A stretch of DNA of 42,283 bases, from NCBI GenBank assembly GCA_001510075.1, contig LFEN01000084.1:1-42283 (forward strand), given 5' to 3'. A program made the translations under genes and the position numbers. This DNA is from Alphaproteobacteria bacterium casp-alpha2 (GTDB taxonomy: Bacteria; Pseudomonadota; Alphaproteobacteria; Rhodospirillales; Casp-alpha2). The notes beneath the pieces are model-generated. The model was not told where the DNA came from. It searched no databases and worked only from the letters and a program-made list of their open reading frames with translations. Shown here in pieces: positions 1 through 42,283 of this stretch (positions within the stretch are counted from its first letter, which is position 1; every line of letters starts with the position of its first letter).

Positions 1-2
1 CC

Positions 3-785
3 CCCCCGGCACCCCTACCGGCCAAGATCATACCTGTAGAAAAAAAAGCCCCCGCCGTAGAGCCGGTTCAAAAAAAAGAAGTCGCCGCCGTCACGCCCGT
101 TCCGATAGATACAAAGCCCCTGCCAAAAATCGTTATTGTCATCGACGACTTAGGCATCGACAAATCCCGCACCGCCCGGACCATTCAGCTGCCGGGGCCG
201 TTGACATTATCTTTTATGACCTACGCCACCGAGCTTTCGAGCCAAACCGAAGCCGCCCGCAAAGCCGGGCACGAGTTGTGGATGCACATTCCCATGGAGC
301 CGGGAAGCACCGATGTCGATCCGGGACCGAATGTATTGTTGACGGGCATTCCCGAAGCAGAGCTTCTAAATAGCCTTAATTGGAACCTCGACCAGTTCAG
401 CGGCTATGTCGGCGTTAACAATCACATGGGCAGCCGTTTTACCGCCGACCGGGCAGGGATGAACATCATCATGAAGGCGTTAAAAAAACGCGGACTGTTT
501 TTTCTCGATTCCATAACCACCGGAAAAACGGTGGGCCGGAAAGCCGCCAGAAAATACGGCGTACCGTTTGCCGGTAGAAATATTTTTCTCGATCACCAGG
601 ACGATCTTCAGAGTATCGAAAAGCGCTTGCGGGAAGTGGAAAAATTGGCGCGAAAGAACGGAACCGCCATTGCCATCGGCCATCCCCGCGAAGCGACCCT
701 GAAGGCGCTGGGGGCGTGGCTGAAAGAAATCGAGGCCAAGGGGTTTCGACTGGTGACATTATCAAGCGTCATTAAAAAACCTTGA
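3..785 (+). CDS. Divergent polysaccharide deacetylase family protein (5' truncated)
   Basis: The reading frame is open from the window edge, so the N-terminus is missing and 260 residues are visible. The first 40 or so are a Pro/Ala/Lys-rich linker. The catalytic domain then starts with KIVIVIDDLGID (about residues 42-53), the hallmark of the divergent polysaccharide deacetylase family (Polysacc_deac_2, YibQ-like). Further family motifs are HIPMEP near residue 95, NNHMGSRFT near 139 and IGHPREAT near the C-terminus. Members are envelope proteins with a NodB-like fold, usually anchored by an N-terminal membrane helix and proline-rich linker, which fits what is seen. The substrate is not known from sequence. 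The stop codon overlaps the -35 element of the next gene's promoter. An internal start near 201 would cut off the IDDLG motif and is rejected. Confidence 0.85.
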   Translation, partial: PPAPLPAKIIPVEKKAPAVEPVQKKEVAAVTPVPIDTKPLPKIVIVIDDLGIDKSRTARTIQLPGPLTLSFMTYATELSSQTEAARKAGHELWMHIPMEPGSTDVDPGPNVLLTGIPEAELLNSLNWNLDQFSGYVGVNNHMGSRFTADRAGMNIIMKALKKRGLFFLDSITTGKTVGRKAARKYGVPFAGRNIFLDHQDDLQSIEKRLREVEKLARKNGTAIAIGHPREATLKALGAWLKEIEAKGFRLVTLSSVIKKP

Positions 786-812
786 CCTTCCAGTGGCTGG
801 AAAGGGTTTAAT
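782..812 (+). promoter_or_regulatory. CueR/MerR-type promoter-operator for the CopZ-like gene
   Basis: A -35 box TTGACC (782-787) and a -10 box TTTAAT (807-812) are separated by 19 bases, the long spacer typical of MerR-family activated promoters. The spacer contains the dyad TTCCAG-TGG-CTGGAA (788-802). The left half ACCTTCC matches the known CueR/HmrR half-site; the right half GGAAAGG differs slightly from GGAAGGT. Copper-responsive copA and copZ promoters have this architecture. The downstream gene encodes a metal-binding HMA protein, which supports the reading. The regulator gene is not in the window. Confidence 0.7.
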
Positions 813-842
813 AGGATATGAAATCCTTATCGGGAGATTATT

Positions 843-1064
843 ATGGCAAAGACCTACAATGTTCTGGGCATGACCTGCCAAGGTTGCGCCAATGCGGTGA
901 GCAACGCGATTAAAGTAGCCGTTCCCGACGCAACGATTGACGTAAATCTGGAGGGCAACGCCGTAACCGTCGAAAGCACCGGGGGGGCCGGGGGCGCAGA
1001 AGACGATTCCATCGTCAAAAAAGCCGTCGAAGGGGCCGGGTTCGAATACGCGGGCGCTGTTTAA
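843..1064 (+). CDS. copZ: Heavy-metal-associated domain protein, CopZ-like
   Basis: This 73-residue protein consists of a single HMA domain. The metal-binding loop GMTCQGC (residues 9-15) carries the MxCxxC motif that binds Cu(I) or similar soft metals, and the C-terminal part ends in the usual helix (VKKAVEGAGFEYAG). A glycine-rich insertion, GGAGGAED, sits in the last loop. Free-standing HMA proteins of this size are cytosolic copper chaperones that deliver metal to P1B ATPases or to regulators. No ATPase gene is adjacent. A Shine-Dalgarno-like GGGAG (832-836) precedes the ATG, and a CueR-like promoter lies just upstream, which favours copper over other metals. The stop codon overlaps that of convergent trpE. 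Confidence 0.8.
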   Translation: MAKTYNVLGMTCQGCANAVSNAIKVAVPDATIDVNLEGNAVTVESTGGAGGAEDDSIVKKAVEGAGFEYAGAV

Positions 1065-2581
1065 GTCCCGAACTTCACCGCTTCCTCGGCCGCCCGGATC
1101 AGGGCTTTGGCCTTATTGCAGCTTTCCTGGTATTCGCCTTCCGGATCGCTGTCGGCAACGACGCCGCTGCCGGCCTGAATGTAGATCGCCTCGTCTTTGA
1201 TGACGGCGGTTCGAAGCGCAATGCAGGTATCCATATCTCCGTTGGCGCCGAAATATCCGATGCATCCGCCATAAACGCCCCGACGCTCGGGCTCCAGTTC
1301 ATCGATTATTTCCATCGAACGGACCTTGGGCGCACCGGAAACGGTGCCTGCCGGGAACCCGGCCAGCAGCGCGTCTATAGCATCGTATTTCGGGTCCAGG
1401 TCGCCCTCGACGTTGGAAGCGATATGCATGACGTGAGAATAATATTCGACGATAAATTGTTCCGTAACCTTGACCGAGCCGACTTTGGCAACACGCCCGA
1501 CATCATTGCGCCCCAGGTCAAGAAGCATCAGATGCTCGGCAATTTCCTTCGGGTCCGCCAACAAATCCTTGACCAGGGCCTCGTCTTCTTGGGGCGTATC
1601 GCCCCGTTTGCGGGTGCCGGCCAGGGGCCGCAACGTAATTTTCCCGTCGCGCACCCGAACAAGAATTTCGGGGCTCGAACCGGCAATGGAAAAATCACCG
1701 AAATCGAGAAAAAACAGAAACGGCGACGGGTTCAGCCTTCGCAACGCCCGGTAAAAGGAAAATGGCGGCAAGGGAAAAGGCAGCTTGAAACGCTGGGATG
1801 GAACAACCTGAAAGGCGTCACCGGCAACGATGTATTCGACCGCTTTTTTTACCATCCCGTGAAACCCTTCGCGGGTCATATTCGAAACCGGTTCGGAAAA
1901 TTCGTCCATGACGGGAAGGGGGGGCGCAGGCCGGGAAGAGGCGGCTTCAAAATCACCAACGACGCCCGCCAAGCGTACGCAAGCAGATTTGTAGGCTTCC
2001 TCGGCGCTCACCTCGGGGTCGGGCCAGACCGGGGTCACGATGGAAACCGAATCCTCAAGCGAATCAAAAACCGCCATCACCGTCGGCCTGACAAAAATGC
2101 TGTCGGGAACGCCCAGGACATCAGGATTGTCATCGGGCAGTTTCTCAGCCAACCGCACCATATCGTACGACATATAGCCGACGAGACTGGACGCCATCGG
2201 CGGCAGGCTGTCCGGCATTTCGATGTGGGATTCCCCAACAACGCAGCGCAGTGATTCAATCGCCCCGGATTTTTCCGCCACGGAACACGAAACAAAGGCA
2301 TCCGGGTCAATGACGGCCGTCCGATTGATTTCGGTCCTGTCGCCAAAACAACGCCAGATCAAATCCGGCTGCAGGCCGATAAAGGAATAACGGCCGCGAA
2401 TTTCTCCGCCTTCCACCGATTCCAGCAGGAAACTGTTGGGCCGCCCCTGGGCCAGCTTTAGCATCGCCGATACCGGGGTCTCGAGATCGGAAACCAGCGT
2501 CGTCCAGACGACTTGCGAAACCCCGCCGCCGTCTGCGCCATAGATTTCGAAGAACGCCAATTTATCAGGAAATATCTTCAT
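1061..2581 (-). CDS. trpE: Anthranilate synthase component I
   Basis: The 506-residue protein has the normal length for TrpE. It converts chorismate plus ammonia or glutamine to anthranilate, the first step of tryptophan synthesis. The N-terminal domain holds the LLES motif (residues 52-55) of the tryptophan feedback site. The chorismate-binding domain shows GTRKRG, the LMLLDLGRNDVGRV stretch and the FPAGTVSGAPKVRSMEIID signature. The gene starts 9 bases after the ppiD stop, so the two form one transcription unit from a promoter upstream of ppiD. In many alphaproteobacteria ppiD-trpE continues into trpGDC. Here the strand is instead taken by the convergent CopZ-like gene, whose stop codon overlaps this one. 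The glutaminase subunit must be encoded elsewhere. Confidence 0.96.
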   Translation of the reverse strand: MKIFPDKLAFFEIYGADGGGVSQVVWTTLVSDLETPVSAMLKLAQGRPNSFLLESVEGGEIRGRYSFIGLQPDLIWRCFGDRTEINRTAVIDPDAFVSCSVAEKSGAIESLRCVVGESHIEMPDSLPPMASSLVGYMSYDMVRLAEKLPDDNPDVLGVPDSIFVRPTVMAVFDSLEDSVSIVTPVWPDPEVSAEEAYKSACVRLAGVVGDFEAASSRPAPPLPVMDEFSEPVSNMTREGFHGMVKKAVEYIVAGDAFQVVPSQRFKLPFPLPPFSFYRALRRLNPSPFLFFLDFGDFSIAGSSPEILVRVRDGKITLRPLAGTRKRGDTPQEDEALVKDLLADPKEIAEHLMLLDLGRNDVGRVAKVGSVKVTEQFIVEYYSHVMHIASNVEGDLDPKYDAIDALLAGFPAGTVSGAPKVRSMEIIDELEPERRGVYGGCIGYFGANGDMDTCIALRTAVIKDEAIYIQAGSGVVADSDPEGEYQESCNKAKALIRAAEEAVKFGT

Positions 2582-2590
2582 GGCCCCGGA

Positions 2591-4510
2591 TCAACGCCCT
2601 GGAGCGCGCCTACTGCTTCGCCCGCTCCCGATGAAAAGGGAATCAATGGATTTTTGGTTGAGGGTAACCCCAAACCGCTTGCGGTAGGCCCCAGCCAGTT
2701 GTCCAAGGATATCGAATTCAATAGCGGTTTCAATCTGTCCGGACAGGGATTTGACGCCTTGGGCATCCTTCGCCGGATCGGCGGCAACGATTTTCTTGAG
2801 CCGGGCCACGGCATACCCGCCATCAATTCTTGCCATGACGGCCTGCCCCGGCTTGCTGGAAAACACCTTGGTAATCAATGCCTGGGGCAGGCCAGTGTCA
2901 TTTTTTTGCGGCTGGCGCGTAAAAGCGGGGGATGTCTTGAAGCTGATCCGCATGTCTTCGGAAATGACGTCAAAACCCGCCCCGCCGTTAACCCGGCCGA
3001 CAACGGACGTTGCTACGTCCTTCGATTTTTCCGCCCGTTTATCCGCCTTCCAGGCTGCCACAACCTCATCTTTGATGGCGGCCATGGGTTTCAGGGCTGG
3101 CGCCGTCACGCCATCGACCCTGAGGACAAAATACCCGTCTTCCCCAGTTTCGGTGAGGGCACTGTCCCCACCTTCATTGGTGGAAAAGGCGAGTTTAAGA
3201 AAATCGCCGCCCGGGAGAGATTCTAACACCTTGCCGGATTTATCCTTGCCGGCAGAATCCAGGGCACTGATTTTTTCGACTTTGACATTTAATTGAGCTG
3301 CCGCTTCTTCCAGGGTCGATCCGCCACCAAGAGCGTCTTCCAGCTTATTCGCCAAATCAAACAGGCTGTCCACCGCCTTTTCATGGGCAACGGTCTTGCC
3401 GAGCGTTTCTTTGACCTCGTCCAGCGTCTTGATGCCGCCTTTGACGATTCCAGAAGCTCTGAACAGATGCCAGCCTAAGGGACTTTTCACCGGCTGGCTG
3501 ACTTCACCCTCTTTAAGATTGAACGCCGCCTCGACCAATTCGGGGAAAGGCAATCCCAGCCGGTTCAACTGGCCCAGGTCAATCGTCGCCTCATCCAATT
3601 TGGCCACATCCTTGGCAACGGTTAAGAATTTTCCTCCGTCATCAATGGCCTTTTTCGCCTGGCGGGCGACGTTTTCATCATCGACAACGATTTGCTGAAT
3701 TTGCCGGGTTTCCTTAACGCTAAATTCGTCGATCCGAGCCTCATACGCCTTTTTGACGTCTTCGTCGCTGAGCGTGATTTCCGCCGCCAGATCCTTGGCT
3801 GTAAGGCGAAGCACCGTCAGGGCGCGGTATTCCGGCGCGGTAAAACGGACAGCATTTTTCTTGTGAAAAGCCGCCAATATCACCGCATCCGGATCGGGAA
3901 TGTTTTTCTGGGCGCTGTCCTTTATTTCGATGGTTTCGGCGATCCGCTTTTCCTGCTGCAATCGGTACATCGAGGCGACCATCGATTTCGGCGCTGCCTT
4001 GGTGCTGAAGCTGTCGATCAACTGGTATCGTCCTATTTGCTGGCGAAGCTGGGCAATGTAGCCCGATTCCGTCAAAAGGTTTTCATTCAACAATTGTTGA
4101 AAGCGGTTCCGATCGAACCCGCCCAGCCCCTGAAAATTGGCATCGTTCCTGATTGTATTGCGCACCAGATCGTCACTGACGGCCACCCCCAACTTCATCG
4201 CCGCAAGATGGAGAGAGGCATCATTGATGCGGCGCTGGATAATAGAATCTACTACGCCCAAAGCCCTTGCTTGTTCGATGCCGAACTGATTGCCAAACAA
4301 CGGCTGAAGACGCCTGATTTCCCGGCGCACCTCGTCTTCGACCTCGGCCACCTCTACTTTTTCATCGCCGACTTCGAACAAGATCGTCGATGGCGCGCCG
4401 ACAAGGCCGACCATGTCGCCAATGCCCCAGGCGCCGAAGCTGAGCATCAGCAACCCGGCCAGAACCTTGACCAGGAAGGATTTTGTTTTAGTGCGAATCG
4501 TGGTCAGCAT
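2591..4510 (-). CDS. ppiD: PpiD-like periplasmic peptidyl-prolyl isomerase / SurA-N domain chaperone
   Basis: The 639-residue protein has a short basic N-terminus and one membrane helix (about residues 13-32), followed by a large periplasmic part. A SurA-like N-terminal chaperone region comes first. A parvulin (rotamase) domain lies roughly between residues 265 and 360, with the recognisable ETRQIQQIVV start and SPLGWHLFRASGI end. The C-terminal half resembles the second chaperone segment of PpiD. PpiD is tethered to the inner membrane near the Sec translocon and assists newly exported proteins. The gene is the first of the minus-strand pair with trpE and is divergent from tpiA, a conserved alphaproteobacterial arrangement. 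The Met at 4510 leads straight into the membrane anchor, so it is preferred. Confidence 0.93.
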   Translation of the reverse strand: MLTTIRTKTKSFLVKVLAGLLMLSFGAWGIGDMVGLVGAPSTILFEVGDEKVEVAEVEDEVRREIRRLQPLFGNQFGIEQARALGVVDSIIQRRINDASLHLAAMKLGVAVSDDLVRNTIRNDANFQGLGGFDRNRFQQLLNENLLTESGYIAQLRQQIGRYQLIDSFSTKAAPKSMVASMYRLQQEKRIAETIEIKDSAQKNIPDPDAVILAAFHKKNAVRFTAPEYRALTVLRLTAKDLAAEITLSDEDVKKAYEARIDEFSVKETRQIQQIVVDDENVARQAKKAIDDGGKFLTVAKDVAKLDEATIDLGQLNRLGLPFPELVEAAFNLKEGEVSQPVKSPLGWHLFRASGIVKGGIKTLDEVKETLGKTVAHEKAVDSLFDLANKLEDALGGGSTLEEAAAQLNVKVEKISALDSAGKDKSGKVLESLPGGDFLKLAFSTNEGGDSALTETGEDGYFVLRVDGVTAPALKPMAAIKDEVVAAWKADKRAEKSKDVATSVVGRVNGGAGFDVISEDMRISFKTSPAFTRQPQKNDTGLPQALITKVFSSKPGQAVMARIDGGYAVARLKKIVAADPAKDAQGVKSLSGQIETAIEFDILGQLAGAYRKRFGVTLNQKSIDSLFIGSGRSSRRAPGR

Positions 4511-4545
4511 GATTTTTTAAATTCCAAAGAGGCCGGGAAGACCTA

Positions 4546-4574
4546 AATAAAGAGTACTAAAGCCTGACAGTCAA
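4546..4574 (-). promoter_or_regulatory. Sigma-70-type promoter of ppiD-trpE
   Basis: Read on the minus strand, TTGACT (4569-4574) is a five-of-six match to the -35 box. It is followed after exactly 17 bases by TTTATT (4546-4551), a four-of-six match to the -10 box. Transcription would start near 4539, leaving a leader of about 30 bases before the ppiD ATG. I could not find a comparably good promoter for tpiA on the other strand of the same divergent gap (4511-4717). Confidence 0.6.
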
Positions 4575-4717
4575 AGCGGGCGGCATCATAGGATTGCGGC
4601 AATACACCCGCAACCCGGATTTTCGATGTTTATGCCTCCCGTCCCGGTATGCTACAAGACGGCCTCACCAATGGCGCTTCGGAACCGGATCGCCCGCAAA
4701 CAAAAATGGAAAGAACC

Positions 4718-5485
4718 ATGCCTCAACACCGACGTCCCCTACTTGCCGGAAACTGGAAAATGAATGGCCTTCAGGCCGATGGGGCCGCGCTGGCCGCCGA
4801 TTTGGCTGGTCGCATGCAGGGCGAAACAGACCCGGCCTTCGATATGCTGGTCTGCCCCCCCTTTACCCTGATCGCCGCAATTGGTCAGACCATCCAGGGC
4901 AGCGCCATATCGCTTGGCGCCCAGGATTGCCATGCCGCCGAAAAAGGCGCCCACACCGGAGACATCTCAGCCGCCATGTTGGCCGACCTGGGGTGCAGTT
5001 TTGTCATCGTCGGCCATTCCGAACGCCGGACCGACCACGGTGAAACGGACGCCGAGGTCAACACCAAGGCCCAGTCCATTCACGCCGCCGGCCTTATCGC
5101 CGTGATCTGCATCGGCGAAACCGAAAAACAACGCGACGACGACAAGACCCTCGACGTGGTCAAGGCCCAGCTTGCCGGTTCGGTGCCTTCGGGGGCCACG
5201 GCGGCAAACACGGTCATTGCCTATGAACCGGTTTGGGCCATCGGTACCGGTCGCACGCCGACGAACGAAGAAGTCCAGGAAGTCCACGCCTTTATCCGGT
5301 CTGAATTGACAGCTACCCTTGGTGTGTCTGAGGCCGACGGTATCCGGTTACTTTACGGCGGTTCCATGAAACCTGAAAACGCCCAAGACCTTTTAGCCCT
5401 GGGCGATGTAGACGGCGGCCTGATCGGCGGCGCCAGCCTCAAGGCCGAAGATTTCTGGGCCATCGCCAAAAGTTGCGCCGATTAA
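4718..5485 (+). CDS. tpiA: Triose-phosphate isomerase
   Basis: The 255-residue enzyme interconverts dihydroxyacetone phosphate and glyceraldehyde 3-phosphate in the cytosol. Catalytic landmarks are all present: the Lys in GNWKMNG (residues 11-17), the His in IVGHSERR, the Glu in [11 protein letters not shown], and the phosphate-binding [11 protein letters not shown] and GGLIGGASL loops near the C-terminus. The frame is open further upstream. The ATG at 4718 gives the usual family N-terminus ([11 protein letters not shown] within 17 residues) and has GGAAAG a few bases before it; an in-frame ATG at 4706 is the alternative. The gene is divergent from ppiD and followed by secG, as in many alphaproteobacteria. 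Confidence 0.96.
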
Positions 5486-5572
5486 TCGTCGTTTAAGCAT
5501 TTGAGGCTGGCCTTATCGGTCTTGAAGGACTAAAAAGCGCACCTGAAACAGATAACGCATCCGGAAGATTCC

Positions 5573-5896
5573 ATGACCGAAGTCGTTCTTATCATCCACC
5601 TGATCCTGGCCATAACGCTTGTCGGCCTTGTCCTTATGCAGCGTAGCGAAGGCGGCGCGCTGGGCATGGGCGGCGGCGGAGGCGGGGGCATGGGTGGTTT
5701 TATGACCGGTCGGGCCGCTGGTGACCTACTGACCCGCTCGACAGCAATCGTGGCGGCATGTTTCATGGCGACCAGTCTGACCCTGGCCATCCTGGCCGCT
5801 AACACGCGGTCCTCCGGCTCGCTTCTCGACCAACCCGCCCCGACAACGCAAGCACCGGCCAAGCCCGGCCTGCCCACCGTACCACTGGCGAAGTAA
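5573..5896 (+). CDS. secG: Preprotein translocase subunit SecG
   Basis: The 107-residue protein has the SecG plan: a first membrane helix (about residues 3-21, ending VLMQRSEGG), a cytosolic glycine-rich loop and a second helix (about 53-76). SecG assists the SecYE channel and SecA in protein export. The loop here is unusually glycine-rich (seven consecutive Gly around residues 34-40, preceded and followed by Gly-Met pairs). The C-terminal tail is Pro/Ala/Thr-rich. The gene lies between tpiA and pyrG, a standard neighbourhood. The start is fixed by the helix, which begins almost at once. Confidence 0.93.
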   Translation: MTEVVLIIHLILAITLVGLVLMQRSEGGALGMGGGGGGGMGGFMTGRAAGDLLTRSTAIVAACFMATSLTLAILAANTRSSGSLLDQPAPTTQAPAKPGLPTVPLAK

Positions 5897-5901
5897 GGCA
5901 A

Positions 5902-5921
5902 GCGATCTTGAAAGAGATCGC
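5902..5921. other. Small perfect hairpin between secG and pyrG
   Basis: GCGATCT (5902-5908) and AGATCGC (5915-5921) form a perfect 7-bp stem with a 6-base loop, immediately after the secG stop. On the plus strand it is followed by a run of eight A residues, not T, so it is not a normal intrinsic terminator for secG. It may stabilise the mRNA end or be incidental. Confidence 0.4.
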
Positions 5922-5938
5922 CAAAAAAAACGCCTTAA

Positions 5939-7624
<1,686 letters not shown>

Positions 7625-7644
7625 GTCAGGGTCGGCGGCCCCCC

Positions 7645-9775
<2,131 letters not shown>

Positions 9776-9817
9776 ATTCCGCGTCAAGGCCCTGCAAGTC
9801 CGGGGAGCAAGACCCCA

Positions 9818-11074
9818 ATGAAAAAAAATCTTTCCCTATCCTTATTCGCCATCGTCGCCGGGGCGTTCTTCATTCAAGTGACCAATGGTGTACTTGGAGT
9901 CATCGTTCCGCTGCATCTCGGCCTCAACGCCACCCCGACGCCGCTCATCGGCATGGTCGTTACGGCCTATGCGGTCGGATTTCTCGCCAGTTGTCTTCTT
10001 ACGCCGTCCCTGATCAGGCACATCGGTCACATCCGCGCCTTTTCCGCCCTGGCCTCCATCCAGACGGTTTCAGCATTGGCGTTTGTCGCCGACGACTGGG
10101 CCTTCGCCTGGGCCATCCTTAGATTCATCGGGGGTTTTGCCTCTGCCGGTTTGTATGCCGTAATCGAAAGCTGGGTGACGGAAGAGGCGCCCAAGGAAGC
10201 ACGCGGGCGCGTCCTTGCCATCTATATGATTTGCAACAAGATCGGATTGATGTTGGGGCAGGGGATTTTGGCCCTCGGCGACACGTCAGGTGCCGGGTTT
10301 TATATGCTGGCGTGCGGGTTTGCGGCGTTTTCCATCGTCCCGGTGGCGCTCTCCACCACCAGCGGCCCGCCGACCCGCGAAGTCGAGACCCTGGGTATCA
10401 TCGAACTCTATCGCATTGCGCCGATCGGCGTCGTCGGCTGTGTCGGCGCCGGGCTGGTCAACTCGACCGTCCTCGGTCTGCTTCCCGTTTACGGGATTCA
10501 AACGGGCGTCAAAGCAGCCTTCGTTCCGTTGCTGGTGGTGGCCGCCCAACTGGGCAGTATGTTTTTGCAATGGCCGTTGGGCTGGATGTCGGACAAAACC
10601 GATCGCCGGTACGTCATCATCATCGCTACCGTGGGCAGCGCCCTCGTTGCCCTCGTCATTGCCCTGACCTTTAAATTCCATATCGCCTTCATTCTTGTTC
10701 TTTTCGGGTTGTGGGGAGCCTTCGGCCTTTCCCTGTATTCCGTCTGTGTCGTCCACGCCAGCGACTTCGCCAAGCCGTCCCAACTGGTGCCGCTGGTCAG
10801 TTCGATGATGCTGGCCTGGGCGGTGGGCTCGGCCGTCGGGCCTTCCCTGGCGACGATCGCCATGGAATATTTCGGCCCACGGGGATTGATGTATTACGCG
10901 GCGAGTATTTCCATGGCCATCGGGCTGTTTGCCGTTTGGCGCATGACCCGTCGCACGGCGGAAGCCGAAAAAGACCGCCAAACCTTCATCAACATCCCGG
11001 TCACCACGCCTGGGGTTTCGGAAATGGTGGGTAAAATCGAGGCCGCTAAGCGTGCCGGGAAATCTTCCGGCTAA
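9818..11074 (+). CDS. Major facilitator superfamily transporter, YcaD-like
   Basis: The 418-residue integral membrane protein has about twelve hydrophobic segments. It begins with a short basic N-terminus (MKKNLSLSLF) that enters the first helix directly. A conserved segment, LRFIGGFASAGLYAVIESWV, and the helix 2-3 loop region (TPSLIRHIGHIR) resemble the YcaD/sugar-efflux-like MFS branch. The second-half loop reads MSDKTDRRYV, a typical motif-A variant. The substrate cannot be told. A GGGGAGCAAG leader precedes the ATG. It lies between eno and ftsB, two genes that are often adjacent in alphaproteobacteria, so it is probably a lineage-specific insertion into that order. Confidence 0.85.
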   Translation: MKKNLSLSLFAIVAGAFFIQVTNGVLGVIVPLHLGLNATPTPLIGMVVTAYAVGFLASCLLTPSLIRHIGHIRAFSALASIQTVSALAFVADDWAFAWAILRFIGGFASAGLYAVIESWVTEEAPKEARGRVLAIYMICNKIGLMLGQGILALGDTSGAGFYMLACGFAAFSIVPVALSTTSGPPTREVETLGIIELYRIAPIGVVGCVGAGLVNSTVLGLLPVYGIQTGVKAAFVPLLVVAAQLGSMFLQWPLGWMSDKTDRRYVIIIATVGSALVALVIALTFKFHIAFILVLFGLWGAFGLSLYSVCVVHASDFAKPSQLVPLVSSMMLAWAVGSAVGPSLATIAMEYFGPRGLMYYAASISMAIGLFAVWRMTRRTAEAEKDRQTFINIPVTTPGVSEMVGKIEAAKRAGKSSG

Positions 11075-11217
11075 AGCGAAAAACTCAAAAAAACTGTATC
11101 CCCCAAAAGGCTCGCTAACCGGTTGTTAACGATTACCGGGCGATGATCGGGTTGGGTTTGGGACTGTGGCATAAGAAGACCAAACGCTAAACAAAAGAGC
11201 CTGGGGTCAGCAGTCTA

Positions 11218-11544
11218 TTGGGATTGATAACTGAAATACGTGCGCGCGCGCGCTTCGTCGTTGGGCCGGTGTTGGGCATCTGTGCCGTCGGCTACTTCGC
11301 CTATCACGTGGTTCACGGCGACAGAGGCCTGATCGCTTGGTGGAATATCAAGCAACGCGTCGTCGCCGCCAAAGAGGCAGCAACCCAGACCAGGGGCGAA
11401 AGACAGGGGTTGGAGAAAAGGGTCCGGCTGTTAAACCCTGGAAGCCTGGACCCGGACATGCTCGAAGAACGCGCCATGCTAATGCTCAACTACGGCTACA
11501 AGGACGACATTGTCATATTGCAAGAAAGGAAAAGGAGGAAGTAA
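11218..11544 (+). CDS. ftsB: FtsB/DivIC-family septum formation initiator
   Basis: The 108-residue protein has a membrane helix (about residues 13-33) and the GDRGLI segment just after it. A coiled-coil region (about 40-70) and a C-terminal box follow (DPDMLEERAMLMLNYG) that matches alphaproteobacterial FtsB-like proteins. These bitopic proteins join FtsL and FtsQ in the divisome and promote septal peptidoglycan synthesis. There is no in-frame ATG before the helix. An upstream TAA at 11188-11190 limits the start to TTG at 11218, or TTG at 11224. The position between eno and pdhA is diagnostic. The stop codon overlaps the next gene's start (TAATG). Confidence 0.88.
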   Translation: MGLITEIRARARFVVGPVLGICAVGYFAYHVVHGDRGLIAWWNIKQRVVAAKEAATQTRGERQGLEKRVRLLNPGSLDPDMLEERAMLMLNYGYKDDIVILQERKRRK

Positions 11545-12035
11545 TGGGACGTCTGGCAGAACACCTGACCCCGCCATATTTCGAGGCCACCCTGAATGAA
11601 ATGCAAGGCAACCTCAAAGATGACGACCACATCGCACCGGCTGACGAAATGGTGACGATCGCGCCCCGGCAACCGGGATTTCTTGGCCTGGAAACGGTCC
11701 ATGACAAAAAGGGCGAGACAAAAACAGTTTCCTACTGGAAGGATATCGGCGCCATAGAAGGCTGGATAACAGCCGGTGACGTCAAAATAAACAACCGCTT
11801 CGGCATCAGTCTGGCGGATACCTGCGGCATCCGGATTGCACTGGTGGACAAACAAGCCCACGCCGGAATTCATGGGTCCTATCAGGCAGATCTCAGGGCA
11901 GATCTCAGGGCAGATCTCAGGGCATATCTCAGGGCAGACCCCAGGGCAGACCCCAGGGCAGACCCAAGAGCAATTCGCGGTCTCGGCGCTTTTGTCGCCG
12001 CCGGCGTCACCAGCCTTTGGGGGTTGCTGCCATGA
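11544..12035 (+). CDS. ABM (antibiotic biosynthesis monooxygenase)-like protein with DLRA repeat tail
   Basis: The protein has 163 residues. Residues 1-110 resemble the dimeric alpha/beta ferredoxin-like ABM family, with the recognisable core APRQPGFLGLETVHD and VSYWKDIGAIEGW. Members include small monooxygenases and many proteins of unknown role. From about residue 114 a tandem tetrapeptide repeat (ADLR, then ADPR) encoded by a 12-bp minisatellite replaces any normal C-terminus. It is followed by a short hydrophobic end (GLGAFVAAGVTSLWGLLP). A strong AAGGAGG (11531-11537) precedes the ATG, which overlaps the ftsB stop. The stop overlaps the start of the second ABM gene (ATGA), so the frame through the repeats is probably translated. 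Confidence 0.7.
   Translation: MGRLAEHLTPPYFEATLNEMQGNLKDDDHIAPADEMVTIAPRQPGFLGLETVHDKKGETKTVSYWKDIGAIEGWITAGDVKINNRFGISLADTCGIRIALVDKQAHAGIHGSYQADLRADLRADLRAYLRADPRADPRADPRAIRGLGAFVAAGVTSLWGLLP
11887..11970 (+). repeat. 12-bp tandem repeat, seven units
   Basis: Three identical units CAGATCTCAGGG (11887-11922) are followed by one variant CATATCTCAGGG, two CAGACCCCAGGG units and a decayed last unit, CAGACCCAAGAG. The 12-base period keeps the reading frame of the host ABM gene (ADLR/ADPR) and contains no stop codon in any frame. That is why several spurious repeat-rich reading frames overlap it on both strands. The gradient from identical to diverged units suggests growth by slipped-strand replication. 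Confidence 0.95.
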
Positions 12036-12388
12036 GTATTCTACGTGAAACCCAAAGCCCGCCGTTCTTCGCGGTGATCTATACCTCGCCGCCGAAGGAT
12101 TTCGATGGCACCAGTTTTGCAGAGACGGCCTCAATGCTGGTGGCGCTGGCCGCCACCATGCCCGGCTATCTGGGCTTTGAGACCGATACCGCCGCCGAAA
12201 AGCGGAGCGTCTGCGTCTGTTACTGGGACACCTTCGCCTCTCTGTCGCATTGGCAGGAAAAGGCCAAGGAATGGACGCCCGGTGAACCGAGCCTGGAGAT
12301 ATTGCTTTGCACGACGGGCTGTCTGTGGCCGTGGCTGGTGGAAGAGCATCAAGCAAACCTGGAAATGCAGGCCCGCCGGGTCGCTTAG
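12032..12388 (+). CDS. ABM (antibiotic biosynthesis monooxygenase)-like protein, second copy
   Basis: This 118-residue protein is a paralogue of the preceding gene product. It has the same layout: SPPFFAVIYTS at the N-terminus, ETASMLVALAATMPGYLGFET in the middle and VCYWDTFASLSHW matching VSYWKDIGAIEGW. The C-terminal half is Trp- and Cys-containing (LLCTTGCLWPWLVEEH) and ends normally, without repeats. ABM proteins form homodimers through beta-barrel packing, so a heterodimer of the two products is conceivable. The ATG overlaps the previous stop as ATGA. The catalytic role and substrate are unknown. The alternative start at 12017 lacks support. Confidence 0.72.
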   Translation: MSILRETQSPPFFAVIYTSPPKDFDGTSFAETASMLVALAATMPGYLGFETDTAAEKRSVCVCYWDTFASLSHWQEKAKEWTPGEPSLEILLCTTGCLWPWLVEEHQANLEMQARRVA

Positions 12389-12579
12389 AACGGGCTTTCC
12401 CCCTGGCTTCGGCAACTTACCTTAACTAAATATGGGTTAAGGGTAATTTTATTTGCTATTTCAAAGGCTTTTCGCAATCCTGTTTGCTTGAAAATGGCAT
12501 GGGCCTGCATTAGGTTGATACCTGAGTATGCCGCGCTGAATAGCTTGATATTCTGTGCAAACGGCAACCGGGAGGAACT

Positions 12580-13626
12580 ATGGCCAAGGCTTCAAAAACC
12601 GCTTCCAAAAAAACTTCAAAGAAAAAGAAAACGCCTGTAAAGGCCGCGAAAAAAAATAAGGGCGCTTCGGCTGAGAAATTACTCCACGCCTACCGCCAGA
12701 TGCTGCTGATCCGCCGTTTCGAGGAAAAGGCCGGCCAGTTGTACGGCATGGGCCTGATCGGCGGGTTTTGCCATCTCTATATCGGTCAGGAAGCCGTTGT
12801 CGTCGGCATGATGGCGACGGCGGGCGAAAACGATTCTGTCATCACCAGTTACCGCGATCACGGCCACATGCTGGCCTGCGACATGGACCCCAAGGGTGTC
12901 ATGGCGGAACTGACCGGCAGGCGCGGTGGGTATTCCAAGGGCAAGGGCGGCTCCATGCATATGTTTAGCCGCGAAAAGAATTTCTTCGGCGGCCACGGCA
13001 TCGTCGGCGCGCAAATTCCGCTGGGAACCGGCCTCGCCTTTGCCAACAAGTACCGTAAAGACGGCGGCGTTTGCCATGCCTATTGCGGCGATGGCGCCAT
13101 CAACCAGGGCCAGATTTACGAAGCCTTCAACATGGCCAAACTATGGGATCTGCCAGTGATCTACGTCATTGAAAACAACCGCTACGGCATGGGAACCTCG
13201 ATCGAGCGCGCGTCGTCGATGACCAAATTGTATAAAAGGGGCGACTCATTCGGCATTCCCGGCGCTCAGGTCGACGGCATGGACGTCGAGGCGGTGCGGG
13301 CGGCGGGCGAAAAAGCCGCCGAATGGTGCCGTGCCGGCAAGGGGCCCTTTATCCTGGAAATGAAGACCTACCGCTACCGCGGCCATTCCATGTCGGACCC
13401 GGCGAAGTACCGCGACAAGGAAGAGGTCACCAAAGTACGCAAGGAAAGCGACCCCATCGACAACCTGCGCGACAAACTGATTAGCGCCAAAATCACCAAC
13501 GAAGCGGCCTTGAAAGACATCGACAAGGAGATCAAAGCGATTGTCACGGCGGCCGCCGAATTCGCCCAAGCCAGCGAACAGCCTGACTTGTCGGAGCTTT
13601 ATACCGACATTCTGGTGGAGGTCTGA
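12580..13626 (+). CDS. pdhA: Pyruvate dehydrogenase E1 component, alpha subunit
   Basis: The 348-residue subunit forms the alpha2beta2 thiamine-diphosphate E1 enzyme that decarboxylates pyruvate. The core shows RRFEEKAGQLYGMG, HGHMLACDMDP, the ThDP motif GDGAINQGQIYEAFNMA...ENN and the regulatory-loop-like YRYRGHSMSDPAKYR. The first 28 residues contain 12 lysines and look like a flexible, strongly basic extension before the fold begins. GGGAGGAAC immediately precedes the ATG. The 190-base gap upstream may hold the operon promoter (a weak TTGAAA, 17 bases, TAGGTT at 12488-12516). It is the first gene of pdhA-pdhB-pdhC-lpdA. Confidence 0.96.
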   Translation: MAKASKTASKKTSKKKKTPVKAAKKNKGASAEKLLHAYRQMLLIRRFEEKAGQLYGMGLIGGFCHLYIGQEAVVVGMMATAGENDSVITSYRDHGHMLACDMDPKGVMAELTGRRGGYSKGKGGSMHMFSREKNFFGGHGIVGAQIPLGTGLAFANKYRKDGGVCHAYCGDGAINQGQIYEAFNMAKLWDLPVIYVIENNRYGMGTSIERASSMTKLYKRGDSFGIPGAQVDGMDVEAVRAAGEKAAEWCRAGKGPFILEMKTYRYRGHSMSDPAKYRDKEEVTKVRKESDPIDNLRDKLISAKITNEAALKDIDKEIKAIVTAAAEFAQASEQPDLSELYTDILVEV

Positions 13627-13629
13627 GAC

Positions 13630-14994
13630 ATGGCTATCGAAGTTCTGATGCCGGCTTTGTCGCCGACAATGACCGAAGGAAAAATCGCCAAATGGGCGAA
13701 AGCCGAAGGCGACGTTGTTGCCGCCGGCGATGTACTGGCGGAAATCGAAACCGACAAGGCGACCATGGAAGTCGAGGCCGTAGACGAAGGCATCTTAGGC
13801 AAGATCCTCGTCGTTGAGGGCAGCGAAGGCGTGCTGGTCAATACGCCCATCGCCATCATCGTTGAAGAGGGCGAGGATGCTTCCGATGTGGCGGTTTCCG
13901 CCGCCCCCGGTCCAGCGGCTCCGTCGGCGGAGATAACAGCCCCTGCCGCCGCCCCGGCACCTGCGGCACCAAGCCAGGGGGCCATCGCGCCGGAACCCGA
14001 TACCACCGGCCCGACGATCAACCAGACCGTGCGCGAAGCGTTGCGTGACGCCATGGCTGAAGAAATGCGCGCCGACGCAGATGTCTTTTTGATGGGCGAG
14101 GAAGTTGCCCAGTATCAGGGCGCTTATAAAATCAGCCAGGGCTTGCTAGAGGAATTCGGTTCGGGACGTGTCATCGACACGCCGATTACCGAGCACGGGT
14201 TTGCCGGATTAGGCGTCGGGGCATCCTTTAGCGGGCTTAAGCCGATCGTTGAATTCATGACCTTTAATTTTTCCATGCAGGCCATGGACCAGATCATTAA
14301 TTCGGCGGCCAAGACGCTGTATATGTCCGGCGGCCAAATGGGGGCGCCGATCGTATTCCGCGGCCCGAACGGGGCGGCGTCGCGCGTCGCAGCGCAACAT
14401 TCCCAGTGTTACGCATCCTGGTTCGCCCACATCCCGGGGCTGAAAGTTGTCTCGCCCTGGTCCGCCGCCGACGCCAAGGGTTTACTGAAATCCGCCATCC
14501 GTGATCCCAACCCGGTGATCTTCCTGGAAAACGAAATCCTTTATGGGCAGAGCTTCGATGTTCCCGACCATCCTGACTTCACCATCCCCATCGGGCGCGC
14601 CAAGATTGAGCGCCCCGGCACCGACGTTACCATCACCGCCTTTTCCCTGATGGTCGGCGTCGCCCTGGAGGCAGCGGAGATGCTGGCGGCGGACGGTATC
14701 GAGGCCGAAGTCATTAACCTTCGCACGTTGCGCCCGCTGGACACCGAAACGATCGTCCAATCGGTCAGGAAAACCAATCGGCTGGTCAATGTCGAGGAAG
14801 GCTGGCCGACGGCCGGCATCGGTGCGGAAATGGCGGCCTTGATGATGGAACACGCCTTTGACGACCTCGACGCACCCGTCGTCCGCGTCACCGGCGAGGA
14901 CGTGCCCATGCCGTATGCCGCAAATCTTGAGGCGCTGGCGCTGCCCAAGGCGCATAACATCGTCGAGGCGGCTAAATCCGTCTGTTACCGGTAG
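13630..14994 (+). CDS. pdhB: Pyruvate dehydrogenase E1 component, beta subunit, with N-terminal lipoyl domain
   Basis: The 454-residue protein carries a complete lipoyl domain at its N-terminus, with the lipoylated Lys at position 43 in [11 protein letters not shown]. An Ala/Pro-rich linker (about residues 90-125) and the transketolase-like E1-beta fold follow (start [49 protein letters not shown]). A lipoyl domain on E1-beta is a known alphaproteobacterial feature. Its lipoyl domain is almost identical at the start to that of the E2 gene downstream, indicating duplication or gene conversion. The start lies 3 bases after the pdhA stop. Confidence 0.97.
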
Positions 14995-15015
14995 AGGCGG
15001 GGGAGGGAACGCATC

Positions 15016-16311
15016 ATGCCGATACAGATTCTTATGCCCGCCCTGTCACCGACCATGACCGAGGGCAAAATCGCCAAATGGCTGAAAAAAGAAGGCGACG
15101 CCGTTGAATCCGGCGACGTGCTGGCGGAAATAGAAACCGATAAAGCGACCATGGAAGTCGAGGCCGTCGACGAAGGCACGCTGGGTAAGATCGTTGTCGC
15201 CGAAGGCACCGAGGGCGTGCCGGTCAACCAGGTCATCGCGCTTATACTGGAGGACGGCGAAGATGCATCGGCGCTGGATGGTGCTGCTGAGGCTCCTGCG
15301 CCTGCAGCCAAACCAGCACCTACCCCTGTTGCTGAACCGGCACCTGCTCCTGCAACTCCTGTAGCTCCATCCGCACCAACCGCCACTGAAACCCGTATCA
15401 TCGCCAGCCCACTGGCGGGTCGTATCATCGCCAGCCCACTGGCGAGGCGCATCGCCACCGAACGCGGCATCGACCTTGCCGCCATTAACGGCAGCGGCCC
15501 CAAGGGGCGCATCGTCAAAAGCGATGTCGAAAGCGCGGCTCCTGGTGCTGTTAGCAGTGCCGCCCCTGCTGCCACGCCGCCGGTAGCTAGCCTCAACGTC
15601 GGCGACCCGCTTCTCGGCACCATGCCGGAATTAGAAGCCGTGCCCAATTCATCCATGCGCAAGGTCATCGCCCAACGGCTGACCGAGTCGGCCCGCGAGG
15701 TGCCGCATTTCAACATTTCCATGGATGTTGAAATCGACACGCTTTTGGATACCCGCAAGCGCTTAAATGCAAACGAAGGTGGGGATTTCAAAATTTCCGT
15801 CAACGACTTCATCATCAAGGCTTGCGCGCTCGCCTTGCTGCGCATTCCCGCCGCCAATGCGTCTTATACCGAGGAAGCGACGCTGCTTTACAAGCGCGCT
15901 GACATCTCCGTCGCCGTCGCCATCGATGGCGGCCTGATCACGCCGGTGGTCCGCGATGCCGCAAACAAGGGGCTTGCCGCCATCTCGGGTGAAATCAAAA
16001 CCCTCGCCGGGCGCGCCAAGGCCGGGCAATTGCAGCCCGAAGAATACCAGGGCGGCACCTTCACCATTTCCAACCTCGGCATGTTCGGGGTCAAATCCTT
16101 TACCTCGATCATCAACCCGCCGCAGGGCGCGATCCTCAGCGTCGGCGCCGGCGAACAGCGTGCGATCGTCAAGTCAGGCGCCTTATCCATCGCCACCGTC
16201 ATGTCGCTGTCGCTGGCCGTCGATCACCGCTGCATCGACGGCGCCACGGCGGCGGCGTTCATCAAGGAACTGAAGGGCATCTTGGAAGAGCCCCTTCAGT
16301 TCATGTTGTAG
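15016..16311 (+). CDS. pdhC: Pyruvate dehydrogenase E2 component, dihydrolipoamide acetyltransferase
   Basis: The 431-residue core protein transfers the acetyl group from lipoamide to CoA. It has one lipoyl domain (Lys 43 in [11 protein letters not shown]) and an Ala/Pro-rich linker (about 92-125). A peripheral-subunit-binding domain begins RIIASPLA and continues GIDLAAINGSGPKGRIVKSDV. A second linker leads to the catalytic domain, with the active-site motif VDHRCIDGA near the C-terminus. The binding domain is odd: its first nine-residue helix is duplicated in tandem (residues 127-144) by a 27-bp direct repeat. The rest looks intact. Confidence 0.96.
   Translation: MPIQILMPALSPTMTEGKIAKWLKKEGDAVESGDVLAEIETDKATMEVEAVDEGTLGKIVVAEGTEGVPVNQVIALILEDGEDASALDGAAEAPAPAAKPAPTPVAEPAPAPATPVAPSAPTATETRIIASPLAGRIIASPLARRIATERGIDLAAINGSGPKGRIVKSDVESAAPGAVSSAAPAATPPVASLNVGDPLLGTMPELEAVPNSSMRKVIAQRLTESAREVPHFNISMDVEIDTLLDTRKRLNANEGGDFKISVNDFIIKACALALLRIPAANASYTEEATLLYKRADISVAVAIDGGLITPVVRDAANKGLAAISGEIKTLAGRAKAGQLQPEEYQGGTFTISNLGMFGVKSFTSIINPPQGAILSVGAGEQRAIVKSGALSIATVMSLSLAVDHRCIDGATAAAFIKELKGILEEPLQFML
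15394..15447 (+). repeat. 27-bp tandem duplication inside pdhC
   Basis: Two adjacent 27-base units (15394-15420 and 15421-15447) are identical over their first 24 bases and differ only in the last codon (GGT versus AGG). They encode RIIASPLAG and RIIASPLAR. Family members normally have one copy at the start of the E1/E3-binding domain. The near identity, including third codon positions, points to a recent in-frame duplication. Confidence 0.95.
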
Positions 16312-16321
16312 GACCGTCCGA

Positions 16322-17722
16322 ATGGCCGACAACAGCTTCGACGCAATCATCATCGGTGGCGGCCCCGGCGGCTACGTCGCGGCGATCAGGGGCGCACAAC
16401 TGGGCCTCAAGGTCTGCGTCGTCGAGAAACAGCATCTGGGCGGCATCTGCCTCAACTGGGGCTGCATCCCGACCAAGGCGCTGCTGCGCACGGCGGAAAT
16501 CTTCCACAACATGAAACACGCCGAAGATTACGGACTGTCGGCCAAGACCGTGAGTTTCGATCTGAAAAAAGTCGTCGAGCGCTCACGCGGGGTTTCAGCC
16601 CAGCTCAGCCAGGGCGTCGGTTATCTTTTGAAGAAGAACAAGGTTACCGTCATCGACGGCGAGGCGAAACTAAATGGCCCCGGCAAAGTAACCGTAAGCA
16701 AAGACGGCAAGGCGTTACCTTCTTTGAGCGCCAAGCACGTTATCGTCGCCTCCGGGGCAAGACCCAGGGCATTGCCCGGGATTGAGCCTGACGGCAAGCT
16801 GGTGTGGACCTATTTCGAGGCATTGGTGCCGGACAAAATGCCGAAGAAGCTGCTGGTTATCGGGTCCGGCGCCATCGGCATCGAATTCGCCAGCTTCTAT
16901 CGGACCATGGGCGCGGAAGTAACCGTCGTCGAAGTTCTGCCGCAAATTCTGCCGGCCGAAGACGCGGAAATCGCCGCCCTCGCCTGCAAGCAGTTTGAAA
17001 AGCAGGGCATCACGGTGATTACCAGCGCCAAGGTGACGAAGCTGAACAAGTCAAAAACCAGTGTCGTCGCGATGGTCGAAGACGACAAGGGCAAGTCCGC
17101 CGAGATCAAGGTCGATCGGGTGATTTCCGCCGTCGGTGTTGTCGGCAATATCGAAAACATCGGGTTGGAAACCACCAAGGCCAAGACCGACAGGGGCTGC
17201 ATCGTCGTCGATGAATTTTCCCGGACAGCAGAACCCGGCCTTTATGCCATCGGTGACGTCGCCGGCCCGCCGATGCTGGCGCACAAGGCGGAGCACGAAG
17301 GCGTTATTTGCATCGAGAAAATCGCCGGGCTTTCGCCGCACCCCATGAACAAGGGGCAAATCCCCGGCTGCACCTATTGCCATCCGCAAATCGCCAGCGT
17401 CGGCCTGACCGAAGCCAAGGCGAAAGAGCAGGGGTTCGAGGTTAAGGTCGGGCGTTTTCCGTTCCTGGCCAACGGCAAGGCCATTGCCTTGGGCGAACCG
17501 GACGGGTTGGTCAAAACCATCTTCGACAAAAAGACCGGCCAGTTGTTAGGCGCGCACATGGTCGGCGCCGAGGTGACGGAACTGATCCAGGGTTTCGTCG
17601 TCGCCATGGGCCTGGAGACGACGGAAGAAGAGCTGATGCACACCATCTTCCCGCACCCGACCTTGAGCGAAATGATGCATGAATCGGTCCTCGACGCCTT
17701 CGGCCGAGCTATTCACATCTAA
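16322..17722 (+). CDS. lpdA: Dihydrolipoyl dehydrogenase (E3)
   Basis: The 466-residue flavoenzyme reoxidises dihydrolipoamide with NAD+. It shows the FAD-binding GGGPGGYVAA (residues 12-21) and the redox disulfide GGICLNWGCIPTKALL (Cys 43 and Cys 48). The NAD-binding VIGSGAIGIEFASFY, the second FAD motif GLYAIGDVAG and the C-terminal HTIFPHPTLSEMMHE with the catalytic His-Glu pair are also present. Unlike some Lpd proteins it has no N-terminal lipoyl domain. It closes the pdh operon and is followed at close range by the GNAT gene and lipA. Confidence 0.97.
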   Translation: MADNSFDAIIIGGGPGGYVAAIRGAQLGLKVCVVEKQHLGGICLNWGCIPTKALLRTAEIFHNMKHAEDYGLSAKTVSFDLKKVVERSRGVSAQLSQGVGYLLKKNKVTVIDGEAKLNGPGKVTVSKDGKALPSLSAKHVIVASGARPRALPGIEPDGKLVWTYFEALVPDKMPKKLLVIGSGAIGIEFASFYRTMGAEVTVVEVLPQILPAEDAEIAALACKQFEKQGITVITSAKVTKLNKSKTSVVAMVEDDKGKSAEIKVDRVISAVGVVGNIENIGLETTKAKTDRGCIVVDEFSRTAEPGLYAIGDVAGPPMLAHKAEHEGVICIEKIAGLSPHPMNKGQIPGCTYCHPQIASVGLTEAKAKEQGFEVKVGRFPFLANGKAIALGEPDGLVKTIFDKKTGQLLGAHMVGAEVTELIQGFVVAMGLETTEEELMHTIFPHPTLSEMMHESVLDAFGRAIHI

Positions 17723-17736
17723 CGGGGAGGAAACCC

Positions 17737-18186
17737 GTGGCCCTCACTATTCGCGACTTGACCGCTTCCGACGAAGACTGCTGGCGGGAATTGTGGAAGG
17801 GGTACTGCGAATTCTACGAAACCGACATGGCCGATGACGTCACGAATGAAACGTGGCAGCGATTACTGGACGATGGGATTGCAGACATGTTTTCGCTGGT
17901 CGCTTGCGATGAAGGCGGCAACGTCATCGGGTTCACTAATTGCGTGCTGCACCCGATTACCTGGAGCAAAAGCCCCGTTTGTTATCTGGAAGACCTGTTC
18001 GTAGCCCCCGACACCCGCAACTTAGGCGCCGGGGGAGCCTTGATTGAAGCTGTCAAAAAACGGGCAAGCGCCGAAGGCTGGCACCGGATATACTGGAAAA
18101 CCAGAAACGATAACGACACCGCGCGGTCGCTATACGATAAGGTGGCCGATCTCTCCGAATGGGTTGTTTACGAGATGTCCCTATGA
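17737..18186 (+). CDS. GNAT family N-acetyltransferase
   Basis: The 149-residue protein has the GNAT fold. The N-terminal beta-alpha segment is [20 protein letters not shown] central [26 protein letters not shown] covers beta-4 and the acetyl-CoA pyrophosphate loop (R-x-x-G-x-G/A type, slightly degenerate as RNLGAGGA). The C-terminal part is [18 protein letters not shown]. The acceptor substrate is unknown. The start is GTG with GGGGAGGAAA just upstream. The stop overlaps the lipA start as ATGA, so translation is probably coupled. Its place between lpdA and lipA is notable, but function in lipoate metabolism is only a guess. Confidence 0.88.
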
Positions 18187-19124
18187 GCAACGTCGAAAAC
18201 CTGGCCAAACACCGCCATCCGGAAAAAGCCAAAAACCCGGAAAACCCGGTGCTGCGCAAGCCGCCCTGGATCCGGGTCAAGGCACCGACGTCCAAGGGCT
18301 ATGGCGAGACCAAGGCGCTGATGCGCGAGAAGGGGTTGCATACCGTCTGCGAAGAAGCGGCGTGTCCCAACATCGGTGAATGCTGGGATCAAAAGCACGC
18401 GACGGTGATGATCTTGGGCGCCATCTGCACCCGCGCCTGTGCCTTTTGCAATGTCGCCACCGGCAAGCCCGGCCCGGTAGACGCCATGGAGCCGGAAAAC
18501 CTGGCCAAGGCCGTCGCCGAGATGGGCATGAAGCATCTGGTGATAACGTCCGTCGATCGTGACGATTTGGCCGACGGGGGGGCAGAACAATTTGTTCAGT
18601 GCGTGCAACGCATCCGTAAAACATCGCCGGATACCACGATCGAGATTCTAACGCCCGACTTCCGCGACAAGGAAGGTGCGCTGGAGGCCGTGGTTGCTTC
18701 CGGCCCGGATGTCTTCAACCACAATCTGGAAACCGTGCCGCGCCTGTATCCGTCCATCCGCCCCGGCGCGCGCTATTTTCATTCTCTAAAGATTCTTGAA
18801 AACGCCAAAAAGCTGAACCCCAACATCTTCACCAAGTCCGGCATCATGGTCGGCCTGGGCGAGGAATTGGACGAGGTCCGCCAGGTCATGGACGATTTGC
18901 GTTCGGCCGACGTCGATTTTCTGACCATCGGCCAGTACCTGTCGCCGACCCGCCGCCACGCCGCCGTTCAGCGTTTCTGGACGCCGGACGAGTTCGCCGA
19001 GCTTAAAACCATCGGCGAGGCAAAAGGATTTCTGCTGGTCGCATCGACCCCCCTGACCCGGTCGTCCTATCACGCCGATAAGGATTTTGAAGCGTTGCGC
19101 CGCCGCCGTCTTTCCGGCAAGTAA
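18183..19124 (+). CDS. lipA: Lipoyl synthase
   Basis: The 313-residue radical-SAM enzyme inserts two sulfur atoms into octanoyl-lipoyl domains to make lipoyl groups. The auxiliary cluster cysteines lie in [12 protein letters not shown]. The radical-SAM CxxxCxxC motif is CTRACAFC. The C-terminal RSSYHAD supplies the conserved Ser ligand of the auxiliary cluster. Placement directly behind the pdh operon, whose E1-beta and E2 both carry lipoyl domains, makes functional sense. The ATG at 18183 overlaps the GNAT stop and gives a normal N-terminus; an upstream in-frame Met at 18159 lies inside the GNAT gene and is not preferred. Confidence 0.97.
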
Positions 19125-19129
19125 TTGTT

Positions 19130-19567
19130 ATGCCCACCCACGCCGAAAAACGGGTTCTGCCCTACACGCCGGAACAGTTGTTCGAGATGGTCGCCGATAT
19201 CGAGAAATACCCCGAATTTTTGCCCTGGTGCGTGGCCACCCGGATCAAAGAGCGAGACGGCGACACCCTGATCGCTGACATGGTGATCGGGTTCAAGATG
19301 TTCCGCGAAAAATTCGGATCGAAAGTCGTCTGTAATAGGCCTGATCGTATCGACGTCAACTATTTTGACGGGCCGTTCAAATACCTTACCAACCACTGGA
19401 TTTTCGATGCGCACGGGGATGGGCAATGCGAGATCGATTTTTTCGTCGATTTTGAATTCAAGTCCCGGATTCTCCAGGCCGCCATCGGTGCAGTCTTTAA
19501 CGAGGCCGTCCGGTACATGATCTCGGCCTTCGAAAAACGCGCCGCCCAGCTTTACGGGGAAAAATAA
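19130..19567 (+). CDS. Coq10/RatA-like START-domain protein
   Basis: The 145-residue protein is a single START/SRPBCC-type domain. The opening KRVLPYTPEQLFEMVADIEKYPEFLPWC is split here for length: LPYTPEQLFEMVADIEKY then PEFLPWC. The C-terminal helix FNEAVRYMISAFEKRAAQLYG is also typical. Alphaproteobacterial members are related to Coq10, a ubiquinone-binding protein needed for respiration. They are often named RatA after an E. coli ribosome-association toxin, and the Coq10-like role is more likely here. It starts 5 bases after lipA in the same operon, an arrangement conserved in the group. Confidence 0.88.
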   Translation: MPTHAEKRVLPYTPEQLFEMVADIEKYPEFLPWCVATRIKERDGDTLIADMVIGFKMFREKFGSKVVCNRPDRIDVNYFDGPFKYLTNHWIFDAHGDGQCEIDFFVDFEFKSRILQAAIGAVFNEAVRYMISAFEKRAAQLYGEK

Positions 19568-19569
19568 GA

Positions 19570-20325
19570 GTGGGGTCGCCCGAAAGCCTGGCCATCATCG
19601 GCATCACTTTCTTCGTCGCCGGGTTCGTCAAGGGCGTCATCGGGCTGGGGCTGCCGACGGTGTCGCTGGCCCTGCTGACAGCGACGGTCGGCCTGATTCC
19701 GGCGATGGGTCTTTTGATCGTGCCGTCGTTCGTCACCAATGTCTGGCAAGCCATTCAGGGCGGGGCGCTTGTCTCTATCCTCAAGCGTCTTTGGCCGTTT
19801 TTGGCGGCCACGTTCATCGGCACCTTGTTAGGCGCGAAAGGCCTGACCGGCTTCGACGCGTCGCTGCTGGCGGCGTTGCTGGGCAGCTTACTCATTATCT
19901 ATGCGGGCCTTAACCTGCATCGTCCCAAGGTGCCGGATGTTAGCCGCATCGAGTCTTGGCTGGGGCCGTTGGCGGGCGCCGTCACCGGGGTGTTGACGGG
20001 GTTGACCGGGTCCTTCGTCGTCCCCGGCGTCATGTACCTGCAAGCCCTGGCGATGCCCAGAGATACCCTGATCCAGGCCATGGGGCTGTCGTTTACCGTT
20101 TCCACCGTGGCCCTGGCCATCGCCCTGAACGACCAGCGGCTGATTTCCCAGGAACTGGGGTTGCTGTCCGCCGCCGGGGTGGTGCCGGCGATCATCGGCA
20201 TGATGATCGGCCAGCGGGTTCGCGGCCGGTTGTCCGAAATATTATTTCTGAGGGTTTTCTTCGCCGCCCTGGCCGTACTCGGCGTTTACATTACAGCCCG
20301 CTCGCTGATCGCCTACGCGGGCTAA
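19570..20325 (+). CDS. TauE/SafE family sulfite exporter-like permease
   Basis: The 251-residue membrane protein has about seven to eight hydrophobic segments and the family opening ITFFVAGFVKGVIGLGLPTV (helix 1 with GxGLP). A related half-repeat, VTGVLTGLTGSFVVPGVMY, lies around residues 138-156. Members export sulfite, sulfoacetate or other small anions; the substrate is unknown here. The start is GTG at 19570, two bases after the preceding stop, so it is the distal gene of the pdh-lipA run. Its stop overlaps that of convergent cinA (CTAA at 20322-20325). Confidence 0.9.
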   Translation: MGSPESLAIIGITFFVAGFVKGVIGLGLPTVSLALLTATVGLIPAMGLLIVPSFVTNVWQAIQGGALVSILKRLWPFLAATFIGTLLGAKGLTGFDASLLAALLGSLLIIYAGLNLHRPKVPDVSRIESWLGPLAGAVTGVLTGLTGSFVVPGVMYLQALAMPRDTLIQAMGLSFTVSTVALAIALNDQRLISQELGLLSAAGVVPAIIGMMIGQRVRGRLSEILFLRVFFAALAVLGVYITARSLIAYAG

Positions 20326-20810
20326 CCAATTCGGCAACGCACCAGCTTCAGCGCTGCCATCACCGTCTGCGCCCGCACCGCATCCCGGTCGCCGTCAAAG
20401 ATGTGGTGCTCAAACAACGTCTCGGCCCCATTGCGGGCGACGGCGATATGCACAAGCCCGACGGGTTTATCCGCCGTGCCGCCGGTCGGTCCGGCAACGC
20501 CGGTGACGGCGACGGCAATTTGCGCGGATGAATGTTTTAACGCCCCTTCGGCCATGGCGCGGGCGACTTCGCCCGAGACCGCGCCGACGCTTTCGAACAG
20601 GTTTTCGGGAACCCCCAGCAATTCGTGCTTGGCCTCGTTGGTATAGGTGACAAACCCGCGCTCGACCACGTCCGAAGACCCGGACACGGCGGTAAGCAGT
20701 CCGGTGATCAATCCGCCGGTGCACGATTCCGCCGCCGCCAGCTTCAGGCCCTGATCCCGACACGCGTTTAATACATCTTCGGCCAGGGCTTTTTGATCGG
20801 CGCTGAACAT
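20322..20810 (-). CDS. pncC: CinA C-terminal domain protein, nicotinamide-nucleotide amidohydrolase
   Basis: The 162-residue protein is the stand-alone CinA C-terminal (PncC) type, which deamidates NMN to nicotinate mononucleotide for NAD salvage. Landmarks are LAAAESCTGGLITGLLT near the N-terminus (catalytic Ser region), the FVTYTNEAKHELLGV segment and AVTGVAGPTGGTADKPVGLVHIA. The frame is open to 20981, but that extension lies inside pgpA in another frame. The ATG at 20808-20810 gives the standard family N-terminus and begins one base before the pgpA stop region, consistent with coupled translation. Confidence 0.93.
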   Translation of the reverse strand: MFSADQKALAEDVLNACRDQGLKLAAAESCTGGLITGLLTAVSGSSDVVERGFVTYTNEAKHELLGVPENLFESVGAVSGEVARAMAEGALKHSSAQIAVAVTGVAGPTGGTADKPVGLVHIAVARNGAETLFEHHIFDGDRDAVRAQTVMAALKLVRCRIG

Positions 20811-20811
20811 C

Positions 20812-21315
20812 TCAGCTTCCCATCCAGATACTGAACGCCCACAACAAAACGGCGGCGTAGCCAGCGGCCAGAACATCGTCAACCATGACGCCGAGGCCGC
20901 CCTTGATTTCCCGATCCGCCCAGCTGACCGGCCAGGGTTTAAAGATATCGAATACCCTGAACAGGACGAAACCGGCGACATAGGTTATCAGGTCCGGCTC
21001 CGGCAACACCGCCAGCACCAGCCATTGCCCGGCAATTTCGTCAATGACCACCTGTTTCGGGTCTTCGATGGCGAATTTGCGGATGCAATCGTTTGAGACC
21101 CGAATGCCGATGGCAAACGCCCCCAATCCCGCCAACAATAAGCCCAACTGCCCGATGTGTCCGGCAAATTCCCAGGCCACCACCAGCGCCAGCAACGAAC
21201 CCCAGGTGCCCGGCGCTTTCGGCAACAAACCGACGCCGAATCCGGTCGCCAGAAGCTGGGATGGATCGCGGAGATTCCATTCCGGACCGGATGATGTGTG
21301 ATCGCCTGAAGCCAT
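20812..21315 (-). CDS. pgpA: Phosphatidylglycerophosphatase A
   Basis: The 167-residue inner-membrane enzyme dephosphorylates phosphatidylglycerol phosphate to phosphatidylglycerol. Family motifs are GFGVGLLPKAPGTWGSL (about residues 25-41), the acidic VVIDEIAGQW with metal-binding residues, and FRVFDIFKPWPV near 120. Three to four hydrophobic segments are present. GAGGGG lies five bases before the ATG. It is followed without a real gap by pncC on the same strand; together they are convergent to the pdh-lipA-TauE run. Confidence 0.94.
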   Translation of the reverse strand: MASGDHTSSGPEWNLRDPSQLLATGFGVGLLPKAPGTWGSLLALVVAWEFAGHIGQLGLLLAGLGAFAIGIRVSNDCIRKFAIEDPKQVVIDEIAGQWLVLAVLPEPDLITYVAGFVLFRVFDIFKPWPVSWADREIKGGLGVMVDDVLAAGYAAVLLWAFSIWMGS

Positions 21316-21724
21316 TTCAGCCCCTCAAGCCGTAGCGGATGAGAATCCCTTGTAGCAGGTTTTCCGCTCCCGGTCTTTGCGACCGTATCACCTGTAACCC
21401 TTTCTTCAGGCGGCTTTGCGGGAACGAGACAAGAAACGACTCAATGAGCGAAGCCCCTTAAATGGTTGAATTTTTTCACTAATTATGGCCCAAAAAACCT
21501 CTAACTACTTCTGGAATAACATTAATTCCTTGCAAGGATTTGACCTAATCTTTACGTTCAAAGCCAAGTTTGTGCTAGGGTTTCAAGCAGCTTTCGGCGG
21601 CAAATACCCGGAAAAAATATTACCGGGGCCGTATTGAAGGCAGCTTTTTGAATGTCTCGGGTTCTCCTAAAATAAAAAAGGGAGACTTAGGGGTGCTTTT
21701 GAGGGGGTACGTTAAGGAATGACT
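21316..21724. other. Gene-free region of about 400 bases between pgpA and the M23 peptidase gene
   Basis: No convincing reading frame, tRNA or known RNA is visible. The left part is upstream of pgpA (minus) and the right part is the leader of the M23-bactofilin pair (plus). Seen in it are a small hairpin CGGTC-TTTGC-GACCG (21371-21385), a perfect 12-bp palindrome TCCTTGCAAGGA (21527-21538), a weak CCCGG/CCGGG stem around 21607-21627 and a possible promoter at 21646-21673. Base composition is more AT-rich than the flanking genes. A small RNA cannot be excluded. Confidence 0.6.
21646..21673 (+). promoter_or_regulatory. Possible promoter of the M23-bactofilin operon
   Basis: TAAAAT (21668-21673) is a five-of-six -10 match with a weak -35, TTTTGA (21646-21651), 16 bases upstream. 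It would give a leader of about 45 bases. It is the best candidate I could find in this gap, but the -35 is poor. Confidence 0.35.
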
Positions 21725-23044
21725 ATGAGAAGGCTGAAACAGCCTAAAAGCCTGAGACAACGGACCGGCGCCCTGATCGACCGGCTCTTTCCGGAAAGAC
21801 AAATCCACCTTCGCACCGAAGGGCGCATTGCTTTTGTCCGCTTAACGCAAACCGTACAGGTCGCCATGGCCTTGATGGTGCTCGGCGCCGCCGGTTGGAC
21901 GGGGTACACATCGCTGACCTATGTCCGCCATGAAACCATCATCGGTTCCAAGGACGAGTTGATTTCCAATTCCCGCCAAGCCTACCGCAGCCTGCTCGGC
22001 GAAGTTTCTGAATACCAGAAAAAATTCACCAACCTGACCACGGACATGGAAGACAACCACGCGCTGATGCTGGGGCTGATCGAAAAGAACGCCTACCTGC
22101 AGCAGAGCCTGTCGTCGGTGTCCAAGCAGTTGCACCTGACCCGCTCGGAACGCGAAGCCATCGCCAGTGCCCGGGAAACCCTGAAGGGCAAGCTGCTCGC
22201 CGTCGAAGATAAGATGCGCAAAATCGCCAACCGTAATTTCTCGCTATCGGATAACCTCAACAGTGCTGAGGCGGACCTGCAAAATGCCCTGTCCGAGCGC
22301 AATAAATCGCTTTACGACGGCACCCGCATGACACGGCGCATCAAGGATCTGGAAACCCGGCTTTCCGATTTGCAGGCGTCCGAGGAACAAACCGTCCAGC
22401 GCCTTGCGGACCGGACCACGGAGTCCATCGAAAACATGGAACGTATGGTCAAAATGGCGGGGCTGGACATTAAGCAACTGATCAAGACTTCGCCCCCGCC
22501 GGAAACGGGCCAGGGCGGTCCTTTCATCGCCGCCCGGCCGGAAAACCTGCCCGGCAAGCAATTGAAGGACAGCATTTTGGAACTGGATGCGCAACTCGGT
22601 CGCTTGGACTCGCTGCAAGACCTGATGAAAAAATTGCCGATGTCCTCACCGATGACCTCTTTTTACGTCACCAGCAGTTACGGAAAACGCCGCGACCCCA
22701 TCAATAAGCGTTGGGGGTCCCATTACGGACTAGATATGGGGGGGGCTTTGAAGACTCCCGTATACTCGACAGCGCCCGGAGTGGTAACATACGCTGGCTG
22801 GAAGGGAAAATACGGCAAGTTTGTCGAGGTTACGCATGGTTCAGGCGTCAAGACCCGGTTCGGACATCTCTACAAGTTTTTCGTCAAGAAAGGGCAGAAG
22901 GTTAAATTCCACACGAAAATCGGCTTACTGGGAAGCACAGGACGAAGCACCGGTGCGCACCTGCATTACGAAGTTATTTTCAAAGGAAGGGCGCAGGACC
23001 CCATGAAATTTATCAAGGCTGGTCGCAATGTTTTCAAAGAGTAG
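21725..23044 (+). CDS. M23 family metallopeptidase with coiled coil (LmdC-like)
   Basis: The protein has about 439 residues. A basic cytosolic N-terminus (about 40 residues) is followed by one membrane helix (about 44-64) and a long periplasmic coiled coil (about 75-250). A C-terminal LytM/M23 domain comes last, with zinc ligands in SHYGLDMGG and the final HLHYE. Such enzymes cleave peptidoglycan cross-links and shape the wall. AAGGA (21714-21718) is six bases before the ATG at 21725 but abuts the ATG at 21719, so 21725 is preferred. The 3' end overlaps the bactofilin gene by 17 bases, matching the bactofilin plus M23 pairing seen in other alphaproteobacteria. Function with that partner is inferred. 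Confidence 0.92.
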   Translation: MRRLKQPKSLRQRTGALIDRLFPERQIHLRTEGRIAFVRLTQTVQVAMALMVLGAAGWTGYTSLTYVRHETIIGSKDELISNSRQAYRSLLGEVSEYQKKFTNLTTDMEDNHALMLGLIEKNAYLQQSLSSVSKQLHLTRSEREAIASARETLKGKLLAVEDKMRKIANRNFSLSDNLNSAEADLQNALSERNKSLYDGTRMTRRIKDLETRLSDLQASEEQTVQRLADRTTESIENMERMVKMAGLDIKQLIKTSPPPETGQGGPFIAARPENLPGKQLKDSILELDAQLGRLDSLQDLMKKLPMSSPMTSFYVTSSYGKRRDPINKRWGSHYGLDMGGALKTPVYSTAPGVVTYAGWKGKYGKFVEVTHGSGVKTRFGHLYKFFVKKGQKVKFHTKIGLLGSTGRSTGAHLHYEVIFKGRAQDPMKFIKAGRNVFKE

Positions 23045-23537
23045 TAAGAGGCCCGTCAGCGCCTTGGATTCGCACCCTGTCATAAAATCTTCGCCGCCAT
23101 CTCTGATCAGCGCTGATCTTAAAATCGTCGGTGATGTGAGTTCCAACGGCGAAATCCAGATCGACGGCACCGTCGACGGCGATATCCGCACCAAATCTCT
23201 ACTGGTCGGTGAAACCGCCAAAATCCAGGGCGAAATTATCGCCGATGATGTGCATGTGCACGGCACCATCAACGGCCAGATCAAAGCCCGCTCCGTCACC
23301 CTGGCCAAGACCGCTCATATGGTTGGCGACATCTTGCATGAAGACTTGGCCATTGAAACCGGCGCCTTCCTGGAAGGCCATTGCAAGCGGATGGTGAAAA
23401 CTGCGGAAGCCGAAGAGACCAAGAATGTGCCGGCACAACGGGTGGACACCAAGCCTAATGACCAGACGTCCACCGAATCCAAGGGTAGCGCATCCGGCGC
23501 CGCGGCAACCGATCCTAGATCCATCCGGACCGGCTGA
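23028..23537 (+). CDS. Bactofilin (polymer-forming cytoskeletal protein)
   Basis: The 169-residue protein has a central bactofilin beta-helix (about residues 26-125) made of short repeating strands, for example ISADLKIVGDVSSNGEIQID, then TVDGDIRTKSLLVGETAKIQ and VHVHGTINGQIKARSVTLA. Flanking tails are disordered: Ser/Lys/Pro-rich at the N-terminus and Ser/Thr/Ala-rich at the C-terminus. Bactofilins polymerise without nucleotides and scaffold cell-wall enzymes at the membrane. The start lies inside the 3' end of the M23 gene in another frame, which implies coupled expression and fits a shared role in cell shape or stalk-like growth. Confidence 0.93.
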   Translation: MFSKSSKRPVSALDSHPVIKSSPPSLISADLKIVGDVSSNGEIQIDGTVDGDIRTKSLLVGETAKIQGEIIADDVHVHGTINGQIKARSVTLAKTAHMVGDILHEDLAIETGAFLEGHCKRMVKTAEAEETKNVPAQRVDTKPNDQTSTESKGSASGAAATDPRSIRTG

Positions 23538-23543
23538 AGTCCA

Positions 23544-24539
23544 TTATTCGTCGGCAGCGATCGCCTTGCTAAATACGCCCGCATCCACATTGCCGCCGGA
23601 ACAAACCACAGCCACGGTTTTCCCCCGCACGTCATAAGCCCCGGTCAAGATGGCGGCCAAGGCGACGGTGCCGCCCGGCTCAACGACAATTTTTAAATCC
23701 CGGAATGCCACCGCCATGGCGCCTGCGACATCCGCATCGCTAACCGCAAAGCCGCCCGTGAGAAGTTTCCGGTTGATGGAAAATGTTATTTCACCCGGCG
23801 TCGGCAGGATAAGCGCATCGCAAAATGTTTTTCCGCCGGGCTCGTTGCTCAACCGTTTGCCAGCGGCCAGGGAGCGGGCGGTATCGTCGAACCCTTGCGG
23901 CTCGACGGCAAACAATTGCGCTGACGGAGACAGTTCCGATAACGCCAGCGCACACCCCGAAGAAAGCCCGCCGCCGCCGCAAGGGATAAGCACGGCGTCC
24001 AGCGTCACCCCCATTTCCTTGGCCTGTTCGGCCAACTCCAACCCCACCGTCCCTTGCCCGGCAATGACGAAGGGGTCGTCGTAAGACGGCACCAGGGTGG
24101 CATTTTTTTCCGCCGCCAATTTTTCGCCGATTTCTTCTCTGCTTTCCGTTTCCCGGTCGTAAAACACCACCTCGGCCCCATAGGCGCGGGTATTGGCGAT
24201 TTTGATTTTCGGTGCATCGGTGGGCATGACGATGGTTGCGGGCACGTTCAACATTTGGCTCACCATGGCCACGCCTTGCGCGTGATTACCCGATGAAAAA
24301 GCCACCACGCCGGCTTTTTTGGCTTTGTCGTCAAGACGCGATATCCGGTTATAGGCGCCACGAAACTTGAAGGCGCCGCTCCGTTGCAGGCATTCAGCCT
24401 TGACCAAAAGGCGACCGCCAAGCCTTTCATTAAGCAATTGGCTTTCCAGCATCGGCGTCCGCCGGGCATGCCCGGCCAGTCGTTCCGCCGCCGATAAAAC
24501 ATCTTCAAAGGTTGGCGGATTAGTTGGCGAGGTGGTCAT
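23544..24539 (-). CDS. Threonine/serine dehydratase (PLP-dependent, no ACT domain)
   Basis: The 331-residue enzyme belongs to the fold-type II PLP family. The Schiff-base Lys is in RSGAFKFRGAYN. SSGNHAQGVAM forms the substrate-binding loop, PCGGGGLSSGCAL is the phosphate-binding glycine loop, and VVCSGGNVD lies near the C-terminus. The length and absence of a regulatory ACT domain indicate the catabolic type, which deaminates threonine to 2-oxobutyrate and may also act on serine; a serine racemase-like role cannot be excluded. The ATG at 24537-24539 gives the normal N-terminus; the frame is open to 24599 without support. Its start overlaps the alpha/beta hydrolase end by 20 bases. Confidence 0.92.
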   Translation of the reverse strand: MTTSPTNPPTFEDVLSAAERLAGHARRTPMLESQLLNERLGGRLLVKAECLQRSGAFKFRGAYNRISRLDDKAKKAGVVAFSSGNHAQGVAMVSQMLNVPATIVMPTDAPKIKIANTRAYGAEVVFYDRETESREEIGEKLAAEKNATLVPSYDDPFVIAGQGTVGLELAEQAKEMGVTLDAVLIPCGGGGLSSGCALALSELSPSAQLFAVEPQGFDDTARSLAAGKRLSNEPGGKTFCDALILPTPGEITFSINRKLLTGGFAVSDADVAGAMAVAFRDLKIVVEPGGTVALAAILTGAYDVRGKTVAVVCSGGNVDAGVFSKAIAADE

Positions 24540-25389
24540 CAATGGCCTCCAGCACATGGGGTTCGGACAAACTGGGGGGATGCCCGCAATCATCCACAAC
24601 GACGCTTTTCATCGACGGCATGGCGTCGTGCATGGCATCCAGGGTCGCGTCGCTCAATATCCGCGACTTGGTGCCCCGCACCGTAAGCACCGGCACTTTC
24701 TTCAGCGCCATGAACAACGGCCACAAATCGTTCTTCGCGCGAAGCGCCGTTTCAAACTGCTTGACGATGGCTTTGTCCCAGTCGGGGACCATCGCACCAT
24801 CCAGGGTTTCACGGTAGGTGTTCTTGGCGATTGCGATCCAGTCTTCTTCCGTGCGCGCCGGTAAATCGGGAAAGGCGCTTCGGATATATTCGGCAACCTC
24901 GTCCCAACTGGAAAGCGACACATCCTCTTTCATGTAGCCGATAATACCGGCAAGCCCTTCCATACCCACTTCAGGCCCAATATCGTTGAGCACGGCGCTG
25001 GCGATCACGCCCGGCATTGATACCGCCATCACCATGGTCAATATCCCGCCAAGCGACGTGCCGATGACATGCACCCGGTGGATGCCGCAAGAGGTCAGCA
25101 AATGGCGGATGTCATTGATGTAAACGCCCGGATTATAATTTTCCCAGTCGGCATCGTAGTCCGAGCGGCCCCGACCCCGGAGATCGGGGCAGAGAACCCG
25201 CCGATCACTCGCCAGCCTTGAGGCCAGATAGGAAAAGTCCTTGGAATTGCGCGTCACGCCGGGCAGGCAAAGAACCGGAATCGCGTCACCAGAAGAGGGC
25301 TCTTGGGGCCCGCCATAATCCCTGTAAAAGAGCTTCAGCCCATCCTGGGACGTCAGCGTCCGTTCGTGGTATTCGGGCTCCACCGGCAA
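24520..25389 (-). CDS. Alpha/beta hydrolase
   Basis: The 289-residue protein has the alpha/beta hydrolase fold. The nucleophile elbow is GTSLGG (Ser about residue 115), PVLCLPGVTRNSKDF forms the oxyanion region, CPDLRGRGRSDYD is the usual strand-4 motif and a C-terminal DDCGHPPSLSEP supplies the catalytic His. The substrate is unknown. It sits in a minus-strand run with a HAD dehalogenase 12 bases upstream and overlaps threonine dehydratase downstream, so the three may be co-transcribed. That grouping does not by itself reveal a pathway. Confidence 0.9.
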   Translation of the reverse strand: MPVEPEYHERTLTSQDGLKLFYRDYGGPQEPSSGDAIPVLCLPGVTRNSKDFSYLASRLASDRRVLCPDLRGRGRSDYDADWENYNPGVYINDIRHLLTSCGIHRVHVIGTSLGGILTMVMAVSMPGVIASAVLNDIGPEVGMEGLAGIIGYMKEDVSLSSWDEVAEYIRSAFPDLPARTEEDWIAIAKNTYRETLDGAMVPDWDKAIVKQFETALRAKNDLWPLFMALKKVPVLTVRGTKSRILSDATLDAMHDAMPSMKSVVVDDCGHPPSLSEPHVLEAIDDHLAN

Positions 25390-25401
25390 CGCGTCCCCCC
25401 T

Positions 25402-26085
25402 TTAAAGTCCCAGCAACGGGGACAGGGCTTCCAGCGTTTTGATGACCTGCTCCGGGTCGCCGGGGATGCGTTCCTGGGGCTGGCCGAAACGGTTGACCCA
25501 GACCACCCTGAAACCGAAATTCGCCGCCGCCGCCGCGTCCCAGGCATTCGACGACATGAAGCAGATGCGCCCGGCTTCGACGCCGAGCCCGTCAACGGCC
25601 ATCTGATAGACGCTGGGGTGCGGCTTGTAGACGCCGACCGTTTCAACGGAAAAAATATCGTCCAGAACCCCTTCGATACCGGCATTGCCAACCGCCGCGT
25701 TCAGCATCTTGGGCGAACCATTGGACAGGATCGCGGTCTTGATACCGCCCGCTTTGATCGACGTCAGCACGTCTTTGACTTCCGGGTAGGCGTCCAGAAC
25801 CATATAACTATCCATCAGCCGTTCGCGCAGCGCGTTGTCCTCGATGCCGAGCGCCGCCATGGCGTAATCCAGCCCGTCGCCGGTAACCTGCCAGAATTCC
25901 ACATATTCCTGCATCAGGCTGCGAAGCCAGGTGTATTCCAGTTGCCGAACCCGCCAGACGGCGGCCAACTCATCGGCCTTGTCGCCGAGTTCGTCCCGGC
26001 ACCGGTTCGCCGCTGCGGCGACATCGAAAAGCGTGCCGTAGGCGTCAAATACGCAGGCGCCGATATCTTCTATTTGTGCAGCCAT
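25402..26085 (-). CDS. Haloacid dehalogenase type II (HAD superfamily)
   Basis: The 227-residue enzyme matches the L-2-haloacid dehalogenase subgroup. Motif I is VFDAYGTLFDVAAAANRC with the nucleophilic Asp, motif II is ILSNGSPKML, the conserved Lys follows in VYKPHPSVYQ, and motif III is FMSSNAWDAAAAANFGFRVVW with the SSNxWD signature. These enzymes replace a halogen by hydroxyl on short 2-haloacids. Environmental bacteria often carry such genes without proven dehalogenation, so the physiological substrate is open. It is the first gene of a compact group with the alpha/beta hydrolase. Confidence 0.92.
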   Translation of the reverse strand: MAAQIEDIGACVFDAYGTLFDVAAAANRCRDELGDKADELAAVWRVRQLEYTWLRSLMQEYVEFWQVTGDGLDYAMAALGIEDNALRERLMDSYMVLDAYPEVKDVLTSIKAGGIKTAILSNGSPKMLNAAVGNAGIEGVLDDIFSVETVGVYKPHPSVYQMAVDGLGVEAGRICFMSSNAWDAAAAANFGFRVVWVNRFGQPQERIPGDPEQVIKTLEALSPLLGL

Positions 26086-26183
26086 TTATTCCCTCCCAAA
26101 AAAGCCGGCGCTGTTTTACCGGTCGGTTCGATTTATGCACCCCCTGCCTTTGTGGTCAACCGGTGGGAAGTGGGGCTCACGAA

Positions 26184-28202
26184 TTATTGATGAAGATCAT
26201 TTTTCAACCTCAGCGCGACTTCCGTCTTGGCCAGCCTGTGGCGATACACCTGCAGGTTTTCCAGCACCCGTTGGACATAGTTTCGGGTTTCGTTGAAGGG
26301 GATCAATTCCACCCAGTCGATTGAATCCACATCTTTGTTACGGAGGTCGCCGTTACGGCGCAGCCATTGCCGGGCCCGCTTCGGACCGGCGTTGTAGGCA
26401 GCCAGCGCCAGAACGTAAGACCCCTTGAACGTTTCCAGCAGCCCGGAGAGGTAGGCTTGGCCCAGACTCAGATTGTAGATCCCGTCCGTCGTCAAACGAC
26501 GGCGGGAAAAGGGAATCTTCAGCCTTTTCGCCACCTTTAGCGCTGTGCGCGGCATTAATTGCATCAGCCCCTGGGCGTTGGCATGGCTTCTGGCTTTGAT
26601 GTGAAAGGCGCTTTCCTGGCGGATGATGGCCAGGATCAGTGACGTTTCCACCGGCGGCGAACTGGTCCGCGCATTCATCGGCGGCGGGATCAGAGACGGA
26701 AAGGCGTTGTCGGGAAAGCTAAGCCCATCCCGGGCGGCCCGCTTGGCGATCAGAACCGACAGATCGGGACGCTTTTGCGCCATCGCCAGTTCCGCCGTCA
26801 ACAACCGCCAGCCGGATGTTTTAGCAATTGAATCCAGGTGAAGAATAAACGGGCGGATTCGATCTGCTTCATCGATCTGCCCTAAAATCCGCACGGCAGC
26901 GACCAGATCATCTGCCTCGAACGACGCTGTTTCCTGCTTGCCGGGATCAGGGGAAGAATCAAATTCCAGCCCCGCCCCGGGGTGAAGGCTGGCGATGGAC
27001 AACTGCCCATAATAGGTCGTCGGGTGGTTAGCTGCCAGGCGGTGCCAAATTGCGGCCTTGTTGTCGTTGCCTAGGGCCTCAAAGGCCCGCGCCATCCAAT
27101 AGGCGCCTCTGGACTGGCTGACGGGGTATTTCACCGCATTATACATGGTCTCGAAATGGCGCCGCGCGGTTTGCGCATCCTTCAGGAACTGCAACGCAAT
27201 CCAACCGGACAGCCACTCAGCCTCGGCAAAAGACGCACCGTCCTTAACCCCATGGTTTTTGGCCAGCCGGTAGGCGTCGGTGATATTGCCTTTTTGCAGC
27301 ATTTGCCGGGCAACAAAGGCGCGTTCCACCCACCAGCGGTCCGGATACACCAGATCATCCGGCGGCTGGTTGAGGATTTCCAGGGCCTCCTGAAATTTGC
27401 CCTTGTGCCGGCGCCAACGCAGGCGTTCGTAAATCAGGCCGGGATCGTTTTTCAGCTTGTCAGGGACCTTGGCGATGGCGGTATCGACGTTGCCACGGCG
27501 GTGGCGCAGGAACATCCGGGCCGTCGCCAATTCCCGGTACTCGGGCGGCACCTTCCACATCATCCGTCGGGACGGCCAATAGCGGCCCTCCCATAGCAAT
27601 CGGTCGAGCCGTTTCAGGTTATCGCCACGGCTCAGATAGCGCCGGTTGCGTTTGTAAAAATAGAGTTCCCGGCGTTTGGTGAAATTACCGTTGATCCAGG
27701 CATCCCGGATCAACGCCAGGCCTTCATCTGTGCGCCCCGCCGCCACCAAGGCTTCGCCCATACGGGCTTTGCCGTCTCCGCTTAGCGGCTTTCGCTTAGC
27801 GAACCAGTCAAGAACCTCAGCCCCCGGGGTTTCACGGGTTATGGCTTCTTCGGCCCGGCGTTGCAGTTTGCCTTGTTGCGGCCACCCCGGATGGCGGGCC
27901 ATAAACCGGCCAATTTCCTCGAAGCTGGCGGTTGGGTCGGGTTGGCTCAAGCGCACCCAGGTGAGGATGGAGCTGGCAATGGGATTTTTGATTTTCGAGT
28001 CCATGCTGCGCGCCTGAGCGAATTTTTCTTTTTCAACAAATTCCAGGCCCGCCTTCAGGGCCTTGGCATCACCGGGCGTTAGAATGTCAGCCCGAACCTC
28101 GAGCAACCCGAAAGGGCCGACAACGACAAACACGGCCACGGCAATCGCGGCCATAATTTGTCCGGTGGGCCGGAAACCAAACATCCTGTTCCTCATCGAC
28201 AT
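26184..28202 (-). CDS. Soluble lytic murein transglycosylase (Slt70-like)
   Basis: The 672-residue periplasmic protein has an N-terminal hydrophobic signal segment (about residues 14-38, ending EVRA). A long alpha-superhelical region of TPR/Slt-U type follows (about 40-500), then a C-terminal goose-lysozyme-like SLT domain. The catalytic Glu is in [20 protein letters not shown], followed by QLMPRTA and the [16 protein letters not shown] motif. It cleaves glycan strands to 1,6-anhydromuropeptides. The start at 28202 has no good Shine-Dalgarno sequence. In-frame ATGs at 28196 and 28184 are possible, the last having AGGA five bases before it. It is divergent from dapA. Confidence 0.93.
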
Positions 28203-28310
28203 GTTATAGACCTATTATTATTCTGCGGCCCGGTGATAAAAAACCTAGCCGCCAGACGGGTATTGCGGGTATGTTCGCCGCTCGTTCAATCAAATTCAAG
28301 GGAGGAAAGC

Positions 28311-29186
28311 ATGTTCCAGGGTTCTATGCCCGCCCTGATTACGCCGTTCAAGGACGGAAAGGTCGATTACGACGCCTTCCAGTCCTTCGTCGAATGGCAG
28401 ATCAGCGAAGGATCTGATGGCTTGGTTCCCTGTGGCACCACGGGTGAATCGCCGACGCTGACCCATGACGAGCACAAGCAGGTGACGGAAAGCTGCATCG
28501 AGGTCGCAAACGGCAAGGTACCCGTTATCGCCGGCACCGGGTCCAATTCCACCGCCGAGGCCATCGAGCTGACGCAACACGCGAAGAAGGCGGGGGCGGA
28601 CGGCGCACTGGTGGTCATGCCGTATTACAACAAACCGACGCAAGAAGGGCTGTACCTGCATTACAAGGCGATCAACGACGCCTGCGACATTCCTATCATC
28701 ATCTACAACATTCCGGGCCGCAGCGTCGTCGACATGAGCATCGAAACCATGGCCCGTCTGGCCAAGCTGCCCAATATCGTCGGCGTCAAGGACGCGACGT
28801 GTGATTTGACGCGTCCGATCCAGACCCGGCTCGCCATTGGCAAGGATTTCTGTCTGTTGACCGGCGAAGACGGCACCACGGTGCCTTATCTGGCCGCCGG
28901 CGGCGCAGGAACCATTTCGGTAACCGCCAACATCGCGCCGCGTATGTGCGCCGACCTGCAAAAGGCTTGGCGGGACCGCGACCTCGACACCGTTATGGAA
29001 CTGCAAGACCGTCTGATGCCCTTGCACCAGGCGATGTTTTCAGAGACCAGCCCCGGCCCGGTCAAATATGCCGCAGGCCTTATGGGCAAATGCACCGGCG
29101 AAACCCGCCTGCCGATCACCGATATAAGCGATGCCAACAAAAAACGGGTGAAGGATGCGCTGACCGGCGCCGGGCTGCTTAACTAG
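28311..29186 (+). CDS. dapA: 4-hydroxy-tetrahydrodipicolinate synthase
   Basis: The 291-residue cytosolic enzyme condenses pyruvate with aspartate semialdehyde, the first committed step to diaminopimelate and lysine. Motifs are [10 protein letters not shown] at the N-terminus, [10 protein letters not shown] (pyruvate-binding Thr-Thr), [11 protein letters not shown] with the catalytic Tyr, [11 protein letters not shown], and the Schiff-base Lys in [12 protein letters not shown] strong GGGAGGAAAG precedes the ATG at 28311; the frame is open upstream but that part is non-coding. It is divergent from the lytic transglycosylase and followed by a palindromic repeat and smpB. Confidence 0.97.
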
Positions 29187-29198
29187 AGCAAATCCCGA

Positions 29199-29288
29199 GC
29201 AGATTGAATCAATCTGCGACGACGAATTTGCGTAAAATCAATAAGATAGAGCATGATACATAAGCCATCCTAAATGCATCATGCTCTA
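29199..29288. repeat. Palindromic intergenic repeat element between dapA and smpB
   Basis: Two inverted repeats are nested in this gap. The first is an 8-bp stem GCAGATTG/CAATCTGC with a 3-base loop (29199-29217). The second is a perfect 11-bp stem TAGAGCATGAT/ATCATGCTCTA with a 20-base loop (29247-29257 and 29278-29288). AGAGCATGAT...ATCATGCTCT ends are familiar from dispersed intergenic palindromes of alphaproteobacteria. The element is flanked by CTAGAGCA on the left (29183-29190), which may be part of it. Only one copy is seen in this window. Confidence 0.7.
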
Positions 29289-29313
29289 GGAGCCCTTTGG
29301 GGATATAAGGCTG

Positions 29314-29790
29314 ATGGCCGCCAAGAAAAAGCGCGCCCCGGGCCGGGTCGCCGCCCAGAACCGCAAGGCTCGCCGCGATTATACGATAACGGAAACCTTT
29401 GAAGCCGGGATCATGCTGACAGGGTCCGAGGTCAAATCGCTGCGCCTTGGCCGTGCCTCCATCGGCGAATCCTACGCCTCGGAAAAGGGCGGCGGTCTCT
29501 ATCTCAATAACGCCTATATCCCGGAATATTTCGGCTCCGGCGCAACCAGCCACGAAACCCGCGGCCAGCGCAAGCTGCTCATGCACCGCCGCGAAATAAC
29601 CAAGCTTCTCGGCGCCATCCAGCGCAAGGGCATGACGTTGCTGCCGCTCAGCATCTATTTCAACAAACGCGGTATCGCCAAGGTCGAACTGGCCCTGGCC
29701 GAAGGCAAACGCCAGCACGACAAGCGCCAAACGGTCAAACAACGTGACTGGGACCGGCAGAAAGCACGGCTTATCCGCGATAAGGGGTAG
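29314..29790 (+). CDS. smpB: SsrA-binding protein SmpB
   Basis: The 158-residue protein binds tmRNA and brings it to stalled ribosomes for trans-translation. It shows the OB-fold core [20 protein letters not shown] with the following [16 protein letters not shown]. The [10 protein letters not shown] segment, [20 protein letters not shown] and the basic C-terminal tail ([20 protein letters not shown]) reach into the decoding centre. Length is normal. It follows dapA after the palindromic repeat, a common alphaproteobacterial pairing. AAGG three bases before the ATG is a weak ribosome-binding site. Confidence 0.97.
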
Positions 29791-29858
29791 GATATTTACT
29801 CAGAGCCGCCCGGCCCAAGCCACTTGCGCCTGCGGCGGAAATCTTCCTAAATAACGAC

Positions 29859-30707
29859 ATGGTCGCGACCGTCACCCCATTCCCTGAAGGCTTCGGCGCC
29901 GAGATTTCCGGCCTCGACCTTTCAAAGCCGCTTTCCGGTGAAGACCGGGCCATCGTTTATGACGCCTTTCTCGACCATCACCTGATTTCCATTCCGGGCC
30001 AGAGCTTAAGCCCCGGCGAGGCTGTCACCGCGGCGGGGATTTTCGGCGATGATTTGGAGCCGCACCTTTTTAAGCATTTTCACCACCCAAAGACGCCGCT
30101 GATCATGGTGTTGTCGAACCGCACCGAAGACGACGGGCAGGGCGGGAAGAAACCGAAGGGCATGGCCGACGCCGGGTCCTTTTGGCACACGGACCTGTCC
30201 TATAAGCCCAATCCGGCGAAAGCGACGATGCTATACGCCTTAGAAATCCCTTTAGACGGCGGCGATACACTGTTCTGTAACCTGACCGCCGCTTACGAGG
30301 CCCTGACGGATGCCATGAAAAAACGCCTCGACGGCCTGCGGGCGGTGCACAACTACGCCTACGTACCCCGTGATGTGTTCACCTCCGGCAAGGTGACGCC
30401 CCCGCCGGACTGTTCGCAGCCCCTGATCCGCACCCACCCTGAAACGGGGCGCAAGGCCATCTATATTTCTCCCTTTTATATGGTTCGCATTGAGGGACTT
30501 GCCGAAGACGACAGCGAGGCCCTGAAAAAGGAAATTTACGACCACTGCCTGCAGGACCGATTCCGCATGGAATATAAATGGCGGACCGGCGACGTCCTTG
30601 CCTGGGACAATGCGGCGCTGATGCATTCGGCCACCACCAAGACCCTGGACCCATCCAAGCACCGTACGCTATGGCGCGCCACGATCTCGGGCGAGCCGGC
30701 GTTTTAA
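29859..30707 (+). CDS. TauD/TfdA family Fe(II)/2-oxoglutarate dioxygenase
   Basis: The 282-residue enzyme has the TauD fold. It opens with FGAEISGLDLSKPL. The metal-binding HxD lies in FWHTDLSYKPNPAK. The Thr-rich LPLDGGDTLFCN-type segment is EIPLDGGDTLFCNLTAAYEA. The distal His is in DNAALMHSATT, and the 2-oxoglutarate-binding Arg in LWRATISGE near the C-terminus. Members hydroxylate taurine, herbicides, sulfonates or other small acids; nothing here fixes the substrate. There is no clear Shine-Dalgarno sequence before the ATG. It ends 5 bases from the convergent GST gene. Confidence 0.92.
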   Translation: MVATVTPFPEGFGAEISGLDLSKPLSGEDRAIVYDAFLDHHLISIPGQSLSPGEAVTAAGIFGDDLEPHLFKHFHHPKTPLIMVLSNRTEDDGQGGKKPKGMADAGSFWHTDLSYKPNPAKATMLYALEIPLDGGDTLFCNLTAAYEALTDAMKKRLDGLRAVHNYAYVPRDVFTSGKVTPPPDCSQPLIRTHPETGRKAIYISPFYMVRIEGLAEDDSEALKKEIYDHCLQDRFRMEYKWRTGDVLAWDNAALMHSATTKTLDPSKHRTLWRATISGEPAF

Positions 30708-30712
30708 GGCAG

Positions 30713-31426
30713 CTAACGTCGTTGATACTGGGCCGCGCCGAAGAGATTTTTGCGTGCCTCGGCGTCCTTTTCGAAGCCCGGCTTGCGCTTGTCGGCCAAC
30801 ACTTTTAACGCTCTTTCCACCGCCGGGCGTTCGTTAATGGCGTTGAACCAGCGTTTGAAGTTTGGAAAATCGTCAATATTTTGGCCCTGGCGTTCGTGCG
30901 ACCGGGTCCAGGGGAAGGTTGCGATATCGGCGATGGAATATTCCCCGGCCAGATACTCGGCTTCGCCCAGACGCCGGTCGAGGACGCCATACAGCCGCCC
31001 GGCCTCGTTGGTATAACGATCGACGGCGTAGGTCAGGTCTATGCCGTCGGGCGCATACTGGCGGAAATGGTGTGCTTGGCCGAACATCGGCCCGATGCCG
31101 CCCATCTGGAACATCAGCCACTGGATGACCAGATATCGGCCCCGAGTCTCTTGCGGCATGAATTTCCCTGTTTTTTCAGCCAGGTACATTAAAATCGCCC
31201 CTGATTCGAAAAGCGAATAGGGGCCGCCATCCTCATCGCCCCCAGGGCCATCAAAATCAACCATGGCCGGCATCTTGTTATTGGGGCTGATTTTCAGGTA
31301 ATCGGCAGCGAACTGATCACCCTCGTTAATATTGATCGGAATGACCTTGTACTCGAGGCCCGTTTCTTCGAGCATGATGTGAACTTTGTGACCATTGGGC
31401 GTCGGCCAAGTGTACAGGTCGATCAT
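30713..31426 (-). CDS. Glutathione S-transferase family protein, YfcG/Nu-like
   Basis: The 237-residue protein has the thioredoxin-like N-terminal GST domain beginning IDLYTWPTPNGHKVHIMLEE. It continues with KISPNNKMPAMVD (cis-Pro) and an SLFESGAILMYLAE glutathione-binding segment, followed by an all-helical C-terminal domain with the PWTRSHERQGQNIDDFPNFK stretch. The TxNGxK pattern is typical of the YfcG/YghU (Nu) class, whose members act as glutathione-dependent disulfide reductases and have little classical transferase activity. It is divergent from the DUF4170 gene. Confidence 0.93.
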   Translation of the reverse strand: MIDLYTWPTPNGHKVHIMLEETGLEYKVIPININEGDQFAADYLKISPNNKMPAMVDFDGPGGDEDGGPYSLFESGAILMYLAEKTGKFMPQETRGRYLVIQWLMFQMGGIGPMFGQAHHFRQYAPDGIDLTYAVDRYTNEAGRLYGVLDRRLGEAEYLAGEYSIADIATFPWTRSHERQGQNIDDFPNFKRWFNAINERPAVERALKVLADKRKPGFEKDAEARKNLFGAAQYQRR

Positions 31427-31484
31427 ATTCTTTTCCTTTTAAGAGGGCCTTTTCGGGGGCGATAAATGACCGGGAGATCATCTC

Positions 31485-31736
31485 ATGGATAAACCGTTAT
31501 TGCATCTTGTCTTCGGCGGTGAAGTCACCGACCCGCAAGGCACCGACTTCGTCGATATAGACAACCTTGAAGTCGTCGGCTTCTTTCCCAATCATCAGGC
31601 GGCCTTGCAGGCGTGGCGCGGGGCCAGCCAGGCGCATGTCGATGAAGCCAATACCAAGTTTGTCATCGTCCACCTGCATCGGCTGCTCGATCCCGATCAC
31701 CCGCAGGAATTCCATGAACGGAGGAACGAATCCTGA
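31485..31736 (+). CDS. DUF4170 domain-containing protein
   Basis: This 83-residue acidic protein is recognisable as the small alphaproteobacterial DUF4170 family from its opening LLHLVFGGEVTDPQGTDFVD and the following VVGFFPNHQAALQAWRGASQ. The last third ends VHLHRLLDPD. No catalytic motif is visible and the function is unknown. A GGGAG eight bases before the ATG supports the start. It lies alone on the plus strand between minus-strand genes. Confidence 0.85.
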   Translation: MDKPLLHLVFGGEVTDPQGTDFVDIDNLEVVGFFPNHQAALQAWRGASQAHVDEANTKFVIVHLHRLLDPDHPQEFHERRNES

Positions 31737-31818
31737 GCACAAAAAACCTCATGGATCACATTCAAACAATCATACAACTATTTGATATTAAATAATAATA
31801 CGTGCGACAAGAGTGGCG

Positions 31819-31986
31819 TCAGGATGTATCGCCACCGTGCGTGCCGTCATCCCCGCCGGGCTCGCCGATAATTTTCTGAGATTGTTTGCGCTGCTGAACT
31901 TCGGCTTCCGGAATTGGCTCGGACATTTCCCGCTCGCGCAATTTGCGGTCACGGTATTTTTGAAAATCAATAATTTCAGCAGTCAT
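31819..31986 (-). CDS. Small hypothetical protein
   Basis: The predicted 55-residue protein begins TAEIIDFQKYRDRKLRERE and is highly charged. It continues with Gln/Lys-rich sequence and ends in a Gly/Asp-rich tail (GEPGGDDGTHGG). Openings of the type xxIIDFxxYRxR are common among small uncharacterised alphaproteobacterial proteins, which is the main reason to call it. GGAG ten bases upstream is a possible ribosome-binding site. An in-frame ATG at 32013 would add nine residues. It lies on the same strand as thrH, 73 bases downstream of it. No function can be assigned. Confidence 0.55.
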   Translation of the reverse strand: MTAEIIDFQKYRDRKLREREMSEPIPEAEVQQRKQSQKIIGEPGGDDGTHGGDTS

Positions 31987-32059
31987 GGAAGATATTCTCC
32001 GCCCAATTTCCAATTATCACGTTATCGAAACTATGGCAGAGATGGAAGCGGCAATATTT

Positions 32060-32656
32060 TCAATTTTCCCGAATGGCGGCAAGCAGATCGTTGTAATTTT
32101 CGACTACCGGGAAGTGCGGAAACTCTTCCATCACATTAATCGGGGGACAGAAAAGTATTCCCTTGTCTGCCTCACCCAACATATTGGTATCATTATAGGA
32201 ATCACCCGCAGCCGTGACCCGGAAATTGAGTGATTTGAAGCACTTTACGGCCTCGCGCTTGTGGTCATTCATGCGCAATTTATAGCCGGTGACGACCCCA
32301 TCGGCGTCCGTTTCCAGGCGGTGACAAAAAAGCGTCGGCCACCCCAATTGCCGCATCAAGGGCATGGCGAACTCATAAAACGTGTCCGAAAGGATGACGA
32401 CCTGATGCGATTCGCGCAGAGTATCGAGAAATTCCCGCGCCCCTTCCAGCGGCCCGATCCCATCGACCGTTTGATGAATTTCGTTTAGGCCAAGCCCGTT
32501 TTCATGAAGAATCCCGAGACGCTGGCGCATCAACTCGTCGTAATCGGGGATATCCCGGGTGGTGGCCTTTAACTCTTTAATTCCAGTGGCTTGGGAGAAC
32601 TCGATCCAGATTTCCGGAACCAGTACACCCTCAAGATCCAGGCAGACGATTTCCAC
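32060..32656 (-). CDS. thrH: ThrH-type phosphoserine phosphatase / homoserine phosphotransferase
   Basis: The 198-residue HAD-superfamily enzyme starts MEIVCLDLEGVLVPEIWIEF. The DLEG motif I, in which Glu replaces the second Asp, is typical of ThrH rather than SerB. Motif II is VILSDTFYEFAMPLMRQL. The Lys is in MNDHKREAVKCF and motif III is AGDSYNDTNMLGEADKGILF. ThrH dephosphorylates phosphoserine and can pass the phosphate to homoserine, linking serine and threonine synthesis. It is followed on the minus strand by the 55-residue protein and preceded by the uracil-DNA glycosylase. Confidence 0.92.
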   Translation of the reverse strand: MEIVCLDLEGVLVPEIWIEFSQATGIKELKATTRDIPDYDELMRQRLGILHENGLGLNEIHQTVDGIGPLEGAREFLDTLRESHQVVILSDTFYEFAMPLMRQLGWPTLFCHRLETDADGVVTGYKLRMNDHKREAVKCFKSLNFRVTAAGDSYNDTNMLGEADKGILFCPPINVMEEFPHFPVVENYNDLLAAIREN

Positions 32657-32724
32657 GCATTCCCCCCATTTCGGTTTCCCTGAACGGTATACAAGCGGGC
32701 GGTTCCGCCTGCAAACGGGAATCC

Positions 32725-33384
32725 CTAACCCGCCAGCTTCGCCCGGATATCGGCGAACACGGCTTCAAACATTTCAACCGTCAGCCTGCCGGTGTTGGTG
32801 TTGTAGCGCGAGCAATGATAGCTGTCCGCCAGGACAAGCCCGCCAGTGAGTTCATGGAATTTCCGGTGACCGAATTTATGATTGCTTTTTCTTTCTCCCA
32901 ACGCCGCCAACACCGCCCCATGGGCGAGGGTACCCAGGGCCAGGATCATCTTGAGATTTTGAAGCGAGCGGATTTCATCGGCAAGAAACCCCCGGCATGC
33001 GGCAACCTCTGCCCCGACGGGCTTGTTTTGCGGTGGCACACACCGCACCGCATTGGTGATCCGGCAATCGACCAGTTCCAGCCCATCATCGGACCGCGCG
33101 CCATATTCCCCCGTGGCGAAGGCAAATTTCAACAGCGTCGCATAGAGCAAATCACCGGCGTAATCCCCGGTAAAGGGGCGACCGGTCAAATTGGCGCCTT
33201 TCAATCCCGGCGCCAGTCCGACGATCAGCAAGCTGGGGGAGATGGGAGGAGCGGGGGCAAACGACGGCACCGGCGCGTTGTGCCAGTCCGGGTTAGCTGC
33301 CCTGTTAGCATTGCGGAATTCAACCAGACGCGGACAATCCGGGCAGTCACGCCCAGGCCCGACCAGTTTAGAGGTGATGCCCAC
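32725..33384 (-). CDS. Uracil-DNA glycosylase, family 5-like (UDGb) with iron-sulfur cluster
   Basis: The 219-residue base-excision repair enzyme removes uracil or other deaminated bases from DNA. The active-site motif A is LLIVGLAPGLKGANLTGRPF followed by TGDYAGDLLY, and motif B is HCSRYNTNTGRLT near the C-terminus. Cysteines in CPDCPRL and in CRITNAVRCVPPQNK plus the later AACRGF are placed as in 4Fe-4S-containing UDGs. GLAPG lacks the Asp of family 1 enzymes, in line with family 5. It lies 17 bases downstream of the NYN nuclease gene on the same strand. Confidence 0.9.
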   Translation of the reverse strand: MGITSKLVGPGRDCPDCPRLVEFRNANRAANPDWHNAPVPSFAPAPPISPSLLIVGLAPGLKGANLTGRPFTGDYAGDLLYATLLKFAFATGEYGARSDDGLELVDCRITNAVRCVPPQNKPVGAEVAACRGFLADEIRSLQNLKMILALGTLAHGAVLAALGERKSNHKFGHRKFHELTGGLVLADSYHCSRYNTNTGRLTVEMFEAVFADIRAKLAG

Positions 33385-33401
33385 CTTTGACAGCGCGGAA
33401 T

Positions 33402-33998
33402 TCAGGCAATTTCCTTTTGCGGATCATCGATGTCGGGCGGCTCTTCCAGCGCGACAATGATTGGCGTGTCCGACGTCCGTTGGATGTCGGCCTTGATGTC
33501 CATTAATTCAATGAATTCATCGGCCTGACGGCGAAGTTCGTCGGCAATCATCGGCGGTTGCGAGCGCATGGTACTGACCACGGTGACCCGCAAACCCTTT
33601 TTTTGAATCGCTTCCACCAGGCTACGGAAATCCCCGTCGCCGGAAAAAATCACCGCGTGGTCAATGCTGGAAGCCATTTCCATGACATCGACGGCGAGTT
33701 CGATATCCATGTTGCCCTTGATCTTGCGGCGCCCGGCGGAATCGACAAATTCCTTGGCCGGCTTGGTGATCATGGTATAGCCGTTGTAATCCAGCCAATC
33801 GACCAGCGGCCGGATCGGGGAATATTCCTGATCTTCCAGCAGGGCGGTGTAATAAAAGGCCCTAATCAAACGGCCCTCGACGGCAAACAACTTCAGAAGA
33901 CGTTTGTAATCGATATCAAATTCAAGCCCCTTCGCCGCCGCGTAAAGGTTTGATCCGTCAATGAAAAGCGCAATGCGCTCTTGAGGATAAAATTTCAT
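33402..33998 (-). CDS. NYN domain (LabA/DUF88) protein
   Basis: The 198-residue protein has a NYN (PIN-like) domain. The acidic residues expected for metal-dependent RNA cleavage are in ALFIDGSNLYAAA, KGNMDIELAVDVMEMAS and VIFSGDGDFRSLVEAIQ, followed by GLRVTVVSTM. LabA/DUF88 proteins are thought to act as ribonucleases; few have known targets. A C-terminal tail of about 35 residues (from IELMDIKAD) is acidic and probably flexible. AAAGGA lies ten bases before the ATG. It is divergent from folK across a 158-base gap rich in hairpins. Confidence 0.9.
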   Translation of the reverse strand: MKFYPQERIALFIDGSNLYAAAKGLEFDIDYKRLLKLFAVEGRLIRAFYYTALLEDQEYSPIRPLVDWLDYNGYTMITKPAKEFVDSAGRRKIKGNMDIELAVDVMEMASSIDHAVIFSGDGDFRSLVEAIQKKGLRVTVVSTMRSQPPMIADELRRQADEFIELMDIKADIQRTSDTPIIVALEEPPDIDDPQKEIA

Positions 33999-34071
33999 AA
34001 GCTAAAGTCCTTTCAACAATATTTCCGCCTGGGAAAAATATCTTCGCAAAAAAAGCGAAACCTACAGGCGC

Positions 34072-34101
34072 ACCGGGTAAATGCGGCTAACGCCGCCCGG
34101 T
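34072..34101. other. Compound hairpin upstream of folK
   Basis: ACCGG (34072-34076) pairs with CCGGT (34097-34101), and inside it GCGGC (34083-34087) pairs with GCCGC (34092-34096) around the loop TAAC. A six-base bulge, GTAAAT, lies on the left side. It sits in the divergent NYN-folK gap together with a smaller stem, TTCGC/GCGAA (34043-34059). Role unknown: it could be part of a transcript end or a leader structure. Confidence 0.5.
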
Positions 34102-34156
34102 TGTTAATATTTGGGGTTTTTAGCTTTCCAAACAAGGGCACACGGGAAATTTTATT

Positions 34157-34699
34157 TTGATCCTCATCGGCATCGGCGCCAATTTAGCACACCCCGTTTA
34201 TGGCCCACCGCGCGCCACCCTGGGCGCTGCGTTGGCAACGCTTGAGGAGGCCGACCTATCCGTTAGCACGCGCTCGCGATGGTACAAAAGCGCTCCTGTG
34301 CCGGTATCAGAGCAACCCTGGTTCATCAACGCGGTCGTTCAGGTCGAAACACCGCTCGACCCGTCTGATTTGATGGATCTGCTGCTAAATACGGAGGAGG
34401 TATTCGGCCGGGTGCGGGCGGAAAAAAACGACCCGCGCCTGCTCGACCTTGACCTGCTGGTTTATGACGCGACGGTGATCGAAGAGGGCAACGTCGTGGT
34501 GCCGCATCCACGCCTTACGCAAAGGGCCTTTGTGCTGCTACCGATGGCCGACATCGCCCCCGATTGGCGTCATCCGGTTTCCGGCCTTGCAATCGACGCC
34601 CTGATTTCTGCCTTGCCACCGGAACAGCAAACCGAGGCCATCCCCGATGGCGACGGCATTTACGGCACAGAATGGCGGAAATCCGGCGCAAACAGGTAA
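34157..34699 (+). CDS. folK: 2-amino-4-hydroxy-6-hydroxymethyldihydropteridine pyrophosphokinase
   Basis: The 180-residue enzyme transfers pyrophosphate from ATP to hydroxymethyl-dihydropterin in folate synthesis. It starts ILIGIGANLAHP. SRWYKSAPVPVSEQPWFINA, the catalytic loop RVRAEKNDPRLLDLDLLVYD and VPHPRLTQRAFVLLPMADIAP follow. The only sensible start is TTG at 34157, with GGGA nine bases upstream; the family begins exactly there. It precedes rpoZ and rel, a conserved alphaproteobacterial order. The C-terminus (about 20 residues) is extended and Gly/Asp-rich. Confidence 0.95.
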   Translation: MILIGIGANLAHPVYGPPRATLGAALATLEEADLSVSTRSRWYKSAPVPVSEQPWFINAVVQVETPLDPSDLMDLLLNTEEVFGRVRAEKNDPRLLDLDLLVYDATVIEEGNVVVPHPRLTQRAFVLLPMADIAPDWRHPVSGLAIDALISALPPEQQTEAIPDGDGIYGTEWRKSGANR

Positions 34700-34775
34700 A
34701 GCCCGGCATTTCCGGGGCGCGCCAGGCAAAAAGCCGCTGGATATCGACTTTTTTATGTTTTTTCAAGCTATTGTC

Positions 34776-34806
34776 TTGCCAGAACGGCCCCTGCAAAATA
34801 TATAAA
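34776..34806 (+). promoter_or_regulatory. Promoter of rpoZ
   Basis: A -35 box TTGCCA (34776-34781) is followed after 17 bases by TATATA (34799-34804), with an overlapping TATAAA two bases further on. The predicted start near 34811 leaves a leader of about 37 bases that contains the strong AAGGAG ribosome-binding site of rpoZ. Confidence 0.6.
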
Positions 34807-34847
34807 CGGCGCACTAAAGGTCCTGACATTTTCCAAGGAGTTGCCCG

Positions 34848-35270
34848 ATGGCCCGCGTAACAGTCGAAGATTGCGTCACCAAGGTTCCAAACCGTTTTGA
34901 GCTGGTCATGCTGGCCGCCCAGCGGGCCCGCAAGATTTCCGCCGGCGAAGCGCTGGTGGTGGAACGCAACAACGACAAAAATCCCGTCGTCGCCCTTCGC
35001 GAAATCGCCGAAGGATCCGTTGACCGTCAGGAATTGGAAGAAGGCCTTATCCAGGACCTGCAGAAATACGTCGAAATGGACGAGCCGGAAGAAGAAGAAG
35101 ACCTCGATCTGATCGCCCTGCAACAAGCGCTCACCGAAGATCGCGATGCCCGTCCTGTTTCCGCCAAAGCCAGCAAAGATGATTATGATGACATTGACGA
35201 AGATGCCATTCTGGATGAGGACGGCAATATTGTTATCGATGCGCCCAAAGAAGGCGAAAAAGAGGCATAA
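34848..35270 (+). CDS. rpoZ: DNA-directed RNA polymerase omega subunit
   Basis: The 140-residue protein starts with the omega signature [20 protein letters not shown] and then [34 protein letters not shown]. Omega helps assemble RNA polymerase and forms part of a ppGpp-binding site in some Proteobacteria, which makes its position just before rel meaningful. From about residue 78 the protein is very acidic (a run of Glu near 85-90 and many Asp in the tail). It is longer than the E. coli subunit of 91 residues; alphaproteobacterial omegas are commonly extended. AAGGAG lies nine bases before the ATG. Confidence 0.96.
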
Positions 35271-35289
35271 ACCCCGAAAGGTGTTTCAT

Positions 35290-35329
35290 GAAGCGGCGCA
35301 AGGCTAAGACCGGAAATCGACGCCGCTTC
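35290..35329 (+). other. Hairpin between rpoZ and rel
   Basis: GAAGCGGCG (35290-35298) and CGCCGCTTC (35321-35329) are perfect 9-bp inverted repeats with a 22-base loop, halfway between the rpoZ stop and the rel start. No T-run follows, so it is not a classic terminator; it could attenuate or protect the transcript and set the ratio of omega to Rel. Confidence 0.55.
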
Positions 35330-35373
35330 GAGCATGCCCCAAAGGCGATTACTAGGATCAAGAGACCATCCCG

Positions 35374-37536
35374 ATGATCCGGCAATTTGAACTCGTTGAA
35401 AAAGTAAAATCCTATGATCCCGGCGCCGATGAAAAGGCGCTCAACCGGGCCTATGTGTTCGCCATGAAGGCGCATGGCGCACAAACCCGTGCCTCGGGCG
35501 ATCCCTATTTTTCCCACCCCCTGGAAGTCGCCGGCATCCTGACCCAGTTCAAGGTCGACTGCGCCTCGATCATCACCGCCCTTTTGCATGACACCATAGA
35601 GGACACCGATACGACGCTGCAGGAAATCAAGAAGCGCTTCGGCAAGGAAGTCGCCCAGCTGGTCGACGGCGTAACCAAGCTATCGCGCATCGAATTCCAG
35701 TCCGACCACGCGCAACAGGCAGAAAATTTCCGTAAATTTGTTCTTGCCATGTCGGAAGACATCCGGGTGCTGCTGGTCAAGCTGGCCGACCGGCTGCACA
35801 ACATGCGCACGCTGCACTACATTTCCAACCCCGATAAGCGTCGCCGTATCGCCATGGAAACCATGGATATCTACGCTCCCCTGGCCGAACGCATCGGCAT
35901 GCAGGAAATGAAGCAGGAACTGGAAGATCTGGCCTTCGGAGAACTCAACCCGGATGCCCGCAAATCGATCCTCAAGCGGCTCGATTTCCTGCGTCAAAAA
36001 GGCGGCGACCTGATTGAACGCATTATCGCCGAACTGGAGCGTACGCTTGCCGATCACGGTATCAAGGCGACCATTTTCGGTCGCGAAAAGACGCCTTATT
36101 CCGTGTGGGACAAAATGCAGCACAAGGATATCGGCTTTGAGCAGCTTTCCGACATCATGGCTTTCCGGGTCATTGTCGAAACGAGGGAGGACTGCTACCT
36201 GGCATTGGGCGTTGCCCACGGGGCATATCCTGTGGTTCCCTACCGATTCAAAGATTATATTTCGACGCCCAAACCCAACGGCTACCGCTCGATTCATACG
36301 GGCGTCTTCGGCCCTGAACGCCACCGCATCGAGTTGCAGATCCGCACCGCCGAGATGCATGAAATTGCCGAACACGGTGTCGCCGCACACTGGAATTACA
36401 AACAGGGCGGGGCCGCAACCGAAGGCCCGCAATACCGCTGGCTGCGCGAGCTTCTGGATATTCTCGAACACGCCCAGGAGCCCGAGGAATTTCTCGAACA
36501 CACCAAACTGGAAATGTTCAAAGATCAGGTCTTCTGTTTCACGCCCAGGGGTGATTTGATTACCCTTCCACGCGGCGCAACGCCGGTGGATTTCGCCTAT
36601 GCAGTTCATTCCGAGGTCGGCGACAAGTGCGTCGGCACCAAGATCAACGGCCGCATGATGCCGCTGAGAAGCGAGCTTCGGAACGGTGATCAGGTGGAAA
36701 TCATCACATCCAAGGCACAGACCCCGTCACCGACCTGGGAACGTTTCGTTATCACCGGCAAGGCGAGGGCCAGAATTCGCCGGTTTGTACGGATCCAGGA
36801 ACGGGAAGAATACATAAAACTGGGTCGCGCCATGCTCGATCAGGCCTTCCTCGAAGAAGGCTACGATTTGACCAACAAGGCGTTGAAAAACGTGCTCAAG
36901 GTCTTCAATCAACCCCATCAAGACGACCTTTGCGCCGAAGTCGGCGTCGGCAACCTGAGCTGCCGGGAAGTCTTCGAGGCCGTCTACCCGGGGCAGCGCA
37001 AGAAAGAAACCGATGACAAGGTTGTCCCCCTAAGGGCCAAGGGGCGACGGGCGCGCAATGACGGGCAAGGCGAGGGCAAGGGAGATGGTGTTTCCATCAG
37101 GGGCATGATCCCCGGTATGGCGATGCATTTCGCCGAGTGCTGTCACCCGTTACCGGGAGACAGAATCGTCGGCATTGTCACCACCGGCAAAGGCGTCACC
37201 ATCCACACCATAGATTGCGACACCCTGGGGGATTTTGCCGATGCACCGGAACGCTGGCTGGATGTTTCCTGGGACATCGACAGCAATTCGCCGGATGTGC
37301 ACGTCGGTCGCATCCACCTGACGGTACTCAACGTGCCCGGCAGCTTAGGCGACCTGTCGACGGCCATCGCCAAAAGCGACGGTAATATTTCGAATTTAAG
37401 GATTACCAGCCGCTCGAAACAGTTTTTCGAAATGCTCATCGATATCGAGGTTCGTGACGTCAAACATTTAACCCATGTTATTGCCGCCCTTCGCGCCAAC
37501 CCGGCCATCAATTCCGTTGAACGGGCGCGGGGATAA
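35374..37536 (+). CDS. rel: Bifunctional (p)ppGpp synthetase/hydrolase, RelA/SpoT family
   Basis: The 720-residue protein has the full long-RSH layout. The N-terminal HD hydrolase contains HPLEVAGILTQFKVDCAS and ALLHDTIEDT (about residues 48-75). The synthetase has YRFKDYISTPKPNGYRSIHT; RFKD rather than the EFDD of E. coli RelA indicates the bifunctional type. The TGS domain starts DQVFCFTPRGDLITLPRGAT (about 387), a conserved Cys-Cys motif lies in AECCHPLPGDRIVG, and a C-terminal ACT domain follows. It makes and degrades the alarmone during the stringent response. It lies in the folK-rpoZ-rel-DUF2062-pdxJ series. Confidence 0.96.
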   Translation: MIRQFELVEKVKSYDPGADEKALNRAYVFAMKAHGAQTRASGDPYFSHPLEVAGILTQFKVDCASIITALLHDTIEDTDTTLQEIKKRFGKEVAQLVDGVTKLSRIEFQSDHAQQAENFRKFVLAMSEDIRVLLVKLADRLHNMRTLHYISNPDKRRRIAMETMDIYAPLAERIGMQEMKQELEDLAFGELNPDARKSILKRLDFLRQKGGDLIERIIAELERTLADHGIKATIFGREKTPYSVWDKMQHKDIGFEQLSDIMAFRVIVETREDCYLALGVAHGAYPVVPYRFKDYISTPKPNGYRSIHTGVFGPERHRIELQIRTAEMHEIAEHGVAAHWNYKQGGAATEGPQYRWLRELLDILEHAQEPEEFLEHTKLEMFKDQVFCFTPRGDLITLPRGATPVDFAYAVHSEVGDKCVGTKINGRMMPLRSELRNGDQVEIITSKAQTPSPTWERFVITGKARARIRRFVRIQEREEYIKLGRAMLDQAFLEEGYDLTNKALKNVLKVFNQPHQDDLCAEVGVGNLSCREVFEAVYPGQRKKETDDKVVPLRAKGRRARNDGQGEGKGDGVSIRGMIPGMAMHFAECCHPLPGDRIVGIVTTGKGVTIHTIDCDTLGDFADAPERWLDVSWDIDSNSPDVHVGRIHLTVLNVPGSLGDLSTAIAKSDGNISNLRITSRSKQFFEMLIDIEVRDVKHLTHVIAALRANPAINSVERARG

Positions 37537-37545
37537 CCCAGACCC

Positions 37546-38133
37546 ATGTTCCGTCGCAACAAACAGCTTTCCTTAGGCCACAAAGTGGTTGGTTTTTTCT
37601 GGCCTGCCATGGGCTGGCGGCGGTCGGTTAAGTACTTGCTCCATCGTCTGGCTCGGCTACCGGGGACGGCCTATTCAATTGCCGGCGGGTTCGCCTGCGG
37701 GGCGGCGGTATCCTTCACCCCTTTTGTCGGTCTTCATTTTGTCATTTCGGCTATCGTGGCATGGATTATCCGCACCAACATCCTGGCCTCTGCCATCGGC
37801 ACCGCCGTCGGCAACCCCTGGACGTTCCCGTTTATCTGGACTTGGCTATACAAAACCGGCACCTGGATTACCACCGGCGGCACCTCCGAACAGGTCGCAG
37901 CGCCTGATTTCGTCGCCGTCTTCGGCAACATGATGGAGGCCATCCTGAGCCTCAATGGTCAATACCTGTTGGAAACCGCAGCGCCCATTTTCTGGCCCAT
38001 GCTGATCAGCTCCATCCCCACGGGGTTCGTCATTTGGTGGGTGTTTTATTTGCCGTTAAAATATATTGTTCAACGCTATCAGGACCGCCGCTTCAACAAC
38101 CTCGCGGAAGACCTGAAGGAGACGGAAAAATGA
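37546..38133 (+). CDS. DUF2062 domain-containing membrane protein
   Basis: The 195-residue protein has a basic N-terminus and the DUF2062 core with about three membrane segments. The characteristic opening is YSIAGGFACGAAVSFTPFVG (about residues 43-62) followed by GLHFVISAIVAWIIRTN, and NPWTFPFIWTWLY marks the second part. The family has no established role. The gene is regularly found between rel and pdxJ in alphaproteobacteria. It starts 9 bases after rel and overlaps pdxJ as ATGA, so it is part of one operon. Confidence 0.92.
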   Translation: MFRRNKQLSLGHKVVGFFWPAMGWRRSVKYLLHRLARLPGTAYSIAGGFACGAAVSFTPFVGLHFVISAIVAWIIRTNILASAIGTAVGNPWTFPFIWTWLYKTGTWITTGGTSEQVAAPDFVAVFGNMMEAILSLNGQYLLETAAPIFWPMLISSIPTGFVIWWVFYLPLKYIVQRYQDRRFNNLAEDLKETEK

Positions 38134-38885
38134 CACGTACCCTTCGCCTGGGCATTAACATCGACCATGTCGCCACCATCAGAAATGCTCGTGGTGGCGG
38201 CTTGCCGGACCCGGTCCGCGCCGCCAAGCTGGCCGAGGATGCGGGCGCGGACGGCATTACCGCACATTTGCGCGAAGACCGGCGCCATATTTCCGACGAA
38301 GACATCGTCGGCCTGATGGAACAGTTGGCGGTGCCGCTGAACCTTGAAATGGCAGCCACCGATGAAATGTTAGGAATTGCGCTGCGCCACAAGCCCCATG
38401 CGGCGTGCATCGTGCCGGAAAAACGCCAAGAAAGGACCACCGAAGGCGGTCTCGATGCCGCCGGCGGCAAGGATCATCTCGCTCCCTTCGTTAAGGCCCT
38501 GGGTGAAGCGGGCATCCGGGTGTCACTGTTCATTGAACCGGAACCGGCGCAACTGGAAGCCGCCCTGGAACTGGGCGCGCCGGTGATCGAGCTTCACACA
38601 GGGCGCTATTGCGACAGCCAGGGTTCTGAACGAGATCACCAGTTCAAACGCCTGACCAGCGCCGCCCGGCTTGCAGAGAACCTTGGCCTTGAATGCCATG
38701 CCGGGCATGGCCTGACCTTCGACAGTGTCGGCCCCATCGCCGCCATTCCCTCAGTCCGGGAACTCAATATCGGCCACTTCCTGATCGGTGAAGCCATCTT
38801 CGGCGGGCTGGACAGCGCCATCAAGCGCATGCGCGCCCTGATGGACAAGGCCCGCGCCGAGGCAGACAATGAACGCTCCGCCTAA
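38130..38885 (+). CDS. pdxJ: Pyridoxine 5'-phosphate synthase
   Basis: The 251-residue enzyme closes the pyridoxine ring from 1-deoxyxylulose 5-phosphate and aminoacetone 3-phosphate (DXP-dependent vitamin B6 route). It starts LGINIDHVATIRNARGGGLP. It continues with ADGITAHLREDRRHI, NLEMAATDEMLGIAL, CIVPEKRQERTTEGGLD, SLFIEPE and HAGHGLTFDSV, then ELNIGHFLIGEAIF. The ATG at 38130 overlaps the DUF2062 stop; an open frame further upstream lies inside DUF2062. The pdxJ-acpS link is conserved across Proteobacteria. Confidence 0.96.
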   Translation: MTRTLRLGINIDHVATIRNARGGGLPDPVRAAKLAEDAGADGITAHLREDRRHISDEDIVGLMEQLAVPLNLEMAATDEMLGIALRHKPHAACIVPEKRQERTTEGGLDAAGGKDHLAPFVKALGEAGIRVSLFIEPEPAQLEAALELGAPVIELHTGRYCDSQGSERDHQFKRLTSAARLAENLGLECHAGHGLTFDSVGPIAAIPSVRELNIGHFLIGEAIFGGLDSAIKRMRALMDKARAEADNERSA

Positions 38886-38915
38886 GATGTCAGGGGCAAC
38901 CCGGAAACCCTGTCC

Positions 38916-39338
38916 ATGATCATCGGCATCGGCACCGATCTCTGTGATATCCGCCGCATCGAAAGGGCCATGGAGCGTTTCGGCGATCGTTTCATCAAGC
39001 GCATCTATACGGACAGCGAAAAAACCAAAGCCGAACGCCGGGCCAGTCCGGCAGCGTCCTATGCGCAAGGCTGGGCCGCCAAGGAAGCCTGCGCCAAGGC
39101 GCTGGGGACGGGGTTTCGCCAAGGCGTATTCTGGCGTGACCTTGTCGTCGCCAACTATTCTTCCGGGCAGCCCTACATGGTGTTATCCGGCGGCGCCAAG
39201 GCGCGCCTGGAAAGTATGGTGCCGCAAGGGATGGAACCCCGTGTCGATCTTTCCCAGACCGACGAATACCCGATGGCCCAGGCCTTCGTCGTTATTTCCG
39301 CCATTCCATCCACCGGCCAGAAGCCCAATGCACCTTGA
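38916..39338 (+). CDS. acpS: Holo-[acyl-carrier-protein] synthase
   Basis: The 140-residue enzyme transfers 4'-phosphopantetheine from CoA to acyl carrier protein. It opens [20 protein letters not shown] with the metal-binding Asp, followed by [14 protein letters not shown]. The central [17 protein letters not shown] holds the Lys-Glu pair. [15 protein letters not shown] and the C-terminal AFVVISAI strand are also typical. It sits 30 bases after pdxJ and upstream of lepB. Confidence 0.95.
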
Positions 39339-39444
39339 CAGCAGGGGGCCGGGCTGGCTTGATCTGCCCCGCAATCCGCCGGGCCCTTGTCATTTAGCCT
39401 CGGCAACCTTTTTTCTTAATCCTTTTCTTTTCAAAGCCCTTTTA

Positions 39445-40179
39445 ATGGAACAACGCAAACAATCCGACTTCAAGGAAACGCTCAAGACCGTCCTGATTGC
39501 GGTCCTGATCGCGCTCGGCGTCAGAACCGTCGCCTATGAGCCTTTCAATATCCCGTCCGGGTCCATGATCCCGACGTTGCTGGTCGGCGATTATCTTTTT
39601 GTTTCGAAATATTCCTACGGCTACAGCAGTTTTTCTTTACCGTTCAGCCTGCCGCTGATTAAAGGGCGCATCTTCTACTCCGAACCCAAACGCGGCGACG
39701 TCATGGTGTTCAAGCTGCCGACGGATACCAGTATTGATTACATCAAACGCATCATCGGCCTGCCCGGCGATACGGTGCAGTTGAAAAACAGCGTCCTTTA
39801 CATCAACGACAAGCCGGTAAAGCGCGAAAAGGTAGATGATTTCATTGCCCCGAACGGTATCGGCAACTACGACCGCACGCCGCGTTACAAGGAAACCCTG
39901 GCCAACGGGAAAAGTTATTTCACCCTGGAAGTCACGGATAAAACCATCTTCGACAACACCGCCGTCTATACCGTCCCCGAAGACCATTTTTTCGCCATGG
40001 GCGACAACAGAGACAGGTCCAAGGACAGCCGCTATCTGGACGATGTCGGCTTCATCCCCCGCAATAACCTGGTTGGTCGCGCCGAGTTCCTGTTTTTCTC
40101 GGTCAACGGTTCCGTCTGGGAGTTCTGGAATTGGGGGAAAACGCTCCGGCTCAACCGCTTTTATCAGGGCATTGAATGA
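39445..40179 (+). CDS. lepB: Signal peptidase I
   Basis: The 244-residue membrane protease removes signal peptides from exported proteins. A short charged N-terminus precedes one membrane helix (about residues 12-30). The catalytic Ser is in PFNIPSGSMIPTLLVGDYLF. The general-base Lys is in SIDYIKRIIGLPGDTVQL, and box E reads FFAMGDNRDRSKDSRYL, then GRAEFLFFS. The ATG at 39445 gives the usual N-terminus. A longer start at 39328 would overlap acpS by 11 bases and add 39 residues, and cannot be fully excluded because the ribosome-binding site at 39445 is weak. The stop overlaps rnc as ATGA. Confidence 0.95.
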   Translation: MEQRKQSDFKETLKTVLIAVLIALGVRTVAYEPFNIPSGSMIPTLLVGDYLFVSKYSYGYSSFSLPFSLPLIKGRIFYSEPKRGDVMVFKLPTDTSIDYIKRIIGLPGDTVQLKNSVLYINDKPVKREKVDDFIAPNGIGNYDRTPRYKETLANGKSYFTLEVTDKTIFDNTAVYTVPEDHFFAMGDNRDRSKDSRYLDDVGFIPRNNLVGRAEFLFFSVNGSVWEFWNWGKTLRLNRFYQGIE

Positions 40180-40877
40180 GCCAGAAACCGCCAGATCACG
40201 TCCGCCCGAGCTTGCACTCGCTCGAAGAGTTGCTCGGCCATCAATTCAAGAATCCAGATATCCTGCAACAGGCCCTGACCCATTCCAGCGCCTCGAAGGA
40301 CCGGGCGCAATCGAATGAAAGGCTCGAATTTCTGGGCGACCGGGTGCTCGGGCTGGTTTGCGCCGGCATGCTGCTCGACGCTTTCCCGGATGAAAGCGAA
40401 GGCGAGCTGGGATACCGGTTTTCCGGCCTGGCGCGGGCGGAATCCCTGGCCCGCGTCGGTGCTGCCATCAATCTGGCACCGCTGATCGTTCTGTCCGAAG
40501 GCGAAGAAGCTACCGGCCGGGATAATCCCGCCATCCTCGCCGATTGCTGCGAGGCGGTTATTGCGGCGCTGTTCCTGGACGGCGGCCTGGAGAAGGCGAA
40601 AGCTTTTATTCAGCAACATTGGCGACCGTTGATGGCGGAAAACCCGTTACCGCCCAAGGACCCCAAAACGATGCTTCAGGAATGGGCGCAGGGGCATGGG
40701 CTTCCCTTGCCGAAATACGAGGTCACGGCCCAGGAAGGCCCGACCCATGCGCCGACCTTTACGGTTCGCGTCACGGTGCATGAAAAAAAACCAACCAGCG
40801 GTGAAGGATCGTCCAAGCAGGCGGCGGAGCAGGCGGCGGCTGAAAACATGCTGAATTCCATGGGAGCAGGGAAATGA
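40176..40877 (+). CDS. rnc: Ribonuclease III
   Basis: The 233-residue double-stranded RNA endonuclease processes rRNA precursors and mRNAs. The catalytic signature NERLEFLGDRVLGLVCAGML lies around residues 48-67. A second acidic site is in LADCCEAVIAALFLDGG, where the Glu and Asp bind metal. The C-terminal dsRNA-binding domain begins DPKTMLQEWAQGHGLPLPKY and ends SSKQAAEQAAAENML. It overlaps lepB and era by ATGA at both ends, a classic coupled arrangement. Confidence 0.97.
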   Translation: MSQKPPDHVRPSLHSLEELLGHQFKNPDILQQALTHSSASKDRAQSNERLEFLGDRVLGLVCAGMLLDAFPDESEGELGYRFSGLARAESLARVGAAINLAPLIVLSEGEEATGRDNPAILADCCEAVIAALFLDGGLEKAKAFIQQHWRPLMAENPLPPKDPKTMLQEWAQGHGLPLPKYEVTAQEGPTHAPTFTVRVTVHEKKPTSGEGSSKQAAEQAAAENMLNSMGAGK

Positions 40878-41770
40878 CCGCAACCCGCGCCGGTTTCATC
40901 GCCATCCTGGGCGCCCCCAATGTCGGCAAATCGACGCTGCTCAACCAACTGGTCGGAACCAAAGTTTCCATCGTCTCGCCAAAAGTACAGACAACGCGGA
41001 GCCGCGTTCTCGGCATCTGCATCGAAGGCGATGCCCAGGTCATCTTCATCGACACGCCGGGCATCTTCAAACCGCGGCGGCGCCTGGACCGGGCCATGGT
41101 CGCCGCCGCCTGGGGCGGTGGGGCGGATGCCGATGACGTTCTTTTGCTCATTGATGCAAGCCGCGGTATCGACGGCAACACAAAGGCAATTATCGAAAAA
41201 CTAAAAAAATCCGAACGAACCGTCACGCTCGCCCTAAACAAAGTCGATCTGGTGAAAAAACCGGCGTTATTGAAACTTGCAGAGGAAGCGAACCAGGCGG
41301 AGATTTTTTCCGATATCTTTATGATCTCGGCCGAAACCGGGGACGGGGTTGCCGATTTGATGGCGTTTTTGACGGCCCGCGTCCCCGAAGGCCCCTGGTT
41401 GTTCCCGGAAGACCAGATTTCCGACATGCCGGGGCGGTTGACGGCGGCGGAAATCACCCGCGAACAACTGTACCTGCAACTGTACCAGGAACTGCCGTAT
41501 TCGGCGGCGGTAGAAACCGAATCCTGGAAAGAACAGGACGACGGCAGTGTGCGTATTGAGCAGGTGATCTATGTGGAAAGAGCCAGCCAGAAGGGCATTG
41601 TGCTGGGCAAGAAGGGAAGCCGCATCAAGTCACTGGGCGAGGCGGCGCGCAAGGAACTGGAGGAAATTTTTGAACGCCGGGTGCACCTGTTCCTGTTTAT
41701 CAAGGTACGCGAAAATTGGGGCGACGACCCGGAACGCTACCGGGACTTAGGCCTCGACTACAACGCCTGA
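40874..41770 (+). CDS. era: GTPase Era
   Basis: The 298-residue protein is needed for 30S ribosome maturation and coordinates it with growth. GTPase motifs are G1 GAPNVGKSTLLNQL (residues 13-26), G2 in QTTRSRVLGI, G3 DTPGIF, G4 NKVD and G5 SAETGDG. The C-terminal KH domain that binds the 3' end of 16S rRNA includes VIYVERASQKGIVLGKKGSR. It closes the long plus-strand cluster; recO, often next in other Proteobacteria, is not here. Confidence 0.97.
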   Translation: MTATRAGFIAILGAPNVGKSTLLNQLVGTKVSIVSPKVQTTRSRVLGICIEGDAQVIFIDTPGIFKPRRRLDRAMVAAAWGGGADADDVLLLIDASRGIDGNTKAIIEKLKKSERTVTLALNKVDLVKKPALLKLAEEANQAEIFSDIFMISAETGDGVADLMAFLTARVPEGPWLFPEDQISDMPGRLTAAEITREQLYLQLYQELPYSAAVETESWKEQDDGSVRIEQVIYVERASQKGIVLGKKGSRIKSLGEAARKELEEIFERRVHLFLFIKVRENWGDDPERYRDLGLDYNA

Positions 41771-41789
41771 CGGTTTTCGGCGTGATCCG

Positions 41790-42152
41790 TCATTCGGGGG
41801 ACCGATCGCCCCCTTCAAGCAGGCCTTCGGCGATTTGCAGATTAATATTGATCAGCGCGTCCAGGGTGGTTTCGGCAATGTCGCCATCATTGACGAAAGT
41901 CCGGTCAGCAATGAAACGCGACAGCCGGATCAAATTACTTTTGGTATCGCCGGGAAGCACGCAATCGTCGCGGGATACGATGTAGCGAAGCGTCATCCAC
42001 ACTTCCAGATTACTGCCCAACGCTTCCAGCAGAAGCGCCGGTTCGTTGTCTCTGTTGCTGCGGGCCAAATCCAACCGGATTGCCGCCTGGGAAAGCTGGA
42101 AGGCCTGCTCTTCGGCAAGGCTTGGTTCTTGTAGACTATCCTCATCGACCAT
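41790..42152 (-). CDS. flaF: FlaF-like flagellar biosynthesis regulator
   Basis: The 120-residue, mostly helical protein resembles alphaproteobacterial FlaF. QAFQLSQAAIRLDLARS comes first, then LEALGSNLEVWMTLRYIVSR, a CVLPGDTKSNLIRLSRFIAD segment and the characteristic end LDALININLQIAEGLLEGG. FlaF is a small factor that supports flagellin production or secretion. The usual partners flbT and flagellin are not in the window, so the assignment rests on pattern alone. The ATG at 42152 fits the family length; an in-frame ATG at 42227 would extend it into the inverted repeat and is less likely. Confidence 0.6.
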   Translation of the reverse strand: MVDEDSLQEPSLAEEQAFQLSQAAIRLDLARSNRDNEPALLLEALGSNLEVWMTLRYIVSRDDCVLPGDTKSNLIRLSRFIADRTFVNDGDIAETTLDALININLQIAEGLLEGGDRSPE

Positions 42153-42201
42153 TATTGATTCCAAGCATAATTTCCCGGCGCGCGGTGAAAAATCAACCGT
42201 G

Positions 42202-42257
42202 CCTATCCGCTTGACACCCACACCCACTACATCTAGTGTGGGTGCAAAGCGGATAGG
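42202..42257 (+). promoter_or_regulatory. Promoter in a long inverted repeat with an NrdR-box-like sequence
   Basis: Two 22-base arms (42202-42223 and 42236-42257) are inverted repeats with only two mismatched positions. A perfect -35 TTGACA (42211-42216) is followed after 17 bases by TAGTGT (42234-42239), a weak -10. The sequence CCACTACATCTAGTGT (42224-42239) matches the published NrdR-box pattern acaCwAyATaTwGtgt at 14 of 16 positions and covers the -10. NrdR represses ribonucleotide reductase genes, so an nrd gene is predicted to begin beyond the right edge. No second box at the usual spacing is visible. Confidence 0.55.
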
Positions 42258-42283
42258 TGGGGTGGCTGTGGACGTTTTCGACC

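Follow-up and report, generated by a model that had tools for sequence, protein, structure and literature searches.

Does the CopZ-like chaperone gene at the left end of this contig belong to a copper regulon whose regulator and ATPase lie elsewhere in the genome, or does it only appear to stand alone? The window, 42,283 nucleotides long, is the whole contig (G000:C84:1–42283) and comes from a genome assembly of 1,772,183 bases in 84 contigs that is 79.6% complete. A preliminary description read the gene, which has a CueR-type promoter before it and neither a copper ATPase nor a regulator beside it, as a copper regulon member sitting apart from its ATPase. We propose instead that the element is very probably an internal CueR/HmrR promoter of the common copA–cueR–deacetylase–copZ cluster, cut by the contig edge with its right end retained. 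The features concerned are the following.

3–785, + strand: divergent polysaccharide deacetylase gene, 5′ end lost at the contig edge (PF04748, 265.2 bits)
782–787, + strand: −35 box TTGACC, in which the TGA at 783–785 doubles as the deacetylase stop codon
785–805, + strand: predicted CueR/HmrR-type operator, ACCTTCC-AGTGGCT-GGAAAGG (signal match and inverted repeat)
788–802, + strand: perfect inner dyad TTCCAG-TGG-CTGGAA (arms TTCCAG at 788–793 and CTGGAA at 797–802)
788–806, + strand: promoter spacer of exactly 19 bases
807–812, + strand: −10 box TTTAAT
832–836, + strand: likely ribosome-binding site GGGAG, 6 bases 5′ of the ATG, called from the sequence
843–1064, + strand: gene for a CopZ-like single-HMA-domain protein of 73 amino acids with a GMTCQGC motif (PF00403)
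1061–2581, − strand: trpE-like gene, convergent to the copZ-like gene (open reading frame; 80% identity to a G003 protein that we take, from its sequence, to be TrpE)

The promoter itself is as first described: the 19-base spacer, the ACCTTCC half-site and the TTCCAG-TGG-CTGGAA dyad are all present at 782–812, and the −35 box does lie on the deacetylase stop codon, an overlap shared by 10 of the 27 loci that bear an operator (window counted; the sample includes the best 80 of 238 places). A TTTAAT box 19 bases from TTGACC also precedes copZ in G004 (L069), G096 (L079) and G108 (L078). The right operator arm is imperfect, with an extra A (GGAAAGG against GGAAGGT), and the transcript is predicted to start at about 819–820. 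We scored candidate sites over 22 positions (TTGACC, ACCTTCC-N7-GGAAGG and TATAAT, a consensus of promoter and CueR half-site letters) and fixed the operator threshold at 16 of 22 after the score distribution had been seen. The site at 782 scores 20 and no other place on either strand of the window exceeds 14; among 1,280 shuffled upstream regions, one attained 16.

The published HmrR signal points the same way: ACCTTCCAG-(3)-CTGGAAGG in a 19-bp spacer (PMC1526738) matches at 16 of 17 positions with one mismatch, making this its top place in the window. The CueR signal, ACCTTCCC-(5)-TGGAAGGT, matches at 13 of 16 positions, a score equalled at one other window place. When up to three mismatches were allowed, the full HmrR signal gave four matches at two places in the window against 0.11 expected, the second place being 40280–40300 with three mismatches. 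A pattern taken from the window's own letters was found in 0 of 100 shuffles; it is circular and is excluded from the evidence. Two further signals were tried and rejected, those of MerR (7 of 14 positions) and ZntR (10 of 22), each at a score attained at more than 2,000 window places. With the HmrR match and a like promoter in 26 of 63 related loci (a sample that includes the best 80 of 238 places), the earlier assignment of a CueR-type operator before a CopZ-like gene stands, and the element is well supported as a putative CueR/HmrR-type operator and promoter.

The gene behind this promoter encodes a single HMA domain, as had been reported (PF00403, 33.9 bits; cut-off 24.8). It shares 53–65% identity with 18 relatives, the portion of the 29 fetched that make up alignment A1, and both motif cysteines are invariant in the 19 aligned sequences. 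The NCBIfam CopZ models stayed under their cut-offs (NF047957, 32.7 bits, cut-off 85; NF033795, 30.4 bits, cut-off 91), as did the CopZ model for the G004 homologue (47.6 of 85), and we therefore use the label CopZ-like. Because a profile of the 19 homologues matches not only copper chaperones in the PDB but also MerP and ZntA HMA domains, the sequence alone does not point to one metal. Residues 45–50 of the protein, STGGAG (window 975–992), are absent from all 18 aligned relatives. At its other end the gene meets the trpE-like gene, the two stop codons overlapping by four bases (TTAA, 1061–1064).

In the MerR family, CueR occupies a dyad within a spacer that is longer than usual; on binding Cu(I) it distorts the DNA, which allows polymerase to start. 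By this scheme, the dyad within the 19-base spacer would be occupied by a CueR dimer which, once loaded with Cu(I), would bend the DNA and let RNA polymerase start from TTGACC/TTTAAT. The resulting CopZ-like protein would bind Cu(I) through its pair of cysteines and pass it on to a CopA pump, both the metal and the partner being presumed. CueR binding at the site and copper induction of the copZ-like gene are thus predictions of the sequence.

What lies upstream is set by the assembly. The contig begins, at window base 1, within the deacetylase gene, whose open frame has 260 amino acids here against 385–412 in the full-length copies adjoining copZ in G001, G003, G004, G006, G007 and G009. No other contig end was found to overlap window 1–150, a point against the proposed reading. 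From the deacetylase through trpE and ppiD, the window keeps the gene order of its same-genus relatives, and the likeness stops after ppiD. The observation that no ATPase or regulator adjoins the gene is correct for the window; it tells little, because the contig ends 842 bases upstream of the gene.

Gene order in the genus suggests what has been cut away. Ten genomes were searched, and seven besides our own have a copZ gene. In six of these (G001, G003, G004, G006, G007 and G009) the genes run copA, cueR, deacetylase and copZ, with trpE following on the opposite strand, the copA of G001 being cut by a contig end. In those six, cueR ends 1,217–2,011 bases before copZ, which corresponds to 375–1,169 bases past the edge of our contig. 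The claim that the gene is a copper regulon member detached from its ATPase is not supported: our contig starts in the deacetylase gene, and the relatives carry cueR and copA just beyond that point. We infer that both genes would be found just past the contig edge here too, and the apparent isolation of the copZ-like gene is most likely an effect of that edge. A false exception is thereby removed, that of a copper chaperone gene which seems detached owing to the point at which an assembly stops.

The remaining genomes of the genus are less uniform. In G008, copA, cueR and an intact deacetylase gene are on one contig (C71), and copZ with a truncated deacetylase gene is on another (C33); one of the two may be chimeric. 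The stretches concerned are L178 (C71) 1–1915 and L068 (C33) 5551–6243, and the start of C71 resembles MazG by eye. In G005, copA and cueR adjoin trpE, and the deacetylase and copZ genes are absent there. G002, which is 74% complete, yielded neither copZ nor a P-type ATPase. Both the split in G008 and the absence of the operator before copZ in two of the seven genomes (G006 and G008) speak against the proposed reading. Separately, a single-domain response-regulator-like gene, read in the opposite direction, separates cueR from the deacetylase gene at L065 7398–7901, and also in G001, G004, G006, G007 and G008; among the six genomes with the joined order it is present in five, the exception being G009, with PF00072 checked for G003 only.

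To place the locus among wider relatives, we combined 30 loci fetched from 150 relatives searched, the best 80 of 238 confirmed places and separately fetched regions. The pooled set holds 102 distinct copZ-type records and rests on those best 80 of 238 places; exclusion of 38 records that had no deacetylase gene directly upstream left 64 loci, including the window. A score of at least 16 before copZ was found in 27 of the 64, or in 26 of 63 when the window is left out. Upstream content was read in the 46 other loci with at least 4 kb upstream, again in this sample with its best 80 of 238 places: cueR and copA in 23, cueR only in 5, copA only in 7 and neither in 11, giving totals of 28 loci with cueR and 30 with copA.

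The operator and the regulator gene went together across these 46 loci (best 80 of 238 places included). An operator was present in 19 of 28 loci with cueR against 0 of 18 without it, a link for which Fisher's test gives 1.8e-6, a value that is no true probability since the rows are related by descent. Conversely, cueR lay upstream in 19 of 19 operator-bearing loci, ending 1,165–1,981 bases before copZ against the 842 bases present in the window, and none of the 11 loci with neither copA nor cueR had an operator (same sample, with its best 80 of 238). The DNA upstream of copA behaved alike: among 28 copA genes scored in the sample including the best 80 of 238 places, 20 had sites of at least 16, that of G003 (L091) reached 15, and the remaining seven were exactly those of the loci that have copA without cueR. 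In this bacterial group, a CueR-type site before copZ accompanies a nearby cueR, so that what lies past a contig edge becomes predictable.

With cueR within 2 kb in all 19 operator-bearing loci, the operator in none of the 18 loci lacking cueR (sample including the best 80 of 238) and the joined order in six of the seven same-genus genomes that have copZ, it is very unlikely that copZ here is a truly detached regulon member with cueR and copA elsewhere in the genome. Such an arrangement would resemble that of copZ1 and copZ2 in Pseudomonas aeruginosa, two CueR-activated genes whose locus tags are distant from that of copA1 (PMC7922089). It would also accord with the separate contigs for copZ and copA–cueR in G008 and with the 11 of 46 deacetylase–copZ loci that have neither copA nor cueR upstream (same best 80 of 238 included).

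The genome itself was then the place to look for further sites and for the regulator, as the preliminary description had proposed. The search for sites brought up a second one, at C48:4330, before a gene for a CopI-like protein; that for a CueR/HmrR gene brought up none, and neither cueR nor copA was found among the 1.77 Mb of assembled bases (79.6% complete). No P-type ATPase was detected in our genome with PF00122 or with the G003 CopA as query, and the same PF00122 search did give matches elsewhere, in 8 of the 10 genus members and in all 14 control genomes. An HMA search of our genome returned one match, the copZ-like gene alone. MerR-type proteins numbered one here against 2–5 matches in each of the other nine genus members. 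The absence of copA and cueR fits a missing segment without proving one. The preliminary description named the lack of a MerR-type copper regulator in the genome as a refutation; with the genome 79.6% complete and the expected place off the contig, the present assembly cannot serve for that test.

The relatives' regulators are recognizable as CueR: all five tested pass the CueR model TIGR02044 (163.2–172.6 bits; cut-off 147.4), the CHGxDRPxCP tail is present in all nine aligned, and the best solved relative of the G003 regulator is Escherichia coli CueR (1q05, E 1.9e-29). The sole MerR-type protein of our genome (G000:C1:8379) was rejected as a CueR; it reaches 56.5 bits with TIGR02044, lies over no NCBIfam cut-off and lacks the CHGDDRPxCP tail. 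It may be a LiuR-like regulator.

These counts bear on a second alternative, that copA and cueR were lost in this lineage, with the promoter and copZ left over or placed under another MerR-type regulator. It would account for the assembled bases holding no PF00122 ATPase, one HMA match and one MerR-type protein (against 2–5 in the other nine members), itself far below the CueR cut-off and without the tail; we consider it highly improbable, given that 20% of the genome is missing, the expected place among it, that metal genes are still preceded by two CueR-type sites which look intact, and that the site agrees poorly with the MerR and ZntR signals. That there is no regulated promoter at all, copZ being transcribed by read-through from upstream, is hardly credible at a site scoring 20 of 22 (next best in the window 14; 1 of 1,280 shuffles at 16 or more) and matched by the same promoter at the corresponding position in 26 of 63 relatives. 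In favour of this alternative, 37 of 64 deacetylase–copZ loci have no such site (both counts with the best 80 of 238 included), no promoter emerged here from a generic sigma-70 scan covering spacers of 16–18, and the bare ACCTTCC-N7-GGAAGGT dyad with three mismatches allowed stays at chance level in the window (2 places found, 1.61 expected), an effect of the extra A in the right arm.

CueR-type sites recur in the genus. In our genome, TTGACCTTNCN7GGAA occurs twice, at the copZ-like promoter and at C48:4330, where the CopI-like cupredoxin gene is followed by a multicopper oxidase gene (TIGR01480, 754.6 bits; cut-off 478.95). The CopI-like protein passes PF00127 and, queried as the part after an in-frame TAG, has its best match in NF051440 at 174.1 bits, below the cut-off of 280. 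That TAG lies near the start of the CopI-like gene in the C48 locus (L177, 4330–6745). Across the 10 genus members, the pattern gave 19 sites against 6 for a reversed control: six before copA, four before copZ (our own included), one before the CopI-like gene, three before cytochrome c genes (called by Pfam for G001 and G003 and by a CASCHG motif for G007) and one each before DUF411, YHS and thioredoxin-like genes, the two others being G004:C104 and G007:C76. The sites before cytochrome c, DUF411, YHS-domain and thioredoxin-like genes (L182, L183, L185, L184, L180 and L179) hint at a wider copper regulon.

Whether the deacetylase itself belongs to the copper response, making envelope remodelling part of the copper cluster, is a further idea, and quite an unlikely one. 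Its basis is conserved order only, the deacetylase gene separating cueR from copZ in many Rhodospirillales-like genomes, as seen in the 64 deacetylase–copZ loci and in cueR lying upstream in 28 of 46 (sample including the best 80 of 238 places), and that order could equally reflect housekeeping synteny. A literature search joining a polysaccharide deacetylase, copZ and copper yielded one paper, an Alcaligenes genome report.

Among known systems, the closest are the HmrR/CueR-regulated actP/copA–hmrR operons (PMC1526738), which share with this locus the ACCTTCCAG-(3)-CTGGAAGG signal in a 19-bp spacer and, with the copA–cueR pairs of its relatives, a regulator gene placed second after the ATPase. 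The present site differs in preceding a chaperone gene behind a deacetylase gene, in the extra A of its right arm and in the absence of a regulator gene from the assembled DNA. Salmonella likewise has a lone copper chaperone gene (COG2608) under a CueR-type promoter whose spacer is 19 bp long, and this gene is described as lying apart from copA–cueR (PMC1526738); in the present locus, by contrast, the contig edge is the most likely cause of the separation. In P. aeruginosa, copZ1 (PA3520), copZ2 (PA3574.1) and copA1 (PA3920) are CueR-activated, the CopZ genes lying outside the copA1 operon (PMC7922089); their genome places are known, whereas the neighbourhood here is cut. Detached copZ genes are thus already on record, and even a truly detached copZ would represent a known arrangement.
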